Source of the DNA: a virus
DNA: 64,000 nucleotides
IMG/VR virus record: IMGVR_UViG_3300034109_000283
Location: 44,458 to 108,457 of that record
Direction: 5' to 3' (one strand)
Notes under the pieces: generated by a model
Databases searched by the model: none
What the model was told of the DNA's origin: nothing
What the model saw: only the letters and a program-made list of their open reading frames with translations
In this document: positions 1-64,000 of the stretch, piece after piece
Layout of the letters: the number at the start of each line of letters is the position of its first letter
How positions within the stretch are numbered: position 1 is the stretch's first letter
Translations under genes and position numbers: made by a program

Positions 1-987
1 GTTTGGATGCTTATTTGACCATGGCAAATATTTATGAAATTTTTTACTAATAGCTTGGGGATTTACACTGTAAATTAAATCCATTGCGCTGAATGCTTGT
101 TGAATTGTTCCTTCTTTCTGGCAGATATCAATAAATTTAACTGCATTTTCAAAATTAGGATCATTTCTAATGTAATCAGGAACTTTTAATCCTGATATAG
201 CAGGGGCTGCACCTCCGCCTGTGCCTTTACTTGAAATGTTTAATGTGTGGCTAGTTTTGGGGTTAGTAACAGTGGCAAAGCTGTCAGCAAGGTTGGTGTT
301 TGCTTTACTGGGAAAGTTTAAAACTAACTCACCTATATCTGAACCCAACCATTGTTCAAATTGTGCTTTTCTTGGGAAACGACTACGGTCATACAACAAC
401 GCCAAAACACCTAGATATTCACCTGCGTAATCAACAATAGCCTTTCTAACTTTTTCTTTATTCTTACCTTGATACTCTTCGGGCAACATTACATATTCGC
501 CGGATGTAATGTATTTTGCTAATTCAATAATAACTTGACCGTAGTCGGTGCTGTTCAACGCCTTATTTTGAACGATTGTTTCATAAAAATCATGTGCAGG
601 AATATTTTTATCTGTTATTCCTATTTGGCTAGGTTTGACTACTAAACCTTCTTTACCTGCAGTGCTAGCATCTTGACCTGCGGCAACCGCGGCGCCACCA
701 AATTCATTTGTTTTAGCTAACTTACTTAGGGGAATTTCTCCCCCATCTATTGTTTTAGCTTTTAAAATACCTTTAAAAGTTTTACCAATATGATACATGT
801 TGAAAAATTTGTTAGCTTCAACTGGATCAATGATAACTTCTTCCCCGTCAACAGTGGTGAACGGTTCTTGTTTTTTGATTTTATCTATAAATTTCTCAAA
901 ACGCCAGTCATATTTTGATATCTCGCCGGCACTTAAGCCAACCGCAGCTTCCGAAATTGTATCTAGAATGTTTAATAAATCACGCAT
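1..987 (-). CDS. Partial phage protein with capsid-targeting-like N-terminus
   Basis: The reading frame stays open from the ATG at 987 to base 1, so only the first 329 residues are visible and the C-terminus lies outside the window. I do not recognise the domain; the visible part is soluble and mixed in character, with a Gly/Ala-rich segment around residues 100-110. The first residues (MRDLLNILDTISEAA) contain I-S-E, matching the [IL]-x-E cleavage rule of T4 prohead protease gp21 and resembling other N-termini in this window. A late-type ATAAATA lies 8 bases before the ATG with no Shine-Dalgarno. I infer a late, possibly packaged virion protein. Confidence 0.6.
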   Translation of the reverse strand, partial: MRDLLNILDTISEAAVGLSAGEISKYDWRFEKFIDKIKKQEPFTTVDGEEVIIDPVEANKFFNMYHIGKTFKGILKAKTIDGGEIPLSKLAKTNEFGGAAVAAGQDASTAGKEGLVVKPSQIGITDKNIPAHDFYETIVQNKALNSTDYGQVIIELAKYITSGEYVMLPEEYQGKNKEKVRKAIVDYAGEYLGVLALLYDRSRFPRKAQFEQWLGSDIGELVLNFPSKANTNLADSFATVTNPKTSHTLNISSKGTGGGAAPAISGLKVPDYIRNDPNFENAVKFIDICQKEGTIQQAFSAMDLIYSVNPQAISKKFHKYLPWSNKHPN

Positions 988-994
988 AGTTAAG

Positions 995-1001
995 TATTTA
1001 T
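995..1001 (-). promoter_or_regulatory. Late-type promoter (ATAAATA)
   Basis: ATAAATAC on the minus strand, ending 7 bases before the ATG at 987. It matches the T4-type late consensus TATAAATA. The predicted start site is within about 2 bases of the ATG. Confidence 0.6.
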
Positions 1002-1006
1002 GCGTT

Positions 1007-1498
1007 TTAGCATTTATATAAGTTTTGATGCCTAAACCATCTGCGCATTCCAAATGCCCGTTTTAGGGGTATGTTTACTTCTTTTAGTTTTTGTTTATAG
1101 ATAAAAAATGAAGGACCGTGGCTCATTAATGGTTCTAAACCCAACTTGTGTCGCTTAAAACTCTCAACATCCCACTGATATTGGTGACACATTTCATGCG
1201 CTAAAGTAGCTATTAGCCATTGTTTGCAAAACCACTTGTCACTTAATCTAATTAGACAACTTGACTTATTTTTCTCTATGACTCCTGACAATCCAACACA
1301 ATACCCCCAATATTTTCTGCACCTGGGTAAAATTTCAAATTCTGGGGTGGGAAGTTTGTTGTTAAAAACTTCTTCATTTAATAGCTTAAAAAGATGTTGT
1401 ACTTCCCGTTTTGATGTTCTATAAGAAAGTCTTTTTTGGTAGGTTCTGGATGGTAGTTCCTGAGCCATTAGTCTTTTGATTTGACTTTCTTTAGACAT
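1007..1498 (-). CDS. SprT-like zinc metalloprotease
   Basis: Predicted zinc metallopeptidase of the SprT/Spartan fold, 163 residues from the ATG at 1498. The HEMCH motif (residues 101-105) gives the two zinc histidines and catalytic Glu; a third candidate ligand is His127 in SHGPSFF, the usual SprT arrangement. The protein is basic, especially near both ends, fitting nucleic-acid association. Eukaryotic Spartan cleaves DNA-protein crosslinks; a similar role here is inference. An upstream ATG at 1516 is in frame. I prefer 1498 because an ACAAATAC late-promoter-like string sits just before it, but the start is not settled. Confidence 0.75.
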   Translation of the reverse strand: MSKESQIKRLMAQELPSRTYQKRLSYRTSKREVQHLFKLLNEEVFNNKLPTPEFEILPRCRKYWGYCVGLSGVIEKNKSSCLIRLSDKWFCKQWLIATLAHEMCHQYQWDVESFKRHKLGLEPLMSHGPSFFIYKQKLKEVNIPLKRAFGMRRWFRHQNLYKC

Positions 1499-1601
1499 AG
1501 TATTTGTATGTAGCATATCTCACTTGCGTAAAAAATGCTGATTTTACGGGAAAAATTGCCATTTGCTTCAGGTCAAGTAAATAGTATTTTAGGAGAAAAT
1601 T

Positions 1602-1910
1602 ATGGAAATTATTATCATTGCTGGCGTTGTAATTCTTGCAGGTTGGTACATCTTTTTTCGTCAACCCAAGAAGTCAGTAAGTGACCCAGTTGTTGCTGCA
1701 CCATACAAAGTTGAGGCAGAACCAGCTCCAGTCGTAGAAGCCAAGGTAGAAGCACCTAAGGTTGAAGAAACTGCTGTTCCAGAGACAAAGGTTGAAGCTC
1801 AACCCAAAAAGCGTGCCGCTAAGCCAAAGGCTCCCGCAGCACCTAAGGCTGAAAAGAAGGCCCCGGCTAAGACAGCTAAAGCTAAGTCAACCCCACGCCG
1901 AGTTAAGTAA
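1602..1910 (+). CDS. Membrane-anchored Ala/Lys/Pro-rich tail protein
   Basis: A 102-residue plus-strand protein with one N-terminal transmembrane segment (about residues 3-20) followed by a low-complexity tail rich in Ala, Pro, Glu and Lys. The last 40 residues are strongly basic, like histone H1-type tails (KAPAAPKAEKKAPAKTAKAK). The Shine-Dalgarno AGGAG lies 8 bases before the ATG, and a late-promoter-like GTAAATAG lies further upstream. No enzyme motif is seen. It could tether nucleic acid to the membrane, but that is speculation. It runs codirectionally into the phosphoesterase-like gene 6 bases later. Confidence 0.65.
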   Translation: MEIIIIAGVVILAGWYIFFRQPKKSVSDPVVAAPYKVEAEPAPVVEAKVEAPKVEETAVPETKVEAQPKKRAAKPKAPAAPKAEKKAPAKTAKAKSTPRRVK

Positions 1911-1916
1911 TAATTC

Positions 1917-2615
1917 ATGGGCGTCGGATTTGACGTAATAAGCGATTTGCATTTATCACCAAATGATAGTTTCAATTGGGAAGGTAAAGCAACTAGTTTA
2001 TATTTGATTGTAGCAGGAAATGTAAGCTCTGATGTACGAACCATTGGACTTACATTATCCCATCTTTCAAAGTTTTATCAAGGGGTGTTTTATACCCCAG
2101 GTGCGCTTGAGTATCACGAAGTTTCAGATGTAGATGCTAGAACGGATGAGATATTAAAGATAACGAAAAGAATCGGCAATGTCGCCGTTCTTTACCATCA
2201 TGTTGTTATAATAGACGGCATAGCGGTATTAGGAACAAATGGTTGGTATGGAAATACTAACACTGATGACCCAGTTGCAAACTTAAAAGTTGAATTACTA
2301 AGAAATGATGACATTCATTATCTTAAAAATTCAATAGAAAAATTACAAAAACATTTGGATGTAGCTAAAATTATTGTAGTTACAAACTCAGTCCCTAACA
2401 CTAATTTATACTTCGGAGAAATACCCGATTATGTTAGAGGACAATTGCCATTAGATATTGCTCTATATGCGGATACTCAGTCAAAAGTATCTCATTGGGT
2501 GTTTGGCACACATGGAAAAATAGTTGACATTACTGTTAATAACATCAACTATTTGAACAACCCAAGTTATAAAATTAAACCTTACTGGGCTAAAAGACTA
2601 GAAATAACTGTTTAG
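1917..2615 (+). CDS. Degenerate calcineurin-like metallophosphoesterase
   Basis: 232 residues with the outline of the calcineurin-like phosphoesterase fold. The first motif is intact (DVISDLHLS, D-x-H). The next is altered: GD-x-x becomes AGNVSSD, the GNHE block becomes GALEYHE, the following His block reads TNSVP, and the final GHxH reads GTHGK. Several metal ligands are therefore missing or substituted, so catalysis may be lost or metal binding changed. Its 3' end overlaps the end of convergent clpS by 4 bases. The family call comes from motif order and length, not from an alignment. Confidence 0.6.
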   Translation: MGVGFDVISDLHLSPNDSFNWEGKATSLYLIVAGNVSSDVRTIGLTLSHLSKFYQGVFYTPGALEYHEVSDVDARTDEILKITKRIGNVAVLYHHVVIIDGIAVLGTNGWYGNTNTDDPVANLKVELLRNDDIHYLKNSIEKLQKHLDVAKIIVVTNSVPNTNLYFGEIPDYVRGQLPLDIALYADTQSKVSHWVFGTHGKIVDITVNNINYLNNPSYKIKPYWAKRLEITV

Positions 2616-2917
2616 GCTTCTGCTTCAACTTTAATTTGAAGAGGATAACCTTGAGACCTTGCATCTACAGTTACCTCAATGCCTTTTTGCTCTGCAATTT
2701 CATAGGGTAAAATAGCAACAACAGCACTACCTTCTTCATGAATATTTTTAGTTATATTCGTGGCAGTTTCTGTGTTGTAATTAAAATAATCAATTAATGA
2801 TTTTACTACGAACTCCATTGTCGTTACATCATCGTTTATGTAAATGATTTTAAACAATGGGGGTTCTTGAAGTGAAAGATTGGGTTTAATCTTAATCTTG
2901 GTTTCAGCTTTAGACAT
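2612..2917 (-). CDS. clpS: ClpS, N-degron adaptor for ClpAP
   Basis: A 101-residue ClpS homologue. ClpS binds proteins with bulky N-terminal residues and hands them to ClpA-ClpP. The core block FKIIYINDDVTTMEFV is clear, and the specificity-pocket residues known from E. coli ClpS are all present (Asn28, Asp29, Asp30, Met34, His60). A short flexible N-terminal extension, needed in ClpS for delivery, precedes it. The Shine-Dalgarno AAGGA precedes the ATG. Its leader holds a hairpin and a late promoter that overlaps the hsp20 stop codon. A ClpA gene is present at 52.8-55.0 kb, so the pair could work together with host ClpP. Confidence 0.93.
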   Translation of the reverse strand: MSKAETKIKIKPNLSLQEPPLFKIIYINDDVTTMEFVVKSLIDYFNYNTETATNITKNIHEEGSAVVAILPYEIAEQKGIEVTVDARSQGYPLQIKVEAEA

Positions 2918-2933
2918 ATTGAATCCTTAGTAC

Positions 2934-2953
2934 GGTGCGTATTTCTACGCACC
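2934..2953 (-). promoter_or_regulatory. Hairpin in clpS leader (GAAA tetraloop)
   Basis: Perfect 8-bp arms GGTGCGTA / TACGCACC closed by a GAAA (GNRA) loop in the minus-strand RNA. It lies between the late promoter at 2964 and the clpS start, and has the same layout as the hsp20 and dnaK leaders. Confidence 0.7.
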
Positions 2954-2962
2954 TCTATAATA

Positions 2963-3403
2963 CTATTTATTAAACGAAATAGCAATTTTCTTGGGCTTTT
3001 GTTCTTCAGGAACAATACGCTCAAGTGAAATTGTAAGAATGCCATCAGCAACAGTAGCACCTGAAACTTCAACATGGTCTGCAAGAGTCCAGGAGCGATT
3101 GAAGTTGCGGCTACTGATACCATGATGTAGGTATTCTACATTTTCTTTTAGTTCAATTGCCTTTTCTCCCTTGACACTAAGTTGGTTCTTTTCAACAGTA
3201 ATGTCAATGTCTCCTTCTTTGAATCCTGCTACTGCAAGTTCAATAGAAAACTTATCCTCACTATGTTTCACAACATTGTATGGCGGATAATTTACTTGTT
3301 GAGTTGCAGTCTGACGCATAAGTTCATCAAACACATTTTCAAATCCGACTGCAAATTTATGGATAGAAGGAATATCCAAGGAACGAAGTGATAGATTTGT
3401 CAT
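2963..3403 (-). CDS. hsp20: Hsp20 / IbpA-like small heat shock protein
   Basis: A 146-residue alpha-crystallin-family holdase that keeps unfolding proteins soluble for later refolding by DnaK and Clp machines. The IbpA-type start of the crystallin domain (YPPYNVV, then IELAVAGF) begins near residue 40. The family G-x-L motif appears as DGILTISL, and the C-terminal I-x-I tail motif appears as KKIAISF. The Shine-Dalgarno GGAG lies just upstream of the ATG. Its leader contains a late promoter and hairpin very like that of dnaK. It sits between clpS and the bS21-clpX pair, so proteostasis genes are clustered here. Confidence 0.93.
   Translation of the reverse strand: MTNLSLRSLDIPSIHKFAVGFENVFDELMRQTATQQVNYPPYNVVKHSEDKFSIELAVAGFKEGDIDITVEKNQLSVKGEKAIELKENVEYLHHGISSRNFNRSWTLADHVEVSGATVADGILTISLERIVPEEQKPKKIAISFNK
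2964..2970 (-). promoter_or_regulatory. Late-type promoter for clpS
   Basis: AATAAATAG on the minus strand, overlapping the hsp20 stop codon and followed by the clpS leader hairpin. Confidence 0.5.
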
Positions 3404-3420
3404 ATTATATCTCCTTTTTT

Positions 3421-3461
3421 AAGCAAGAATGACATTGTAGACCCGACCATCGGCATCTACA
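3421..3461 (-). promoter_or_regulatory. hsp20 leader hairpin and shared box
   Basis: In the minus-strand RNA, arms TGTAGA / TCTACA with an inner CCGA / TCGG stem form a hairpin (3436-3461). It is followed by ATTCTTGCTT (3421-3430), an A-run and GGAGAT. The dnaK leader carries the same ATTCTTGCTT box and GGAGAT in the same order. Confidence 0.7.
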
Positions 3462-3465
3462 TTAC

Positions 3466-3472
3466 TATTTAT
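3466..3472 (-). promoter_or_regulatory. Late-type promoter for hsp20
   Basis: AATAAATAGT on the minus strand, immediately before the leader hairpin and about 65 bases upstream of the hsp20 ATG. Confidence 0.6.
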
Positions 3473-3508
3473 TCTAACAGTAATTCTATATAAAAACTAT
3501 TTTTTTGG

Positions 3509-3730
3509 TTAAAATAACTTTGGGGGAAGAGTTTGGCTTTGGAGATAACGCTGCCAACGTTTTTTAGCTTGATTCTTTGCTAGTTTCTTTTTAATTGTTG
3601 GCTTGACATATGACTGACGGTTTTGTAATTCCTGTAATAATCCATCCTCCGCAATTTTCTTTTTAAATTTGCGAAGTGCTTTGTCCACATTACCGTCATG
3701 AACGATAACTTTTTTACCTTTTATATTCAT
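3509..3730 (-). CDS. rpsU: Ribosomal protein bS21
   Basis: A 73-residue bS21 homologue, close to the bacterial length of about 70. The family signature is easy to see: V-x-D-x-NVDKALRKFKKK, then RQSYVKPTIKKK and a basic tail. bS21 is a small-subunit protein near the anti-Shine-Dalgarno site that helps initiation. Phage copies are known from large phages and are thought to exchange into host ribosomes. The start overlaps the end of clpX by 4 bases (ATGA), so the two are translationally coupled. A role in steering host ribosomes toward phage mRNAs is inference. Confidence 0.93.
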   Translation of the reverse strand: MNIKGKKVIVHDGNVDKALRKFKKKIAEDGLLQELQNRQSYVKPTIKKKLAKNQAKKRWQRYLQSQTLPPKLF

Positions 3731-4929
3731 ATCAATGCTTTAGGATGAATTACTAATTCCTGATTAATATTTATCTCTTTAATGTTATTTTTTTGGTATC
3801 TTTTGATATTATACATATGAGGCATTAAAGTTCTTTCTATCTCTGTATGTAACCCGCGGGCCCCAGTTTTCAACTTAATACAATTATCTACTATTTGATC
3901 AATAGCTGATTCATCAAACTGAAGGTCTACTTCATCCAAACTAAAAAGATATTGATATTGACTAATGTAGTTGTTTTTGACATTTAGTAATACTTGCTTT
4001 AATTCATCCTTAGATAATTCAGTAAGTGTAACGGTAGTAGTAAAACGACCTATAAATTCGGGAATCATTCCAAACTTCGTAAGATCATCTGGGCTTACAG
4101 ATGATAAATCTTGTTCTTTGCTTGATTTATTAATCACTGCACTAAAGCCCATTGTGGTGCCTTTAGTGCGGTTCTTTAAGATTTCGCTTAAGCCCACGAA
4201 TGCGCCACCGGCAATGAATAAGATATCTTTGGTGTTTACTTCTATCATTTCACCACCGGGATGTTTACGGCCACCTTGATTGGGGATTCTGCAAACAGTA
4301 CCTTCTACTAGTTTAAGTAGAGCCTGCTGAACACCTTCGCCAGATACATCTCTTGTTATACTAGTAGATTCACCTTTACGGGCGATCTTATCAATTTCAT
4401 CTACGAAAACAATTCCGCGCTCTGCTTTTTTAACATCGCCATTTGCGGCATTGAGTAGCATGCTAATCATAGATTCTACGTCATCACCAACATAACCTGC
4501 TTCAGTTAAGCTTGTTGCATCTGCTACTACAAAGGGAACATCCAAAAACTTAGCTACACTTTTTGCTAGTAATGTTTTGCCTGAACCAGTGGGCCCGATT
4601 AATAACACGTTGCCTTTGCTTATTGTTAAGTCAGTGGGAGGATAAGTAATCCGTTTATAATGATTAGCAATAGCTACACTTAAAATTGTTTTCGCATCAT
4701 TTTGACCAATTGCATGTTGGTCTAAGTATTCTTTAATAGCTATGGCATCAAATGTAGATTTATCTTTGCTTACATCTTGTACTACTGCACTATCATCGGC
4801 TATGAGTTTGTTACACAAATCAATGCAGTCATTACAGATTGCAACGCCTTCACTTACTATTAATTTTTTAACAATATCTTTGTGATTACCGCAAAAAGAA
4901 CAATGGTTCAATGTGTTTTCAATGGTCAT
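3727..4929 (-). CDS. clpX: ClpX, AAA+ unfoldase
   Basis: A 400-residue ClpX, slightly shorter than bacterial ClpX (about 424). It has the N-terminal zinc domain (Cys10, Cys13, Cys32, Cys35), Walker A GPTGSGKT (112-119), pore loop GYVG (145-148), Walker B VFVDEID (174-180) and the RKH pore loop (RKHPGGE). The ClpP-docking loop reads MGF at 260-262, a conservative form of IGF, so docking to ClpP looks possible. No clpP is in the window; the host enzyme is the likely partner. It could redirect host proteolysis or remodel complexes without ClpP. It overlaps bS21 downstream and follows the 551-residue membrane protein by 24 bases. Confidence 0.95.
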   Translation of the reverse strand: MTIENTLNHCSFCGNHKDIVKKLIVSEGVAICNDCIDLCNKLIADDSAVVQDVSKDKSTFDAIAIKEYLDQHAIGQNDAKTILSVAIANHYKRITYPPTDLTISKGNVLLIGPTGSGKTLLAKSVAKFLDVPFVVADATSLTEAGYVGDDVESMISMLLNAANGDVKKAERGIVFVDEIDKIARKGESTSITRDVSGEGVQQALLKLVEGTVCRIPNQGGRKHPGGEMIEVNTKDILFIAGGAFVGLSEILKNRTKGTTMGFSAVINKSSKEQDLSSVSPDDLTKFGMIPEFIGRFTTTVTLTELSKDELKQVLLNVKNNYISQYQYLFSLDEVDLQFDESAIDQIVDNCIKLKTGARGLHTEIERTLMPHMYNIKRYQKNNIKEININQELVIHPKALI

Positions 4930-4952
4930 AAAGTACTTATCAGGTGTTTTAT

Positions 4953-6608
4953 TTAAGATTTATTTTTAGTTATGAATGTTTCAACGCTTATTTTCTCATT
5001 TTCTGTTAGCATGTCAACATCATATTCACCCGATGAAATTTTATTTGCCAAATACTTCATATATTCATCATCATACAAATAGCTTGATGATATGTGCTTA
5101 TTAATTTCTATCCATTTTCTACCATCAAACTTAAATGCTTTGTTTGGCAATACATCAACTCTAACAAAAATATCTCCTTTGTTTGAGACTCTAGGAAATT
5201 CAGTACCAAAATTTGTTGTAGACTGTTTTATGGCATCAGCATTTAACAAAAACAAGTCTGGGCGTAATTCTTTTAATGCTACCTTACTGAATACTTTGTT
5301 TTCAAAACTTACATATCCATCCATTAAATCCTTTACAGCACTTTCTTTTGTTACATTTTCTATTTCTATAACAACTTCTTTTGCTGGCTCGGGTGTAGGT
5401 TCAGGAGTTGGCTCTGTGGATTCTTCAGTTACTGGATTATGAATTTTTTGCAAAATTTCTAATTTTTTTCCGATATTGTCAACAGCTTCATCTGACACTT
5501 CAACTGGTTCATTAGTCTCAGTGATAACATCGGGTTTGTAAACTTGCGGTCCTGACCTATCAATGCCGGGAACTTTATCAGACCAGGGGCGATTTAAATA
5601 AGCATATTTTGTAAAGTCAGTTTTTTCGTTGTCAGTACTACTGATTGTAGCTTCGGGTACTTTTTCTTCTACAACTTTTTCTTTTATAGGTTCGGGTTCT
5701 TTCCATTCAGTTGGCCATGGTGTTGACCCTTCAATAGGTTTGTCTAATATTTCTTTTTCTTCTTCCGTGAATGGTCTAATAGTAACACCTTTTGGTTCGG
5801 GATTTATGTTAGTGGCGTCTTTGTCATCATCTACTTCTTTATCCCATTCTTTACTTGAGTTGGCAGCTAGCACAAGTGCAATAGCTAATGGATCAAATAC
5901 TACAACAAGTAATATGATAACCCAACGAACTGCTCGTTCTAGTAAATTACTATCGGGGTTATCACCGTATATCAATGCGGCAACATACTTTATGGGACCA
6001 ACTTCAGCCTCTACTTTACGGTTTTCTGCGGCGATCGGTGCTCGTTCTTCGTTTAATCTAGCAATTTCTTTTTGTGCTTCACCAATTTCTTTTTGTAATT
6101 TGGTTCTTTCAGATGCTTGTTGTCTACGAATCTGTACTGCCCGTTCTGCGCCCGCCTCACTATCACCTCTATTTAATCTTGCATCAACTTGAGCATCCAT
6201 TTGCTGTAATGCTTTACGGGCAATATCAATATTGTCTCGTTGGGTTTTTATTTTTTCATCGTACAACGCCAGTTTAGCTTGAACATCACCCGATGTTATG
6301 CCAGCATCCATGTGTGCTCTGGACAAGAATCCAAATATTCCCATGCTGGTTAACAACGCCAGTGCTACAACAGCAGGAACAAGATATAACTTTAGTAGTA
6401 ATCCAGACTTGTGCCAGTATTTGCGTAACCATACTGTAGCGGTTATCTTTCCCACTTCTAGGATAGAACCCATAACAATAATGGGTATAACCGCACCTGC
6501 GAAGATAGCGGTTAATCCAATAATACTGTAATACGCGGCAACTGTGCTAAGTGCTAGTGCTACAAGTAAGGTTAAGTTTGATAAGTTTAATAAATTTTTA
6601 AGTGGCAT
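4953..6608 (-). CDS. Membrane protein with coiled coil and virion-type C-terminus
   Basis: 551 residues in four blocks. There are two or three transmembrane segments in residues 1-100 and a long charged coiled coil (about 115-205, rich in Lys, Glu, Gln and Arg). Another hydrophobic helix follows (about 225-248), then a long Pro/Glu-rich linker containing TEPTPEPTPEP. The C-terminal domain has FKFDGRKWIEINK. Similar layouts are known in T4-type aquatic phages without assigned function. A late promoter abuts the ATG. The mix of membrane and coiled-coil segments could suit a structural or envelope-contact role; I cannot choose between them. Confidence 0.6.
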   Translation of the reverse strand: MPLKNLLNLSNLTLLVALALSTVAAYYSIIGLTAIFAGAVIPIIVMGSILEVGKITATVWLRKYWHKSGLLLKLYLVPAVVALALLTSMGIFGFLSRAHMDAGITSGDVQAKLALYDEKIKTQRDNIDIARKALQQMDAQVDARLNRGDSEAGAERAVQIRRQQASERTKLQKEIGEAQKEIARLNEERAPIAAENRKVEAEVGPIKYVAALIYGDNPDSNLLERAVRWVIILLVVVFDPLAIALVLAANSSKEWDKEVDDDKDATNINPEPKGVTIRPFTEEEKEILDKPIEGSTPWPTEWKEPEPIKEKVVEEKVPEATISSTDNEKTDFTKYAYLNRPWSDKVPGIDRSGPQVYKPDVITETNEPVEVSDEAVDNIGKKLEILQKIHNPVTEESTEPTPEPTPEPAKEVVIEIENVTKESAVKDLMDGYVSFENKVFSKVALKELRPDLFLLNADAIKQSTTNFGTEFPRVSNKGDIFVRVDVLPNKAFKFDGRKWIEINKHISSSYLYDDEYMKYLANKISSGEYDVDMLTENEKISVETFITKNKS

Positions 6609-6612
6609 CTAA

Positions 6613-6619
6613 TATTTAT
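6613..6619 (-). promoter_or_regulatory. Late-type promoter abutting start
   Basis: AATAAATATT on the minus strand, 4 bases before the ATG at 6608, with no Shine-Dalgarno between them. Confidence 0.55.
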
Positions 6620-6840
6620 TCAGAATCGGGCCACGGAATATCTTCAGTCTTTACGCCGAATAAGTGACCAAAGGTATTTACAAACTCGTCAATTTGCATG
6701 ACTTGTTTTCTAGGTATACCCGGACCTTGCTGTAAATGGTATGTAACCCAAGGTACGCCGCCATCCCGAACTTTTATTTGAATAACGGTAATACTGTCAC
6801 CATCTTCAAATGTATGGCTTTTCCCAATTAAATCATTCAT
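6616..6840 (-). CDS. Small hypothetical protein
   Basis: 74 residues from the ATG at 6840, which overlaps the end of the preceding gene by 8 bases. It looks like a compact beta-rich domain (DSITVIQIKVRDGGVPWVTY) with an acidic C-terminus ending in DIPWPDSE. No known motif. It is last in the early small-gene run that starts near 11.7 kb. Confidence 0.6.
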   Translation of the reverse strand: MNDLIGKSHTFEDGDSITVIQIKVRDGGVPWVTYHLQQGPGIPRKQVMQIDEFVNTFGHLFGVKTEDIPWPDSE

Positions 6841-7381
6841 CAAATACTTCTCTGTCCAATTCAGCCATTAAATCCTTATAATGTTGATCTTGGGTTTTTC
6901 CTTCTTCAGTCAACTCCACATCACTATCGCACATTGGGCATACATCTTTGGTGCTGTGTGAATCTTCATCACTTTCAAAGTAGTTTTCAATAACTGTGCC
7001 ATCTTCACGCAAGTATTGCGTTTGTGTTTGATACTTAGACCCAGTCCAACGACATTTGGTACACTTATGTGTGGGTTCAGGTTCTTTGTCGGGTTCTATC
7101 CAACTAGACTCGTCACCTAGCTCATATGTAATTTCGTAACCACCTTTGCGGTCAGTCCAACAATCATCGTATTGGAAGTCCCATTCTATTTCAACATCGT
7201 TATCGTAGGCTGCTTCAATAACTTCGTCAACTGATACTTCGCCATTTTCAATTTGCTCAAGCATATTGGCGATTTCGTCATCATCCAAGTCAGGATAAAT
7301 TTCACTCAATAGTTGTTCATCAAGTTCAATAGCATATTGTCTATCGTGTTGATGCCATTCATGTTTAACAAGTGTAACCAT
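6833..7381 (-). CDS. Acidic protein with zinc ribbon
   Basis: 182 residues with very high Asp/Glu content in the first two thirds. A zinc ribbon is likely: C-x2-C (CTKC, about residue 114) pairs with C-x2-C (CPMC, about residue 151). Acidic zinc-ribbon proteins of this sort recur in T4-type phages with no assigned role. TATAAATAAAATG at the start could act as a late promoter, but it also encodes the end of the upstream gene, so this may be chance. Confidence 0.6.
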   Translation of the reverse strand: MVTLVKHEWHQHDRQYAIELDEQLLSEIYPDLDDDEIANMLEQIENGEVSVDEVIEAAYDNDVEIEWDFQYDDCWTDRKGGYEITYELGDESSWIEPDKEPEPTHKCTKCRWTGSKYQTQTQYLREDGTVIENYFESDEDSHSTKDVCPMCDSDVELTEEGKTQDQHYKDLMAELDREVFDE

Positions 7382-7382
7382 T

Positions 7383-7625
7383 TTATTTATATACCTTTAC
7401 ATTTTTATGCTCTACGCTGATGACGGTGCGTGCAACACCAGATTTGATGATAGGCAAATCCAAGATTACATACACCAATGGTGTGGTGTCAGGTCCACCT
7501 ATTTGGCTGTCATTTCCAACTGTACCCACAAATGGAATTCCATTCCACTTACCACATACTCGGTCACCGATAAAGTATTTGGGTTTGTAACTTTCTTTTG
7601 CAAAGTAATCAGCAAGACTCGCCAT
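7383..7625 (-). CDS. Small hypothetical protein
   Basis: 80 residues from the ATG at 7625. This start is chosen because GAGGAG lies 8 bases upstream, inside the end of the preceding gene (17-base overlap). The central part (GDRVCGKWNGIPFVGTVG) looks like an SH3-like beta barrel, as in small phage proteins that bind nucleic acid or protein partners. Function unknown. Confidence 0.6.
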   Translation of the reverse strand: MASLADYFAKESYKPKYFIGDRVCGKWNGIPFVGTVGNDSQIGGPDTTPLVYVILDLPIIKSGVARTVISVEHKNVKVYK

Positions 7626-7863
7626 GATTGCACTCCTCGTCAAAAACGCTATCCAACATTCTCTTAAGTCTATTTACTTCGGTTTTACTCATACGCAAAG
7701 TCATAGACATGGTATCGTTCATAAGTGTAAGTGTTGCCATTTCATATGTTGAATCATAACCTACTCTATAGAGTTCATTACTAGATTCAATAGAAGGCAC
7801 ATTCAATTCATTTTCCATGTCAGAAGATTCTTTTACCATAGGTTTTCCTAACCAATTAAACAT
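7609..7863 (-). CDS. Small hypothetical protein
   Basis: 84 residues. The second half (MTLRMSKTEVNRLKRMLD) is a likely amphipathic helix, and the C-terminus is Cys/His-bearing (EECNHGESC). No family recognised. It sits 3 bases after the DNA ligase and overlaps the next gene. Confidence 0.55.
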   Translation of the reverse strand: MFNWLGKPMVKESSDMENELNVPSIESSNELYRVGYDSTYEMATLTLMNDTMSMTLRMSKTEVNRLKRMLDSVFDEECNHGESC

Positions 7864-7866
7864 ATA

Positions 7867-9204
7867 TTATTTGTCATCCCTAAAACGAACGAACCTTGGG
7901 AAACGCAAGCTATATGTACCGTCTTGATTCTGCGTGATTACATCACAAAGGATTTCAACTGTACGACCAATAACCATATTGCGATCATTCCAAAAATTAT
8001 CTCGGTCATCGTCACTAAAGCCAGACCCCACATTGACACTGATTTCTTTACCATCATCTACTCCTTCACAAACAAGAGCACCAAGCCGACCTTCATTGCG
8101 ACCAGTTCCTTCTTCAAGGTCAACCACAGTCAAGTCAACAGTAATAGTGGGCTTCCACTTCATCCAGAATGTGTTTCGCTTGCACTCGTAAGGAGCATTT
8201 ACATCCTTAATCATAATGCCTTCAAAGCCCGCGTTGACTTGATCCTTAGCATACCGGTTTAGTACATCACGACCTTCTGCGGTATCAAGGTCAACCATGA
8301 TATGTGGCAACAGTTCAACATTGGGCATATTATCAACAACATGCCGCATGTTTTCAAGAATTACAACACGCTTACTCAATTGTGCGTTCCAATGTCCACG
8401 ACGGAAATCTTCAAGTGGAACAACATCAAAGATGTTGAATACACTATCATCGGCTTGAACATTTTCCTTACGCCGTGCTTGTCGCATAAGTTCTTGGAAT
8501 GTATTACCGATCACTTCACCATCAAGTACAAAACCATTTATTAGTGACATTGCTTTAGCCTTGCCAACCAACATAGTAAAGTTATCACGGATTTGATTTT
8601 CAATGTGCGTGAAGTTCTCAAACACCTTGCCATTGCGGCTAAGACTGATAACAGATACCTCTCCATCATCGGCAGGGATAACCATCATCAACACACGCAC
8701 ACCATCCAATTTAGGTTCAAGTCGCTTGATGCCCTTCATTTCGGGACGACCTTCACTATTGGTAGCAAGTTGACAACCGAATACAGGAATCTCGTACTCA
8801 GTCTTTTTACAGATTTTATTGATAGTCTTGTCTGAAATGCCTGCCCGCATATCACGGCGAATCACAGGAGCGCAAAAATGATTCCACTCATCGCTATCAA
8901 AACGGTATGACATTTCTTCAATAGCATCACGGGCGGCATTGCCAGTTAGTTGGCGTTTGCTAAGTTTAATCAGCAACTCGTTAAATTCTTGCCACGGATT
9001 CTCAGCATTGGTAATGCAAAAAGTATCAGGCACTTGCCGCACATTGAAAGTTACGAAGGGATTGTAACAAGCCTTGAGCAGACCCAAAAAGATTTGAGCA
9101 TTGGTGCTGCCTAGGACACTTGCCTCAAGGGCTTGCTTAATTACATCTTCTTTGTGAAGGCGACTATCACTCTCGTTTAGTTTATGAATCCAACTTGCTG
9201 ACAT
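7867..9204 (-). CDS. ATP-dependent DNA ligase
   Basis: A 445-residue nucleotidyltransferase-family DNA ligase, near T4 gp30 (487). The active-site motif I is EPKLDGVRV, with the Lys that becomes adenylated. Motif III is FVLDGEV, motif IV EGIMIKD and motif V FWMKWKP, followed by an OB-fold C-terminal domain. It seals nicks in Okazaki fragments and in repair; the RNase H/FEN gene needed for fragment processing lies at 16.5 kb. Expression belongs to the early region. The motif order and spacing leave little doubt about the class. Confidence 0.95.
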   Translation of the reverse strand: MSASWIHKLNESDSRLHKEDVIKQALEASVLGSTNAQIFLGLLKACYNPFVTFNVRQVPDTFCITNAENPWQEFNELLIKLSKRQLTGNAARDAIEEMSYRFDSDEWNHFCAPVIRRDMRAGISDKTINKICKKTEYEIPVFGCQLATNSEGRPEMKGIKRLEPKLDGVRVLMMVIPADDGEVSVISLSRNGKVFENFTHIENQIRDNFTMLVGKAKAMSLINGFVLDGEVIGNTFQELMRQARRKENVQADDSVFNIFDVVPLEDFRRGHWNAQLSKRVVILENMRHVVDNMPNVELLPHIMVDLDTAEGRDVLNRYAKDQVNAGFEGIMIKDVNAPYECKRNTFWMKWKPTITVDLTVVDLEEGTGRNEGRLGALVCEGVDDGKEISVNVGSGFSDDDRDNFWNDRNMVIGRTVEILCDVITQNQDGTYSLRFPRFVRFRDDK

Positions 9205-9211
9205 TATTTTC

Positions 9212-9718
9212 TCACTTAAAAGGCCAAGAACTATTGGGATTTAGTTTCGGGCGAGACTCCAATTTGATATTTTCTTCAATGACTTCATTATACTCATCAC
9301 CGTTTATAATGTCAACCGTGACGGGTCCGATAATTTCTACATAATCTTCCTCTACCATCCAATCACTAAAATCGTATAGCCAGGCTGCCCCTACTCGTTC
9401 AAACTCGTCATCAGGATCTCCGTTATACCATTTATCTTCAATATCTGCTTTTTCCTCGTCAGTCAATTCGTCATCAAATTCAAAATCAATACTGATACTG
9501 TCATCAAGTTCACAACCCCAACCCAGTCCCGGATCACAGATTACCCATTTATCTTCAAGATAAACAGGTTCATCAAACTCACGGAAACCTTGCCCCCAGC
9601 GATAAAGTTCACGCACTACAAAACCGCGGGCGTTGCCCCTTTCATCAGTTTTGTAGGCAGCATAAACGGCTGTAATAGATTTTTTATCTACGGGCTTGAT
9701 GCGGTATAGTTTACCCAT
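9212..9718 (-). CDS. Acidic hypothetical protein (paralogue of the 60.7 kb gene)
   Basis: 168 residues, strongly acidic, with the central third mostly Asp and Glu. It begins with a small beta domain containing YRWGQGF and ends in LNPNSSWPFK. A second protein at 60697-61332 has WRWGEFY and ELKPGAAWPF in the same order, so the two look like divergent paralogues. Acidic phage proteins can mimic DNA, but nothing here proves that. Confidence 0.6.
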   Translation of the reverse strand: MGKLYRIKPVDKKSITAVYAAYKTDERGNARGFVVRELYRWGQGFREFDEPVYLEDKWVICDPGLGWGCELDDSISIDFEFDDELTDEEKADIEDKWYNGDPDDEFERVGAAWLYDFSDWMVEEDYVEIIGPVTVDIINGDEYNEVIEENIKLESRPKLNPNSSWPFK

Positions 9719-9902
9719 TATTATCTTTCTTATACTCAGCCGCGTCCCAAATTAAAAACATACCGATCACTACCCAAAGAACGGCCAAACCTGTTTGACC
9801 AGTTAAATAGTAATTAAGTGCGGCAAGCAAATTAAGCCCGCCAATAGTATAACCAACTGCCTTACGCTTGCTACCAAGCCATTCAAGAAATTTACCAAAC
9901 AT
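9711..9902 (-). CDS. Small membrane protein
   Basis: 63 residues with a hydrophobic stretch over about residues 17-52 long enough for two transmembrane helices (VGYTIGGLNLLAALNYYL and GLAVLWVVIGMFLI), with charged ends. Inner-membrane placement is likely and the function is unknown. It overlaps the next gene by 8 bases. Confidence 0.55.
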   Translation of the reverse strand: MFGKFLEWLGSKRKAVGYTIGGLNLLAALNYYLTGQTGLAVLWVVIGMFLIWDAAEYKKDNNG

Positions 9903-9912
9903 AATTTTTCCT

Positions 9913-10308
9913 TTACCAACTAGAATTATAAAACACTTTTCGCTTTAGAAACAATTCTGCCTTGGCATCAACACAGAATTGTAGGTCTTGCTCATAGTAA
10001 ACATCATCGCTGGGATTACCAAAAAAGAATCCTTGCGTGTGTAGTTTGGCTACTACACCTGATTTAATATCTTTCTCAAGCCTATCAACATCTTCCCAGG
10101 TTAGTTCAAGTTCAATGCCATTGAACCCACCGTCCCAATCAGCCATTTCAGGAGGCACACCATTGGTTTTCAGTTTTTCAAACCACAGTTGTTCCATCCA
10201 ACCTTGCAGATTAGGATGCTTACGCCAGTAACTAATCTCCTGACGGCTATCATCATCGTAATCAGTACCAGCCTTACTGGCAATGTATGCGTATTGATCA
10301 AGTCCCAT
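9913..10308 (-). CDS. Conserved phage protein, MGLDQYAY family
   Basis: 131 residues starting MGLDQYAYI. Recognisable conserved blocks are YWRKHPNLQGWMEQLW, ELTWEDVDRLE and GFFFGNPSDDVYYEQDL. I recall this family from many T4-like and other phage genomes, where some database entries carry misleading enzyme names. I see no kinase or other catalytic motif. Soluble; role unknown. Confidence 0.65.
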   Translation of the reverse strand: MGLDQYAYIASKAGTDYDDDSRQEISYWRKHPNLQGWMEQLWFEKLKTNGVPPEMADWDGGFNGIELELTWEDVDRLEKDIKSGVVAKLHTQGFFFGNPSDDVYYEQDLQFCVDAKAELFLKRKVFYNSSW

Positions 10309-10311
10309 AAC

Positions 10312-10521
10312 TCAGATACCCTTTTTGATTTTGCCAATCACTAGTTCAGCCAGATCAGTTTCCATCTTAGTGTCATAATGACTGGCTAACATCATGTTCA
10401 CTACAGTAACAGCATCAGCGCCGTACATTGCTACAATTTGTCTAATCTTTTCAGGATCGTGGGTTGTATATAGCAACATAGCAATGTACTGTTGAAGTTC
10501 ATTTGCCAGTTGAATATGCAT
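10312..10521 (-). CDS. Small helical hypothetical protein
   Basis: 69 residues, predicted mostly helical (LANELQQYIAMLLYT, then DPEKIRQIVAMYGADAVTVVNMML). The start overlaps the stop of the upstream OB-like gene by one base (TAATG). No motif recognised. Confidence 0.55.
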   Translation of the reverse strand: MHIQLANELQQYIAMLLYTTHDPEKIRQIVAMYGADAVTVVNMMLASHYDTKMETDLAELVIGKIKKGI

Positions 10522-11156
10522 TAGATAACCTTGACACGGTTGAGTTGGGTGCTGTTGTCACGGTGCGCCTTGACAGTGCCTTCAGCAATAATCAATTTTC
10601 CGATAGCGATAGGTTGCTTATAAGCAAAGAATACAGCCTGATCATCAGTAGTGACACCGCTAATAAAATGTGTCATCCATTGCTGACTGAAAGTGCAACG
10701 AACAACCTCAACAGTAACCTTAACCTTGTCACCGGGACGACCAATAAAACCACCTGAGGCATTCTCAAGTTTACGATTTATAGTGTCACGCTGGACTGCC
10801 CGTTCATAGCAACTAGGTAGACTTGCGATCACCGCAACATCGTAGGAGTTTTCAATAACATCACGGTTAGCAATCACCATTGCGGTGTTGTCAAAATCGT
10901 TCAACTTCTTGCCTTGAAGAATCTTAAAGGTAAGACCCTTGTAATACTTACGAACTAGTTCGCCTTGCTCTCGGTCAGCTTGTGTGATAAGGTCTGTGTT
11001 AGCAAGGAAGTTATCAATGATCTGCCGATTGGTCTCGCCGGTTTTGCCTTCCTCGATATACTTAAGGTAAGAACCGTTAATGCGTTGTGCCGCACATGCC
11101 GCAGACCAAACATCGTCGGCTTGAAGATTGAGAACTGGACGTTGATAGCGAGCCAT
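10521..11156 (-). CDS. Conserved phage protein with OB-like C-terminus
   Basis: 211 residues. The N-terminal half is helical. The second half (from about 135) looks like an OB or similar beta barrel: GRPGDKVKVTVEVV, then a run ending GTVKAHRDNSTQLNRVKVI. The C-terminal pattern recurs in aquatic T4-type phages. OB folds often bind single-stranded nucleic acid, which would fit an early replication or repair role, but this is inference. It lies 11 bases downstream of the 94-residue gene. Confidence 0.55.
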   Translation of the reverse strand: MARYQRPVLNLQADDVWSAACAAQRINGSYLKYIEEGKTGETNRQIIDNFLANTDLITQADREQGELVRKYYKGLTFKILQGKKLNDFDNTAMVIANRDVIENSYDVAVIASLPSCYERAVQRDTINRKLENASGGFIGRPGDKVKVTVEVVRCTFSQQWMTHFISGVTTDDQAVFFAYKQPIAIGKLIIAEGTVKAHRDNSTQLNRVKVI

Positions 11157-11166
11157 TTAATGGTCC

Positions 11167-11451
11167 TTACTTAACTTTGATGACGATACCCTTGTTCTTA
11201 AATACAGCCCAACGTTTTGCGGCTTCAAGGGGTGCATAATCACTGCCGCCGCGACTGCGATAAGTTGGTCGGGCACGAATTTGCAATTCAGTCAGTCGGA
11301 CCCATTCTTCTTTACGGAAGAGTTTACCCGCCAATATTTGTGCTACTGCTCCGCCTTCACCGCTACGGTCAAGGTCCTTCCCGCCGAGCCTTGCTCCGGG
11401 GCGGTTTTGAACAATAACAAACAATGCATCGTTATCAGTACTCTTAGTCAT
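11167..11451 (-). CDS. Small basic hypothetical protein
   Basis: 94 residues, basic and Gly/Arg-rich (NRPGARLGGKDLDRSG; RARPTYRSRGG), ending KNKGIVIKVK. It is the first gene after a consensus sigma-70 promoter at 11482-11510, so it should be made early. Function unknown. Confidence 0.6.
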   Translation of the reverse strand: MTKSTDNDALFVIVQNRPGARLGGKDLDRSGEGGAVAQILAGKLFRKEEWVRLTELQIRARPTYRSRGGSDYAPLEAAKRWAVFKNKGIVIKVK

Positions 11452-11481
11452 TTCTATCTCCGTTGTTTCAGACTATACCTT

Positions 11482-11510
11482 ATTATATGACAATTTGGAT
11501 TTATTGTCAA
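11482..11510 (-). promoter_or_regulatory. Sigma-70 promoter
   Basis: TTGACA (11505-11510), 17-base spacer, TATAAT (11482-11487) on the minus strand: a perfect consensus. The -35 overlaps the stop codon of the upstream gene. Confidence 0.9.
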
Positions 11511-11743
11511 CCAATTACAACTACACGGGGGAACTCGGCACGGTCCATGAAGTGTTCACCCTGCAAAGGAGCCGTGAAGTAGTCAGTCTTAAACTTCTGA
11601 TCCTCAGAACCTTGCCAAACACGCTTGATAAACTGAGCACGGAAAGTGCCGTCAGACTCAAACACGCCCACGACCTTACCGACCATGAAGCAGTCATCAA
11701 TACCGACGAAATCAAAAGACTTGACAATATCACCAACTTGCAT
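11507..11743 (-). CDS. Small SH3-like phage protein
   Basis: 78 residues starting MQVGDIVKSFDF, with a beta-rich pattern (DCFMVGKVVGVFESDGTFRAQF) that looks like a small barrel. The family is familiar from T4-type phages without known function. It is driven by its own consensus sigma-70 promoter at 11777-11805, so it is probably a separately controlled early gene. Confidence 0.6.
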   Translation of the reverse strand: MQVGDIVKSFDFVGIDDCFMVGKVVGVFESDGTFRAQFIKRVWQGSEDQKFKTDYFTAPLQGEHFMDRAEFPRVVVIG

Positions 11744-11776
11744 TGTTTGCTCCGTTATCTAACTGTCTATGTGACT

Positions 11777-11805
11777 ATTATAGACCCAAACCCATTTATT
11801 GTCAA
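11777..11805 (-). promoter_or_regulatory. Sigma-70 promoter
   Basis: TTGACA (11800-11805), 17-base spacer, TATAAT (11777-11782) on the minus strand, perfect consensus, upstream of the gene starting at 11743. Confidence 0.9.
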
Positions 11806-11823
11806 CCTTTTCCGTACCCGTGG

Positions 11824-11841
11824 AAAAGCCCCTTTCGGGGC
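11824..11841 (-). terminator. Rho-independent terminator
   Basis: Stem GCCCC / GGGGC with a GAAA-type loop followed by TTTT on the minus strand, just after the stop of the gene at 11852. It separates that gene from the next promoter. Confidence 0.85.
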
Positions 11842-11851
11842 ATTTTATGTA

Positions 11852-12121
11852 TTACTTTTTGTTGGTTTGATTAACAAAAGCATACATCTTTTCGGCGGTT
11901 TCCAAAACTTTGTCTAGACCTGGAAACTCTGGCATAGAAACTGTACTAACAAGTTGTCCACTTTTTTCATCACGCTTGGCGCTCATTTCCCAACCGTGAA
12001 ACTTCATACTGTATTCGCTTTGAACCATGTCCTTAGCCATTGCTAGGATATCGGCACGAATCTCGTAACCGTTCTTATTGAACTTGACTTCTGGCAGTCC
12101 GGGTAGCTTATTTTCACTCAT
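11852..12121 (-). CDS. Conserved small phage protein
   Basis: 89 residues with a conserved-looking middle (MVQSEYSMKFHGWEMSAKRDEKSG) and a helical end (LDKVLETAEKMYAFVNQ). I recognise the pattern from other T4-like genomes, where it is unassigned. It forms a single-gene unit with a sigma-70 promoter upstream and a terminator downstream, which suggests high early output. Confidence 0.6.
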   Translation of the reverse strand: MSENKLPGLPEVKFNKNGYEIRADILAMAKDMVQSEYSMKFHGWEMSAKRDEKSGQLVSTVSMPEFPGLDKVLETAEKMYAFVNQTNKK

Positions 12122-12147
12122 GTACTTCTCCTTTGTGTGTATGTGTG

Positions 12148-12176
12148 ATATTACTTCTTTTCTTGTTCTTTGTCAA
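12148..12176 (-). promoter_or_regulatory. Sigma-70 promoter
   Basis: TTGACA (12171-12176), 17-base spacer, TAATAT (12148-12153) on the minus strand. It lies inside the 3' end of the 42-residue gene and serves the gene starting at 12121. Confidence 0.8.
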
Positions 12177-12279
12177 CAGGTTGATTAAATTTTTCTGGGT
12201 AATTTAACCTTTCCCATTCTTCATCACTAACTGGCCACCAATTAGTAATACTTGTTTTGATTTGAGTTGCGATATTCAT
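12151..12279 (-). CDS. 42-residue small protein
   Basis: A short frame from the ATG at 12279, with GGAGG well placed upstream. Its first 38 bases overlap the end of the 30-residue gene in another frame. The product is soluble with a Trp-rich core (TNWWPVSDEEWERLNYP) and a charged tail. The clear Shine-Dalgarno makes it credible. No known family. Confidence 0.55.
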   Translation of the reverse strand: MNIATQIKTSITNWWPVSDEEWERLNYPEKFNQPVDKEQEKK

Positions 12280-12334
12280 TTATAGCCTCCGCCCATGCAA
12301 CAAGGAAGTCATAAAATCCTTTTAAAAATTTCAT
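12242..12334 (-). CDS. 30-residue small amphipathic protein
   Basis: Starts MKFLKGFYDFLVAWAEAINE, an amphipathic helix, and ends NQNKYY. The ATG at 12334 overlaps the stop of the upstream membrane protein (ATGA), which indicates translational coupling. Similar tiny proteins recur in T4-type phages. Function unknown; a membrane-surface role is possible. Confidence 0.5.
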   Translation of the reverse strand: MKFLKGFYDFLVAWAEAINEYRNSNQNKYY

Positions 12335-12525
12335 AAAAAATTCCTTTCTTGTTTTCTTTGAAAATCAATCGCATATCTTTCAACATCACCTGGAGTTTGT
12401 GGATTACGGTTGATAATATAATTTTCTAATTCTTTTCCATATGTTGTTTCTCTAAACATACCTACCATGCTTATGAAAATTCCAGCCAAGGCAAGTACTA
12501 TAGAAACTACTAAAGCACCTAACAT
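12331..12525 (-). CDS. Small single-pass membrane protein
   Basis: 64 residues from the ATG at 12525, chosen because GAAGGG lies upstream. One transmembrane helix (about residues 2-24) is followed by a soluble tail with TPGDVERYAIDFQRK. The tail pattern (P-x-D-V-E-R-Y, then aromatic/basic) recurs in small phage membrane proteins. Function unknown. It is coupled to the 30-residue gene downstream. Confidence 0.6.
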   Translation of the reverse strand: MLGALVVSIVLALAGIFISMVGMFRETTYGKELENYIINRNPQTPGDVERYAIDFQRKQERNFL

Positions 12526-12526
12526 T

Positions 12527-12796
12527 TTATTTTCCCTTCTTTTTGCTAATAGCAGGAACAAAGGAATTGAAGCTATTGGTCATCTCATCAAAGAATTCTT
12601 TGCTTGCAAAGATCATTCCCAATGATGTGGCTGCAGTTGTTCCTGCTGATATCGCAGATTTTGTATATGAGGTTTGTGTGTCAACGAATTGATTTAACGC
12701 TCTTGCGATGCCTTCGTGTGAAACAAAGGTGTTGACAAAATTCTTTTTGGATGTTTGAACCGCATCAATGGCGGCATCTGTAAATGTGTTAAACAT
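12527..12796 (-). CDS. Phasin-like small protein
   Basis: 89 residues from the ATG at 12796, with AAGGAG upstream. It is helical and amphipathic throughout (VQTSKKNFVNTFVSHEG, then Ala/Thr-rich), ending in KKKGK. The composition and helix pattern resemble phasins, the proteins that coat polyhydroxyalkanoate granules; some phages of PHA-producing bacteria carry such genes. The match is by pattern only and could be a generic helical protein. A late promoter at 12832 precedes it. Confidence 0.4.
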   Translation of the reverse strand: MFNTFTDAAIDAVQTSKKNFVNTFVSHEGIARALNQFVDTQTSYTKSAISAGTTAATSLGMIFASKEFFDEMTNSFNSFVPAISKKKGK

Positions 12797-12831
12797 GTGT
12801 GTCTCCTTGTGTGTATGTGTTTTAACATTAG

Positions 12832-12838
12832 TATTTAT
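12832..12838 (-). promoter_or_regulatory. Late-type promoter
   Basis: TATAAATAC on the minus strand about 40 bases before the ATG at 12796, a full match to the T4 late consensus. Confidence 0.65.
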
Positions 12839-12870
12839 ACTAATATATTGACGCAAAATATTTAGATATA

Positions 12871-12895
12871 AAAAGTGGGGACTAGCCCCACTTTT
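12871..12895 (-). terminator. Rho-independent terminator
   Basis: Stem AGTGGGG / CCCCACT followed by T-rich sequence on the minus strand, overlapping the stop of the gene ending at 12882. Confidence 0.85.
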
Positions 12896-13142
12896 CTTCA
12901 TACCTCTTTAGTGCCATTTGTCTTGCAAACCAAAGTCTGAATTTTACATAGTCACTAAGTTCTTCGTCATCATCAACAGGAATAAATCTGAAATCCTGAG
13001 GTCTTCTAGAATAACCAACATAAATGTCGTCATCGTAAACTTCTATTTCTACTGGATCATATCCCTGAAGTAATAATGTGAACCGATGAGGATTACTTCT
13101 TAGGAGCCTCGGCTTTAGGGGCTTCCTTTTTAGCAGGCTCAC
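12882..13142 (-). CDS. Conserved small phage protein, start uncertain
   Basis: Up to 86 residues. The conserved-looking part begins RFTLLLQGYDP and runs through DDIYVGYSRRPQDFRFIPVD to a charged helical end. No ATG is available before the conserved core; the only usual start codon is a GTG at 13142, inside the upstream gene (50-base overlap in another frame). The start may therefore be this GTG or a rarer codon. A terminator overlaps the stop. Confidence 0.55.
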   Translation of the reverse strand: MSLLKRKPLKPRLLRSNPHRFTLLLQGYDPVEIEVYDDDIYVGYSRRPQDFRFIPVDDDEELSDYVKFRLWFARQMALKRYEEKWG

Positions 13143-13323
13143 TTTTGGTGGCGTCAGCAGGCTTGGCTTCTTCCTTCTTCTTAGCCAACTTCATTTCAGG
13201 CTTCTTTTCTTCAGCCTTGGCAGGAGCTGCGGCTGCAGGCTTAACTTCTTCTTTCTTTGCAGGTTCTGCGGCAAAAGCAGAAACAGCGAAAAGACCAGCG
13301 ATCATAGTTGCGATAAGTTTCAT
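13093..13323 (-). CDS. Secreted Ala/Lys/Pro-rich protein
   Basis: 76 residues from the ATG at 13323, with AAGGAA upstream. The first 18 residues (MKLIATMIAGLFAVSAFA) are a textbook Sec signal peptide with cleavage after AFA. The mature part is low complexity, built almost only from Ala, Lys, Glu and Pro. Burkholderiales encode many look-alike periplasmic proteins, so this may be a host-derived gene and a weak clue to the host. Function unknown; periplasmic. Confidence 0.65.
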   Translation of the reverse strand: MKLIATMIAGLFAVSAFAAEPAKKEEVKPAAAAPAKAEEKKPEMKLAKKKEEAKPADATKSEPAKKEAPKAEAPKK

Positions 13324-13430
13324 GTTAATTTCCTTTTTAAAAACACAGAACATAATTGTTACTGTGTACATATATAACGCTTGAACTATCAAACCAGTTT
13401 ACAACTAATTACCCAAATACTAAATACTCT

Positions 13431-13919
13431 ATGATTTATATTTCTTATCTAGGTGTTTACGACGGACAAAACTTTGAGAAGGCTAATACGCCTAATCAGA
13501 TCGGTACAGCGATTACCTCAGGATTCTCTTGTATGATAAATGTTTGGAGAATTGGCGGCAATGTTTGTGTGGGTACTCAAAACAATCCTATCGTAGTGCC
13601 CGAACGGTCTATACAAGGCCCCAGGTATATTATAAATGCTATGAATACAGATATGCAGAATTGGCTACAAACACAGCCTAGTAAATTGTATCCATCATAT
13701 TTTTGGTTCCCTACCGCAATGGAGAACACAAATGTTGTTACTAGTAACAACAAGATTATAACCCCGGGTACAGTCCCAGTCAATAATACCAGTATTATGT
13801 TCTTACCTGAAATAACTGATCGTGGATTGTTAAGTACCGTAAAGTTGCGTTGTTTCGGGGTTATCAGTAACTATCTGACTTTCATCAAACGAATGCGTAA
13901 TGAAGGTACTTGGTACTAA
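13431..13919 (+). CDS. GDPD-like protein without catalytic His
   Basis: 162 residues from the ATG at 13431; an upstream in-frame extension lacks support. The sequence follows a compact glycerophosphodiesterase-like phage family (N-terminal S-H-R-G and E-N-T/S-P blocks, a G-hydrophobic strand, Y-x-F-W, and an M-P-E near the end). Here the blocks read ISYLGVYDG and ANTPNQI, YPSYFWFP and IMFLPE. The His of the HRG motif is Tyr, and other acidic ligands are not obvious, so it is probably non-catalytic. It is one of the few plus-strand genes and overlaps its convergent neighbour by 4 bases. Confidence 0.4.
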   Translation: MIYISYLGVYDGQNFEKANTPNQIGTAITSGFSCMINVWRIGGNVCVGTQNNPIVVPERSIQGPRYIINAMNTDMQNWLQTQPSKLYPSYFWFPTAMENTNVVTSNNKIITPGTVPVNNTSIMFLPEITDRGLLSTVKLRCFGVISNYLTFIKRMRNEGTWY

Positions 13920-14077
13920 CCGCCCCTACCACTTCTTCTAACTACAGTTGCACCTCCAAAGCCTTTATTAGGTTTCGGTGCTTTACTTTGTTTTTGGTTA
14001 TTGAATGGATTAGCATTCTTTTTTGCGGCATTGGCCATATTAATGAATGGGTTTTTGCTTTTCTTTTCTTCTGTCAT
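13916..14077 (-). CDS. 53-residue basic Asn/Gly/Arg-rich protein
   Basis: A short frame whose ATG overlaps the stop of the upstream gene (ATGA). It is rich in Asn, Lys and Gln (NPFINMANAAKKNANPFNN) and ends GGATVVRRSGRGG, an RG-rich tail. This C-terminal pattern is familiar from small proteins of T4-type phages. Possibly nucleic-acid binding. It overlaps the convergent plus-strand gene by 4 bases. Confidence 0.6.
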   Translation of the reverse strand: MTEEKKSKNPFINMANAAKKNANPFNNQKQSKAPKPNKGFGGATVVRRSGRGG

Positions 14078-14478
14078 CTTCTTTCCTTTACTGAATCTAA
14101 GTATTCATGGATCGTTCCGTATAATTTAACTAGCATAGAAGTTTTGCTGTCATACAGTCTTATATAAGCTGATTTGTTTCCGTTGTCTAATTTTTTAACT
14201 CCCAAATAATAAGGACATTTCAACTTTCTTGTAAGTTCAGCAAGCACAATATAATAACTTTTTTTGTCCTGTCTAAAGTCGTGGTCATAGTATTCAATAT
14301 TAGCCAACTCAAAAGCAACAACGCCTTCGTCTGTTAAACGAAGGCCTTCTTGTCTGCCCGTAAACCAAAGCTTAAATATTACTTGGTCAATTGGTAATTC
14401 ATGGTAAATGCTGGGATGATGAATCTCAGAAAGTATTGCCTCTGTGATTTGTTGCTTGATTGATTTAGGATTGCTCAT
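14074..14478 (-). CDS. Conserved hypothetical phage protein
   Basis: 134 residues, mixed alpha/beta. Conserved-looking blocks are KLWFTGRQEGLRLTDEG and KLKCPYYLGVKK, then IRLYDSKTSMLVKLYG. I recognise this pattern from T4-type aquatic phages, where it has no assigned function. It is first of a tight run of coupled genes with ATGA or longer overlaps. Confidence 0.6.
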   Translation of the reverse strand: MSNPKSIKQQITEAILSEIHHPSIYHELPIDQVIFKLWFTGRQEGLRLTDEGVVAFELANIEYYDHDFRQDKKSYYIVLAELTRKLKCPYYLGVKKLDNGNKSAYIRLYDSKTSMLVKLYGTIHEYLDSVKERR

Positions 14479-14764
14479 CGGGGTAAACTGTAGTACCCGT
14501 GTTCATAAAGACTACAGCAAATTTATTTGTTTTAAACTGTGCGTTTAATTTCCTACATAAATTTCTAGCATGTCCAGGATTACTAAAGCTAGTCTTTTTA
14601 TACTTAGGTGTGCTTTCATTATCTAAGTAATGTTGACTTTTTAGATTAATAGGCTGGCCATCGTAGAATACTGCCCAAATGCCAGAAGCTTCAACAATCT
14701 GATCACATTTGTAAGTTTTCTTATCTACGATTTCAAGCAAAACCTTTGGTTGCGTCCTACTCAT
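14465..14764 (-). CDS. Conserved hypothetical phage protein
   Basis: 99 residues. The pattern WAVFYDGQPINLKS, then KYKKTSFSNPGHARNLCRKLN suggests a small alpha/beta fold. It overlaps both neighbours (14 and 4 bases). Function unknown. Confidence 0.6.
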   Translation of the reverse strand: MSRTQPKVLLEIVDKKTYKCDQIVEASGIWAVFYDGQPINLKSQHYLDNESTPKYKKTSFSNPGHARNLCRKLNAQFKTNKFAVVFMNTGTTVYPDEQS

Positions 14765-14967
14765 CTAAAAGTGCCACCCTTCAATTCAATTTTAATAACA
14801 GGTTCTTCAACGGGTTTCTTTTCCTGAGACTGTGTGTAACAGTCTGCTAATATTTTAGTCAGTTCGTCCCTCAACCCTCTGGCTTCAGAGATGGGAATAA
14901 CGAAATCTTTACTTTGTTTACTTTCTAATAATGAAACCCGATCTATGAACCTTTTAATGTATATCAT
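14761..14967 (-). CDS. Small helical hypothetical protein
   Basis: 68 residues with a helical body (FIDRVSLLESKQSKDF, then ISEARGLRDELTKILAD) and a short C-terminal strand ending GGTFR. The pattern recurs among T4-type phages. It is coupled to both neighbours by 4-base overlaps. Confidence 0.6.
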   Translation of the reverse strand: MIYIKRFIDRVSLLESKQSKDFVIPISEARGLRDELTKILADCYTQSQEKKPVEEPVIKIELKGGTFR

Positions 14968-15419
14968 AGACTATTTATCATAGCGTTTGCTTCGGTTTCA
15001 GATTTGTAGGGACCGATATAGGGATATCTTTGTATAAAGATGTATTTTGGACAAAAAATGACTTGATTTTGTCCATTTTGATTGATTACATAATATCCGG
15101 CTGCGTAATAACACTTACTTTTTTGCGTTTTTGTATACAAATGCAGTTTGCGCTTAACATCAAACATGCTATTGTATACCTTTGCTGTAGTTGGATAAAT
15201 CGCAAAAGGTAACTGTATTTTAGTCTTGTTTGTTTTTAAAGTTTGAAATTCAATTTTAGTTTTGCGTCTAAGGTCAGATGTATTTTTGTAGTGAACATTT
15301 GTTCCGTTTAGCTTTACATTGAACCCGGACCCCTCAGCAATTACATTACCGACCTTTTTATCTCCGTCGGTAACTACCCAATATTGATCTTTAACAATAG
15401 GTTTGGCTGTCAATGTCAT
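14964..15419 (-). CDS. Conserved hypothetical phage protein
   Basis: 151 residues. The C-terminal part is the most characteristic: DVKRKLHLYTKTQKSKCYYA, then VIFCPKYIFIQRYPYIGP. The Cys/Tyr-rich block is conserved in T4-type aquatic phages as I recall them, with no function assigned. The two Cys are 29 residues apart and do not make an obvious metal site. Confidence 0.6.
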   Translation of the reverse strand: MTLTAKPIVKDQYWVVTDGDKKVGNVIAEGSGFNVKLNGTNVHYKNTSDLRRKTKIEFQTLKTNKTKIQLPFAIYPTTAKVYNSMFDVKRKLHLYTKTQKSKCYYAAGYYVINQNGQNQVIFCPKYIFIQRYPYIGPYKSETEANAMINSL

Positions 15420-15603
15420 TTTTTATCTCCATATATGGTGCAATATTATTATCAAAAATTTGTGCCATAGTTTGCCACAAACCTTTTCGTTCTTTATCTG
15501 TCATGCCCGCCACCCACGGCGGATCGTCATCACTGCGGGTAAGTCCGTAGTCATGACGGTAAGTATAACACATATTTGTAATTATTTCATCCCTTGTTTT
15601 CAT
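15391..15603 (-). CDS. Small conserved phage protein
   Basis: 70 residues: MKTRDEIITNMCYTYRHDYG, then GMTDKERKGLWQTMAQIFDNNIAPYM. It is helical, soluble and Trp-bearing. It overlaps its downstream neighbour by 29 bases and its upstream neighbour by 17. Function unknown. Confidence 0.6.
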   Translation of the reverse strand: MKTRDEIITNMCYTYRHDYGLTRSDDDPPWVAGMTDKERKGLWQTMAQIFDNNIAPYMEIKNDIDSQTYC

Positions 15604-16048
15604 CTTTTGTCAATTCACAAACAAGTAAGAAATGTTCATAGGCTTTCTTCACACTAGGATTAGTCATAAGTTTTTCTGCCTCTGTAATCATTGCCCTTAC
15701 ACCTGCGTCAACATGGTCACGTGTGCTACCATAGGTCAATGAACATAGTTCATCGCCCATTTCTTTAGCAAGTTTTTTCCATGCTTTATGTTGTGCTTCG
15801 GTAATTGGCTTACGCATGGGGCGAGCCTCACTAGCTTTAACCATAGCACTACAAATAGCATCCTCAGCAACACGACCCGCGGCAATTAATGGTGCATATT
15901 CAATTTCAACATTGTAGCGAGTGCTTTGTCCGCCGGGATAAACCATAACTAGATGAGCACCTTTGGGCATGGCATCCATGAGTGTTTGGTCATACTCATA
16001 GACGGGCTTGTAACGCCGACCAACCTTTTCATAGAAAATCTTTTTCAT
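15587..16048 (-). CDS. Conserved hypothetical phage protein
   Basis: 153 residues from the ATG at 16048; the longer in-frame start has no support. It begins MKKIFYEKVGRRYKPVYEYD, then has GAHLVMVYPGGQSTRYNVE, AAGRVAEDAI and a helical end YEHFLLVCELT. This protein is well conserved in T4-like phages but uncharacterised. It overlaps the upstream gene by 4 bases. Confidence 0.6.
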   Translation of the reverse strand: MKKIFYEKVGRRYKPVYEYDQTLMDAMPKGAHLVMVYPGGQSTRYNVEIEYAPLIAAGRVAEDAICSAMVKASEARPMRKPITEAQHKAWKKLAKEMGDELCSLTYGSTRDHVDAGVRAMITEAEKLMTNPSVKKAYEHFLLVCELTKDENKG

Positions 16049-16272
16049 TTTGAAAATTCTTCCCAAAACAATTCATTATCTCTAACTGTTGCTACAGGCT
16101 TTAACCAGCCATAGTTAATGCATTCTTGAATAATTGATCTATATTCTTTTGGACAACTATTACTAATTTCAAACCCTGCTCTAGGCGCCGTGACCATACC
16201 ATCAGTTAACATCCATTTGGAATCGCCTTGCTTGACAGTACGCAATGATGTTTGCCTAGTAGTGAAACTCAT
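16045..16272 (-). CDS. Small hypothetical protein
   Basis: 75 residues with a winged-helix-like look: SIIQECINYGWLKPVATVRDNELFWEEF resembles a recognition helix and wing. This is only an impression. It is coupled to the upstream gene by a 4-base overlap. Confidence 0.55.
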   Translation of the reverse strand: MSFTTRQTSLRTVKQGDSKWMLTDGMVTAPRAGFEISNSCPKEYRSIIQECINYGWLKPVATVRDNELFWEEFSK

Positions 16273-16499
16273 TTTTTCAATTCTTCAAACACAAGTTGTT
16301 TTGCCTTATGCACAAGCATTTCTTCTTCTTTTTCTAGTATGTGAGGAGCCATCATTGTGACATATTCTAATACTGCTTGTTGGCCTTTTTCGGTTAGTTT
16401 ATTATACTTGGAATCAATGGTACTAACATAATAAAGGTCTTTATCCTGTAGTATTTCCATCACGCCTGCACTAAACTGTTTCTTAAGCAGGTTGTCCAT
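16269..16499 (-). CDS. Small helical hypothetical protein
   Basis: 76 residues from the ATG at 16499, chosen because AAGGGG lies upstream; it overlaps the exonuclease gene end by 17 bases. It is helical and charged (NKLTEKGQQAVLEYVTMMAPHIL), with a possible winged-helix arrangement in the middle. Function unknown. Confidence 0.55.
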   Translation of the reverse strand: MDNLLKKQFSAGVMEILQDKDLYYVSTIDSKYNKLTEKGQQAVLEYVTMMAPHILEKEEEMLVHKAKQLVFEELKK

Positions 16500-17493
16500 G
16501 TAGTTCCCCTTTATAAGGAGCATTAAGCCACTTAGCATAAGCCTCAGCGTTTTCACTGATTTTGTTAAGTTCATATTTGCCACAGAATTTCATAAAGTGA
16601 ACACCAACTTGGGGTGTAGTAGTAACACGCACCCCTGTACGAATAGATTCATCAACTTTATCTTTGATATCTTGAGGTTGTGCAGTCAAGTCAATCAATG
16701 TACGGTTACGCTCGTAACAATCACGCACCCGATGTTCTTCGCCATTGTGGTCTACCCATCGTTGTAGCATCATGTTGTTCCAATTAAAGCCTTGCTTGTT
16801 GCGGTCAGCGTAAGCCTCAATCAATCCAACCTTGTTTTTGCTACCCTTTTCACGCACACCGGGATATGCACTAAACACATTGTCGGTACTATCACCACGC
16901 ATACACTTTTTGAACAACAGGTATTGAGGATCCTCAAGTAACTTGTGTTCTTTAGTCTTTTTGTCTAGTACCGGTTTTCCATTATCCTTGAAGTATCCGT
17001 CAAGTTTGATGAGTTCGTTGGATACGCCGTTGTATTGGAACACGTGTTCAGCAATAAGCTGAACGTAATCAGTATCAGAAGAAATAATGTAGTGCGAGTC
17101 ATTGGGATGTAGATGAATAAAACGGGCAATCAAATCATCTGCCTCAGCGTTAGGTTCACGCAGTACAGATACATTGGTCTTTTCACGCAAGTAATTGGTA
17201 AACATTTCGTATGTTTCCCAAAACATCTTATTTTCTTCAATCTCGGCATCAGTCATTGCCGTTTCATCAAGTTTACGATTAGCCTTGTATGGCTTGTAAT
17301 AATCTTTACGCCATGACCTTCCCTCTAAGCAGAATACCACATGGTCAATTTTATGTGTGCGTACAATTTGATTTACACTTGCCAGTGTAAGATGTAATGC
17401 CATACCAATCTTTTCCCATGTATCCGAGTTGCGGCTTGCAACATGTCGGGCACGGAAGAATGTATTGGCTGTGTCAATGAGTGCGTAATTCAT
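16483..17493 (-). CDS. rnh: RNase H / FEN-type 5'-3' exonuclease
   Basis: A 336-residue PIN/FEN-family nuclease like T4 RNase H (305), which removes RNA primers from lagging strands. Acidic metal-binding motifs are in order: LIDTANTFFRARH at the N-terminus, AEADDLIA, IISSDTDYVQL and MRGDSTDNV. A helix-hairpin-helix-type region follows. With the ligase at 7.9 kb it would complete Okazaki-fragment processing. It is driven by a consensus sigma-70 promoter whose -10 sits in the loop of a 14-bp palindrome, so it may be repressor controlled. Confidence 0.92.
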   Translation of the reverse strand: MNYALIDTANTFFRARHVASRNSDTWEKIGMALHLTLASVNQIVRTHKIDHVVFCLEGRSWRKDYYKPYKANRKLDETAMTDAEIEENKMFWETYEMFTNYLREKTNVSVLREPNAEADDLIARFIHLHPNDSHYIISSDTDYVQLIAEHVFQYNGVSNELIKLDGYFKDNGKPVLDKKTKEHKLLEDPQYLLFKKCMRGDSTDNVFSAYPGVREKGSKNKVGLIEAYADRNKQGFNWNNMMLQRWVDHNGEEHRVRDCYERNRTLIDLTAQPQDIKDKVDESIRTGVRVTTTPQVGVHFMKFCGKYELNKISENAEAYAKWLNAPYKGELHGQPA

Positions 17494-17511
17494 GTATGGG
17501 ATAATATATAG

Positions 17512-17548
17512 TTGAATAATATGCGCTTATTATACGCATATTATTCAA
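17512..17548. promoter_or_regulatory. 14-bp palindrome around early promoter
   Basis: Perfect inverted arms TTGAATAATATGCG (17512-17525) and CGCATATTATTCAA (17535-17548) with a 9-base centre that contains the -10 hexamer. The position is right for an operator. A related palindrome lies at 19206-19230. Confidence 0.8.
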
Positions 17549-17557
17549 TTTTGTCAA
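17529..17557 (-). promoter_or_regulatory. Sigma-70 promoter
   Basis: TTGACA (17552-17557), 17-base spacer, TATAAT (17529-17534) on the minus strand, upstream of the RNase H gene. Confidence 0.9.
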
Positions 17558-17558
17558 C

Positions 17559-17981
17559 CTATACTAATTCCAAATACTTATCGGGAAAGTTTTTAATACC
17601 TTCCTCAATAGTTTTAGCATTGTATCTAGTAATGGGCAAGAAAGTCTTTTTCAATCTTAGGAGTTTAAGTGGGTGACACTTAATCCTATCCTCAACCAAA
17701 TTCTGAATATACTTGACATTGATATGAATGTGTTTGGGATCTACATATTCACTGGGCGTACGGTTACCTTGTGGATTTTCTAAATAAGGGAAAAGTTCCC
17801 TTTTCACATAATGCTCACAATTTTTAACGTGTTCATCGTACCCTTCTCTCGCAACGTAGATAGAGTGAAAAGATGGATTGTTATTTCCTTTATCGTAGGA
17901 TTTAATGCGTGAACTAATCTTATGTGTAATACCCGGCTTTAGTTTACTGTATACCTCTGCAATGTACAAAAATTGACTCAT
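17559..17981 (-). CDS. GIY-YIG-type nuclease-like protein
   Basis: 140 residues. The start FLYIAEVYSKLKPGITHKIS, then RIKSY matches the T5orf172/GIY-YIG pattern (Y-I-x-E, K-x-G-I-T, R-hydrophobic-x-x-Y). A catalytic Glu could be in PSEYVD near residue 80. It overlaps the ParB-like gene by 4 bases, so the two are made together. It could be a homing-type nicking enzyme, a host-DNA nuclease or an inactive binder; the sequence alone does not decide. Confidence 0.55.
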   Translation of the reverse strand: MSQFLYIAEVYSKLKPGITHKISSRIKSYDKGNNNPSFHSIYVAREGYDEHVKNCEHYVKRELFPYLENPQGNRTPSEYVDPKHIHINVKYIQNLVEDRIKCHPLKLLRLKKTFLPITRYNAKTIEEGIKNFPDKYLELV

Positions 17982-19174
17982 TTGAACAACTCCCTTTTTT
18001 CCTTACTGAGACATTGGAACATTGTCTTACCTTGCTCACAGTAACGACTGGTCAAACTTGTAGGGACATATTGATATGTTCCGCCTGCCTTTTGATAAAG
18101 TTGCATCAATAGTACCAATGAAGCATCACGGGGGCAACCGCTAGGTCTTTCACCAAATGCCTTTTCATAATAATCAGGATATGCTTTTTGAGTAAGGTTC
18201 TTAAATTCAGCATAGCCACCTGCAACTTCCTTAATAACAGCATTCAAATCTCGCATAAAATCTTTGAATTCTTGTGTTGAAAAGTCAGCACCCTCTTTCA
18301 ACAATTTTTTACGCAAGTCTTGGAAGGGCAATACTTCCATGGCATCAAGGGGTTCTTGTGGCCAGTATTTCTTGTGGTTCTCGCCAATGAACTTGATGTC
18401 CTCTACTTCTAGCTTCTTAAGCAGATTAACATCAATAACAGCTCCTGGTTTGAAACGGTCACTACTGTCAGGATGAACAGGAATCAAATCATGCTTTTCA
18501 AGCTCGGCTTGCTTACGCTCCGCCATGACATATTTTTCTTGTGAACTGTTGTCCAGGCGACTACCGAATACATGAATTTTATGAGTGTCAAAAGGAAGAA
18601 TAGGAAGTTTATCTTCACCGTTGATGCCCAAAAAATGTTCACGGGCAAAACTGAAATCACTTGTTTCAACAACTTGACAATTTACTTCTACATCCAAAAA
18701 GTCTTGTGGATCAACATCAGGGAACAAGCCTAGCATTGCTCGTACAGCAATAGCAAGTACCGTATGCTGTCCGTCAGTAATATAATATGTATCAGTTCCA
18801 GGAATACGAATAACGTTAACTGTCATGGGCCTGCGTGAATCCCATGTTGTAACGATCCTAATCAAATGATCCCAGTCAATTCGGCGTTGTACTGCCAATG
18901 CCGTAAAGAGATTGCGAATTTTAATTCGCATAAGCTTTGGCATCTGATTATATTTTTGGGGTTTACCTTTTCTGTCTTTCTTATACTCGTCAGACTCAAG
19001 GATTTTTTTCAATGCCTTCAATAGGTCACTATCTTTGAAGTTTTGAATAAGATTGGTAACGCTATTTTGCTCAATGTAACCAGGCTTTTTATCCAGTTCA
19101 TTTTCTGGAAGATCCTTTTTAGTTACCTTTTTAGAGTTGGAAACCCATGCGAACTTAAAGTTAGATGTTGCCAT
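17978..19174 (-). CDS. ParB/Srx-like (DGQHR-type) protein
   Basis: 398 residues from the ATG at 19174, which has AAAGGA upstream. The motif YYITDGQHTVLAIAVRAML is the ParB/Srx DGQHR signature; the family includes CTPases, nucleases and DNA-associated proteins. The rest is mostly helical and charged, with no clear helix-turn-helix. It pairs with the GIY-YIG-like gene downstream. Its early sigma-70 promoter has a palindrome at the start site. Stand-alone DGQHR proteins also occur in DNA modification and defence loci, so a DNA transaction role is likely but unspecified. Confidence 0.65.
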   Translation of the reverse strand: MATSNFKFAWVSNSKKVTKKDLPENELDKKPGYIEQNSVTNLIQNFKDSDLLKALKKILESDEYKKDRKGKPQKYNQMPKLMRIKIRNLFTALAVQRRIDWDHLIRIVTTWDSRRPMTVNVIRIPGTDTYYITDGQHTVLAIAVRAMLGLFPDVDPQDFLDVEVNCQVVETSDFSFAREHFLGINGEDKLPILPFDTHKIHVFGSRLDNSSQEKYVMAERKQAELEKHDLIPVHPDSSDRFKPGAVIDVNLLKKLEVEDIKFIGENHKKYWPQEPLDAMEVLPFQDLRKKLLKEGADFSTQEFKDFMRDLNAVIKEVAGGYAEFKNLTQKAYPDYYEKAFGERPSGCPRDASLVLLMQLYQKAGGTYQYVPTSLTSRYCEQGKTMFQCLSKEKRELFK

Positions 19175-19205
19175 AATTTTTCCTTTCATTAAATTAAATT
19201 AGGCT

Positions 19206-19230
19206 GTGCAAAGAATATTATTCAACGCAC
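19206..19230. promoter_or_regulatory. Palindrome at early promoter start site
   Basis: A 25-base imperfect palindrome, GTGC and GCAC flanking the core GAATAATATTC, at about +1 to +25 of the ParB-like gene promoter. It shares the TTGAATAATAT core with the 17512 palindrome. Confidence 0.65.
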
Positions 19231-19236
19231 AACCTA

Positions 19237-19265
19237 AGTATACATGAAAAGCTTTTTATTGACAA
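19237..19265 (-). promoter_or_regulatory. Sigma-70 promoter
   Basis: TTGTCA (19260-19265), 17-base spacer, TATACT (19237-19242) on the minus strand, upstream of the ParB-like gene. Confidence 0.8.
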
Positions 19266-19277
19266 CAAAATGGGTAT

Positions 19278-19703
19278 CTAACTAACCTCTGTACGCCCAT
19301 TTCCTATATCTCGGGTTCTTATAACTCGCATGTCCCTGTTATCAGGATCTGCTTGTTGCTGTTCATAAACTTCTAGTGCTACATTCCTACATACAGTTTG
19401 GAACCAACGATCAACAATTAAAGCCTCGTTGTCATCTTCACGGATTTTGTATCCTGCACGAATCAGATTTAGTACGAACTTATCATTCCAGTCTAGTTCA
19501 AATGCACCGTTATTCACATCGTTAGGATCAAGTTGGACATGAACAATAGCTACATATGGTTCATTGTTTAATGTAGCTTGTTCTTTGGCTGAAAGCTCAG
19601 GTGCTGCTTTCTTCTCTCTGGGCTTGCGCTCCTTTTTAGGCTTAGGTTCTTCTGCCTTAACAGGCTCGGGTTTTTTAAACCATTGCTTGATTTTGTCTAA
19701 CAT
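19278..19703 (-). CDS. Conserved phage protein with basic N-terminus
   Basis: 141 residues from the ATG at 19703, with GAGG upstream inside the uvdE end. A Lys/Pro-rich N-terminal linker is followed by a conserved domain: PYVAIVHVQLDPNDVNNG, FELDWNDKFVLNLIRAGY, VDRWFQTVCRNVALEVYEQ and the end GNGRTEVS. I recognise it as widely conserved in T4-type phages, without function. Confidence 0.6.
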   Translation of the reverse strand: MLDKIKQWFKKPEPVKAEEPKPKKERKPREKKAAPELSAKEQATLNNEPYVAIVHVQLDPNDVNNGAFELDWNDKFVLNLIRAGYKIREDDNEALIVDRWFQTVCRNVALEVYEQQQADPDNRDMRVIRTRDIGNGRTEVS

Positions 19704-20718
19704 TCTTGGCCTCAAATAGTTTTGTGCTTGCTAGGTTCTTAGCCTTGCTCTCGCACATAATATCAAATTTATCATTGAAAGTCAATGCCCAATTATTAGT
19801 AGCATGATTCCAATAATAATCACTATGGGCGCGCAATTTTTGCTTGTTGTGTCCCAAATTCATCAATGTTGTCAAAGAAGGTCTTTCATGTGTGGGATGG
19901 TCAACCAAAAGGTCTTCTCTTGAAACAGAATAGTGTATAACAGGGCGAATGCCGCGCCAACTATCAATAACCTTTTGAACCCTAACATCAGATGGTTCAA
20001 TATACTCCCCGCAATTAATCCAGTGGTGATGAATGTCCAAAACGATCGGAACCAAATCGCTAATTTGTAAACATGTGTTAAGATCATGTGTCATTTCCTC
20101 GTTTTCAATAGTAAGTGAATTTCGTGCTTCGGGTGATAAACGTTGATAAGCACGCCTAATACCATCAGGACCTTGCCGACCCGCAATGTGTACATTAATT
20201 TTAATGTCTTGAAATTGTTTGCCATAACCCATCCAACGGGCCATGTCAACATGGTATTCAAATTCTTTGATACTCTTATTTACTACCTCTTCGCGGTCAC
20301 TTGCTAGAACAACGAATTGGTCAGGATGAAAACTTACACGGACATCATGTTGCCGTGCTGTTTCACCCAATGGTGCAAACCATCGTTCAAGACAATTCTG
20401 CACATCCGTACTTTGCCAAAAGTCTGTGTAATCATCGTGCGTATAGAAACTTAGCATGTCACTTGTGATACGCAACATCCGCTGTCCATGGGGTAGACTA
20501 GCAACCTTTTTGATTAGTGCGTGAGTATTCATGATGTTCTTTTTAGCAACATCAATAATTTTTTCTTCTACCTTATTACGGTTGTTACGGCTGGCCCAAG
20601 CTAGTGTTGTACCGCCCGTGTTAAGACCCTCTACGGAAACTATTTCGCCTTTTTTGTTAATTTCCGCAAACTTACATGCGAAGCCAATACGACGGATAGT
20701 AGTGTCAAAAGAATGCAT
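19675..20718 (-). CDS. uvdE: UV damage endonuclease (UvdE/UvsE)
   Basis: 347 residues from the ATG at 20718. A TIM-barrel endonuclease that nicks 5' to pyrimidine dimers and other lesions. Key metal-site motifs are visible: SFHPDQF, TIENEE, DIHHHW and IHYSVS. The N-terminal RRIGFACK start is typical. Its length matches bacterial UvsE (about 300-420). It is driven by a sigma-70-like promoter (TTGACT, 17, TACACT), so repair capacity would be made early. T4 uses DenV for dimers; here UvdE could fill that role. Confidence 0.93.
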   Translation of the reverse strand: MHSFDTTIRRIGFACKFAEINKKGEIVSVEGLNTGGTTLAWASRNNRNKVEEKIIDVAKKNIMNTHALIKKVASLPHGQRMLRITSDMLSFYTHDDYTDFWQSTDVQNCLERWFAPLGETARQHDVRVSFHPDQFVVLASDREEVVNKSIKEFEYHVDMARWMGYGKQFQDIKINVHIAGRQGPDGIRRAYQRLSPEARNSLTIENEEMTHDLNTCLQISDLVPIVLDIHHHWINCGEYIEPSDVRVQKVIDSWRGIRPVIHYSVSREDLLVDHPTHERPSLTTLMNLGHNKQKLRAHSDYYWNHATNNWALTFNDKFDIMCESKAKNLASTKLFEAKNVRQNQAMV

Positions 20719-20749
20719 AAGAAAACCCAGATTGATAAATAATAGATAT

Positions 20750-20778
20750 AGTGTAGCATAGTTACGCAATAAAGTCAA
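20750..20778 (-). promoter_or_regulatory. Sigma-70-like promoter for uvdE
   Basis: TTGACT (20773-20778), 17-base spacer, TACACT (20750-20755) on the minus strand, in the divergent gap between uvdE and the plus-strand GP88-type gene. A plus-strand ATAAATA lies in the same gap at about 20734. Confidence 0.7.
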
Positions 20779-20796
20779 CTATTTACGGAAACCAAT

Positions 20797-22197
20797 ATGA
20801 AATTTATAGAACTAATGGAAGGCGCAGAGCCAAAACTACCCGGAGCACCCAGTGGCATACAGATTATGACTCCTCAGCAATTCGTTGCTAAGAGTGCAGC
20901 CGGTGAAGAACCTGAACCTGAAAAAGGTGTAACGGAAGGTCTAGGGGACACCAAAACTGAAGTCTTAGGCACATACAAAGGCTGGAAGTTTGAAATTGAA
21001 ACTCAAGAAGAAGACGACCGCTATGTTACATTCTACGGTGCTGTAAGTCCTGAAGGTAAGTGGCACAGTTTACCCAAGCGTGCCAGTGCTGAACAGTTTA
21101 AGCAGTTTGTTGACAGTAAAAGTGTAACGGAAGCAACCAAACTTGCTGCTCCTACCCGTCCAATTGGTGATCCAGAACTAACAGACTATTTGGATCGTAT
21201 TCGTAATCAAGAGAAAAAGAAAACAGACAAGTATAAGTTACCATATATTCACCGTAGTAGCGTAGTTGGTTACTATAACGAAGAAGGTAAAAAGTATAAT
21301 GTTGATGCTATCAAACAGGCATTAGCTGAAAGACCAAAAACACTTCTCAAAAAGAATGAGAAGATGAAGCATAGCGACGGAACTGATGAACAATTTTTTA
21401 ACGTTGGTTTTGCTGCACTTGTAGGTATCGCACTAGATGAAAACACAAATGAATTAATAGTAGTAAATACATGTCCTGGTGCGGGTAGTTGCAAAATAGA
21501 TTGTTTTGCAATGAAGGGAGGCAAGGTGCAATTCCAAGGCCCATGGCTAAGCGATGGGCGCATTCTTACATATCTATTAAATGACCCAAGTGGTTTCTTC
21601 AATCAATTAAAAACAGAAATTGATAATGAAGTCAAGAAAGGTGCCAAGAAAGGATACAAGGTAAGTATTCGTTGGCATGATGCTGGTGACTTCTTTAGTC
21701 CTGAGTATGTAGATATGGCATTTAATCTAGCAAAGAGTTTACCTAATGTAGACTTTTATGCTTACACAAAAGTTGCTGATGTTGCGTTAGGTGAGAAGCC
21801 CGACAACTTTATGATTAACTGGAGTGAAGGCGCAAGTGCTTCACAAGAGAAGAAGGTAAAGGGTAGTGATCCTAGTTTAGAAAAAACAAAGAACAGCAGA
21901 ATTATTCCAAGCAACTTATTCTATGATTTATTAGTGAAGGACGAAAAGAAGAACTTGGTTAAGGGTCCTGAAGGCCAATGGCAAGTGATACCTGACAAGT
22001 TACCTGAACTAAAACAACGACTAGCAAAAGAATACGGACTAAGTCCAAATAGTATTCTTAGCTATAGTGAGTGGGAAAGTAAAGTCAAGGGTAAAGATAA
22101 ATCACCATTGAAGTACAATGTGATTATTGCACCTGGCGAACCTGATTTAACTGCTAAGGATGCAGGAGTATTGAGTACATTGTTACTCAAGCATTAA
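20797..22197 (+). CDS. GP88-family protein with capsid-targeting-like N-terminus
   Basis: 466 residues on the plus strand. From about residue 130 it resembles the phage GP88 family. A Cys cluster, Cys226, Cys232 and Cys236 (CPGAGSCKIDCFAM), is followed by SIRWHDAGDFFSPEYVD and DFYAYTKV, with the C-terminal part ending IIAPGEPDLT. The cluster could bind metal or an iron-sulfur centre. Residues 1-8 (MKFIELME) match the L-x-E prohead protease rule, and the segment up to 120 looks like a linker with repeats of V-T-E. I infer a packaged protein of unknown activity. It ends 11 bases into the convergent epimerase gene. Confidence 0.55.
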   Translation: MKFIELMEGAEPKLPGAPSGIQIMTPQQFVAKSAAGEEPEPEKGVTEGLGDTKTEVLGTYKGWKFEIETQEEDDRYVTFYGAVSPEGKWHSLPKRASAEQFKQFVDSKSVTEATKLAAPTRPIGDPELTDYLDRIRNQEKKKTDKYKLPYIHRSSVVGYYNEEGKKYNVDAIKQALAERPKTLLKKNEKMKHSDGTDEQFFNVGFAALVGIALDENTNELIVVNTCPGAGSCKIDCFAMKGGKVQFQGPWLSDGRILTYLLNDPSGFFNQLKTEIDNEVKKGAKKGYKVSIRWHDAGDFFSPEYVDMAFNLAKSLPNVDFYAYTKVADVALGEKPDNFMINWSEGASASQEKKVKGSDPSLEKTKNSRIIPSNLFYDLLVKDEKKNLVKGPEGQWQVIPDKLPELKQRLAKEYGLSPNSILSYSEWESKVKGKDKSPLKYNVIIAPGEPDLTAKDAGVLSTLLLKH

Positions 22198-23017
22198 TCT
22201 TAAGTAGTTCGTTGATAGTATACAAGTTACGCATATAGGGCGATACATCTTCTAATACACTTGAAGGTAAATCGCCCTTTCTTCTTGGGCCGTATTTTAC
22301 TTCAAATTCATAGCCATTAATGTCTTGGAACATACAAGTCATTTCATAAACTGTTTTACCTACACCATGCCCTAATGATTCAACACTATTGCTAGGCTTA
22401 TCAATTGCTGTTTTTAATGCATCACAAATTTCCATGACATGGACATAATCACGCAGACATGTGCCATCTTTGGTATCATAATCATTGCCGAATATTGTGA
22501 ACTCACCAGTCTTAACTGCTCTCATTAAATTGAGCATTAATCCGTCTGGATTTGTGGGAGGCACAACTGTGCTACCTATCACATTATAAAATCTAAAAAT
22601 GCTATAATCTTTTTTGTTGTGTTGTGTGCAGTATTCACGGACTACATCTTCTGCGGCTCTTTTGCTAATACCATATGCACTAGCACAACCTTCGGCAGCG
22701 CCAGTACTGGCAAAAATAAAATTCTTTGTTTTTATTTTATTCACAACATTCATTGTGCCGTTCAAATTAGTGATATAATATTGAATAGGCATCTTCTCAC
22801 TTTCGCTTACATTAACCTTTGCCGCTAAATGAATAACACAATCAAATTCTTCTTCTAAATTGAATTGACGGTTTATATCACAATGGTAAAAAGTATGCGG
22901 GTCAACTTGCGGATAGTTAATATCTAATCCATGAACCTCGTATTCATCTTTTAACAAATGTGTTAAATGTGATCCAATGTATCCTGAACTACCAGTGATT
23001 AAAACTTTCTTTACCAT
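22187..23017 (-). CDS. NAD-dependent sugar epimerase (GalE-like)
   Basis: A 276-residue extended short-chain dehydrogenase. Rossmann motif KVLITGSSGYIGSHL is at the N-terminus, the catalytic Y-x-x-x-K is YGISK, and the sugar-binding half follows with GNDYDTKDGTCLRDYVHV, typical of UDP-glucose 4-epimerases. It is shorter than GalE (338), so the substrate may differ. It follows a glycosyltransferase with a 7-base overlap, at the end of the queD-queE operon, and likely supplies a nucleotide sugar. Confidence 0.88.
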   Translation of the reverse strand: MVKKVLITGSSGYIGSHLTHLLKDEYEVHGLDINYPQVDPHTFYHCDINRQFNLEEEFDCVIHLAAKVNVSESEKMPIQYYITNLNGTMNVVNKIKTKNFIFASTGAAEGCASAYGISKRAAEDVVREYCTQHNKKDYSIFRFYNVIGSTVVPPTNPDGLMLNLMRAVKTGEFTIFGNDYDTKDGTCLRDYVHVMEICDALKTAIDKPSNSVESLGHGVGKTVYEMTCMFQDINGYEFEVKYGPRRKGDLPSSVLEDVSPYMRNLYTINELLKINA

Positions 23018-24339
23018 GCGAATAATTCCTCTTTATCTTCTGTGGGTATAAAATTAGGATCTTTTGTTAGATATGTATCTTCATCTGTATAGATTACACG
23101 AAACTTATGTTTATTCGTCAACACACTACGAATATCATCAATGCAAATTACTTTTCGTCCCAAACTTGCGATATAATCTTTTAGTTTTACAGTGGTCTCG
23201 TTGCAAATCTTTGCCGTATTATTATTAGATTGTTTTGTTTTAAAATCATTAAAACATTCATTCCATTTATGAAATACTGTATTTTCTATACTACCTGCAT
23301 GACTCAAAACACCTTTATTATACCAATTTTCAGCAGTAGCAAACATATGATATGCATTTAATATATCTGTTGCCATATTCTTTTTATTTGTTTCAAAAAA
23401 GTAACGGCTGTCAAAGTTTTTTGTCCATCGTTGATCACTTAGGCAGAATGTGGGCAATTGTATGTGCTGTTCATAAAATGCCATACCATAGCTTTCAACT
23501 GTGCTAGGATTAAATGCAACTCTTGCGCTTGTAATAAAATCTACTTTTTCTTTACCAACAATACTAGAATGAATGTCATACTTGACACCTAACTTAGATA
23601 AACGGTCCTCAAATTTTTTGACACCATTGGGGCTAGTCATTACTTTAGCAGGAAGTTTAGTCTGCTCAATCAAGTCAATAAACAATTCAGGATTTTTACC
23701 TTCTTCCCAGCGACCAACAAACAATACTCCCTCTCTAGGCGTGTGATGTTCTTCTAAAAGTCCACGCTCTGTGATAGGTATAGGAAGATGATATACTGTA
23801 TCGCTGATGTTTAGTTGATTAAATTTGCTTTGTGTGCCAACATATATACCCGATGTTTCTAGCTGCTGTCGCATTAATTCATTTGTATTATGTAAAAATG
23901 GATTTTTAGTATCTTTGAAAATTTGACTTTCAAGATGTGTATAGGCAATAATCTGAATTACATCTTCAAGTCCCATTGTACTTGCAACCTGAACTGTCTC
24001 ATATGTGTTACAAATAAACGCATCATATAGATTATGCTCTAATGCTTCTATGATAGCATTTCTAAAGTTCGCCATTCTTTCATAGCAAAATGTATCACCA
24101 TACATAAAGATATTGCTATGGTCTGTATAACGCAATGATTCTAGTGGTGCAATAACATTTGCTTTTAAAGATTTTACAAACTCGTTGTCTTGTGGCTCTT
24201 TGTCGGTGATAATATCAACTTTGATATTACGACTATCCATTAACTCACAGAAGCTTTTAGCAAATTGTCCTATACCACCGTGAGGTATTAGTGTTTGATA
24301 ACTAACTAAAAAACCAATTCTTTTATCGTATGTTCTCAT
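23011..24339 (-). CDS. GT-B glycosyltransferase
   Basis: 442 residues from the ATG at 24339, which overlaps the stop of the previous gene (ATGA). N-terminal acceptor domain with HGGIGQFAKSF; C-terminal donor domain with VLFVGRWEEGKNPELFIDLI, then FNPSTVESYGMAFYEQ, the E-x-x-x-x-x-x-E pattern of GT4-type enzymes. The operon position next to an epimerase suggests sugar transfer to a phage component. DNA, virion protein or host surface are all possible; linkage to the deazaguanine genes makes DNA worth testing. Confidence 0.82.
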   Translation of the reverse strand: MRTYDKRIGFLVSYQTLIPHGGIGQFAKSFCELMDSRNIKVDIITDKEPQDNEFVKSLKANVIAPLESLRYTDHSNIFMYGDTFCYERMANFRNAIIEALEHNLYDAFICNTYETVQVASTMGLEDVIQIIAYTHLESQIFKDTKNPFLHNTNELMRQQLETSGIYVGTQSKFNQLNISDTVYHLPIPITERGLLEEHHTPREGVLFVGRWEEGKNPELFIDLIEQTKLPAKVMTSPNGVKKFEDRLSKLGVKYDIHSSIVGKEKVDFITSARVAFNPSTVESYGMAFYEQHIQLPTFCLSDQRWTKNFDSRYFFETNKKNMATDILNAYHMFATAENWYNKGVLSHAGSIENTVFHKWNECFNDFKTKQSNNNTAKICNETTVKLKDYIASLGRKVICIDDIRSVLTNKHKFRVIYTDEDTYLTKDPNFIPTEDKEELFAW

Positions 24340-24569
24340 TTCTTTAATTGCCAGATTAAAAATTCTTCTTTGCTGATCCAATATTTTTGTACGATCGGGT
24401 CACCGGGCCCGGTAATCCAATTTTCGCCATAGTAGGCAATTTTACCCCAAAGTGGTTTTTCAGATAAAAAACATTTTTTTGGAATCCAACAGAGTTTTAA
24501 TTTCCAACCTCTGGTTCTGTTTAATCCCCAATCTTCTGAAAGAGGCGCCTGCTGGGCATCTCCGTACAT
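24336..24569 (-). CDS. Small conserved phage protein
   Basis: 77 residues, Trp/Lys-rich, between queE and the glycosyltransferase. Conserved-looking blocks are GWKLKLCWIPKKCFLSEKPLW, then GENWITGPGDPIVQKYWI. No known domain. Its last bases are coupled to the glycosyltransferase start. Confidence 0.6.
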   Translation of the reverse strand: MYGDAQQAPLSEDWGLNRTRGWKLKLCWIPKKCFLSEKPLWGKIAYYGENWITGPGDPIVQKYWISKEEFLIWQLKK

Positions 24570-24572
24570 TAA

Positions 24573-25424
24573 TCAGGTACCCCATTCATTCTTAAACAGT
24601 GGCACTTGAAGTCTATCACTATAACGCCAACCGTTGTTCATAGCTTCAATAGCAACATTCTTAGCATTAAGAGTATACACTGGTTCTACCCCGCCACAAG
24701 GCATCAGGTAAACAGGACCTGTGAAGCCAGCTTTACGATATAAGTTTACTGCTTCTTTTGCTTCTTCTACATCTTCTTTAGTTGCTACCACAAACTTCAA
24801 ATAAGTGAAACCATATTCATCATATTGAGCAACAACATCAGGCTTTATAGCTTCATCCCATTTTTCACCTGAAATACTTAGTTTAGGACTAACACTAAAT
24901 GTTACGCTAAAATAACCTTTATCATGATGCCATTCACGATGCAACCATTGTCTAAATTCTTTAGTTAATTCTTGAGTGCCATTTGTCTCAAAGGTTAGTT
25001 CCTTCAATGGTCTCATTTTTTCGTGCGAAAGTAATTCAGGATACGATCTTTGCCATCCAAGCAGAGGTTCACCCCCTGTGATAACCAAGTGCTCATCTTG
25101 CCAAGACCGTCCAGGAAGTAAATCAATAATACTACTAACAATAGTATCGGTATTGAGCACAGGACTAAGATGTTTGAAACGAGGGTCCCAAGATGCATAA
25201 CTATCACATCCAGTGCTGACAAGCGGAAGGGATTTATAATCTGTATAAGTTTCTGCATTAATCGCAATTATATCTCTTTCTGTACTTAATTGACCTTTTG
25301 GCATGCCGAACCCGCCGCATGTAAAATTGCATCCAAAAGTTCTTAGGAAGACACTAGGTACACCCATGTATCTACCTTCTCCCTGTATTGAATAAAACAA
25401 CTCTGATATTTTTAAATGGCTCAT
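24573..25424 (-). CDS. queE: QueE-like 7-carboxy-7-deazaguanine synthase
   Basis: 283 residues from the ATG at 25424, which overlaps the stop of the flavoenzyme gene (ATGA). QueE is a radical-SAM enzyme that turns carboxy-tetrahydropterin into carboxy-deazaguanine. The start ISELFYSIQGEGRYMGVPSVFLRT is classic QueE, and ITGGEPLL is present. The iron-sulfur motif is unusual: the first two Cys are in GCNFTC, but the third appears displaced to GCDSYASW, giving C-x3-C-x36-C. Together with QueD and FolE in the same operon this fits preQ0-type biosynthesis. Confidence 0.88.
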   Translation of the reverse strand: MSHLKISELFYSIQGEGRYMGVPSVFLRTFGCNFTCGGFGMPKGQLSTERDIIAINAETYTDYKSLPLVSTGCDSYASWDPRFKHLSPVLNTDTIVSSIIDLLPGRSWQDEHLVITGGEPLLGWQRSYPELLSHEKMRPLKELTFETNGTQELTKEFRQWLHREWHHDKGYFSVTFSVSPKLSISGEKWDEAIKPDVVAQYDEYGFTYLKFVVATKEDVEEAKEAVNLYRKAGFTGPVYLMPCGGVEPVYTLNAKNVAIEAMNNGWRYSDRLQVPLFKNEWGT

Positions 25425-26590
25425 ATTTGTTCCGAAATTAATTTTGCTGTGTATGGAGCTAATGTCCAACCTAGATGTCCGTGACCTGTATTATAAAATA
25501 CATTTTTACATTTGTCACTTTTTTTGGTAATAGGCATCATATTCGGAGTCATTGGTCGCAAACATGCCCATTGTGTATAATCATGCGTGTTAATACGGGG
25601 AAAGTTTGTATGCACCCATCGCAATAGTGGTTCAACTCTGTCCCTGCGAATATCATAGTTTTCACCTGTTAGTTCAGCAGTGCCAGCAACACGGAACCTA
25701 TTACCTAAACTTGAAGTTACAATTTTGGCTTTATCATCAAGTAAACTAACTTTGGGCAATAAAGATGAATCTACATTATTGATAGTAATACTATAGCCCT
25801 TGACAGGATAGATCGGTAATTTATCACCCAAGCTTTCAGCTATGTCAACACTGCCTACTCCAGCACATATGACAACACAATCAGAATGATCCATTAGATA
25901 CTCAATATCTGCTTCGTCGTTATAGTAAAACTTTACACGATATTTTTTCTCTAAGACTTTTGCTAACTGATAGCAAAATTTATGTATGTCACCTGTCCAA
26001 TCGCTAGGAGTCCAAGCAGCACCAACCACACCTTTAATATCTTTTAAAGATGGATCTAGTGCTATTGTTTGTGCAGGTGTTAGTATATCCCACTCAACGT
26101 TGTTATTATTGTAAAGTTCTTTTGCAACTTTAGCAGAGTCAAAATACTTTTCATCTTTATAAAAGTGAAGTATGCCACAATCACTACGGTCAAACTCTAA
26201 CTGTTCCTGGTTGCAAATTTCGTCATACAATTTTCTTGACTCTAAGCCCATGGCTATGGTTTTTTCAGTATTTGTTTTATACTGATTGGTCATAGTGTTG
26301 TAAAGAAATTTACTCATCCAACTCCATTGCTTAAAGTCAAGCCGAGGACGAATAAGTAACGGGGCATCTTGGGTAAACATCCATTTAATGCCCTTCTTAA
26401 CATTGCTCCATGTTGTCCATACTTCACTATTACTAACAGAGACTTGACCCCCATTAGCAAAACTAGTACGCATGGCAGGGTGAGGTTCCTGTTCAAATAC
26501 AGAAACTTTATGTCCTGCTTTGGCTAAATAGTAAGCTGTCGTAATACCAGCGATACCTGCACCAATAACTGCTACATGTTTTTTATTCAT
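25421..26590 (-). CDS. FAD-dependent D-amino-acid dehydrogenase-like (DadA) enzyme
   Basis: 389 residues from the ATG at 26590. The FAD-binding G-x-G-x-x-G is VAVIGAGIAGITTAYYLAKAG, followed by the DadA-type block FANGGQVSVSNSE and KWMFTQDAPLLIRP. The C-terminal FAD motif is TGHGHLGWTLAPYTAKLI. E. coli DadA (432) oxidises D-alanine. Its place between queE and queD is unexpected; it might act on an amino-acid adduct of a modified base or on host cell-wall amino acids. The substrate is unknown. Confidence 0.82.
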   Translation of the reverse strand: MNKKHVAVIGAGIAGITTAYYLAKAGHKVSVFEQEPHPAMRTSFANGGQVSVSNSEVWTTWSNVKKGIKWMFTQDAPLLIRPRLDFKQWSWMSKFLYNTMTNQYKTNTEKTIAMGLESRKLYDEICNQEQLEFDRSDCGILHFYKDEKYFDSAKVAKELYNNNNVEWDILTPAQTIALDPSLKDIKGVVGAAWTPSDWTGDIHKFCYQLAKVLEKKYRVKFYYNDEADIEYLMDHSDCVVICAGVGSVDIAESLGDKLPIYPVKGYSITINNVDSSLLPKVSLLDDKAKIVTSSLGNRFRVAGTAELTGENYDIRRDRVEPLLRWVHTNFPRINTHDYTQWACLRPMTPNMMPITKKSDKCKNVFYNTGHGHLGWTLAPYTAKLISEQI

Positions 26591-27230
26591 GTTTATTCTC
26601 ATAATTAAAAGAGTTATTATCACCTAAAAACCATTTAGGATTGGTTTCAACAACATACTTTTTAGTACAAACCTTAAAATCAGGGAATAATAGTTCTTTA
26701 GGATTGCTAGCAGCATCAAAAAATATACATCTATTATTTGGTTGTGCAGCGTACTGTCCATTATCTAGTTCAATAAAATTGAAACTTTTATGATCCTCAG
26801 GCCATTCAGCATAACTAGTATCAATAATGTTCAAATCAGGAGCACTATGATCTACGGTAAAAAGATAATTGCCCTGATAGAAATTTTTATCTTTGGCATA
26901 AAATTTACAACTCAAATTTCTTAGAAATGCCTTTTGCATGATTGTAAAATCATAACTAAAACAATCCCAAATTTGCAATGTATCAAGGCTTAAAAATTTG
27001 GCAGGATCTAAATCTTTATTTCTACTTACAAAAGCATGAAGTGGCAACTTATCGTATAGAGCACCATATCTTGGTAGATAAGCCTCTATACGAAAAGCCT
27101 GGCTGCGTAAACTTTTGATACTCACCCAAATACAAGGTTCATACTCATCATGACCTTTTGTAAAGTCATATAAGAATTCTCTGCGTACAAAACAATGTAC
27201 TGGTGGTATGTTTGCGACTAAGTGTGCCAT
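26583..27230 (-). CDS. Conserved phage protein of unknown function
   Basis: 215 residues starting MAHLVANIPPVHCFVRREFL, with CIWVSIKSLRSQAFRIE, YGALYDKLPLHAFV and a C-terminal NPKWFLGDNN. I recognise this family from T4-type aquatic phages, where it is often near QueD-type genes, but no activity is known. It has no transmembrane helix. It lies directly after queD and overlaps the flavoenzyme by 8 bases. Confidence 0.6.
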   Translation of the reverse strand: MAHLVANIPPVHCFVRREFLYDFTKGHDEYEPCIWVSIKSLRSQAFRIEAYLPRYGALYDKLPLHAFVSRNKDLDPAKFLSLDTLQIWDCFSYDFTIMQKAFLRNLSCKFYAKDKNFYQGNYLFTVDHSAPDLNIIDTSYAEWPEDHKSFNFIELDNGQYAAQPNNRCIFFDAASNPKELLFPDFKVCTKKYVVETNPKWFLGDNNSFNYENKHE

Positions 27231-27731
27231 TTAATTGAATAAGTCCTCGTTCCATTCACGGTGACCTTCACGAAAGGCCATGTTTGCTTGTGTCTCTCTA
27301 ACTTCTACACGGTAGCACCATAGGCGTTCGCTTTCTCCCGGTCCCCACATGTCAGGAATGTAGACACCATTAACATACTTGTAAAGCATGTCGGCTAGAC
27401 CTTCACAGCCTAAGCGTGGAAGTATAGTTAGTTTAGCCATCTTTTTTTCTTGCAACATTTTAAATGTTTCAAGTTCTGGATCATCTTGCGCTACAAGCAA
27501 TGTATGGTCAAACTGATCTTCTAGAATTTTCTTAAGTTCTTTCAATCCACCGTAATCAGCAGCCCAATTGCGAACATCAAGATTATTAGTACCAAAATAA
27601 AATTTCATACTAAAACTATATCCATGTATCATATTGCAATGACTGTCAGCACGCCATTGACGATACGCACAGGGAAATGCGTCATGGTATTCTTTAGTAC
27701 TTGTATATTTGTATGTAATTGGATTATGCAT
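27231..27731 (-). CDS. queD: QueD-like 6-pyruvoyl/carboxy-tetrahydropterin synthase
   Basis: 166 residues of the PTPS/QueD fold. Family features: the C-x-x-x-H-G motif (CNMIHGYSF), the DYGGLKELKKILEDQFDHTLL block and the C-terminal Glu (VEVRETQANMAF). The usual first zinc His (A-A-H) is Tyr (CAYRQW) and the second His of HGH is Tyr (HGY), so zinc ligands are shifted; SHC just before may supply a replacement. It converts the FolE product toward the deazaguanine precursor. The Shine-Dalgarno AGGAG and an extended -10 promoter lie upstream. Confidence 0.85.
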   Translation of the reverse strand: MHNPITYKYTSTKEYHDAFPCAYRQWRADSHCNMIHGYSFSMKFYFGTNNLDVRNWAADYGGLKELKKILEDQFDHTLLVAQDDPELETFKMLQEKKMAKLTILPRLGCEGLADMLYKYVNGVYIPDMWGPGESERLWCYRVEVRETQANMAFREGHREWNEDLFN

Positions 27732-27747
27732 ATTTTCTCCTATGTTA

Positions 27748-27776
27748 ATTTTAGCATAGGCAGCGGAATTTTTAAA
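27748..27776 (-). promoter_or_regulatory. Possible extended -10 promoter for queD
   Basis: TGCTAAAAT (extended -10 at 27748-27753) with TTTAAA 17 bases upstream. It is weaker than the other sigma-70 sites. Confidence 0.4.
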
Positions 27777-27802
27777 GCGGGACGATGCTGAGACCGCTAT
27801 AC

Positions 27803-28270
27803 TTATTTACCATTTTTATTTAGTTCTGTCTCAGCAACTCGTTTACGCAAACTACTTGAACTAAAACTATGATCACGACCGTTGAATACTAATTGTATTC
27901 CACGTTTCTCGCAAATGGCACGACCAGTAAAATCTTTCTCCATGTACTCAACACCGAGTATACGCACATCAACGGGCAATGTCAAGAGGATATCTTCTAA
28001 GTCTTTTTCCGTATTGTAGACAACTATTTCATCTACAAAGCGGCAAGCACTTAATGTAATTTGGCGCTCTACAATACTTTGTATGGGAGCATTCTTTTCA
28101 GGACGATCCCAACTAGCATTGTTTTGTAATCCACAAATAAGATAGTCACAGTGATTTTTAGCCTCACTTAGCATTGCGACATGTCCGGCATGCAGTAAAT
28201 CAAATTGGCTAAAAGTTATACCAATTCGTAAGCCTTGAGCTTTTAATTCTTTAATTCTGTTGAAGATCAT
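27803..28270 (-). CDS. Cytidylyltransferase-like nucleotidyltransferase
   Basis: 155 residues from the ATG at 28270 (ATGA overlap with the gene before). HIGH-type motif LLHAGHV (27-30) and C-terminal SSSSLRKRV place it with glycerol-3-phosphate / heptose-phosphate cytidylyltransferases (TagD, RfaE C-domain). It would activate a phosphorylated sugar or alcohol to a CDP or ADP form, fitting the glycosyltransferase and epimerase further down the operon. The exact substrate is unknown. Confidence 0.82.
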   Translation of the reverse strand: MIFNRIKELKAQGLRIGITFSQFDLLHAGHVAMLSEAKNHCDYLICGLQNNASWDRPEKNAPIQSIVERQITLSACRFVDEIVVYNTEKDLEDILLTLPVDVRILGVEYMEKDFTGRAICEKRGIQLVFNGRDHSFSSSSLRKRVAETELNKNGK

Positions 28271-28503
28271 TCTTGCAATCTTCTCCACATGATCTTTTGT
28301 TCATGTTCTTTTAAGAATTCATCCTCTCCTGCAAATTCGGGAGAATCTTTTAGTATTGAATCCACTAACCATTTAATTCTATAAAGGTCCTGTTTTAAGT
28401 AAAACGCAGTATAACCATCGTTATATGAACTGTTAACTTCTACACCGGTCATATAGATTTGATGATGTACGCTAGTGTAGTCCATTGGTTTCTTAAAGCC
28501 CAT
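28267..28503 (-). CDS. Small conserved phage protein
   Basis: 78 residues, soluble, with YTSVHHQIYMTGVEVNSSYNDG then a charged helical C-terminal half. The start overlaps the stop of the preceding gene by one base. Function unknown. Confidence 0.55.
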   Translation of the reverse strand: MGFKKPMDYTSVHHQIYMTGVEVNSSYNDGYTAFYLKQDLYRIKWLVDSILKDSPEFAGEDEFLKEHEQKIMWRRLQE

Positions 28504-28757
28504 TATACTAACTCCTCTAAGATTCCCAATAACTCAGCACCGATCAAAAAGAATCCTGCTACAAAAAATACACCACCTCCTTGAAGTAGTGCAACACCGG
28601 CGACAATTCTAAGAGCACTCTTTACAAGGCTAACATAAAAATGTCCTTTGCTGGGATCCTTGGGTTGTATATTAATCATAGGTGGATGATGAGGACAGCG
28701 TCCTTGTTGAAAATCACAATCAGGGCTATAATCTTTTTTACAGATATCGCACTTCAT
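28503..28757 (-). CDS. Zinc-ribbon membrane protein
   Basis: 84 residues from the ATG at 28757, overlapping the folE stop (ATGA). It begins with a likely zinc site, MKCDICKKDYSPDCDF and CPHH, then two hydrophobic segments (about residues 42-80) that would form a membrane hairpin. Function unknown. Confidence 0.55.
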   Translation of the reverse strand: MKCDICKKDYSPDCDFQQGRCPHHPPMINIQPKDPSKGHFYVSLVKSALRIVAGVALLQGGGVFFVAGFFLIGAELLGILEELV

Positions 28758-29434
28758 CTGCAACCCTTAGTTGCAATGTTTAAAAACTCTTGTCTAGCAG
28801 CAGGATCATTTTTGAAACCTCCACCGAGACGGCTAGTGACAGTTGAACTACCTGTATCCTCAACACCGCGACTCTTAACACAATAATGCTGTGCGTCAAT
28901 CATAACCGCAACATCTTCTGTATCTAAGATAAACTGTAGTGTGTGGAAAATCTGTTCAGTTAACCGTTCTTGAATCTGCGGACGCTTGCTGAAATATTCT
29001 ACAATCCGATTAATTTTAGATAGTCCAAGCACTTTATCCTTAGGCACATATGCAACAGTAGCGGTGCCATCAATGATAACAAAATGGTGCTCACAATTGC
29101 TTTGTACATTGACGTTCCTTTCAACGACCATTTCGTTGTACTTCATCTTGTTATCAACTGTAGTACACTTGGGGAATGCTTCATAATCAAGCCCCCAAAA
29201 GATTTCGTTTACATACATCCGGGCAACACGTTTGGGTGTTTCTGCTAGACTGTCATCAGACAAATCTAATCCAAGCAATTCCATTATTTGCTTGAAATTA
29301 GTTTCAATGATTGAAATCTTGGCTTTGCGATCAAGATCAACTTCCTTCATAGGAGTTTCAACACCCATTTTAACTAGATGTTCGTGAACTTTTAAACCAA
29401 GCTCAGGGTCTGTTTTTGTTTTATTGTAACTCAT
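28754..29434 (-). CDS. folE: GTP cyclohydrolase I
   Basis: 226 residues, close to E. coli FolE (222). It opens GTP to dihydroneopterin triphosphate, the first step toward both folates and 7-deazaguanines. The zinc-site block NCEHHF, the substrate block VLGLSKINRIV and the C-terminal DAQHYCVKSRGVEDTGSSTVTS are all intact. It is the first gene of an operon that includes queD and queE, so the deazaguanine path is the likely use. The leader has a late-type promoter and a hairpin, and the Shine-Dalgarno AAGGAAGG precedes the ATG. Confidence 0.95.
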   Translation of the reverse strand: MSYNKTKTDPELGLKVHEHLVKMGVETPMKEVDLDRKAKISIIETNFKQIMELLGLDLSDDSLAETPKRVARMYVNEIFWGLDYEAFPKCTTVDNKMKYNEMVVERNVNVQSNCEHHFVIIDGTATVAYVPKDKVLGLSKINRIVEYFSKRPQIQERLTEQIFHTLQFILDTEDVAVMIDAQHYCVKSRGVEDTGSSTVTSRLGGGFKNDPAARQEFLNIATKGCR

Positions 29435-29469
29435 AGAATCCTTCCTTACGCGGATATGAAATTGGAAAA

Positions 29470-29491
29470 TGTGCTACCGTTGTGTAGCACA
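29470..29491 (-). promoter_or_regulatory. Hairpin in folE leader
   Basis: Minus-strand arms TGTGCTA / TAGCACA with an 8-base loop between a late-type promoter and the folE Shine-Dalgarno. It may also weakly terminate the upstream gene. Confidence 0.55.
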
Positions 29492-29493
29492 TT

Positions 29494-29500
29494 TATTTAT
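29494..29500 (-). promoter_or_regulatory. Late-type promoter for folE
   Basis: CATAAATAAAT on the minus strand, overlapping the stop of the 62-residue gene and followed at once by the leader hairpin. Confidence 0.55.
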
Positions 29501-29685
29501 GCCTTAGCTTCTTTGCGGGCGTTTTTTGTTTCGGTAATTTCATTACGGCGAGCCTTGACAGCCTTCGCTAGTTCTGCCAATGCTTTACGGGCACGGGTGC
29601 CTGCAGCATTATTACCTTTTTCAAACTTTTCATGTTCGGCTAAGTATGCTTCTAAGTGTGTATTAATATCATTGTGTGCGTTCAT
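29497..29685 (-). CDS. Histone H1-like small basic protein
   Basis: 62 residues, helical and Lys/Ala-rich in the second half. AGTRARKALAELAKAVKARRNEI resembles Hc1/H1-like phage DNA-binding proteins. It is likely to bind nucleic acid, by composition only. It overlaps its upstream neighbour by 4 bases. Confidence 0.55.
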   Translation of the reverse strand: MNAHNDINTHLEAYLAEHEKFEKGNNAAGTRARKALAELAKAVKARRNEITETKNARKEAKA

Positions 29686-29948
29686 TTTGTTTCCTTTACT
29701 GTTTTCTTTTTTGTCTTTTTTACTGCTGTGACAGGAATAGTTGACTCATGTTTTAGTATAGCATTTCTAACTTCACTAAGCAATGCTTCATCATCCCATT
29801 CTAATTTAGTAGTACCATCTTCGTATGTAGTTACTGTAAGATGTGTGCCCTTAACTACTTTGGGCCATGCTTCGCTATTTTTTGTTTTCTTTTCCTTTAT
29901 AACACTGGCTGGTGTTGAATCAGCAGTGGTTTTCTTTTTTGTTGCCAT
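29682..29948 (-). CDS. Small conserved phage protein with Lys-rich ends
   Basis: 88 residues. Lys/Thr-rich ends flank a small conserved core (GTHLTVTTYEDGTTKLEWDDEALLSEV) that looks alpha/beta. The family is common in T4-type phages and unassigned. It is coupled to the H1-like gene. Confidence 0.6.
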   Translation of the reverse strand: MATKKKTTADSTPASVIKEKKTKNSEAWPKVVKGTHLTVTTYEDGTTKLEWDDEALLSEVRNAILKHESTIPVTAVKKTKKKTVKETK

Positions 29949-29955
29949 TATCTCC

Positions 29956-30990
29956 TCACTTTAAAAATACATCATTAATCTGACGGTTAACACGGATGAA
30001 TGTGGTGCACTTACTAAGTTGTTTAAGAGTTGGTGCTCCAACATATGTGCAAGTGCTACGCAAACCTCCGAGTAAATCTAGTACAGTATTTTTTACTGCA
30101 CCGCGATATTTAACTTCAACTGTGCGACCCTCACTACTGCGATAATTAGCGACACCTCCGTGATGCTTGTCCATAGCAGTATCACTACTCATGCCATAAA
30201 ACACTACACGAGGATTCTTACCATCTTCACTAATTACTTCGCCTTCGCCTTCATCATGTCCAGATAACATGCCACCCAGCATTACAAAATCAGCGCCAGC
30301 TCCGAAGGCTTTAGCGACATCCCCAGGACAAGTACAACCGCCGTCAGCAATAATGTGTCCACCAAGACCATGAGCAGCGTCCGCGCATTCAATGATTGCT
30401 GAAAGTTGTGGATAGCCAACGCCAGTTTGAATACGAGTAGTACAAACACTCCCAGGGCCAATGCCCACTTTAACAATATCGGCTCCACGTAGAATTAACT
30501 CCTGTGTCATGTCAGCCGTTACTACATTGCCTGCTATGATAGTATGCTTGGGATACAATCTACGAACATCAGCTACAAAATCACCAAAATGTTCGCTATA
30601 CCCATTTGCAATATCAATACAAATAAAATGTATTGCAGGATTATCTTCTAGTATGGCTACTAATCTATTTAAGTCTTTTTCGCTAGTTCCAGTGCTTACG
30701 GCAAAATAATTGCCACCGATATTATCAGTTAATTTAGGAAATTCATCACGACCTAGTGACTTTACTAGACAAGTAAACATCCTATGTTCGTAAAGTGCTA
30801 CAGCCATAGAAGGAGTTCCTACACCATCCATGTTAGCTGCCATGACAGGGACTCCAGTCCATTCCCACCCACTATGCTTAAACTGGTATGTGCGAGTTAA
30901 ATCAACTTCTTTACGGCTTGCTAGAGTACTACGCTTAGGACGAATCAATACATCCTTGAAATCTAGCTTAATATCATCTTCAATACGCAT
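29956..30990 (-). CDS. guaC: GMP reductase
   Basis: 344 residues from the ATG at 30990, almost the length of E. coli GuaC (347) and similar along the whole protein. It opens [20 protein letters not shown], has the catalytic-Cys loop [12 protein letters not shown] and ends in CTYVGA followed by TTFIRV. It reduces GMP to IMP with NADPH, moving guanine nucleotides to the adenine branch. It is very unusual in a phage. It sits just upstream of folE, which consumes GTP, so it may tune purine pools for DNA synthesis or recycle host RNA-derived GMP. Confidence 0.93.
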
Positions 30991-31039
30991 TAACAATTGC
31001 CTCTAATAAAAACTAACTATACAACAAAACAACTATAAA

Positions 31040-31070
31040 ACAAAAGAAAACGGGAATAAATCCCGTTTTC
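31040..31070 (-). terminator. Rho-independent terminator after dnaK
   Basis: Stem GAAAACGGGA / TCCCGTTTTC with a 5-base loop, then T-rich sequence on the minus strand, 4 bases past the dnaK stop. Confidence 0.88.
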
Positions 31071-31073
31071 CTT

Positions 31074-32951
31074 TTACTTGACTTCTGTAGTTTCTGCGTC
31101 TACTACATTTGGTTCCGTTTTTTGTTTAGCTTGTTCTGCTTCATACTTTTTACTAGTAATGGGACCAATTGCTTGATACAGTTCGGTAACCTTTTTATTG
31201 ATTTCCTCAGCATCTTCACCCTTAAGTGCTTGCTCTAAATTGTCAAGTGCTTCCTTTGCTTTATTACTTTCTTCCTCTGTTACCTGATCTTTAAATTCAT
31301 TGTAATCACTACGGAAGTTATTTAAAGCACCTTCACCACTGTTCTTTGCTTGAATCAGTTCAAGTTTCTTCTTATCAGCTTCTGCATTTTCTTCAGCTTC
31401 ACGAACCATCTTATCAATTTCAGCTTCAGTTAATCCAGAATTAGACTTGATTGTAATCTTGTTTTCTTTACCTGTGCCTTGATCTTTTGCACTAACATGC
31501 ATGATACCGTTAGCATCAATATCAAGTGTTACTTCAATTTGAGGTACTCCACGCTTGGCTGGGGGAATTCCTTCAAGATTAAATTCACCTAACAATTTAT
31601 TGTGTTGTACAAATTCTCTTTCACCTTGATAGACTTTGACAGTAACAGCAGGTTGATTATCATCCGCAGTACTAAACACTTGACTATGCTTGGTAGGAAT
31701 AGTAGTGTTCTTTTTGATAAGCTTAGTCATGACACCACCCATAGTTTCAATACCGAGACTTAGAGGTGTAACATCAAGCAATAGAACATCCTTACGGTCA
31801 CCTGCTAAAACACTACCTTGAATAGCTGCACCAGCGGCAACTGCTTCATCAGGATTAACATCCTTGCGAGGTGCCTTAGCAAACAATTTTTCAACTTCTT
31901 CTTGAACCTTAGGCATGCGAGTCATACCGCCAACAAGAATGACTTCATCAATGTCACTTGCTGTTACATTTGCATCCTTCATCGCAATCTTGCATGGTTC
32001 AATAGAACGCTTGATTAATTCTTCAACCAAACTTTCTAACTTAGCACGGGTGAGCTTGATGTTCATGTGCTTGGGACCACTTGCATCAGCAGTAATGTAT
32101 GGAAGATTAACATCAGTTTGGCTACTGCTGGACAATTCAATCTTGGCCTTTTCAGCAGCTTCTTTCAAACGCTGTAGTGCTAATACATCCTTAGTTAGAT
32201 CAACACCTTGTTCCTTTTTAAATTCAGAAACAAGATAGTCCATGATGCGTTGGTCAAAGTCTTCACCACCTAAAAATGTATCACCGTTAGTGGACAGAAC
32301 TTCAATCTGTTTCTCACCATCAATGTTTGCAATCTCAATAATAGAAACGTCAAAGGTACCACCGCCCAAGTCATAGACAGCAACCTTACGGTCTTTCTTA
32401 TCAGCTTTATCTACACCATATGCCAGTGCAGCCGCTGTTGGTTCATTGATGATACGCAATACTTCTAGACCAGCAATGCGTCCGGCATCCTTAGTTGCTT
32501 GACGCTGGCTGTCGTTGAAATATGCAGGGACAGTAATAACTGCTTGAGTGACTTCGTGACCGAGATAATCTTCTGCGGTCTTTTTCATCTTGCGCAAAAC
32601 TTCGGCTGAAATTTGCGGAGGTGCAATTTCTTTACCTGAAACACGGACCCATGCGTCACCATTAGTTGCCTCATAGATTTCATATGGCATGAGGTCAATA
32701 TCTTTTTGAACTGCGTTTTCTTTAAACTTACGACCAATCAAACGCTTGGCTGCATAGATAGTATTTTTGGGATTTGTTACTGCTTGTCGTTTTGCACTTG
32801 CACCAACTAAGATTTCATCGTTAGTGTATGCAATGATTGATGGGGTTGTACGTGCGCCTTCACTGTTTTCAATAACTTTTGTAGAACCGTTTTCTACAAC
32901 TGCAACGCACGAATTGGTTGTACCGAGGTCAATACCTATTACTTTGCTCAT
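31074..32951 (-). CDS. dnaK: DnaK (Hsp70) chaperone
   Basis: A 625-residue full-length Hsp70. N-terminal ATPase domain begins [13 protein letters not shown] and includes the phosphate motif [14 protein letters not shown] and [11 protein letters not shown]. The linker [11 protein letters not shown] is intact, the substrate domain has [23 protein letters not shown], and the helical lid ends in DAETTEVK. Nothing suggests inactivation. It is a single-gene unit with a late promoter, leader hairpin and terminator. Partners DnaJ (55.0 kb), Hsp20 and ClpA are also encoded here; GrpE is not seen in the window. A phage-encoded DnaK is rare. Confidence 0.97.
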
Positions 32952-32969
32952 ATTTTATCTCCTTTAAAA

Positions 32970-33010
32970 AAGCAAGAATATCGTAGGACCTGTAAGGCAT
33001 CCTACGATAT
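32970..33010 (-). promoter_or_regulatory. dnaK leader hairpin and shared box
   Basis: Perfect 11-bp arms ATATCGTAGGA / TCCTACGATAT (32978-33010) in the minus-strand RNA. They are followed by ATTCTTGCTT (32970-32979) and GGAGAT, the same box order as in the hsp20 leader. Confidence 0.75.
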
Positions 33011-33018
33011 TATTTATA
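33011..33018 (-). promoter_or_regulatory. Late-type promoter for dnaK
   Basis: TATAAATA, full consensus on the minus strand, directly before the leader hairpin. Confidence 0.7.
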
Positions 33019-33029
33019 CCTAAAAATTA

Positions 33030-34205
33030 TTAGAACTTAGATTCTCTAGTGTGTTTACGATAATCCGTAGACATGCGCAAATATTTCTCACCCTTACCCT
33101 GAAGGACATCACAAATTCTATCAATAGTACCGTCATTATAGTTACTAATTTTACCCATATTGACATGTGGTTTCTTTAGTAGAATTTCTAACTTGTTTAT
33201 AGCATCTTCTATTGACCATGGAACATAGAGGCGTTCATGATCATTAGCAAAAGTTTCTGGGAAACTGCGATAAGCAGGATACAATACATTACAACCAAGA
33301 GTATCGGCCTCAGATACTGTGTTTGATACCCAATCTTGTAAAGCACAATTAAACAAAACCCTACTATCATTAAGAATATTATAGTAAGTATTCTTATCTA
33401 GATCCTCATAAATTGACAGTTTGTTTTCTTCTTCTAATTTACGGGTGCGTTTCATATAACTATCATTATTGCTACGCAACTTGCCGCCGCTACACAAAAC
33501 AAATTCAACTTCGTTAGGATGCCTACGATTATATTCTTCAATTAGATCCATAAAGAAATCGGGCTGCTTTTCCTGATCCCAACGCGCGGCAAATACAACA
33601 CGCATTCTGCGCTTGTTGAATGGTTTAATTTTACCTTCAACACGTTCTTCAACTTCTTCTTTACCGAATGCTAGCCCTGAAATATTGTATATAGGACTAG
33701 TCCATCCAGCAATACGCATATGAGCAACCATTTCTTCGTTTGTTGCGAGGACTCCGTCCACAAACTCATTAACCATTTGTTCGTAGAGGCCCATCCATTT
33801 CGCCATACCCCATACATGTACGAAATCGTCAGGATCAATGGACTGAGCAAGACACCTAACATAAATGCGGGGACGTAGATTACTAGGGACTTGATCCAGT
33901 ATGTAAGGTAAACTTTCCATACCGGGCTGGAACATGTCTTCAAAGTAGATAACATCTTCATTTGTTACTTTTCCCTCTTTCATCAATTTGACAAGGTTCA
34001 TCATTTGACTCATGGAGTAGTAGCTACGACCATGAGCATCCAATACCTGACCAGTAACGATTGCCTGATCACTGGTTAGTGTTTCGCCGGATACAATTTC
34101 GTATTTGATTTTTCTTCGTTTGAAAACACGTTCATTCCAATCAGTTAACTGAAGGGTATAACGCGCTTTATAGGGCTCTAGCCCCATGTAAAATAGTTTT
34201 CTCAT
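33030..34205 (-). CDS. GT-B glycosyltransferase
   Basis: 391 residues. The C-terminal donor domain is clear: RMRVVFAARWDQEKQPDFFMDLIEEYN, then LFNCALQDWVSNTVSEADTLGCNVLYP, the E-rich nucleotide-sugar loop. The N-terminal half has GHGRSYYSMSQM-like acceptor-domain features (HGRSYYSM). The R-W-x-x-E-K-x-P-x-x-F-x-D-L-I phrase matches the 23.0 kb enzyme, so the two are distant relatives. Acceptor unknown. Confidence 0.8.
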   Translation of the reverse strand: MRKLFYMGLEPYKARYTLQLTDWNERVFKRRKIKYEIVSGETLTSDQAIVTGQVLDAHGRSYYSMSQMMNLVKLMKEGKVTNEDVIYFEDMFQPGMESLPYILDQVPSNLRPRIYVRCLAQSIDPDDFVHVWGMAKWMGLYEQMVNEFVDGVLATNEEMVAHMRIAGWTSPIYNISGLAFGKEEVEERVEGKIKPFNKRRMRVVFAARWDQEKQPDFFMDLIEEYNRRHPNEVEFVLCSGGKLRSNNDSYMKRTRKLEEENKLSIYEDLDKNTYYNILNDSRVLFNCALQDWVSNTVSEADTLGCNVLYPAYRSFPETFANDHERLYVPWSIEDAINKLEILLKKPHVNMGKISNYNDGTIDRICDVLQGKGEKYLRMSTDYRKHTRESKF

Positions 34206-34210
34206 ATTGA

Positions 34211-34456
34211 TTAGAAAAAGTTAATTTTTAACAATTTGCATACTGCATCATATGGATTTGATATCTCAACCCAAACATTAGATTTAATATCATATGTTTT
34301 GAATGCATCTACAGTAACATTCATTTTATCATTATTATATACTGTAGTCATATTGCATTTTCCCTCTAATACAAAATAATGTATATTAGAATCAGTAATG
34401 CTTCCTGTTATTGTTTCATTCTTATCTAGCTCAATTTGATTTATATTGTATGGCAT
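34211..34456 (-). CDS. Small cupin-like hypothetical protein
   Basis: 81 residues, beta-rich (ITGSITDSNIHYFVLEGKCNM, then DAFKTYDIKSNVWVEISNP), the pattern of a small cupin barrel without obvious metal His pairs. It has its own late promoter and hairpin leader with a GCAA loop. Function unknown. Confidence 0.5.
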   Translation of the reverse strand: MPYNINQIELDKNETITGSITDSNIHYFVLEGKCNMTTVYNNDKMNVTVDAFKTYDIKSNVWVEISNPYDAVCKLLKINFF

Positions 34457-34470
34457 ATATTTTATGTAAA

Positions 34471-34492
34471 GAATGGCAGTTGCCTGCCATTC
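34471..34492 (-). promoter_or_regulatory. Leader hairpin with GCAA tetraloop
   Basis: Perfect arms GAATGGCAG / CTGCCATTC closed by GCAA (GNRA type) on the minus strand, between a late promoter and the ATG at 34456. Confidence 0.7.
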
Positions 34493-34500
34493 TATTTATA
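34493..34500 (-). promoter_or_regulatory. Late-type promoter
   Basis: TATAAATA on the minus strand, full consensus, immediately before the leader hairpin. Confidence 0.65.
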
Positions 34501-34505
34501 TGCTT

Positions 34506-34721
34506 TTAAACCAATTCAGCTTTTCCATCTATTTCCCAGTTGTCCTTGACAGGCTTTCCAGTAATAAATTTTGTATACTGACGGAATACATAACTCTTGT
34601 TACTGTATAGGTCAGATTCGTCATATTTGTACCCAAACTGAACACAGAAATTAAGATACTTTTCTAGGTCCTCAAAAATCTGATTGACACGAGGATTGGG
34701 TTGAATAACGATTTTTGCCAT
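34506..34721 (-). CDS. Small conserved phage protein
   Basis: 71 residues: NQIFEDLEKYLNFCVQFGYK, then SDLYSNKSYVFRQYTKFITGKPVKDNW. Helical and soluble, common in T4-like phages without known role. GGAG lies upstream. Confidence 0.6.
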   Translation of the reverse strand: MAKIVIQPNPRVNQIFEDLEKYLNFCVQFGYKYDESDLYSNKSYVFRQYTKFITGKPVKDNWEIDGKAELV

Positions 34722-34732
34722 TTATATCTCCT

Positions 34733-35182
34733 TTAGATGGCTAGTTGTTGATAAGGTTGATGTGTTTTATAAGAAATTGTGGCACCGTTCTCACCGTCTT
34801 CGGATACGGTAATCTCAATGTCACGCCCGGGATAACGAGTAGCAATAACTTCATAAAGGTCATCGCTAATCATTTCACAACTCTTGAAATTCAATTCCAA
34901 TGTGCCTTGGTAGAGCTTTTCTAGCCAACGCTTGAATTGGATAAACTCAATATCCCTATCGTTGTGAAATACTTGAATGCCTACGTTGAAATGAAAAATA
35001 TGACGATGGGGAGTTCCCAAGAAACTTACATCATATTCATCACCAGTGGCAAGATTTGAGTCGGTTGCAGCAGCCGGGTACTTATGAATACCTTCTTTAC
35101 GAAAGGTCACCCAGATCATTCGGCGTGCTCGGTCGCGAATTCTTTCACGCTTTTCAGCCAATGCTTGTTCGTGTTGATTCAT
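34733..35182 (-). CDS. Conserved phage protein
   Basis: 149 residues. Helical charged N-terminus, then a core HRHIFHFNVGIQVFHNDRDIEF and QFKRWLEKLYQGTLELNFKSCEM, ending in ITVSEDGENGATISY. The arrangement (paired His, K-S-C-E-M, repeated acidic end) hints at a tunnelling-fold or similar enzyme-like domain, but I cannot name it. It lies in the operon upstream of the DpdA-like gene's neighbours. Confidence 0.55.
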   Translation of the reverse strand: MNQHEQALAEKRERIRDRARRMIWVTFRKEGIHKYPAAATDSNLATGDEYDVSFLGTPHRHIFHFNVGIQVFHNDRDIEFIQFKRWLEKLYQGTLELNFKSCEMISDDLYEVIATRYPGRDIEITVSEDGENGATISYKTHQPYQQLAI

Positions 35183-35391
35183 TCATAACTCCGATTAAGT
35201 GTTGCCCACATCAACCATTGATGGAAGGCGTTGTAAACTTTTTCTGCTTCTGTTGCATCTTGTTCAATTTTAATTCCGCGCACATAAAAGCCATCTTTTG
35301 CTACACGCAACATTTCAGACTCATTAGAGTGAAACAAGATTGTTGCAGGCTGAATGTCATGATCCAGATTAAAACTTGTAGTGTCGTCCAT
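35179..35391 (-). CDS. Small conserved phage protein
   Basis: 70 residues: SNESEMLRVAKDGFYVRGIKIEQDATEAEKVYNAFHQWL, a pattern found in many T4-type phages. Coupled to both neighbours (TAATG and ATGA). Confidence 0.6.
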   Translation of the reverse strand: MDDTTSFNLDHDIQPATILFHSNESEMLRVAKDGFYVRGIKIEQDATEAEKVYNAFHQWLMWATLNRSYE

Positions 35392-35555
35392 TATTCGTCA
35401 CCGTAGCCTATACGCTGATTTTCTTCGTATTGGGCTTTGCGCAAAAGCCGTAATTCGTTTAAAACTTTATCAATTTTTTCTTTGTCTTTATTTTCGGCAC
35501 TTTCCAAGTGCTTTAATTGATTTTCTAAAATTCTAATTTGATTACTATAGTCCAT
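35391..35555 (-). CDS. 54-residue coiled-coil protein
   Basis: A short frame from the ATG at 35555 with AGGAG upstream; its stop overlaps the next start (TAATG). Almost entirely a charged coiled coil (NQIRILENQLKHLESAENK), ending NQRIGYGDE. Function unknown. Confidence 0.6.
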   Translation of the reverse strand: MDYSNQIRILENQLKHLESAENKDKEKIDKVLNELRLLRKAQYEENQRIGYGDE

Positions 35556-35556
35556 A

Positions 35557-37116
35557 CTATTCTCCTAACGCCTCTGTCATTGCATCATCACTATCAATGA
35601 TTTCTTCATCAATTTCGGGTTCTGAATTTTCAAAACTAAACAGTTGATCAAACATAGTCATAGCGTTAACAGTCTTTTTACCACTAATACCCTGACTACC
35701 ACTTTGCATTTGCGTCCATAGTTTGCTATGTCGCTCAATAACTTCTAAACTTTCAGCCTTTGTTTTCTTACTAAAGATTTCTTCAATCACATCTTTGTAC
35801 AGTATACGATCAAATGTTTCATTCATCAACATTTTTGGTATAACTCCCTGTTCATATCTACGGTTAGCTTCTTGAACACCATTGATATGCATCCAAACAT
35901 TGTGACTTTGAACCAATGTATAACTTAATGTATCCCAACTAGTTTTAGTTTCTTTACCGTGTTGACCCAAAAAGCCAACACCACGATAGCATAAATCTTT
36001 AAGTAAGAGTTTATCAGTTACTGGACTATCTGTAAATGTATCATGGATACCTTCAGCCAAAACAGCAGTGCTAAATTTGCGAGTATCATTAGCAAAGTTT
36101 TTATTTTCTGCGGTTTTTTCCATACTGTATGACCATTTTTTACCATGCTCAAAACTATTATTGAAATAAGCAAGGCCCTTAGCTGCACCATAAAATGGGC
36201 TAGCGCAGTCAAAAGTAATTTCCAAATTAGGATTGTGATATTTGCGTATTGCCTTTTTAATATCACTAAACAATACCGCATATTCCATGATACTAACACC
36301 TAGGCAATGAATTAAATCATGTTTGCCCGGAATCAATAATCCATCATAGATAATATCAACTAATCTACGCAACATTAAATGTACATCAATTTTATTCTGA
36401 CCACCGAATGCCCAACCATTAAAATGATTGTCTGGATAGATATTTGGGTCACAATATTTTTTCATTTCAAGATACCAATCATCACTTTGAGTATGATTGC
36501 GACCTTGCAATACATTTAAGAACTTACATTTGCCCGAACGGTTTTGAATAAAATATTCGTTGTTGATATGTGTAGCAGCAATCGCTTCTTCAATTGTGCT
36601 GATACCATGTGCTGATTTACCAGTTTTGGGATCTTTGATATGAAAAGTAGTTAGTGACTGTGAAGGAATATCAAGACACATACCATAATCCATGTATGTA
36701 TCCATCCATGTCAAAACTTCCTTGCGCTTTTTCATGGCACGAGGACAGTTAGGATCCTTCCAATCAGCAGGCCACTGGCATTTTAGAATCTGAAATCCAC
36801 CTGAGTCACCGAGCATGAATGTGCCCGGTTCACGCTCACGGATAATGCTTTCATTTGGGTCATCTTTAGTGATATCTAAGTTAGCATGACCAGCACTGTA
36901 CAATCCCCACTTATAATAGTAAAGACCTTGTTGACTGTTTAAGAAATTCAAACATTCAACATCATTATTAAAACCAGCAGGAATCCTTGACTTCTCAAAA
37001 TATTCCTCACCTTTGCGTTGCTTACCTAATCCACTGATGTAAAAACTACTAACAGCGGGCAAGAATAATGCCCACTCTGGATTGTGTTTACTAGAAAGAT
37101 TATCTTGTTCCATCAT
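35557..37116 (-). CDS. dpdA: DpdA-like DNA 7-deazaguanine transglycosylase
   Basis: 519 residues related to tRNA-guanine transglycosylase. TGT-type catalytic blocks are in order: MLGDSGGFQ (Asp104), NVLQGR (204-206), NGWAFGGQ (233-240) and TFDCASPFYGAA with the nucleophile candidate Asp303. DpdA enzymes exchange guanine in DNA for a 7-deazaguanine. The C-terminal zinc site of bacterial TGT is not evident, and the acidic tail is long. It sits between replication genes and small early genes, next to clamp and polymerase, which suits DNA over tRNA. FolE, QueD and QueE in the window supply the precursor. Confidence 0.82.
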   Translation of the reverse strand: MMEQDNLSSKHNPEWALFLPAVSSFYISGLGKQRKGEEYFEKSRIPAGFNNDVECLNFLNSQQGLYYYKWGLYSAGHANLDITKDDPNESIIREREPGTFMLGDSGGFQILKCQWPADWKDPNCPRAMKKRKEVLTWMDTYMDYGMCLDIPSQSLTTFHIKDPKTGKSAHGISTIEEAIAATHINNEYFIQNRSGKCKFLNVLQGRNHTQSDDWYLEMKKYCDPNIYPDNHFNGWAFGGQNKIDVHLMLRRLVDIIYDGLLIPGKHDLIHCLGVSIMEYAVLFSDIKKAIRKYHNPNLEITFDCASPFYGAAKGLAYFNNSFEHGKKWSYSMEKTAENKNFANDTRKFSTAVLAEGIHDTFTDSPVTDKLLLKDLCYRGVGFLGQHGKETKTSWDTLSYTLVQSHNVWMHINGVQEANRRYEQGVIPKMLMNETFDRILYKDVIEEIFSKKTKAESLEVIERHSKLWTQMQSGSQGISGKKTVNAMTMFDQLFSFENSEPEIDEEIIDSDDAMTEALGE

Positions 37117-37484
37117 CCGATTTTAATTTCCATTGATGTAAGTTTCCTTACAATATCAATTTGTTCTTTTTTTTCTTTAATTTGTTTTTGAAGATCAGCA
37201 ATGGTTGGGTTAGTTTTTGCTAACTCATTTAGTTCCATTTCTTCTTGGCGTTTTTGCCTTGCCCAATCAAGTAACGATTCAGCTTCGGGCGTCATTGAAA
37301 CAGTAGAATATCCAGAAGCCATTTGAATCCAATTAGCTCCATCGTATATTTCAATATTTTGTGTTGAAGTATTAAACCGCATGTTACCAACACCTTGAGA
37401 TCCACTGTAGTTATTCACATAAGTAGAGCCCGAGCCGCCGGTAACAGTCAGATATTTTCCACCGCCTGTAATGTTCTTAATCAT
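37113..37484 (-). CDS. Structural-type small protein with fibre-like N-terminus
   Basis: 123 residues. The first 55 are Gly/Ser/Thr/Asn-rich like tail-fibre repeats (GGGKYLTVTGGSGSTYVNNY, then MRFNTSTQNIEIYDGANW). The second half is a coiled coil (ADLQKQIKEKKEQIDIVRKL). It is odd to find such a protein between the clamp and dpdA; 4-base overlaps join it to both. Function unknown. Confidence 0.55.
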   Translation of the reverse strand: MIKNITGGGKYLTVTGGSGSTYVNNYSGSQGVGNMRFNTSTQNIEIYDGANWIQMASGYSTVSMTPEAESLLDWARQKRQEEMELNELAKTNPTIADLQKQIKEKKEQIDIVRKLTSMEIKIG

Positions 37485-38212
37485 TTTGCTTGCGCAGGAA
37501 GTAGATACTTGTATGTTGCAAGACCACTATCAACAGTAATCTCTGTAGCACCCTGATCACTAACCTTAACAGTCTTATCACCGGGCAAGTCCATAATAGA
37601 TTGGAAGACCTTTACAGGCCAGTTCCAAGCCTTACTTAGTGTACCAGTTACACCACTGTGAAACACAAAGTTACCACTGTGAGTTGAAGGATCACCGAAG
37701 TTAATCTTTAGATCACCATTAAGTGTGGTCATAGTAAAGTGTTGTTCTTCACTGTTAGCACTTGCTTGTTTCTTCAAACGCAAGATACCTGCAATGCTAG
37801 GTTCAAATTCAACGTTCCAATTAGCACCCTTGAATACTGGAGTCTTGATTTTTTCTTCAACAATGGACTTGCTCATCAAACGGTAATCGTTTACGAAGTC
37901 ATTGTTTTTAGTTTGAAAGTGAATGTTAGTGGGAACCATTGGATCATCTTTAGTTCCGCGTGTAACATTAACAGTGGCTTGTTCATCATACTCATCAAAA
38001 CCAAGAATAGTTTTGAGCTTGCTAAGATTAGGCATACCAAATGTGCCGATAAAGTCACTAACTGGTTGCTTGAATGTACCCATTACGATAACACTCTTAT
38101 CTTCTGCGATACTAACAATTTGTGTTTCTTTGTCAGTACCCACAACCTTGACCAGCTCAATAACTCCTAGTCCATGTGTATGTTGAATCAAATCTTGTAA
38201 ATAATCTTTCAT
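37481..38212 (-). CDS. 45: DNA polymerase sliding clamp (gp45-like)
   Basis: A 243-residue PCNA-fold processivity factor (T4 gp45 is 228). Signature stretches include DFIGTFGMPNLSKLKTIL near residue 55 and KVFQSIMDLPGDKTVKVSDQGATEI at the C-terminus. It forms a ring on DNA, loaded by gp44-type clamp loader, and tethers the gp43-type polymerase encoded just upstream. It also activates late transcription in T4. A sigma-70 promoter (TTGACA, 17, TATTAT) lies upstream. Confidence 0.92.
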   Translation of the reverse strand: MKDYLQDLIQHTHGLGVIELVKVVGTDKETQIVSIAEDKSVIVMGTFKQPVSDFIGTFGMPNLSKLKTILGFDEYDEQATVNVTRGTKDDPMVPTNIHFQTKNNDFVNDYRLMSKSIVEEKIKTPVFKGANWNVEFEPSIAGILRLKKQASANSEEQHFTMTTLNGDLKINFGDPSTHSGNFVFHSGVTGTLSKAWNWPVKVFQSIMDLPGDKTVKVSDQGATEITVDSGLATYKYLLPAQAK

Positions 38213-38249
38213 GTTTTTCCTTTTAAATATTTAGGCATTTATACTGTGT

Positions 38250-38278
38250 ATAATAATGGATTTTTTTGCGAATGTCAA
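38250..38278 (-). promoter_or_regulatory. Sigma-70 promoter for the clamp gene
   Basis: TTGACA (38273-38278), 17-base spacer, TATTAT (38250-38255) on the minus strand. Confidence 0.82.
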
Positions 38279-38285
38279 TTTCAAT

Positions 38286-41000
38286 TTAACCGAAACTAAA
38301 CAAATCATCAAATGTTGAATTTGTATCTGTGTTGCTACGCAAATCCCAACCTAACACACCTAGCAAGTTTTCAATCTTTTCGTCAACTAGTGTGCGTTCC
38401 ATTTCACTATCATCAAACGGCAACTCACAGAACCATTGAGGCAATCTAAGTTCGTCAGTTGGATAAGCAATACTTGTAAAGTTCAATGGATTGGGTTTAA
38501 GTTTACAAACAATAACCTTCATTCCGTCAACAATCTTCATACTATAGTTGTCACTGTTGACACGGCGTAGATAGTTGTAGTTTAGTGCTCCTCTGACATG
38601 TCCGGGCATATTAGCACGACCTGTTGGGCTTTTCTTTTCTAGTTCTTCGTAATATGTAAGTTTGTTTACAGACTTAGGACTACCCTTTGTCCAACTATCC
38701 TGTGCAGATAAGATCCGTTTGAAACCTTTGATAGCTTCAATTACTTCGTCACGACCCTTACCTTGTTGAATGACCATGCTCAATATATTCATTAAGAATT
38801 CTTGAACATACTTAGGAGTATCAGCCCGTTTCAAATCAAGACCCATAGCCTTGATATCACCCAGTTTGCCATCTTTATCTTTGCGCTTACCTTCTTTATC
38901 AAAGATATTGATTGCATAACGCTTCTTAGTAATAAAGATAGTACGGTCACCAATTAATTCACGACCAGCCTTGATGATTTCACCGTTCTTGCGAGGCGCG
39001 TGAAATGCACGTTCCATGAATGCGGGGAATGTGTCATTTGTTTGTTCAGCAATACTATCGTATAAACCTATACAAACATCCTTGTTCCATTCTAATTCAT
39101 TATTATCTATTTGTGTTTTAAGAATAGGATAAGCACTAAAGTAGCATGAGTCAGTATCCCCGTATACAATTGCGGGACCATTATGATTGTATTCGCCTTC
39201 TACAATTTCATTGATCTGGCTCATCATGTGTTTAACAATCTGACGACCACTCAATGTTACTGATTGACCAATGCGTTTATCATAGAATCGGCAATGCTCA
39301 TTCAAAAGTGCGCCATACGCAGAGTTAAGCAAAATTTTACGGACAAGCTGTCGTTTGTCGTAATATTCATACATATCAGTGCCGTATGCTTCCTTAGCTT
39401 GCTTTTGAATTGACTTCCGTTCTGTATACCAGCGTGATAACAGACCTGGAATTACACCTTCAGTATCATACCTAAAGATTGTTCCATTAGCACTAAGAAT
39501 AAATGGATTGTGACTATCAAAGATTAATTTCCATATCTCAGCAGCACTCATTTCTACGCTATCACCATTTTCATAGTCAAGTGTAAGCATAGTACCACGC
39601 TCTTGGCGCATGATTGCTTCATATTCTAATGAACCAAATAAACCTTCCCAGAGTATCGCGCCAGTTACTTCTTCATCATCGTCCTTGGCACGTTTCTTTT
39701 CACTGGCTAGCCTTCTGCCTTTATCTCGCATGTACTGGTCAGTAAGTGTTTGTCTGACTTGTCCAACGATTGTTTCGGGGGCCATGTTAAGGGCGCGAAT
39801 AGCCGAGGGATAGAGCGAGTTAATGTCAACTGCACCGACCCATTCGTGGATGCCTCTTTTGGGCGTAGCAACATAGGCACCTGCCGCTTGTTGTTCATCT
39901 GTATGATTTTCCTTTCGTCGTTTATCGGGTACTACCATACCACGTTCATGAGCCTCGTTCATGATTGCCATTTCAATCATTGCAACAGACCCCATGACAG
40001 TTGGCAATAGCACAGTATTTTCATGTGCTAGTGCATTAGCTAAATCTAAAAACTTAAGTTTATTATGAATCTTAACAAGCAACATTGTATCTTGGCGATT
40101 GTATTCTACGAACCTTTTAAAGTCCTTGTTATACAATTGATCCAATGTACCTTCGTACTGTGTTTTGTTTTCACCGACTTCCATTTCACCAATGAAGTCC
40201 AATTTATAACTATGCCGACTTTCATAGTTGTACTTCTTATACAACTGCAAATAGTCCATATGAACACGACCAACTAGATCATATGTTGTTTCTTCTTTAC
40301 CGAAACGCTCATAGGTTCTTGGCTTGGGAAGTTGACCAAGCAAACAAAACTTGCGTGTGTCATCCTTGCTCATAACCCTTGTTACACGGTTAACCATGTA
40401 GGGTATATCATAGCCTTCTGAGTTCCAACCAGTAAGAATATCAGCATCCTCAATCAGTTGAAAGAATGTTTCAAACATTTCTATTTCACTACGGAACAGA
40501 AGTGTGTTGGGCATATCTTTAACTAAATCGTGTGCAGTTTCATCTGTCATGCCGCGAGGAGGGATGACAAGGGTAACTAGTTGGTCTAGCCAATCTAGGT
40601 ATAGACTGATTGCAGTTACAGGATTGAAGGGATCACTTGTGGGACTAAAACCCTTTTCAGGATCAAAGTCAACCTCAATGTCAAAGAAGCATGTATGTAG
40701 CTTGGGACTTTCTACCCCAAGATAATTTTCGCTTAGACAACGGAACACAACGTTGATATCACTTTCAAACAATTTCTTGTTTGCGTGAATCCTGCGTTCC
40801 TTTTCAAATTCACTACGCTTGCGTGAACTGAATTTAGTTACCTTATCTCCGAAGATGCTATGATATTTGCCTTTTAAATCGCTGAAATAAAAAGTATAAT
40901 TGCAAGGATATTCCTTGTAGGTTCGTTTACCTTCAGGAGTTCGTTCTACTACATAGATGCGGTCACTATCACGGTCATGGATAGCATCAATATAACTCAT
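38286..41000 (-). CDS. 43: Family B DNA polymerase (gp43-like)
   Basis: 904 residues, as in T4 gp43 (898). Proofreading exonuclease motifs: FDIEVDFD (Exo I), TGWNSEGYDIPY (Exo II) and YNRQDTMLL (Exo III). Polymerase motifs: VDINSLYPSAI (A), KILLNSAYGAL (B) and YGDTDSCY (C). All catalytic acids are present. It replicates the phage genome with the clamp encoded next downstream. Its start overlaps the 87-residue upstream gene by 4 bases, sharing the 41.3 kb promoter. Confidence 0.97.
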   Translation of the reverse strand: MSYIDAIHDRDSDRIYVVERTPEGKRTYKEYPCNYTFYFSDLKGKYHSIFGDKVTKFSSRKRSEFEKERRIHANKKLFESDINVVFRCLSENYLGVESPKLHTCFFDIEVDFDPEKGFSPTSDPFNPVTAISLYLDWLDQLVTLVIPPRGMTDETAHDLVKDMPNTLLFRSEIEMFETFFQLIEDADILTGWNSEGYDIPYMVNRVTRVMSKDDTRKFCLLGQLPKPRTYERFGKEETTYDLVGRVHMDYLQLYKKYNYESRHSYKLDFIGEMEVGENKTQYEGTLDQLYNKDFKRFVEYNRQDTMLLVKIHNKLKFLDLANALAHENTVLLPTVMGSVAMIEMAIMNEAHERGMVVPDKRRKENHTDEQQAAGAYVATPKRGIHEWVGAVDINSLYPSAIRALNMAPETIVGQVRQTLTDQYMRDKGRRLASEKKRAKDDDEEVTGAILWEGLFGSLEYEAIMRQERGTMLTLDYENGDSVEMSAAEIWKLIFDSHNPFILSANGTIFRYDTEGVIPGLLSRWYTERKSIQKQAKEAYGTDMYEYYDKRQLVRKILLNSAYGALLNEHCRFYDKRIGQSVTLSGRQIVKHMMSQINEIVEGEYNHNGPAIVYGDTDSCYFSAYPILKTQIDNNELEWNKDVCIGLYDSIAEQTNDTFPAFMERAFHAPRKNGEIIKAGRELIGDRTIFITKKRYAINIFDKEGKRKDKDGKLGDIKAMGLDLKRADTPKYVQEFLMNILSMVIQQGKGRDEVIEAIKGFKRILSAQDSWTKGSPKSVNKLTYYEELEKKSPTGRANMPGHVRGALNYNYLRRVNSDNYSMKIVDGMKVIVCKLKPNPLNFTSIAYPTDELRLPQWFCELPFDDSEMERTLVDEKIENLLGVLGWDLRSNTDTNSTFDDLFSFG

Positions 41001-41260
41001 AGAGTCTTGCCAACTGCCTCTAGAATAGTATTCAAATCATCGTGTTCTTGATTGGCTTGTGTTAGACTAGCCTTGTGTGCAATACGGATAGCCTTCTTTA
41101 ATACACTGGGCTTTACTTCCAATTCTTCTGCGATTGCCTTAACTGTGTCACTCAAACCCTCATTCAATGTTTCAATCTCATGCATGACTGCCATGCCTTC
41201 ATTGATGAGTTGGGTCAGTTTGATCTTTTGATCGCCACTAAAAGTCTTAGATGTAGTCAT
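40997..41260 (-). CDS. Small helical DNA-binding-like protein
   Basis: 87 residues: TFSGDQKIKLTQLINEGMAVM, then EGLSDTVKAIAEELEVKPSVLKKAIRIAHKA. The second part resembles a helix-turn-helix (V-K-P-S-V-L-K-K-A-I). It is conserved upstream of gp43 in T4-type phages and has been likened to the double-stranded-DNA-binding protein DsbA, a late-transcription helper. That name is tentative. It is driven by a sigma-70 promoter, with AAGGAG before the ATG. Confidence 0.6.
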   Translation of the reverse strand: MTTSKTFSGDQKIKLTQLINEGMAVMHEIETLNEGLSDTVKAIAEELEVKPSVLKKAIRIAHKASLTQANQEHDDLNTILEAVGKTL

Positions 41261-41282
41261 TGTTTCTCCTTAAAAGTGTTTG

Positions 41283-41311
41283 ATTATATATGTATTACAG
41301 TTGTTTTTCAA
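41283..41311 (-). promoter_or_regulatory. Sigma-70 promoter for polymerase operon
   Basis: TTGAAA (41306-41311), 17-base spacer, TATAAT (41283-41288) on the minus strand, reaching into the 3' end of tilS. Confidence 0.8.
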
Positions 41312-41885
41312 CAATCTTTTTTACCGTTTTGTGTAATCCGGGATTTACATGCAATGAATGCGGTACAAGATTTTTACGGATATAGTTGCGTGTATACCGT
41401 TCATCTTCGTTACTCAAATCTTCGCACCATTCTAAATTTTTTCTTTGACACCAATCAATGAGTTCACTTTTAGGTGTAGTAAGAAATGGGCGAATAACAT
41501 TGCCACGAATAATATTAGGCACTTTGGGCTTACCATGCATTGCTGACCAAAGATATGTTTCTACACAATCATCTAAATGATGTGCGGTAATTACTGGTCC
41601 CAATGTAGCCAAATACTGATAGCGTTCTTCACGCCAAAATTCTTCGTAACTCATATCACTGGGTTTGTCCCGATTTAGCAAACCCAAAAACATAGGTAAT
41701 TTTCTTTGTGTACAAAACTTGCTTACAAACTTTAATGCCCGTTCGCTATTCTCTGTACCATGGTGATAGAATGCACAGGCAACATCATGCTTTTTGGATA
41801 AGAAATCCACAACAGCAACACTATCCACACCGCCGCTAAAGGCTACGGTAACTTGTTTGGGCAATGGGAATAATAGTTTAATCAT
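41295..41885 (-). CDS. tilS: TilS-like tRNA(Ile)-lysidine synthetase
   Basis: 196 residues from the ATG at 41885. N-type ATP-pyrophosphatase: SGGVDSVAV PP-loop, TAHHLDDCVETYLWS, RPFLTTPKSELI and RNYIRKNLVP, the TilS series. It lacks the C-terminal domains of E. coli TilS (432). TilS makes lysidine at tRNA-Ile2 so that AUA is read. The phage may need it for AUA codons or for a phage tRNA outside this window. An extended -10 (TGCTATACT) lies 6 bases before the ATG, so the mRNA is probably leaderless. Confidence 0.85.
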   Translation of the reverse strand: MIKLLFPLPKQVTVAFSGGVDSVAVVDFLSKKHDVACAFYHHGTENSERALKFVSKFCTQRKLPMFLGLLNRDKPSDMSYEEFWREERYQYLATLGPVITAHHLDDCVETYLWSAMHGKPKVPNIIRGNVIRPFLTTPKSELIDWCQRKNLEWCEDLSNEDERYTRNYIRKNLVPHSLHVNPGLHKTVKKIVEKQL

Positions 41886-41891
41886 TGTGCT

Positions 41892-41897
41892 AGTATA
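41892..41897 (-). promoter_or_regulatory. Extended -10 promoter, leaderless tilS
   Basis: TGCTATACT on the minus strand, with the hexamer exactly 6 bases before the ATG. No good -35. Confidence 0.6.
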
Positions 41898-41911
41898 GCA
41901 CAACTTAGAAT

Positions 41912-42616
41912 TTATTGAAAGATGTGATGGTTCTGTTCGCCGTAAATCTTAATATATTTTCCAGCAAGTGCATCAGCCATTACCTCAATTGGGCTACCGG
42001 GATAACTATCACCCGGTTGAATCATATTCAATTCACCTTGGCGAACATGCACCAACTCATGGAAAACAGTTCTAAGAATATCTACAAGGTTACGGTTTTT
42101 AGCATAAACCCAAACCTTATTGGAACCCTCAGTATGGCTACCTGTATGATGACCGTCTTGTGCTTCTTCGGTATCCATGCTAAGTTCTATTTCTGGGCGG
42201 GTTTGTAAATTCAATCGTTTACGAGCCCAATCCGCAAACTTATTAACTTCATCCTCTAAATCACACTCAACATTTGCTTCGTCTAATTTACCTTTTATCC
42301 ATTTATCTGGAGTTTCTTTATACTTTCGTTTAAATTTATTGTGTAATAACTCGCTTGTCATGTGATGGCGTTTAGCGATTTTTCTAATCAATTGATCAAT
42401 AGTATTGTAATCATGCTTTGATAAGCTAGGTAACTTTTTTGCTAATTCATGTTCTGGTGATTCATACATGCTTTCGCCGCCGCCACCTCCGTCACCACCA
42501 TCTGATTCGCCGGAGCCGAAACCAAAGTATCCGTAACCGGGAAAGAAATATCTACGTAAGGATTTTTTCCTAGACTTAGATTTTTTACGTTCGGTGATAA
42601 ATTCAGTCGCTCTCAT
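41912..42616 (-). CDS. Zinc metallopeptidase-like capsid-cargo protein
   Basis: 234 residues. The N-terminus MRATEFITERKK fits the capsid-targeting pattern with I-T-E cleavage. A basic, Gly-rich segment (about 10-55) follows, then a helical part. The C-terminal zinc site is VFHELVHVRQGE (H-E-x-x-H) followed by SPIEVMADALAGK, where Glu may be the third ligand. I infer a peptidase packaged in the head and delivered at infection. A late promoter lies 6 bases upstream of the ATG, with no Shine-Dalgarno. Confidence 0.7.
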   Translation of the reverse strand: MRATEFITERKKSKSRKKSLRRYFFPGYGYFGFGSGESDGGDGGGGGESMYESPEHELAKKLPSLSKHDYNTIDQLIRKIAKRHHMTSELLHNKFKRKYKETPDKWIKGKLDEANVECDLEDEVNKFADWARKRLNLQTRPEIELSMDTEEAQDGHHTGSHTEGSNKVWVYAKNRNLVDILRTVFHELVHVRQGELNMIQPGDSYPGSPIEVMADALAGKYIKIYGEQNHHIFQ

Positions 42617-42622
42617 AATAAG

Positions 42623-42629
42623 TATTTAT
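42623..42629 (-). promoter_or_regulatory. Late-type promoter abutting start
   Basis: GATAAATAC on the minus strand, 6 bases before the ATG at 42616. Confidence 0.6.
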
Positions 42630-42630
42630 C

Positions 42631-43065
42631 TTAACACCAACTCTGTTTGGCTTCACCGTAATATTCACGGGCAAAACCATTTTGAATCAGCATACTACGA
42701 AGGCTTTGTCCGTTAAGTATAATATCTCCTAGAACACGACCCCCAAACTTATCCCAATCATATAATACAACTTGGCGCTTTTGTGCGTTTGCTACTGCTT
42801 GTTTTGTAAATGCACTTGCAGCTTGTCCACGCTGATCTTCCTGCGGGCATTTAGCACGGAATCCTTTCTCAGGTGTGTCAACCCCAAAGACACGAACTGC
42901 TAGTTCTTTCTTTAATGGTGCTGGTAAAAAAGGTGCCTCTATGACTACAGTATCACCGTCATTTACCCTAAGAATATTAGCATCATAAGTTACACCTTGA
43001 GGTTTCTTTTGTGCATAAGCAGTTGACATTAACGCTAATAAAACTATTGCTATTATTTTTTTCAT
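42631..43065 (-). CDS. Secreted thermonuclease (SNase-like)
   Basis: 144 residues. Signal peptide MKKIIAIVLLALMSTAYA, then a staphylococcal-nuclease fold: RVNDGDTVVI, VRVFGVDTPEKG and DKFGGRVLGDIILNGQSL. The catalytic Arg/Glu positions appear in VRVFGVDTPE and GGRVLG. It would act in the periplasm or outside, perhaps degrading competing DNA or helping lysis clean-up. The start is supported by the signal peptide. A structured GC-rich stretch precedes it. Confidence 0.88.
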   Translation of the reverse strand: MKKIIAIVLLALMSTAYAQKKPQGVTYDANILRVNDGDTVVIEAPFLPAPLKKELAVRVFGVDTPEKGFRAKCPQEDQRGQAASAFTKQAVANAQKRQVVLYDWDKFGGRVLGDIILNGQSLRSMLIQNGFAREYYGEAKQSWC

Positions 43066-43176
43066 TCTTACTCCGTAATAAAATGCTCACTTTGTAGTTT
43101 CACGGTAGCGAATCGTTACTCCTAAAGCCAGCAGCCGGCTACACCACGCAACGGATTGCGGTCCTAAGGTGGGTTC
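43066..43176 (-). other. Structured GC-rich intergenic segment
   Basis: A 111-base gap. From 43101 to 43175 it is clearly more GC-rich than its surroundings and holds several inverted repeats on the minus strand: CGCAA-TCCG-TTGCG, outer CACC / GGTG, AGCC / GGCT and GTAACG-ATT-CGCTAC (one mismatch). I see no credible frame in it. It could be a small RNA, a riboswitch-like leader of the nuclease gene or an RNA-processing site. Confidence 0.5.
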
Positions 43177-44283
43177 TTAAACTCTTGCTAATACAAATTG
43201 ATTACCTTCAGCTTGTGGTTGATTTGCAATTTCTGGTGGTAAATCACTATATGGAATAGGCTTATACCCATATCTACCTGCGAATCTACGAATCATAGCT
43301 TGATACGCACTTGTCCTTGAGCCACCTTTACTCGCAAATAATATATAGTCCGGAACATTTATGTTTTTCAAATATTCGTTGAATGCTTTTAATACCGTAG
43401 CAAAAACTTTACCTGCATCACCTTCGCCAGTTTTTTCATATGTGCCACCTCTAGTGAAATCAAAATCAATCGCATTGATTTCTTCATGTAATGGGGTAAA
43501 GATAACTTCAATGTCACGACCTTCACTATCATGTGCTACCGCAACATTGGCATATGTTTCATCATCTTCATACCAACTTTCAATTGGAAAAGATTTTTCA
43601 ACATCAATTGATTCATTTGTTTGTTTTTGTTGTGTTATCCATTGTCTAGCTTGTGGCTTGTTGGGCGGTGCGTTCGTAAATTTAACTAATTTTTTATAGG
43701 TATTTTGAATTTGAGACTCGGTGCTAGCGCCATCACCACTATTGTCTATGATTGACAAATTATCAAATATCTGGGCAAATTTTCCAATATTGTTTTGAAC
43801 ATCATACCAGCTTTGTACTACCAATTTATCAGGTACAGTTCTTGTTCTTTGTTGATTGCGCTTTCGTGCTACTTCTAATTCTGTGTTGACAACAACAAGA
43901 AATGTATTATAACCTAATGCATCAAAGTTATTTTTTAACTTAGAAACTTTTTCATAGTCGTCGCCGGTACCGTCAATTACAAGACCCAATCTCCCGTCAA
44001 TTGCTAGTTCTGATTTATCAGCAGTGATATCTTTTGCTTTTTGTCTTACAACATCACGCTTTTCTTTTTCTTCAGGTGGCATTTTAGGATCAATTGCATG
44101 TTTTTTCATTAGATATTCAAAAGCAATATCACTATTGATGTTTACATATCCTAAAGCCTGTAACCCTAATTTTTGAGTAACATAACTTTTACCACTTCCG
44201 GGACCACCGATAATAAACACTGCTTTGAAAATAGCAGGGTCATTTACACCTTCACTGACATTAGTGAATTCTACGGCTCTCAT
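43177..44283 (-). CDS. P-loop kinase with repeated virion domain, capsid-cargo candidate
   Basis: 368 residues. N-terminus MRAVEFTNVSEG resembles the capsid-targeting set. Walker A GGPGSGKS is at 26-33, followed by a polynucleotide-kinase/zeta-toxin-like core (VIDGTGDDYEKV, then RNQQRTRTVPDKLV). From about 285 it carries a domain, TGEGDAGKVFATVL to RRFAGRYGY, also found at the end of the 840-residue protein. I infer a packaged kinase; the substrate is unknown. Its start overlaps the dps stop by one base. Confidence 0.7.
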   Translation of the reverse strand: MRAVEFTNVSEGVNDPAIFKAVFIIGGPGSGKSYVTQKLGLQALGYVNINSDIAFEYLMKKHAIDPKMPPEEKEKRDVVRQKAKDITADKSELAIDGRLGLVIDGTGDDYEKVSKLKNNFDALGYNTFLVVVNTELEVARKRNQQRTRTVPDKLVVQSWYDVQNNIGKFAQIFDNLSIIDNSGDGASTESQIQNTYKKLVKFTNAPPNKPQARQWITQQKQTNESIDVEKSFPIESWYEDDETYANVAVAHDSEGRDIEVIFTPLHEEINAIDFDFTRGGTYEKTGEGDAGKVFATVLKAFNEYLKNINVPDYILFASKGGSRTSAYQAMIRRFAGRYGYKPIPYSDLPPEIANQPQAEGNQFVLARV

Positions 44284-44726
44284 TATGCACGCTGTTTCTT
44301 AAGTATGCTACGCAACATCCAGCCATGTTTGCCATGTGCGTCAATGCGACTTGCTATGAAATCAGCAATGCCCTGTTCGTTTTCTTGTTCAGCAATAGGA
44401 AATGCTTGTTTCCACATGTTTAATAATGTGGCATTGTCTTGTTGTAATTCTGCAATCATTAATTCGGCACGAGGAATTTTAGTTTGATCTGGTATTTGGC
44501 TTAGTTCAGCAAAGCGAGTAATAGAACCAGGTGTATAACTATCTAATTGACGAATTAATTCTGCTGTTTGGTCAATAGCGTTATCATATACTTCTTCGTA
44601 CAAATTACCTAAAAACTCATGGTATTGTGGGAAATCTGGACCTTCCACATTCCAATGAAAGTTTTGTGCTTTAATTACAAAAGCATAGCTTGTTGCTAAT
44701 AATGTTTTAAGTGCGTCTGCTAACAT
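44283..44726 (-). CDS. dps: Dps-like ferritin-family protein
   Basis: A 147-residue four-helix Dps/ferritin-like protein. The ferroxidase signature starts KAQNFHWNVEGPDFPQYHEF and continues with YDNAIDQTAELIRQLD, matching Dps His/Asp/Glu positions. Dps forms 12-mers that oxidise iron and may coat DNA. It lies inside the cluster of candidate cargo proteins, so it could protect phage DNA from oxidation in the cell or be packaged; it lacks the targeting peptide itself. Confidence 0.85.
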   Translation of the reverse strand: MLADALKTLLATSYAFVIKAQNFHWNVEGPDFPQYHEFLGNLYEEVYDNAIDQTAELIRQLDSYTPGSITRFAELSQIPDQTKIPRAELMIAELQQDNATLLNMWKQAFPIAEQENEQGIADFIASRIDAHGKHGWMLRSILKKQRA

Positions 44727-44735
44727 AAATTACCT

Positions 44736-44855
44736 TTAATTATTTTTTGCAAATTCTGCTAATAAATCTCTTGCATGAGAAAAATCAATTGCCTGACAGT
44801 TGAAATCTTTCCATTCACCGCTTGCACATAACACTCTGAAATTGTATGTTTTCAT
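44736..44855 (-). CDS. 39-residue small protein
   Basis: Starts MKTYNFRVLCASGEWKDF and ends LLAEFAKNN. The ATG overlaps the stop of the upstream gene (TAATG). A beta-strand pair then a helix, similar in style to small phage proteins. Function unknown. Confidence 0.5.
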   Translation of the reverse strand: MKTYNFRVLCASGEWKDFNCQAIDFSHARDLLAEFAKNN

Positions 44856-45550
44856 TATTTCTTTCTACCCTGACAATGTGCTCTTTGACTGAATCCTTTT
44901 GGATTAGAACAGTTAATGCTACGCTTGTATTTTTCAGACCACTTTTCGTTAATTTCTTCTTCGTTGGTCATTGCCATAATACGGCGTTGTCCATGGCGCT
45001 TGAACTTATCAGTTTCTTGCTCATAAGTACCGGGCATCGGTAAGCCTTTACCACCACCGGTGTGAAATTCTTGGTCTGTGCCTTCTTCTACACTTTCAGA
45101 TTTGTTGCCCCAGTTGCTAGCACCTTTTTTACGGCACTTAACTAATGCGCCACTAGCATATGCAGAAGGCCATACTTTGTAACGGCTCTTTACTTTGTAG
45201 TAGCAAGCATCCTTCTTTTCATTAATCATTAATTCGCTAAACATTGCCCCACCACAATGTGGACATTTTTCTTCCATTACGCCTTCATTTGATTTTTTCT
45301 TAGTAGCAACATTGATTGCCTTGCCACTGCGCTCTGGATTAGGATCTTCTCTGCGCTTTTTACTAGCCGCATACTTGCGACCTTTCTTACCCAATGAATG
45401 TGCTTTTGCTTGTGGTAAACATTTTGGCTTACCTTCGCTATCATCACCTCTAGCACATGCGCCACGAATCTTACCATCAGGACCAAATCTTACCCACTTC
45501 TCTTTAAACCATTTTCTAAGATTTTCAGTAATGATTTCATTTGCTCTCAT
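44855..45550 (-). CDS. Basic Cys-rich capsid-cargo candidate
   Basis: 231 residues. N-terminus MRANEIITENLRKW fits the targeting pattern with I-T-E cleavage. Then come basic conserved blocks: KWVRFGPDGKIRGACARGDD, KRREDPNPERSG, a zinc knuckle CPHCGG, CYYKVKSRYKVWPSAYASG and a final CSNPKGFSQRAHCQGRKK. The Cys and basic content suggests nucleic acid binding with zinc. It is common in aquatic T4-type phages and unassigned. Likely packaged with DNA. Confidence 0.65.
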   Translation of the reverse strand: MRANEIITENLRKWFKEKWVRFGPDGKIRGACARGDDSEGKPKCLPQAKAHSLGKKGRKYAASKKRREDPNPERSGKAINVATKKKSNEGVMEEKCPHCGGAMFSELMINEKKDACYYKVKSRYKVWPSAYASGALVKCRKKGASNWGNKSESVEEGTDQEFHTGGGKGLPMPGTYEQETDKFKRHGQRRIMAMTNEEEINEKWSEKYKRSINCSNPKGFSQRAHCQGRKK

Positions 45551-45956
45551 TTTGTAAGCCCTTCATGATAGCACTTTCTTTTGGTACACAATTAGGTACC
45601 ATTTTGTCACCCTTCTTTTTCATACCAACTTGCTTATGGGTGTCCCAACATTTCTCATCTAATTTCTCTATTTCAGCTTGATTAGGCACATGTCTTGGCT
45701 TGTAATATCTTTGTGCTTGTCCCGCGCCACCACCAGTAGAATAAATTTGACCTTCGTCTACTTCTAATTCTTTTTTGGTTGCTTTTACAATTCCACTGAA
45801 TCTTTTGTTTGCTTTAGCTATTTTTTCTTGGGACTTAGGGTCATCTACATTGCTAAATGCTTCTTTATCTAAACGGCTGGCTTCTGCACCAGCTTTCTTT
45901 TTGTAACTTGCTAATGTTGCAGGACTTAACTCAAATAAAAATTCAGTAGATTTCAT
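45537..45956 (-). CDS. Capsid-cargo candidate
   Basis: 139 residues starting MKSTEFLFELSPATLASYKKK. L-F-E fits the cleavage rule. The next block (SYKKKAGAEASRLDKEAFSN) is a basic helix seen in many phage virion proteins. The C-terminal part has CWDTHKQVGMKKKGDKMVPNC. It overlaps the upstream part of the 231-residue gene by 14 bases. Function unknown. Confidence 0.6.
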   Translation of the reverse strand: MKSTEFLFELSPATLASYKKKAGAEASRLDKEAFSNVDDPKSQEKIAKANKRFSGIVKATKKELEVDEGQIYSTGGGAGQAQRYYKPRHVPNQAEIEKLDEKCWDTHKQVGMKKKGDKMVPNCVPKESAIMKGLQNESK

Positions 45957-45957
45957 A

Positions 45958-46767
45958 TTAGTCCTTTTTTACTTTTTCAGGTAAACCCTTATGCTTTGTG
46001 GCAGCAAAATCTTTAACATCGCCTTTAGTCATAGATTTAGCAACGCCTTTTAGTTCTTTGCTTGCACCTTTAATTTTTGCACCCTTTTGCATAGCATGTG
46101 CCATACCAAAGAATTTCTGTTGTGCTTTACTGACTGCTTTTTCATTTACCTTTGATTCACCTACGCCTCCACCTGCAATGACACCACCTGTCATTTCTTG
46201 CATCATTTTTTCATCATAGTATTCTTTTACTGCGTTTAGATAATCATTGGCTTTGATGAGTTTTTCTTGTACCCAACCTTCAATGCCTTCTTCTTCGCTG
46301 CGGTTTTGTAGTAATTCATAAATTGATTTAGCATTCTTCATTGTTGCTAAAACATCGCTGCGAGCCATTTCAACTTCGTGGTCTACACGACTTTGACCAT
46401 GCTGTACAAAGCCTGTTTTACGCTTCATTTTTGTTCCTGGAACAATGATTACATCATCTTCATCTAATTTAGCTTCTTCAACTTTTTTCTTATCATCCTG
46501 ATGTTGTTTGATTTTTTCTTCTGTATCTTTTTTCTGCTTGTTAGACTTATCAACATTTTTTTGTAGTTTACTTAAAAAGTCTTTTTTAGCTTCAGAAATA
46601 CTATTAGCGTATGGGCCTTTTTTCTTTGCCTTACCAGACATAACCTTTTCTGCTGGTTCAAGACCTTTTACATCAGGTCTTTTTTGTGTTTCGCCCATTG
46701 GTTTAGCAACAGTGGCGACTGCTCCTGCAGTTGTCATTTCATTAATGATAATTTGATTGATTTTCAT
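45958..46767 (-). CDS. Lys-rich capsid-cargo candidate
   Basis: 269 residues from the ATG at 46767, chosen because it yields the targeting-type N-terminus MKINQIIINEMTTAG (I-N-E). It is highly charged and helical (KLQKNVDKSNKQKKDTEEKI), with a central GFVQHGQSRVDHEVEMARSD segment and a basic tail (KSMTKGDVKDFAATKHKG). No enzyme motif. The pattern fits an internal head protein that contacts DNA. A late promoter lies about 24 bases upstream. Confidence 0.6.
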   Translation of the reverse strand: MKINQIIINEMTTAGAVATVAKPMGETQKRPDVKGLEPAEKVMSGKAKKKGPYANSISEAKKDFLSKLQKNVDKSNKQKKDTEEKIKQHQDDKKKVEEAKLDEDDVIIVPGTKMKRKTGFVQHGQSRVDHEVEMARSDVLATMKNAKSIYELLQNRSEEEGIEGWVQEKLIKANDYLNAVKEYYDEKMMQEMTGGVIAGGGVGESKVNEKAVSKAQQKFFGMAHAMQKGAKIKGASKELKGVAKSMTKGDVKDFAATKHKGLPEKVKKD

Positions 46768-46790
46768 AGTAAAGTTCCGAAATAATATAG

Positions 46791-46797
46791 TATTTAT
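46791..46797 (-). promoter_or_regulatory. Late-type promoter
   Basis: GATAAATACT on the minus strand upstream of the ATG at 46767. Confidence 0.55.
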
Positions 46798-46812
46798 CAA
46801 AATACCATCTAA

Positions 46813-49335
46813 TCAGAACTTCCCACTGGGTTTGAGTGTTGGGGGTATTCCTGCACGACTAATCTTGTTACCGAACTTTTTAGCGTCTTTTTTCATGGTG
46901 TCGGGCTTAATATCTACAGTTAATGCTGTTTTGAATCTTGGATCATTCTTTTCTGCGTTGCTAGGAATATATCCTGAAGCACCCTCTGCTACACCTTTAT
47001 TGGTATTTTCTATTCGTTTTAATTTGTATGAATTTGATCCAGGTTCTTCTCGTTTTTGTACTGTATATCCTAAACCAGTAGCAAATCGTTGAACTAATCT
47101 GTCGTATAGTTTTGTTCTGCTACCTGTAGGATCATCTTCTTTCACTGCGGAGAAAAATAAACTTGCAGGTTTTTTCTTCTTTATAAACTGTTGTATCGCA
47201 TGTAATACTGTAGCAAAGATTCTTTGAGCATCACCTTCGCCGGTTACTGCCTGACTGTTATTTCTATAGAATTCAACCATCCAATTCTTTTTATATTCAT
47301 TGTTGAACATGATGCTAAGATTAGTTCCATCTGGTAACTTAGCCAATGCGTCATAGTCTCCGTAGGCACTTTTCTCCCACTTAAGTGGATAGGGTTGGTC
47401 AAAGCCTTCATCAACTTTAGGTCTATAAGTTCTCCATCCGCCGGGCTGCACACCTACTGGACCTGATGTGTCGGGCATCTCACTAATTGCCCCGCGAAAC
47501 TGTCTATCTTTTAATCCACCATATGGATTGATAGCAGGAGTTTTCTCACCGGCGAATTGCAGTGTCTCGTCTTCCCCTAATCCTCTAACTCTGTCAAAGA
47601 AACTAGGAGTAGGTTTACCTTTTACTTCTCCATGTCTTTGATGTTGACCTGCATAGTCATAGTACTTACCTACAACATCAAATCCATGTGTAAAGAATAT
47701 AGCAGCTGGTGGAAGGCTCATCCGTAACATACCCACACGCTGTTTACCTTCTGGTGCTTGTACAACTTTATTGTCACCGTGTTTTACTTTTTGAAGCCAT
47801 GCATTTGGTTTGAGTCTTACTAACCATACATAAGGTTGTTCGCTAGCATAAGGCTTATCGTCTTTGAGATAATAACTTAATGGATAAAACCATAATGCTC
47901 TGCGCCCTTGTCCGGTTCCTATATAATCTACATCAAATTTAGGGTCATCAACATCAGGTGTTTGTCCAAACCCTTGTTTGGCACTGAATCCTAATTTATC
48001 ACTATCCGTAAATCGTACAAAGTACTCATTGATATTACCGCCATTTTTCTTAACATCGTTGATGATTTGTTGACGAACACTAGGAACCTTTGCTTCGTTG
48101 ACATTATATGTAGGATCAACTTTCTGACGAGGGATGCCTTTAGGTTGTTTAGGATCAAATGGGTCAATATCAGTTGTAGATAGACCTGTCTTTTGTAACG
48201 CTTTAATGTATTGATGTTCTAAATCTTCATCACCGAATGCCATGACAGTACTAGGAGGTCCCTTACCAAAGTCATGCTTGCCTAAACCCTTCATATTACT
48301 AATGTGTTGTCCTAGTTTGTACCAGTCATACACATCACTAACATCAACTCTTACTGTACCTGCCGGCATTGTTGGTTTAAACTCTGGGCCCGGAGGAGGT
48401 CCATTTGGATCATAATCTTCGTTTGTTCCGTCAGATGGTTGCCAAACTATATCTGTAGGATTTACTTGATGCTTTTTAACTAAGAAGTTGATAGCGTTAT
48501 CTAAATTGTTGTATGGTAAATTTTGTAAAATTTTAGTAAGGCTATATTTACTTAAATCTTTACCTTGCATCCGACGCAAATACAAATCAATTAATTGTTT
48601 TGGATCTTTGTATAAAATATTTTCTTCAATACTTAAATCAATACTATGCAATTTGTCACGCAATTGGTACAGTTTATCAATGTAACCCTGTGTGCGTAGT
48701 GCTTTATATGCTAAGTTTTCGGGACCAAACTCACCACCTTTATCTAAGCCTGCTTTTCTATATCGTTTAATAGTAGTAATAATGTTTTCAATTTGTTCTA
48801 GGTCTTTAGATTTTAATGCTTTCTTAATAATATGTAGTAGTTTATCGTATTTTTGTTTGGTGATGGTTTGGTCAAAATTTGCTCTGCGTTTTGTTGGAAT
48901 CTTTAGCCACTTATCTTGTAAAATGCTATACTCGCCTAAACTGACTACAGGTTCATTGCTGTCTTGTACATATAATTCAACTGGAACTCCGTGTACAGTT
49001 ATGTCGTGGCTATCATTATATAAATTCTTTTTTGCTGTGAAAAGTTCTTTGTAAACTTCATTATCGGGAAGCTTACTCATATCTACTAATATATGTAAAT
49101 CTAAATCGCTATGTTTTGTGTATGTATATGCGGCGTTTGAGCCTGAAATTGTAATATCTTTTACATCTAAATCTTTTATTCCCAATTCATCAATAAAATC
49201 TTTAGCGATTAAAATTAACTGGTTTTTTACTTCAGGATGTAATTTATTGTTCTCATCCCATAGGTTTTGATTCAATTCATCATGAAAAAAGATGGCGTCG
49301 CTTAATTTGAAAGATTCCAGTGTTTTAATGTCCAT
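46813..49335 (-). CDS. Large multidomain nucleotidyltransferase-like virion candidate
   Basis: 840 residues. The N-terminal domain has the polymerase-beta-type signature: ITISGSNAAY (Gly65, Ser66) and HSDLDLHI (Asp77, Asp79). The middle (about 360-600) includes VDYIGTGQGRRALWFYPLSYYL and YVWLVRLKP, an unknown domain. The C-terminal part carries the TGEGDA (698) to VQRFATGLGY domain shared with the kinase at 43.2 kb. It has no clear targeting peptide. The late promoter abuts its ATG. It could be an injected enzyme that modifies host RNA, protein or nucleotides. Confidence 0.6.
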   Translation of the reverse strand: MDIKTLESFKLSDAIFFHDELNQNLWDENNKLHPEVKNQLILIAKDFIDELGIKDLDVKDITISGSNAAYTYTKHSDLDLHILVDMSKLPDNEVYKELFTAKKNLYNDSHDITVHGVPVELYVQDSNEPVVSLGEYSILQDKWLKIPTKRRANFDQTITKQKYDKLLHIIKKALKSKDLEQIENIITTIKRYRKAGLDKGGEFGPENLAYKALRTQGYIDKLYQLRDKLHSIDLSIEENILYKDPKQLIDLYLRRMQGKDLSKYSLTKILQNLPYNNLDNAINFLVKKHQVNPTDIVWQPSDGTNEDYDPNGPPPGPEFKPTMPAGTVRVDVSDVYDWYKLGQHISNMKGLGKHDFGKGPPSTVMAFGDEDLEHQYIKALQKTGLSTTDIDPFDPKQPKGIPRQKVDPTYNVNEAKVPSVRQQIINDVKKNGGNINEYFVRFTDSDKLGFSAKQGFGQTPDVDDPKFDVDYIGTGQGRRALWFYPLSYYLKDDKPYASEQPYVWLVRLKPNAWLQKVKHGDNKVVQAPEGKQRVGMLRMSLPPAAIFFTHGFDVVGKYYDYAGQHQRHGEVKGKPTPSFFDRVRGLGEDETLQFAGEKTPAINPYGGLKDRQFRGAISEMPDTSGPVGVQPGGWRTYRPKVDEGFDQPYPLKWEKSAYGDYDALAKLPDGTNLSIMFNNEYKKNWMVEFYRNNSQAVTGEGDAQRIFATVLHAIQQFIKKKKPASLFFSAVKEDDPTGSRTKLYDRLVQRFATGLGYTVQKREEPGSNSYKLKRIENTNKGVAEGASGYIPSNAEKNDPRFKTALTVDIKPDTMKKDAKKFGNKISRAGIPPTLKPSGKF

Positions 49336-49339
49336 AAAG

Positions 49340-49346
49340 TATTTAT
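49340..49346 (-). promoter_or_regulatory. Late-type promoter abutting start
   Basis: AATAAATAC on the minus strand, 4 bases before the ATG at 49335, overlapping the stop of the 31-residue gene. Confidence 0.6.
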
Positions 49347-49441
49347 TACTTTTTTGGATCTTTGTTTTCTTTGACGGGGACTGGAATAGGATTTGGTCTG
49401 TATGGAGGATTTTTTGGAGGTCTATGTCTAAACCAACTCAT
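49346..49441 (-). CDS. 31-residue Pro-rich small protein
   Basis: Starts MSWFRHRPPKNPPYRPNPIP and ends in a charged tail, NKDPKK. It has its own late promoter 5 bases upstream, and its stop overlaps the next late promoter. Small proteins starting M-S-W-F-R-H-R-P recur in T4-type aquatic phages as I recall, so this is likely real. Function unknown. Confidence 0.6.
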   Translation of the reverse strand: MSWFRHRPPKNPPYRPNPIPVPVKENKDPKK

Positions 49442-49446
49442 AAAAA

Positions 49447-49453
49447 TATTTAT
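49447..49453 (-). promoter_or_regulatory. Late-type promoter
   Basis: GATAAATATT on the minus strand, 5 bases before the ATG at 49441. Confidence 0.55.
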
Positions 49454-49462
49454 CGTAGCCAA

Positions 49463-49489
49463 TAAAAAAGCCCCTTTCGGGGCTTTTAT
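49463..49489 (-). terminator. Rho-independent terminator
   Basis: AAAAGCCCC / GGGGCTTTT stem with GAAA-type loop and flanking A/T runs, overlapping the stop of the glycosyltransferase-like gene. The near-symmetric form could work both ways. Confidence 0.85.
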
Positions 49490-50382
49490 TACTGAGCGAT
49501 TTCGTTGCCGTTTTGATCAACTAATTTCATACCCTTGTTTCGCTGTTCCTGCATCCACATGGGTCCAACAGTATTCAACAAATGTTGTTGATTTTCCATG
49601 CAGAAAACATAAGAACCTGAATGGCGTAGTAATACTCGCTTGTCTACCCAAATCTTACCACCAAGATCACGCCAATTTTCACAGAATGTCCAGTCCTCTG
49701 AATAATAACGGTTCTGACGAACTGCGGTATCAAAGTAGGTCTTCAAGTGTTGATCGTACTTGGGATCTAAGCCGATATCGTTCTTGTATTGCTTAACTGC
49801 AGGGTGAGTCTTAAGCTTTTCAAATACATGTCGCTTCATTAACAAGAAGCCCGTACCAGCTTTTGATACTTCCTGCAATCCATCAGGACCTTCTTCCGCA
49901 CCCTCAAATCCATTGACAACCCACTTGATGGGCATAGTCTTCATTGGATAAAGGCCTGCCATTACATCCTTGTCACGGTTCAATAGAACTAACAAGTGCC
50001 ATGGTTCCCAACCAATATCAGCGTCAACAAAGAACAAGTGAGTAGCATCGGGCATATCCAAGTATTTGGCAGTTAATGTATTACGGGCACGTGAAATTAA
50101 TGATTCATTAACCATTGTTTCTAATGTCCAATCAATGCCAAGTTGACGGGCAGTATTTGCCCACTTGATGAAACTCATAAATGTAGATTCAGTTAGCATA
50201 CCACCATAGCAGGGCATTGCTATATGTACTTTAGTAGTGCGCAAGTAATCTACATTAACCTGAACCTGCCCTTGGGTGTTTTCGGCAGGCTGTTGTGGTT
50301 GTTGTGCTTGTTCAGCTAGTTCTTGAACCTGTTCAACAGGTACAGTTGCAGCTTCGGTTTTCTTTGACTTTTTTGTTGCCAT
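49489..50382 (-). CDS. GT-A-type glycosyltransferase-like protein
   Basis: 297 residues. A Gln/Ala-rich N-terminal linker (about 1-45) precedes a GT-A fold: TTKVHIAMPCYGGML, then HLFFVDADIGW with the D-x-D metal motif, then KDVMAGLYPMK and AGTGFLLMKRHVF. Similar proteins occur in many phages. The acceptor is unknown. GAGG is upstream and a terminator follows. Confidence 0.75.
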   Translation of the reverse strand: MATKKSKKTEAATVPVEQVQELAEQAQQPQQPAENTQGQVQVNVDYLRTTKVHIAMPCYGGMLTESTFMSFIKWANTARQLGIDWTLETMVNESLISRARNTLTAKYLDMPDATHLFFVDADIGWEPWHLLVLLNRDKDVMAGLYPMKTMPIKWVVNGFEGAEEGPDGLQEVSKAGTGFLLMKRHVFEKLKTHPAVKQYKNDIGLDPKYDQHLKTYFDTAVRQNRYYSEDWTFCENWRDLGGKIWVDKRVLLRHSGSYVFCMENQQHLLNTVGPMWMQEQRNKGMKLVDQNGNEIAQ

Positions 50383-50433
50383 GTATTCCTCTTAAAAATA
50401 TAAGATTATTTACATGGTATAACGGTGATCAAA

Positions 50434-51480
50434 TTATTTTTCTTCTAGATAATCTAGATTTTCACTTTCAGTTATAGCAGCGATGCCCACGCCTACCCCT
50501 GCACTTGCTAATGTGTATTTGATTGTATCTTTCCAATTTTTACCATTAATGCGTGACACTAATGTTGGAATAACAGTATTAAGTATTCCTTGTAGTGCTA
50601 GATTAGTCTGTTGTGGATTTAGTCCCATACTTTGTGCAGAATTTAACACACCACCTGCTAATAATGCACCGACTGTTGTAATAATGCCACCTTGCAAGTA
50701 TGGGTTCTCTTTGCCCTTTTTAAGTATGTCTAGTACTTTTCTTCTGATCGTAGGATCATCAGTCTTACTTAATAATTCACGTGCCTGATCAACATAATCA
50801 GGCACTTTTTCTTTTTGTACATCAGCTATAACTGGCTTATAGAAATCAATTACTGCGTTCGCTACTGGACTTGTTTCTTTATCTTCCGCCACATCTTGTG
50901 CGCCCATAACCTGATCAAACATACCAACAACTGTTTGTGCTAATTTAGGATTCTTTTGTGCAGCAGGATACAAACTCATAACAAGTGCTGTCTTGCGTTT
51001 GTCATTCAATGTAGGCCATGCCTTGCGAATTTCTGTAGCACTCTTGATGCCGGGTCCAAATGTCACAGTGGGTAAATATGCCATGTAAGCATGTTTACTA
51101 AATGGTTGTAAATCTTTTCCTGTATATGGTTGAAAGTAAGCTGGGCTACCATCTTTCTTTGTTCCGCCAGGCTGTGGAGCTTCATTTCTATCTTTTTCAC
51201 TGCGAACAAATATTAGTACATCTTCGTCGGGATTATAATTGCTTGTGATTTCTTTTGCCTGAAATGGACTCTTAACTTGAACAAATCTTCCTGGTGCTAC
51301 ACCTGCTAACTTAGCTAATTTTTCTTTTAGTGCGAAGGGAAAAGGTCTTTCGCTTTGATCGTTTGTAGCAGCTACATATACATCAGCATTTGGAAATGCT
51401 TTTAATGCAGACTGGTATAACGCATAGTGTCCTGCGTGAAATGGATGAAACCCACCTGGCATTATAACAATCTGTTTCAT
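50434..51480 (-). CDS. NMN adenylyltransferase-like nucleotidyltransferase with C-terminal membrane-type region
   Basis: 348 residues. MPGGFHPFHAGHYALY has the H-x-G-H motif (15-18), and GPGIKSATEIRKAW is the second nucleotide-binding motif, as in NadM/NadD or cytidylyltransferases. After residue 200 there is a helical region and a Gly/Ala-rich stretch (ITTVGALLAGGVL; ASAGVGVGIAAI), then ITESENLDYLEEK, which contains I-T-E like the targeting peptides but at the C-terminus. A role in NAD metabolism or virion assembly is possible. Confidence 0.65.
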   Translation of the reverse strand: MKQIVIMPGGFHPFHAGHYALYQSALKAFPNADVYVAATNDQSERPFPFALKEKLAKLAGVAPGRFVQVKSPFQAKEITSNYNPDEDVLIFVRSEKDRNEAPQPGGTKKDGSPAYFQPYTGKDLQPFSKHAYMAYLPTVTFGPGIKSATEIRKAWPTLNDKRKTALVMSLYPAAQKNPKLAQTVVGMFDQVMGAQDVAEDKETSPVANAVIDFYKPVIADVQKEKVPDYVDQARELLSKTDDPTIRRKVLDILKKGKENPYLQGGIITTVGALLAGGVLNSAQSMGLNPQQTNLALQGILNTVIPTLVSRINGKNWKDTIKYTLASAGVGVGIAAITESENLDYLEEK

Positions 51481-51481
51481 A

Positions 51482-51868
51482 TTAATAACTCAATTTAACG
51501 AATTGAAGGGTACCGTTATTAAACCCTTCTAACTTTGCTCTCATATACACGAAATTGCCTTCAATGTTTGTATAAACACTGGCATTGCTTGCTAATTGGG
51601 GAGCACTATTCGGTGTGGCATTTGCGTCAGCAACTAATTCATAGACTTTAAACCAGTCGTCAGCAGTTGGGCTTGTGGCTAAACTAGCCTGGATCACAAT
51701 GTTACCAGTTAAATTTGTACATTTAATGTTAACAGTTTGTAAATCTCTGTTACCGAGATAATAAGCGGCTGCAGGCTGGCTATTACCAGTAACGGTATAG
51801 GGAGCACCGTTACCTGGATTGACATATGAGGTCTCGGGCAAAAGTATTAATGTAGTTGACTGTGGCAT
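51482..51868 (-). CDS. Small beta-rich structural-type protein
   Basis: 128 residues, beta-rich, Thr/Asn/Ala-rich (TLILLPETSYVNPGNGAPYT, then LQTVNIKCTNLTGNIVIQASL). The composition is of a virion decoration or tail protein. Its start overlaps the previous stop (TAATG), and it shares that gene's late promoter. Confidence 0.55.
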   Translation of the reverse strand: MPQSTTLILLPETSYVNPGNGAPYTVTGNSQPAAAYYLGNRDLQTVNIKCTNLTGNIVIQASLATSPTADDWFKVYELVADANATPNSAPQLASNASVYTNIEGNFVYMRAKLEGFNNGTLQFVKLSY

Positions 51869-52038
51869 TATTCAGCCCCCACAACCTCAACAATAACACC
51901 CTCACCTACTAATTCTTGGGCTACTTGTTCTAATGCTTGCTGGATATCGCGGTTAGCGAGAACTTTTACATCAGCCTCGCTATCCTTAACAATCTTACTA
52001 AATTTTACTACTAGAACATCTTCTACAATTTTAGCCAT
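51868..52038 (-). CDS. 56-residue conserved small protein
   Basis: MAKIVEDVLVVKFSKIVKDS, then VLANRDIQQALEQVAQELVGEGVIVEVVGAE. Small alpha/beta. I recognise it as conserved in T4-type phages next to virion genes. A late promoter lies about 20 bases upstream. Confidence 0.65.
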   Translation of the reverse strand: MAKIVEDVLVVKFSKIVKDSEADVKVLANRDIQQALEQVAQELVGEGVIVEVVGAE

Positions 52039-52064
52039 AAATACTCCATTATTAGAGTATTTAT
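52037..52064. promoter_or_regulatory. Inverted pair of late-type promoters
   Basis: Perfect 10-bp inverted arms ATAAATACTC (52037-52046) and GAGTATTTAT (52055-52064) with an 8-base centre. Each arm is a late-type promoter, on opposite strands; the minus one (52058-52064) serves the 56-residue gene. Confidence 0.65.
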
Positions 52065-52068
52065 CATT

Positions 52069-52782
52069 TTATTCTGTATCTGGTCGCTTTTCTAGTTTGT
52101 ACTTTCTTCCCAAAAGATCACCGTGCATTATGGCTAGATAACTAAGTGTGGATTCATCGTCATAATCAATGAAATACGCAGAGCTTAGGTAAAAGCTTTT
52201 CCATCTACTTATGTTATCTAATCCAAATAACCACTTTTCCAATGCCCTGCTTGGATTTAAGCTTTTATTGTTTGAAAGTAGACTTCCCAAATCATTATAG
52301 ATACTGTTCTCAATTCTTTTGGATTTAAGATAAACGCGGTACTTATGTGGGGGATCACCTACAAAATACTTAGTCCCCTTGTATTCAGCACAAACAGCTT
52401 CTGTAAAGTCTACATTATTAGCCCAAGTTTTTATATCTTGCAAAAACTGTAAATCATTACTAAATATCGCGGCTGTTTCACCCTCAATTCTTATGGAAGC
52501 ATTTTTATTTTTCTTAAGATTGTTTTTAAGATCAATAAATTTTTCCATAGTGGGTGACATGTTAAGCATTTCTACTTTTTCTTGAGGGGTATAAGTACGA
52601 CTCCATGTTTTACCATTCCTTACTTTGTCTCGCCACTCGTCAATGGTTTTGACCCAATAAGTAAATCTAACTCCAGGTAATACAACCCTGGCTCGGTACT
52701 TAAATTTATTAAAATAATCCATGTCTCGGTATTCATAATAATGAATACCGGGCACGTTATCAACTGACCTCAATAATCCCAT
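52069..52782 (-). CDS. Hypothetical phage protein
   Basis: 237 residues if the ATG at 52782 is used (AAGGTG upstream; another ATG lies at 52788). Charged and soluble, with a beta-rich start (GIHYYEYRDMDYFNKFKYRARVV, then RFTYWVKTIDEWRDKV) and a helical middle. The family seems to be T4-type specific; no function known. It overlaps the end of clpA by 23 bases. Confidence 0.55.
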   Translation of the reverse strand: MGLLRSVDNVPGIHYYEYRDMDYFNKFKYRARVVLPGVRFTYWVKTIDEWRDKVRNGKTWSRTYTPQEKVEMLNMSPTMEKFIDLKNNLKKNKNASIRIEGETAAIFSNDLQFLQDIKTWANNVDFTEAVCAEYKGTKYFVGDPPHKYRVYLKSKRIENSIYNDLGSLLSNNKSLNPSRALEKWLFGLDNISRWKSFYLSSAYFIDYDDESTLSYLAIMHGDLLGRKYKLEKRPDTE

Positions 52783-55024
52783 CTTCATTCACCTTCGCTG
52801 TCATTTTATTACTTACAACGAATTCTACAGTATCGTTAGCAAGATTAACAACAATATTGGCATTTTTGATTTGTTCAAAGAGAATTTTCTTACTCAATGG
52901 AACACGAATCAATTCGTCAATTTTTCTTGCTAACGGACGAGCGCCCATCTTTTTGTCATATCCTTTATCAGCGAGGTACTCAACAACTGATTCGGTAAGA
53001 GTCAAGGTAATGTTATGCTTTTCAACTAAGGACTTCTTAAGGTCTTCAGTAAACTTAATAACAATCTTCTTAATAGAAAGCATATCCAACTTGTTAAACT
53101 TACAAACCAAATCAAGACGGTTTCTGAATTCAGGCTTGAAGAATTCTTTCAATGCTTTGTCATCTTCACCAATTTTATCTTGGCTACCAAAACCAATATT
53201 CAACCGTTCACCATCGGCACTACCCAAATTACTGGTCATGATAATGATAGTATTCTTGCAACTGACCTTTTTACCATTACTCCCTGTGATAGTACCTTCA
53301 TCAAGCATTTGTAAGAAGATGTTAAAGATATCAGGGTGCGCCTTCTCAACTTCGTCAAACAGCATGATAGCATGTGGATTCTTGCTCAAGTCTGAAATCA
53401 AACGACCACCTTGAACTTGACTGTCTCCGAAGCCAACATAGCCAGGAGGAGGTCCGATCAATGAACTGACAGAGTGCTTTTCGCTGTATTCTGACATATC
53501 ATACTTGAGCAACGGCATGTCAAGATTTTTACCCAACAACTTTGCAAGTTCAGTTTTACCTGTACCCGTTGGGCCCAAGAACAAGAAGCTTGCAGTAGGC
53601 TTAGTGTCATTACCGATTCCAGCAAATGACACATATACTCTTTCAAGTACCTGTTCTACCATTTCATCTTGACCATAGAGTTTACCCTTGACATTTACTT
53701 CAAGATTTTTAATCTTGTCAAGATTGTTGTTATTGAGTTTATTTGCAGGAACACCTGTGTACTTCTCAACTTGTTCGTAAATCAGATCCTTAGTGATATC
53801 TGCTCCTGTATTTTCAAGCACCCGTTGTTTTGCGCAAGCCGCATCCAACAAGTCAATACTCTTATCAGGATTTTTACGGTCGTTAATATAACGCTGAGAC
53901 ATTTCTACAGCAGTAACAATAGCTTCTTCAGTAATGTTTACATTATGGAAATCATTAAGTCTAGGACTTAGACCTTTCAAGATACGGATAGTAGATTCAT
54001 TAGAAGGTTCATCAACAGAAATTTTGTAGAATCTACGCATCAACGCACGATCCTTTTCAAAACTTTCGTAGAATTCTTCCCATGTTGTACTTGCAATAAC
54101 CTTGAGTGTTCCCTTAGTAATTGCTGGCTTGATCATGTTAGCAAAGTCTACCGAACCATTGCTACTTGATCCTGCACCTTGCATAGTGTGTGCTTCGTCA
54201 ATAAAAAGGATAGCGTTCTTTTTAGTGTTAAGAGCATCAAGGACATGCTTTACCTTTTCTTCAAAGTCACCGCGATACTTACTACCTGCAAGCAGACTTC
54301 CGATTTCAAGTGAATACAATTCATATCCATTGAGGAAATCAGGAACTTCATCGTTTGCAAGAGCATTAGCAAGTCCTTCTACGATAGCAGTCTTGCCTAC
54401 GCCCGGATCTCCCACCATCAATACATTTGATTTAAAACGCTTGGCAAGAACATTGATAATGTCATCCAATTCTTTGCTACGACCAATAACTGGTTCTAGC
54501 TTATTGTCTCTTGCAAGTTGTGTAAGATTAGTAGTGTACTCACCTAGAATTTCTTCAGCTTGAGATTCAGTAAGTGTACTTTGATAGTCGCCACCCTTAT
54601 ATGACTTTTGCCAATGCTGAACAAATTCATTTTTGTTTACGCCATACTTCAACAAAAAATAATGTGCGTGACTGTTACCCTCACTGGCAATACTCAAATA
54701 CAAGTCAATAGTAGTAACTTGCCTGCGTCCAGTAAACAGAACTTGTGTTACTGAACGGTTCATAACTCTTTCTAAGCTATTTGTTTTTCTCGGTGCAACA
54801 TCTGGCTCTTTGCTTTGAATTGCATGCAAGCCATTGAGATATGCATCCAATTCATGGCTCAACAAATCTACATCTGCTCCGAAGCTTGTTAAGCATTTCT
54901 TAAATGGGGGATGTTGTACCAAAGCCAAAAGTAAATGTTCCACTGTACAGTAGATATGTTTTTTACTTTTGGCATATTGAATTGCATGCTCAATGATGTT
55001 TTCAATTTCGGGAGAATTTGTCAA
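52760..55024 (-). CDS. clpA: ClpA, double AAA+ unfoldase
   Basis: 754 residues, matching ClpA (758) and lacking the coiled-coil M domain that would make it ClpB. The N-domain (1-145) is where ClpS binds. D1 Walker A GDPGVGKT is at 205-212 and Walker B AILFIDEAH at 271-279. D2 Walker A GPTGTGKT is at 484-491. The ClpP-docking loop is NIGFGSQD with IGF at 610-612. So it should unfold substrates for ClpP, with ClpS (2.6 kb) as adaptor. It is translationally coupled to dnaJ upstream by a 4-base overlap. Confidence 0.94.
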   Translation of the reverse strand: MTNSPEIENIIEHAIQYAKSKKHIYCTVEHLLLALVQHPPFKKCLTSFGADVDLLSHELDAYLNGLHAIQSKEPDVAPRKTNSLERVMNRSVTQVLFTGRRQVTTIDLYLSIASEGNSHAHYFLLKYGVNKNEFVQHWQKSYKGGDYQSTLTESQAEEILGEYTTNLTQLARDNKLEPVIGRSKELDDIINVLAKRFKSNVLMVGDPGVGKTAIVEGLANALANDEVPDFLNGYELYSLEIGSLLAGSKYRGDFEEKVKHVLDALNTKKNAILFIDEAHTMQGAGSSSNGSVDFANMIKPAITKGTLKVIASTTWEEFYESFEKDRALMRRFYKISVDEPSNESTIRILKGLSPRLNDFHNVNITEEAIVTAVEMSQRYINDRKNPDKSIDLLDAACAKQRVLENTGADITKDLIYEQVEKYTGVPANKLNNNNLDKIKNLEVNVKGKLYGQDEMVEQVLERVYVSFAGIGNDTKPTASFLFLGPTGTGKTELAKLLGKNLDMPLLKYDMSEYSEKHSVSSLIGPPPGYVGFGDSQVQGGRLISDLSKNPHAIMLFDEVEKAHPDIFNIFLQMLDEGTITGSNGKKVSCKNTIIIMTSNLGSADGERLNIGFGSQDKIGEDDKALKEFFKPEFRNRLDLVCKFNKLDMLSIKKIVIKFTEDLKKSLVEKHNITLTLTESVVEYLADKGYDKKMGARPLARKIDELIRVPLSKKILFEQIKNANIVVNLANDTVEFVVSNKMTAKVNEDGIIEVS

Positions 55025-55824
55025 TTTGTGTTTCCTTTGTTTTTATAGCTTAAAATGCTTTGAATTACTTCATCATCTATTCTATCAGGAATGAATGTTT
55101 TTAGTACAATGAATTGGTCCCCATATTGACCCGAATTCATCTTGGGCATGCCTTGATTTGGAATCTTAAGATGCATGTGTGGCTGTGTTTTGGGTTGGAT
55201 ATTAACTTCTAATGTTTTACCCGATATTGTTTTGAATTCAAATGTTCCCCCTACTATCAAATCAAAAACAGACACAGTATGTTGGGAGTATAAATCATCA
55301 CCCTGTCGTTCAAATTTTAAATTGTGAATAATAACATATTCTACAATCAATGTGGCATTATCTAATACATTATCATACCTAAGTTGTTGCCCATGATGTA
55401 TACCTTTGGGTATTTCTAAAGTAACAACCTTAGGTCCTTGGGGAGTTTGCAATTGTAAAATATGTGATTTACCGTTATACGCTTCATCTAATGTAACGGC
55501 TACCTGTGTTCTAAAGTTTTGTCTATGAAATCCCTGATGTCCTTGTTGCCCAAACATCTGACCAAAAATTTCGTCAATATTAAAACCATGTGCATGGAAT
55601 TGAAATCCACCAGGGAACCCATGCATATTGTGGGCATGTGGATTATCATGTTGTGCCCGTTTTGCAGGGTCACTTAATATGTCGTATGCTTGTTGTATTT
55701 TTTGAAATTGAGCAGTATCGCCGCCGCGGTCAGGATGATGTTGTGCTGCTAGTTTTCTATATGCTTTTTTTATTTCGTCGGGAGTAGCATTTTTAGCTAC
55801 TCCCAAAGTTTGATAGTGGTCCAT
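55021..55824 (-). CDS. dnaJ: DnaJ (type II, CbpA-like) co-chaperone
   Basis: 267 residues. The J domain (1-65) holds the HPD motif (QHHPDRGGD) that triggers DnaK ATPase. A His/Gly/Phe-rich linker (HGFPGGFQFHAHGF) follows, then the C-terminal substrate domain from about 105. The Cys-rich zinc domain of type I DnaJ is absent, as in CbpA. It has a perfect sigma-70 promoter with the -10 exactly 6 bases from the ATG. The mRNA is therefore probably leaderless, and made early, unlike dnaK. Confidence 0.94.
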   Translation of the reverse strand: MDHYQTLGVAKNATPDEIKKAYRKLAAQHHPDRGGDTAQFQKIQQAYDILSDPAKRAQHDNPHAHNMHGFPGGFQFHAHGFNIDEIFGQMFGQQGHQGFHRQNFRTQVAVTLDEAYNGKSHILQLQTPQGPKVVTLEIPKGIHHGQQLRYDNVLDNATLIVEYVIIHNLKFERQGDDLYSQHTVSVFDLIVGGTFEFKTISGKTLEVNIQPKTQPHMHLKIPNQGMPKMNSGQYGDQFIVLKTFIPDRIDDEVIQSILSYKNKGNTN

Positions 55825-55830
55825 ATATTG

Positions 55831-55859
55831 ATTATAACACTAACTTAGTGCAATGTCAA
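55831..55859 (-). promoter_or_regulatory. Sigma-70 promoter, leaderless dnaJ
   Basis: TTGACA (55854-55859), 17-base spacer, TATAAT (55831-55836) on the minus strand. 6 bases separate the hexamer from the ATG at 55824. Confidence 0.9.
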
Positions 55860-55862
55860 TAT

Positions 55863-56432
55863 TTATTTTGCTGCACCTTCAATTTTTTCTTTTGTGCGAC
55901 CATATGCAGCGATACCAAGAACAGCACCCATAGCAATATGGTATAGTCCAGCACCTTGCAATGTCAAGGGCTGCCACTGACTAGTAACTTGACCTTTACT
56001 CATTGCTTGTAATACAGACCATAATACTGGAAAAATTACAAAGTCAAAGAAGCAAGTTAACATATATAGCCATCCCATTGCAGGACGCCATTTCTTATTG
56101 ATCCAATCAGTAGATTCTTTATCATGTGCAACCAATACATCAGCACCTTGAGCAGCATTGCTACCTGCTTGTGTTAAATTCATTTGCTGCTGAGGGGCTT
56201 GATTTATTTGTGTTCCGATATTGGTTGTTCCCCCGAACCCGGAATTTGAAGACGAACCGAAGCCTCCTGCGGATGGTGCACCAAATGAATTGGATACACT
56301 TGTTGTTCCAAAAGAACTGCCTTGAGGAAATTGTTGTATTGTTGGATCTGCGGCAAGTTGCGCGTGATGATTGTCATCCGTTGCTATTGGATTTTCAAAT
56401 CCTGCTTTTTTAGGTAAAATTGTCGTAGCCAT
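55863..56432 (-). CDS. Holin candidate (3-TM gene-transfer-agent type)
   Basis: 189 residues. The first 95 are low complexity (Gly/Ser/Phe/Asn/Gln-rich). The C-terminal half fits the GTA-type holin family: KWRPAMGWLYMLTCFFDFVIF, then QWQPLTLQGAGLYHIAMGAVLG, ending in a charged tail. Two to three transmembrane helices. Holins open the inner membrane for lysis. The long N-terminal tail is unusual. Confidence 0.65.
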   Translation of the reverse strand: MATTILPKKAGFENPIATDDNHHAQLAADPTIQQFPQGSSFGTTSVSNSFGAPSAGGFGSSSNSGFGGTTNIGTQINQAPQQQMNLTQAGSNAAQGADVLVAHDKESTDWINKKWRPAMGWLYMLTCFFDFVIFPVLWSVLQAMSKGQVTSQWQPLTLQGAGLYHIAMGAVLGIAAYGRTKEKIEGAAK

Positions 56433-56434
56433 GT

Positions 56435-56986
56435 TTACATCCCTGCTATTGCTTTTAAATTTTTGATTTCTTGGTCTTGTGCTTCTTGAGTTGGTTTAGT
56501 TGCAAGTCCAGCAATTTCTCTCATCTCATTTAATTCTTCTTCGTTTTCTTTTTCTTTTTTATAAACATTTGGATTTGTAATAATTACCTGACGCAATACA
56601 TGTTCATCAGCATCATAATCCTCATCATCAACTTGTACAGTCCACTCAGTTAATTTTAATCCTGTCAAAGTTTTTAGGTCTGAAAGTAATTCTACGATGC
56701 GACCAGGTACAGTTGATCTTCTGCTTAATTCAACAAATACTAAGTATTTTCCAATGTCAATCTCACTGTCACTTAAACTAGCATCTAAAACCCAGTCATA
56801 ACCTCTTTCAAACCAATCAACTAAATCATTTCCTACTTGTTCGGATTTTACTGTGAAAGCTAAAGTAACTATGTCTTTATCTTCACCCATTTTAGCCGCA
56901 TACTCATCTACTGTAACGGTAGGAAAAACTTGATTTTCCATATCGTGAAAATCTAAGCCTTCAGTAATAAAAATTCTATCTTTCAT
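56435..56986 (-). CDS. Conserved T4-type protein, possible virion component
   Basis: 183 residues. N-terminus MKDRIFITEGLDF contains I-T-E, as in the targeting peptides. The core DIVTLAFTVKSEQVGNDLVDWFERGYDWVLDAS and KYLVFVELSRRST is conserved in T4-type phages. An acidic helical C-terminus follows. It pairs with the next upstream gene. Confidence 0.6.
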   Translation of the reverse strand: MKDRIFITEGLDFHDMENQVFPTVTVDEYAAKMGEDKDIVTLAFTVKSEQVGNDLVDWFERGYDWVLDASLSDSEIDIGKYLVFVELSRRSTVPGRIVELLSDLKTLTGLKLTEWTVQVDDEDYDADEHVLRQVIITNPNVYKKEKENEEELNEMREIAGLATKPTQEAQDQEIKNLKAIAGM

Positions 56987-56988
56987 GA

Positions 56989-57564
56989 TTATTTTGTAGC
57001 TTCTTGATTTGATTCTTGATTTTCAGTGTTTTCACTTTGGTCAATATTTTCTTTATCTAAATCTTCTTCGTATGCATTTTCAATTTCTTCTAAATCTACG
57101 GTCTGATCAGATAAATCTATGTATCCTTCTTTGATATCGTTCATTAAGTCTTTTGGTATTGTAATTTTAACAAACCAAACTTTTCGTTCTTTCCACTTAG
57201 GATAGCGAGTTCCGGGCTCAAAGTCATCGTAATCTTTGACTTCAATAGGTACTTTAATTTCACTTTTGCCAAAAGATACATCACATCCCAAAGCAGCTAA
57301 TCTTTTGATTGCACTTGGATCGGGCATAAGTTTGTATGGCCACATGAATACACAAGAAACTGTGTATCTACCAATATTAGGCCCTTGTACTAATTCACCT
57401 AGCTGCCAATTTTTAAAAGCATATAAATCGGCTTCGTCTAATACTCGTTCGTAGTCCAATAAGGTAGACATAGAACCATCGCTGGTCATGATACCTTTAA
57501 CTGTGCTTATAATACTTACAAAGTCAATGTCGTCAAAGAAGTTGTCTGCGGATTTATGTTTCAT
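56989..57564 (-). CDS. Conserved T4-type protein, possible virion component
   Basis: 191 residues with an acidic, Glu/Asn-rich tail (about 155-191). The middle (YTVSCVFMWPYKLMPDPSAIKRL, then CDVSFGKSEIKVPIEVKDYDDFEPG and KVWFVKITIPKDLM) is conserved in T4-type phages. A late promoter abuts the ATG without a Shine-Dalgarno. Function unknown. Confidence 0.6.
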   Translation of the reverse strand: MKHKSADNFFDDIDFVSIISTVKGIMTSDGSMSTLLDYERVLDEADLYAFKNWQLGELVQGPNIGRYTVSCVFMWPYKLMPDPSAIKRLAALGCDVSFGKSEIKVPIEVKDYDDFEPGTRYPKWKERKVWFVKITIPKDLMNDIKEGYIDLSDQTVDLEEIENAYEEDLDKENIDQSENTENQESNQEATK

Positions 57565-57568
57565 CTTG

Positions 57569-57575
57569 TATTTAT
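57569..57575 (-). promoter_or_regulatory. Late-type promoter abutting start
   Basis: GATAAATACA on the minus strand, 4 bases before the ATG at 57564. Confidence 0.6.
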
Positions 57576-57623
57576 CAAGATATAAAAGAAATTGAAAGAT
57601 TGAAATTTTTACCCTTAGCCTAA

Positions 57624-57630
57624 TATTTAT
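57624..57630 (-). promoter_or_regulatory. Second late-type promoter
   Basis: GATAAATATT on the minus strand, 59 bases upstream of the ATG at 57564. Confidence 0.45.
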
Positions 57631-57731
57631 CTAGGAATTTGTGTAAAAACATGCACATTTTACAGTATGCATGACCTTTTTAAATAACATTGAATGTTGC
57701 AACATTTACTGCTCTTAAAAAGGAGAAAAAC

Positions 57732-58511
57732 TTGAGCAAAAGAAAAACTAGTGCATTACGCAATAATATCCAAGATACACGCTCACATTCAAAACAATCA
57801 GATCAAACATTCTACATGAAAGAGTCTAAAACTATTGACTTCAATAAGGGACAACTAAAGGTTAAAGTACGAAAACCAGTTGACCTAATCCCCAAAACCC
57901 TAAATCAAGAAAAGTATATACTTTCGCTACTTGACAATGAAACCGACATTGTAGTAGTATCGGGGCCAGCGGGCACGGGTAAAACTTATTTGGCAATGGT
58001 TGCAGCCATCAAAGCAATGCGCTCTGGTGAATGCAGTTCAATCATTTTAACTAGACCTGCAGTAGGTGTAGACGATGAAAAACATGGATTCTTACCCGGC
58101 GATTTAAATCAAAAGATGGAACCATGGACTCGTCCATTACTTGATGTACTCAGAGAATATTATTCGGTTAAAGAAATACAACAAATGCTAGAAGAACAAA
58201 TTATAGAAATAGCACCCCTAGCATTTTGCAGAGGCAGAAATTTCAAAAATAGCTGGGTAATATTAGATGAGGCTCAAAACGCTACTCCAAGTCAATTAAA
58301 AATGATTATGACAAGAATAGGAGTAGGAAGCAAAATTGTAATTACAGGTGATGTTGAACAGACTGACCGAAAATCTACTCAAAATGGTTTACAAGACCTT
58401 GTAGATAGATTACAAGAATCCAAAGTTCCAGGATTAACTTCGTGTAAATTTGATATCCGTGATGTACAGCGACACAAAATCATAGAACATGTGTTGAAAC
58501 TATACTCTTAA
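57732..58511 (+). CDS. phoH: PhoH-family ATPase
   Basis: 259 residues from a TTG at 57732, chosen because AAAAAGGAG is 6 bases upstream; an in-frame ATG at 57690 has none. A P-loop NTPase: VVVSGPAGTGKTYLAMVAA (Walker A), then WVILDEAQNATPSQLKMIMTRIG (Walker B) and VITGDVEQTD. PhoH is very common in T4-type phages; helicase or RNA-linked roles are suggested. It is on the plus strand, alone, and ends at a shared terminator. Confidence 0.94.
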   Translation: MSKRKTSALRNNIQDTRSHSKQSDQTFYMKESKTIDFNKGQLKVKVRKPVDLIPKTLNQEKYILSLLDNETDIVVVSGPAGTGKTYLAMVAAIKAMRSGECSSIILTRPAVGVDDEKHGFLPGDLNQKMEPWTRPLLDVLREYYSVKEIQQMLEEQIIEIAPLAFCRGRNFKNSWVILDEAQNATPSQLKMIMTRIGVGSKIVITGDVEQTDRKSTQNGLQDLVDRLQESKVPGLTSCKFDIRDVQRHKIIEHVLKLYS

Positions 58512-58536
58512 AAATGGGGCTTAGGCCCCATTTTTA
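58510..58536. terminator. Bidirectional terminator
   Basis: AAAAATGGGGC / GCCCCATTTTT around TTAG between convergent phoH and the gene ending at 58534. The A and T runs serve both strands. Confidence 0.88.
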
Positions 58537-58800
58537 TTCGGCTTTTGAAGTAATAGTTGCTTCTTTTTCTAGTTGCTCAACTAGATTGGGATAAATTTTC
58601 TTATAATATTCCTGCATCTTTTCCCAATCAGTATCTACAATCTTACCTTCAATAACACATTTATTGACTGTTTTTGAAACGAAATCCATAATAACATTAC
58701 ATGTTTGTAGATCGGCTGGCTTGATCCGTTTTGAAACTACAACCTGTTCGTCAATCTGCCCACCGGGCTTTCTAATAAAAGTTATAAGTAAATATCTCAT
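58534..58800 (-). CDS. Conserved small protein next to clamp loader
   Basis: 88 residues: MRYLLITFIRKPGGQIDEQVVVSKR, then TCNVIMDFVSKTVNKCVIEGK. It is an alpha/beta protein conserved beside gp44 in T4-type phages. It is too short and unlike gp62 (T4: 187 residues), so I do not call it the small clamp-loader subunit. It overlaps gp44 by 4 bases. Confidence 0.6.
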   Translation of the reverse strand: MRYLLITFIRKPGGQIDEQVVVSKRIKPADLQTCNVIMDFVSKTVNKCVIEGKIVDTDWEKMQEYYKKIYPNLVEQLEKEATITSKAE

Positions 58801-59720
58801 GATGTTAGTTCTGCTAATGTTGCTGCCAAACTGATTTCGGGAATTCCTACTAGTGGAAGATTGGCAAGACCGTTCCTTATAATAATGATACTTTCGTCTT
58901 TCTTTTCTTGTGTACTACCCCAAAGATCAATATTATCATACATCCATTTATAAGTATCTTCAATTCGTGTAGGATGCAGACTAATATATTGCATCAGTCG
59001 TTGTCTTCCTTCAAGAATTTTTCCAGCCTTGAATAATTGAGTCGCTTCAATCAACAATTCATGTTCACTAGCACCCTGACTTTGTGAGGGTAGAAGCTTA
59101 CCACTGTTGCTATTGACTTGAAGTTGATTCAAGCATTTGCGTAAATCTGGATAAGTTCCTCGCACATAAGTATCCAATGTATCTAAATCAAACTCAACAT
59201 TTTCAGTTACAAGAACAGTGGCTGCTCTTGCTGTGAATTCTGTCATGTCCGTTTTAGCAATATGGAATTCGTGACAGCGTGACTTCAACGCAGGAATAAT
59301 CTTGTGTGCATAGTTACAAGTTAGAATATATCTAACAGTCATATGATATGCTTCCATATCATTACGCAATGCTGCCTGACTTGGTTGAGTTAGATAGTCA
59401 GCCTCATCTAGTAATACGACTTTAAACTTACCAAAGGGCATTGTTTGAACAAAGCCATTGATCTTTTCACGCAACATATCAATACCGTTTTCACGGCTTG
59501 CGTTGATTTCAAGTACATCAAAATCTTCTACACCAAGTTCGTTTATAAGAACTTTAGCCAGTGTAGTTTTACCTGTACCCGGATCACCACTGAACAGTAG
59601 ATGCGGAATACTTTCGTCAGTAATCCATTGTTTTACTTGTTGTCTTTGCCGATCATCAACAAAAACATACTCATCTACTGTACCAGGACGATATTTCTCT
59701 ACCCAAAGTTGATTCTTCAT
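58797..59720 (-). CDS. 44: Clamp loader large subunit (gp44-like)
   Basis: A 307-residue AAA+ protein (T4 gp44 is 319). Walker A LLFSGDPGTGKTTLAKVL, Walker B VVLLDEADYLT and the S-R-C sensor (LKSRCHEF). It opens and loads the gp45 clamp. It starts within the end of the BI-1 gene (4-base overlap). A gp62 partner is not visible in the window. Confidence 0.94.
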   Translation of the reverse strand: MKNQLWVEKYRPGTVDEYVFVDDRQRQQVKQWITDESIPHLLFSGDPGTGKTTLAKVLINELGVEDFDVLEINASRENGIDMLREKINGFVQTMPFGKFKVVLLDEADYLTQPSQAALRNDMEAYHMTVRYILTCNYAHKIIPALKSRCHEFHIAKTDMTEFTARAATVLVTENVEFDLDTLDTYVRGTYPDLRKCLNQLQVNSNSGKLLPSQSQGASEHELLIEATQLFKAGKILEGRQRLMQYISLHPTRIEDTYKWMYDNIDLWGSTQEKKDESIIIIRNGLANLPLVGIPEISLAATLAELTS

Positions 59721-60406
59721 TCTTTCTTTTCACCAAAAAGTTGTAGTAACGACAAGAAGATATTAATGAAATCTAGGTACAATGTCAATGCCCCTGACAC
59801 TTCCGCTGCACCCGTATCAGTATCATAACTGACCATTTCACGAATCTTTTGGGTGTCATATGCTGTTAGTCCCAAAAAGATAATAATAGCCAAAGCACTA
59901 ATAACCATAGCACCCACAGTACTACCAATGAAAATATTAATGATAGAGGCAATAATAATGGCAATGAGACCAACAAACATAAACTTGCCAAGACTATCAA
60001 GGTTGCTCTTAGTAAAGTACCCATATAAACTCATGACTCCAAATAATACGGCAGCACCCATAAATGCTGTAAAGATGCTACCCATTTGATATACAGCAAA
60101 GATTGTAGCAAAGCTAAGTCCCATCAATGCCGCAAAACCGTATAGCATTAGTTGTGCTATTGATTTTGGAGGATTAGCGTTAAGTGCTGCTGAGATACCA
60201 AATATTGCAACCAGTGGTAGAAAAATAACAACCCACTTTAGCCAACCTGTAAAGAAAAATTCTAGCAATGCTGGAGTAGTTCCAACAAAATAACTTACAA
60301 ACATACTTACAAGAACAGCAAGGCTCATGTGTTGATATACTCTTGCCATCGCTGTGTTGATTTGTTCAGCATTTCTATATGCTGGAATAGCTTCAGTGTA
60401 AAACAT
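59717..60406 (-). CDS. Bax inhibitor-1 / YccA-family membrane protein
   Basis: 229 residues with seven likely transmembrane helices from about residue 27. Family hallmarks are the N-terminal NTAMARVYQHM segment, FATIFAVYQMGSIFTAFMGAA and the end ALTLYLDFINIFLSLLQLFG. Bacterial relatives (YccA, YbhL) include an inhibitor of the FtsH protease. Rare in phages. It is coupled to gp44, so it is made with replication proteins. One possibility is protecting phage proteins from FtsH; calcium or proton leak is another. Confidence 0.88.
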   Translation of the reverse strand: MFYTEAIPAYRNAEQINTAMARVYQHMSLAVLVSMFVSYFVGTTPALLEFFFTGWLKWVVIFLPLVAIFGISAALNANPPKSIAQLMLYGFAALMGLSFATIFAVYQMGSIFTAFMGAAVLFGVMSLYGYFTKSNLDSLGKFMFVGLIAIIIASIINIFIGSTVGAMVISALAIIIFLGLTAYDTQKIREMVSYDTDTGAAEVSGALTLYLDFINIFLSLLQLFGEKKE

Positions 60407-60409
60407 AGT

Positions 60410-60700
60410 TTAACTCCTTAAATTTTGATATGTAATAATTTTTCCAATTTCAGAACCAAGGTCCTTATCATCAGTAATAATATGTAGATTCATGTTATTT
60501 TCATCGCGCTTTCTGTCATATTGGCGAGTTTCAATAACGAATCCACCGTCAGCACGATAAACACTAAAATTCATGCCGTGAGTATTCAGTGACCGTTCTG
60601 ATACGGTTGCTAACCTGGGTGATATATCTTTCTCTAGTTGATTAGCATCTTCCCATGCCTCACGACACATTTTAGCAAACCATTTTTTAAAAAAACTCAT
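60410..60700 (-). CDS. Conserved small phage protein
   Basis: 96 residues from the ATG at 60700, starting MSFFKKWFAKMCREAWEDAN. The core MNFSVYRADGGFVIETRQYD, then LHIITDDKDLGSEIGKII is common in T4-type phages and unassigned. An amphipathic basic N-terminal helix may touch membrane or DNA. It overlaps the upstream gene by 4 bases. Confidence 0.6.
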   Translation of the reverse strand: MSFFKKWFAKMCREAWEDANQLEKDISPRLATVSERSLNTHGMNFSVYRADGGFVIETRQYDRKRDENNMNLHIITDDKDLGSEIGKIITYQNLRS

Positions 60701-61332
60701 TGTAAATTTACCTTTCCTCCGCACTTAGGGCATACAAAAGCACCCTCACTATCTTCGTCAGGATTCTCAACTAACTCCATAATATCGTCAGTTACAAAAT
60801 CGCAACTTTCACATTTGAATTGTGCGTATTCTGCAGGTTCGGTAGCATTCTCAAAAGGCCAAGCGGCACCGGGCTTTAATTCAACTGAACTAATTTCTGT
60901 AGTTTCTTCGTGTTCGCCTGTTGTGAAACTTTCACCTTCTGTGCCATCATCATTGATTCTTGTGATTTCTAAATCACAATCAATGATCATTTCACATTCA
61001 TCTTGCGTCCAGCCATGATCACATTCAAGGTCTAACCAACTGTTACCTTCATCAAAGAATTCTTCAAGCCATTCTTGTGTTTCTTCGTCACAATCATCCA
61101 GATCATGGTCTTCCCAACAACCGTCGGTAGTTTCAATTAGTTCGCTTTCATATCCGCAGTTATAGATATCTACCCCTGCTTCAATTTTGGGAGGATTATC
61201 GTCGTCAGTGTAAACATAAAATTCACCCCAGCGCCAACCTGTTTCAACCATAATAGTATTGTCATCTTTGGTCAAGTAGTTGCGTTCAACTACTGACTTC
61301 TTCCAGGTTGGTTCTACTTTCCAAGTTGCCAT
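60697..61332 (-). CDS. Acidic zinc-ribbon protein (paralogue of the 9.2 kb gene)
   Basis: 211 residues from the ATG at 61332. Very acidic through the middle. The N-terminal WRWGEFYVYTDDD and ELKPGAAWPF match the gene at 9.2 kb. The C-terminal part is a zinc ribbon: FKCESCDFVTDD and FVCPKCGGKVN. Role unknown; acidic character could mimic DNA. Confidence 0.6.
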   Translation of the reverse strand: MATWKVEPTWKKSVVERNYLTKDDNTIMVETGWRWGEFYVYTDDDNPPKIEAGVDIYNCGYESELIETTDGCWEDHDLDDCDEETQEWLEEFFDEGNSWLDLECDHGWTQDECEMIIDCDLEITRINDDGTEGESFTTGEHEETTEISSVELKPGAAWPFENATEPAEYAQFKCESCDFVTDDIMELVENPDEDSEGAFVCPKCGGKVNLQ

Positions 61333-61333
61333 T

Positions 61334-61702
61334 TTAATATACCTTATCACTCATTGTATGATCATTGACGGGTTCATCACTCACCATGAGTACTTCATTG
61401 TTATCAACTTTACGGATAACTTTTTCACCCTCGTCATCTTCTATTTTAATCCCTCTTGTCCAACGACCGTGACTGATTAGGATATATTGCCCAACCTGTA
61501 TGTCCTTTTGTTCGGGTCCAATAGCATATACCTTTGCCCATCTTGGACGAATGCCCGAACTTTTCATATCATCATTTAACAATACGATGCCACCATTACT
61601 AATACGTTCATCAAATGTCATATCAGATACAATGATAGTATCATTTAATGGATACAACTTTTTGATTTTGTGCGCTGCGTAGGCTAACTTTTTATCTTCC
61701 AT
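61334..61702 (-). CDS. 31: GroES / gp31-like co-chaperonin
   Basis: 122 residues of the GroES fold: LYPLNDTIIVSDMTFDERISNGGIVLLND (mobile-loop region), then RPRWAKVYAIGPEQKDIQVGQYILI and a final strand pair with VDNNEVLMV. T4 gp31 replaces GroES on host GroEL to fold the major head protein; this is likely to do the same. It overlaps its upstream neighbour by one base. Confidence 0.9.
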   Translation of the reverse strand: MEDKKLAYAAHKIKKLYPLNDTIIVSDMTFDERISNGGIVLLNDDMKSSGIRPRWAKVYAIGPEQKDIQVGQYILISHGRWTRGIKIEDDEGEKVIRKVDNNEVLMVSDEPVNDHTMSDKVY

Positions 61703-62079
61703 TACTCTTCCTCTTTATTGCTGGCCTTTTTGATTTCTTCTACTTCAAAATCATCTTCCATTTCAGCAATAAGTTCTATTTCTTCTTGGGTTAATTCTTC
61801 TTCTTTGGGTAGTTCAGCTAACACAATCTGTTCCTGGATTGGTTCAGGTTGAATTTTATCGGCGACTGCTCTAACTGGATTAGCTGTTCTATTACCCACA
61901 GTCTTAGAATAGTTTTTGTTAACCTTTGAAGTAACGGGCTGAATGATTCTGCCATTACTATCAATCGTGTCTCCGCGGGCGTTAACCTTCATATTTCCAA
62001 CAGCCCTAGTTTTGTCATTTTTTGTAACCAGTGCCGACATATCAAAAGGTTTACCCAATGCTGTTCTGCGAATAACCAT
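61702..62079 (-). CDS. Conserved small phage protein
   Basis: 125 residues: MVIRRTALGKPFDMSALVTK, then RAVGNMKVNARGDTIDSNGR; the C-terminal half is strongly acidic. The first half is highly conserved in T4-type phages next to gp31-like genes in my recollection. Function unknown. GGAG lies upstream. Confidence 0.6.
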   Translation of the reverse strand: MVIRRTALGKPFDMSALVTKNDKTRAVGNMKVNARGDTIDSNGRIIQPVTSKVNKNYSKTVGNRTANPVRAVADKIQPEPIQEQIVLAELPKEEELTQEEIELIAEMEDDFEVEEIKKASNKEEE

Positions 62080-62101
62080 AATAATCTCCTTAAAAATGTA
62101 T

Positions 62102-62608
62102 TTACTTCAAAAACTCGTCAATTGACAAATCATAGAATATTGAATTGATTTTGTGTACTCCCAAGAGATACAAAACATAACTTGCTACGCTACTACCTCG
62201 TCCTACTCCCCAAACAATATTATGTTGTCGCATCGTGTCTACTAAAAATTTAAGATACCTTAGTAGGTCAAACATATCCCGTTCTTGATACAACAAAAGT
62301 TCTTGACCCACCCGTTGCAATTCAACTTCCGTAGTACACAAATCTAAAACATATTTGGCTATATCCAGTTGTTTATACTGTTCGGGCATGAGCCACTGTC
62401 TTTGTAGTCCCAAATCAAAATCCTCAACAGACAAGTTAGTTGGGATGTATTGTTCAATTTGGGGAATGTCTGACAAATCTAAAGATTCGTCAAATAAAAT
62501 TTCCTTGTCAGTCAAAACTTTAGACAAAGAGATTTCAGGATTCTTTAGATAGAATTCACATAAGTCTGTTTCAGAATAAATCTTCTGACCATAAATATCT
62601 TGGCGCAT
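62102..62608 (-). CDS. Fragment-type protein with PolC/DnaE-like motif
   Basis: 168 residues. The last third, VWGVGRGSSVASYVLYLLGVHKIN, then YDLSIDEFL, matches the G-x-G-R-G-S-x-x-x-S-x-V-x-Y-L-L-G motif of family C (Pol III alpha) polymerases. The catalytic Asp triad is absent, so it cannot polymerise alone. It may have been recruited as a nucleotide- or DNA-binding module. A sigma-70 promoter puts its -10 exactly 6 bases from the ATG. Confidence 0.7.
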   Translation of the reverse strand: MRQDIYGQKIYSETDLCEFYLKNPEISLSKVLTDKEILFDESLDLSDIPQIEQYIPTNLSVEDFDLGLQRQWLMPEQYKQLDIAKYVLDLCTTEVELQRVGQELLLYQERDMFDLLRYLKFLVDTMRQHNIVWGVGRGSSVASYVLYLLGVHKINSIFYDLSIDEFLK

Positions 62609-62614
62609 TTAGAT

Positions 62615-62644
62615 ATTATAAAGCATACCAACTACTGGTGTCAA
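62615..62644 (-). promoter_or_regulatory. Sigma-70 promoter, leaderless gene
   Basis: TTGACA (62639-62644), 18-base spacer, TATAAT (62615-62620) on the minus strand; 6 bases to the ATG at 62608. Confidence 0.82.
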
Positions 62645-63253
62645 CTATTCTTTATCCAAACTCAGTATGACCACATCTTGATTTTTATTCTTTTTGGGTT
62701 TCCCTGGCCAATTCAATCCAATGTCATGCCAATCTACATCTGTTTTGTTTAAATGGACAATTTTTTCCTTTTTGGTAGTTTTCTTTACCCAATCACTAAC
62801 AATGGGTTTCGTAGAGAACCACCAAGAATCGGTCATATAAAATATGTCTGATTCTTCTTCTGCTGAGATATGAAATTCTACCCCCTCACAAATTTTACTA
62901 AGGATAGTGATATTTTTAACCTTTAATCTATCTTCACAGATGCTATCAATTTTTTTCATTAGAACACATGCAACAACTTGATCATATGGATCCTCAGGCA
63001 ATGTTGATATTTTTAAGCCTGCTTTTATATAATTCTCAATTATAGATTTATCCTCATGCAAAGATATAAACAACACATTTTCAAAACATTCATCAAATAT
63101 AAATTTAATGCGTTCCAAACTAATTGTTTGTTCTTCCATTTCTTCAGTGTATACTTCCATCAACAAGTCAATATCATAAGTATTGATTATAAATGTGTTT
63201 TCAAAATGAATGGCAGAATTAAAAGAGAATTTTTTAGATACTAAAGCTGTCAT
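62645..63253 (-). CDS. Hypothetical phage protein
   Basis: 202 residues, mixed alpha/beta (SFNSAIHFENTFIINTYDID, then IIENYIKAGLKISTLPEDPYDQVVACVLMKKI), ending in a Lys/Asn-rich segment and VVILSLDKE. No known motif. It sits between the PolC-like and tail-side genes. Confidence 0.55.
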   Translation of the reverse strand: MTALVSKKFSFNSAIHFENTFIINTYDIDLLMEVYTEEMEEQTISLERIKFIFDECFENVLFISLHEDKSIIENYIKAGLKISTLPEDPYDQVVACVLMKKIDSICEDRLKVKNITILSKICEGVEFHISAEEESDIFYMTDSWWFSTKPIVSDWVKKTTKKEKIVHLNKTDVDWHDIGLNWPGKPKKNKNQDVVILSLDKE

Positions 63254-63486
63254 TTGTTGTCTTTTTCAATATTGATTTTGGTTTGAATGTTTTGCTTTTT
63301 AATCAACGCATCCATTTTTTTGTTGTATTCGGTTTTATAGCTTTCTAAAACCATATTCAGTTGATGAATAAGAGGACCATTGGCTGTCCTATAGGCAAAA
63401 GTCAATTTACCCGTAAGCTGACCAATGGTTTCTTGAAGTTCTTCTAACGATTTATCGTCTAAACTATGTACAAAAGGATGTTGCAT
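63250..63486 (-). CDS. Small conserved phage protein
   Basis: 78 residues: HPFVHSLDDKSLEELQETIGQLTGKLTFAYRT, then IHQLNMVLESYKTEYNKKMD, a helical pair conserved in T4-type phages near structural genes. A late promoter abuts the ATG. It overlaps the downstream gene by 4 bases. Confidence 0.6.
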   Translation of the reverse strand: MQHPFVHSLDDKSLEELQETIGQLTGKLTFAYRTANGPLIHQLNMVLESYKTEYNKKMDALIKKQNIQTKINIEKDNK

Positions 63487-63492
63487 CCTAAA

Positions 63493-63499
63493 TATTTAT
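63493..63499 (-). promoter_or_regulatory. Late-type promoter abutting start
   Basis: AATAAATATT on the minus strand, 6 bases before the ATG at 63486. Confidence 0.55.
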
Positions 63500-64000
63500 T
63501 ACCAAGAACTTAAGCTAATTCTTTTCCAGATATCTGTGCCGTTGTACGCAGTTGCAGTTATAGCAACGTTTGCATTTGGATAATTCTCATTAGTTAGAGT
63601 AACTACATTTCCGGCTACGCCTGCTGTTCTAGTATCACTTATAGAAATAACACCCGATACTGGCGTATTCAAAGTTTTAACATAATAAACTTGATTTTGG
63701 GTAATGTTTCCAAAAGCATTAGATGTAAATGCATCTCCGGTAAAGATAATAGGATCGTTGACACTTAAACTAGTTGTATTATCTAATTGAATTAAATCAG
63801 CGGTACCTGTGATTGTAGTTGAACCTACTGTTTGGCTTGTGCTGATGTTATATGTTCCTGCACCACCTGAACCTGAACCCAATGATGTAATATATGTGCC
63901 GGCTGTGACACCAGTACCAGTTAAGAACATTCCTACTAAGAATGTACCAGTTACTGTGCCACCAACAGTTAAAACTGTTCCTGTTATTGAGCTAGCAGTG
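63499..64000 (-). CDS. Partial tail/fibre-type structural protein
   Basis: The frame is open to the right edge, so only the last 166 residues are visible. They are almost all Gly, Ser, Thr, Val and Asn in beta repeats ([20 protein letters not shown], then [18 protein letters not shown]), followed by [10 protein letters not shown] and NQVYYVKT blocks. This is the composition of virion repeats in T4-type tail or baseplate proteins. The N-terminus lies beyond the window. Confidence 0.7.

Follow-up and report, generated by a model that had tools for sequence, protein, structure and literature searches.

The internal proteins of phage T4 and the polyvalent proteins of mobile elements are already known, and they are the closest described systems for the protein analyzed here. 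The T4 prohead protease gp21 cuts after L/I-x-E (PMC9026906), and the T4 proteins IPI-III are late, head-internal and interchangeable cargoes, each with a short leader that ends in this motif (PMC9026906, PMC12373910). T4 Alt, a packaged ADP-ribosyltransferase (ART), possesses a site at ITE-6 and a 63-residue C-terminal propeptide at LTE-619 (PMC5694885). Polyvalent proteins, as described by Iyer et al. in 2017, are phage-carried multidomain conflict proteins that combine ART, GNAT, nucleotidyltransferase and peptidase domains in one chain; some of them, N4 vRNAP and TraC1, are transferred whole. Among polyvalent proteins, those with pol-beta-type nucleotidyltransferases are confined to conjugative elements, and processing has been proposed to depend on internal metallopeptidases (PMC5512222).

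We analyzed a 64,000-nucleotide window of an IMG/VR virus fragment of 108,457 bp and found that an 840-residue protein encoded in it is likely to be a polyprotein of head-internal cargo, made late by T4-like giant phages, which gp21 would cut and which would leave the head together with the DNA. It resembles IPI-III in these respects, but differs from them in having several cargoes per chain with sites between them, an enzyme domain in the carrier and a non-standard leader. The closest parallel in processing is T4 Alt: most relatives of the 840-residue protein carry [VILM]xE at residue 5 together with a 56-residue tail. This likeness concerns the processing layout; the head domain is a nucleotidyltransferase instead of an ART, and exchangeable cargo lies between head domain and tail. 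ART, GNAT and nucleotidyltransferase domains are shared with polyvalent proteins, but here, unlike there, a phage head protease is the candidate processing enzyme. A literature search of incomplete coverage found no account of polyproteins in which several cargoes are bounded by sites for a prohead protease.

The 840-Residue Protein and Its Carrier Architecture

The open reading frame has an ATG start and occupies positions 46813..49335 of the minus strand, exactly where the preliminary description had placed it; the plus strand across the same interval contains many stop codons. All window features given below lie on the minus strand. The residues highlighted in the preliminary description (G65-S66, D77-x-D79, ALWFYPL at 480-486 and YVWLVRL at 502-508) were likewise found at their claimed positions. 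Identical copies of the protein are present in other contigs, full length in one (L003) and partial in two (L004, L005), and the reading frame is therefore neither a chance product nor an assembly accident. Relatives are encoded by about 250 viral contigs.

Three blocks, referred to here as NT, LD and tail, recur in 49 non-redundant relatives. The NT domain (residues 1-236; 48628..49335) is followed by a linker (237-305; 48421..48627), which is the first place of insertion and accommodates 0-500 residues in relatives. The LD block (306-414; 48094..48420; PGPEFKPTMPAGT..VSDVYDWYKLGQ..YNVNE) ends in VNE, a predicted cut, and the conserved tail of 56 residues (785-840; 46816..46983) begins with GASGYIPSNAEKNDPRFKTALTVDIKP. 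With a mean identity of 84%, compared with 65% for NT, LD is the most conserved block of the carrier. It is present in about 290 viral contigs, and it is found alone behind a leader in proteins of 129-131 residues, as well as behind deaminases and HAD-like phosphatases; two of the tiny proteins, L218 (131 residues) and L223 (129 residues), consist of leader and LD only. A profile search of LD against the PDB gave no convincing match, and LD had no match in deposited phages.

The stretch from LD to the tail, which we call the slot, varies from 0 to 560 residues among the 49 relatives and has many unrelated contents. In about eight members it is empty, and YNVxE is joined straight to [AVSI]SGYIP(S). 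Domains recognized in slots and relatives comprise GNAT, cytidine deaminase, a DUF6934-like domain and the domain designated MID below; ART-PolyVal is positioned after the tail, amidoligase occurs among the long forms, and matches to Tpt1/KptA-like proteins are weak. Forms of 1300-1800 residues have their modules in other orders, and a changed order is also seen in family members of 1500-1800 residues with amidoligase-like domains (L066, L068, L069, L075, L081). As judged from these sequences, the middle and C-terminal parts of the 840-residue protein are interchangeable modules.

The Nucleotidyltransferase Domain

NT combines a pol-beta-type nucleotidyltransferase with a helical bundle. Its signature contains G65-S66 (49138..49143) and the metal-binding carboxylates D77-x-D79 (49099..49107), and E120 in the segment PVELYVQ (48976..48978) is the probable third catalytic carboxylate. 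In an alignment of 37 sequences, which includes cyanophage homologs with 37-38% identity, G65, S76, D77, D79, H81 and E120 are invariant; S66 is conserved in more than 90% of the sequences and is replaced by Gly in the cyanophages. With a limit of E<=0.01, the Pfam family NTP_transf_2 is matched by 23 of the 49 members; the match of the 840-residue protein is slightly too weak to pass the cut-off. An AlphaFold2 model of residues 1-414 (confidence about 85 in NT and about 65 in LD) yielded Foldseek matches to AAD(9) and AadA adenylyltransferases, CD-NTases and MNT antitoxins, the best of them being AAD(9) (E 6e-4, probability 0.98, 13% identity). These proteins have the NT fold in common with the 840-residue protein; however, at 13% identity and with poor superposition beyond the core, they are too distant for a substrate to be deduced. 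The nucleotidyltransferase site proposed in the preliminary description is thus backed by the motifs, the third acid, the near-cut-off family match and the fold matches, and from its sequence NT is probably an active pol-beta-type enzyme with all three acids.

Among cellular genomes, the search with the NT family returned a single match on a contig (L228) filed under a Methanobrevibacter metagenome-assembled genome, which is likely to be a mis-binned phage contig.

Proposed Cargo Modules of the 840-Residue Protein

The slot of the 840-residue protein contains four segments. MID (residues 415-588; 47572..48093), with the motifs ALWFYPL and YVWLVRL, ends in LGE and has a weakly ART-like fold. 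It is followed by a 31-residue spacer module (589-619; 47479..47571; DETLQFAGEKTPAINPYGGLKDRQFRGAISE), found in ten carrier proteins, all of which have hydrophobic-x-Glu where the module ends and most of which also have it where the module starts, and by a 24-residue peptide (620-643; 47407..47478) that ends in VDE. The DUF6934-like module (644-784; 46984..47406), hereafter DUF, ends in VAE.

The preliminary description had recognized a middle domain and called for a prediction of its structure. Such a domain is present; since it occurs elsewhere as a stand-alone protein with a leader of its own, it is probably a separate cargo module rather than part of the NT enzyme. Its predicted structure (confidence 84) appears ART-like: the matches listed from the PDB are PARP/ART catalytic domains, but weak ones (E>=0.07, TM<=0.28), and the best match in BFVD reached E 2e-3, with two ART-PolyVal-like entries further down. 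R441, S451, Y484 and Q515 are invariant in MID, and the MID alignment contains no conserved counterpart of the catalytic Glu of the ART R/H-S/Y-E set. We regard the model-based resemblance to ARTs as a weak lead and not as a result. A sequence-profile search of MID against the PDB gave immunoglobulin-like chance matches only, the corresponding search with DUF gave nothing convincing, and MID had no match in deposited phages.

A shared C-terminal domain had also been proposed. Sharing is borne out, as residues of about 634-783 match both the end of the open reading frame at 43177..44283 and Pfam DUF6934; the terminal position is not, because the separate conserved tail of 56 residues comes after this part.

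Predicted Protease Sites at Module Edges

The edges within the 840-residue protein coincide with hydrophobic-x-Glu sites, namely VNE414, LGE588, ISE619, VDE643 and VAE784. The motif is short, and in all there are 11 such sites in the protein, some of them inside domains, compared with 8.4 expected by chance. Among relatives, 31 unrelated contexts immediately before the tail were compared. Of these, 29 have V, I, L or M at P3, against an expectation of 20% (p=2e-18), while the residue at P2 varies; P3 is the actual test here, because Glu served as the anchor of the search and hence occupies P1 in every case. Three further tail contexts have the site in two instances. DUF is preceded by the site in 18/18 distinct contexts, several of which represent the same YNVxE carrier edge; one of the contexts is that of the cultured Vibrio phage nt-1, with the edge NLTE/AFDKP (the slash denotes the predicted cut here and below). 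Breakpoints between modules, which are not independent events, lie within three residues of a site in 51% of the cases, compared with 10% of random positions, and when ten residues are compared at P1, none but Glu reaches such enrichment.

The upstream edge of LD served as a negative control and has no site preference (10/36, p=0.17). It was ruled out as a cut site, and consequently some module edges are not cuts. A fixed linker such as GVAEG was also considered and rejected, since a motif search found nearly none; the rule is therefore hydrophobic-x-Glu and not a fixed peptide. The N terminus of the 840-residue protein itself (MDIKTLESF) is without a cut site and thus does not represent a standard leader ending in L/I-x-E; among its 49 relatives, 42 carry [VILM]xE at this end, at residue 5.

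Leaders on Stand-Alone Modules

Modules of the carrier proteins, and solo homologs of NT, also occur behind short leaders of their own, which resemble the capsid targeting sequence of the T4 internal proteins. Outside the carrier, 25 of 29 copies of MID begin with a leader such as MRATEFITE/A, in register with NVNE/A of the 840-residue protein; in the remaining four, MID is preceded by another domain, with ITE/, LLE/, ISE/ or VKE/ at the junction. Three proteins in which a GNAT-like domain is fused to MID, with ITE/, LLE/ or ISE/ between the two (L133, L134, L136), constitute a second independent multi-cargo protein. DUF is found with the leader MRANEFVIE/AFDQPY (L081), and GNAT with MRASEFITE/AKLVDY (L091), to be compared with NVNE/AKLVEF in a carrier (L020). 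In total, 87 of 773 open reading frames bear a leader; shuffled sequences averaged 12.7 and never exceeded 22. A different multi-module protein (L064) contains the DUF cassette of the 840-residue protein at 93% DNA identity, and the match starts from the Glu codon. This protein (1638..2810 of its contig) starts with DUF, continues with short modules and finishes with a part resembling HELVH metallopeptidases; LVE/, VAE/, VAE/ and VNE/ stand between the modules.

A Homolog in Virions of S-CREM2

The NT homolog of cyanophage S-CREM2 is ORF156 (126012-126725 of its record), for which six unique peptides were detected by mass spectrometry of CsCl-purified virions (PMC10665884). Together with other solo NT proteins of cyanophages (phrog_36119), it shares a homologous NT domain, the same catalytic residues and a short leader (MKKLISE/L); these proteins differ from the carrier in having neither LD nor slot nor tail. 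ORF154, a cytidylyltransferase, and ORF155 were also found in the virions (PMC10665884). ORF154, which lies two genes before the NT homolog, bears the leader MKNFSSFLTE/A. The leader pattern, which had been fixed before the virion data were seen, marks 6 of 130 S-CREM2 proteins; all six are present in the virion, and the pattern is absent from all 79 proteins that went undetected (Fisher p=0.003, or 2e-4 when known structural proteins are left out). ORF12 of the same phage (L238, 7704..10313), annotated as a Cas9-like nuclease and found in the virion by others, is without the leader pattern.

Late Promoter and Phage Lineage

Just upstream of the ATG codon lies ATAAATA (49340..49346), an element resembling T4-type late promoters; late promoters TATAAATA/NATAAATA have been described (PMC2984593). 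Of 46 relatives, 34 have this element no more than 60 nt before their start, whereas 1.6% of random 60-nt stretches contain it; this is sequence evidence that points to late expression of the cargo gene. Genes for gp21 (Peptidase_S77) and gp23 are present in all five related contigs larger than 200 kb; neither was found in 19 smaller fragments, among them the 108-kb source fragment. The gp23 proteins of the related contigs contain LLAE/SSAG or YLKE/NASAG in their N termini and are 65-69% identical to their counterparts in jumbo T4-like phages, for instance PA5oct and Vibrio phage 2.275.O.

Proposed Role and Alternative Explanations

We suggest that NT, LD and tail form a fixed carrier with exchangeable cargo between LD and tail, represented here by ART-like and DUF6934-like domains. 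After late synthesis, the chain would be recruited into the prohead core; both recruitment and presence in the head are proposed by analogy and from the S-CREM2 homolog. A gp21-type prohead protease would then release NT-LD (1-414), MID (415-588), DUF (644-784) and the tail (785-840), and the freed proteins would be ejected with the DNA, so that MID and DUF could act separately, while NT would transfer a nucleotide to a host target. The view of the preliminary description that the protein is injected is well supported by inference from the late promoter, the sites at module edges, the leaders on stand-alone modules and the homolog in S-CREM2 virions (PMC10665884). The toxin-like character suggested there, and the choice of host RNA or protein as target of nucleotide addition, gained no such support.

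Packaging and ejection of the protein as an uncut effector of the polyvalent type would leave hydrophobic-x-Glu as a favoured linker at recombination joints. Several conflict-type enzyme domains do share one chain here, encoded by a mobile element, the cargoes overlap with those of polyvalent proteins (ART-PolyVal, GNAT), and precedents for transfer of the whole chain exist in N4 vRNAP and TraC1; the hallmark domains ArdC-N, zincin peptidase and DdrB-ParB were not found in the 840-residue protein, and a DUF6782 metallopeptidase is weakly matched in two relatives. We nevertheless hold transfer in uncut form to be improbable, because conservation of P3 and P1 with a free P2 fits a protease site and not a linker or recombination sequence, because the leaders of stand-alone copies end at the very same edge, and because the lineage encodes gp21. 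An unpackaged enzyme acting in the cytoplasm after infection, for instance in RNA repair or nucleotide metabolism, would be in line with other pol-beta nucleotidyltransferases of jumbo phages (RlaP, CCA-adding) that have been placed in RNA repair (PMC7824862). The late promoter, the virion-borne S-CREM2 homolog, the leaders and the cut sites make such a location highly improbable, and a role of NT in RNA repair was judged unlikely given the promoter and the virion detection.

Packaging and cutting as proposed would also be compatible with a carrier whose conserved NT, LD and tail serve mainly in head assembly, as core or propeptide, with the NT site being a relic or structural. LD is more conserved than NT, head proteins of giant phages have long propeptides that are cut several times (PMC10052503), and T4 Alt has propeptides at both termini (PMC5694885). 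However, cyanophage homologs that have neither LD nor tail still retain D77, D79 and E120 without exception, which argues for catalysis and renders a mainly architectural role unlikely. Our preferred reading therefore remains that of a cut and ejected polyprotein with a catalytic head domain, in which packaging, cutting, ejection, NT activity and the choice of substrate are inferred.

Extended to the whole family of aquatic giant T4-like phages, the data make it likely that the prohead protease serves as a general device for cargo release and that effector cassettes bounded by hydrophobic-x-Glu are swapped freely between single leader-tagged proteins and polyproteins with several cargoes. If so, a single gene would deliver several separate enzymes into the host, which would explain how large phages bring varied enzymes for host takeover into the cell. 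The sequence rule, a leader or a module edge with hydrophobic-x-Glu, predicts packaged phage proteins and fitted the virion proteomics of S-CREM2; many uncharacterized injected proteins are delimited by it as well, and their domains thereby become separately testable.

Neighbouring Genes

Several genes near the carrier gene encode proteins with leaders. The one at 45958..46767 has the leader MKINQIIINE/M and a C-terminal DUF3008, and those at 45537..45956 and 44855..45550 begin with MKSTEFLFE/L and MRANEIITE/N, respectively; the product of 41912..42616 combines MRATEFITE/R with a HELVH zinc-peptidase-like motif. At 43177..44283, a zeta-toxin-like P-loop kinase (Pfam PF06414, E 8e-13) that starts with MRAVEFTNVSE/G is fused to a DUF6934-like module and is probably another packaged enzyme. 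The gene for this kinase overlaps by one base with a ferritin-like gene (44283..44726). A cytidylyltransferase-like gene (50434..51480) lies two genes upstream of the NT gene, a neighbourhood similar to that in S-CREM2.
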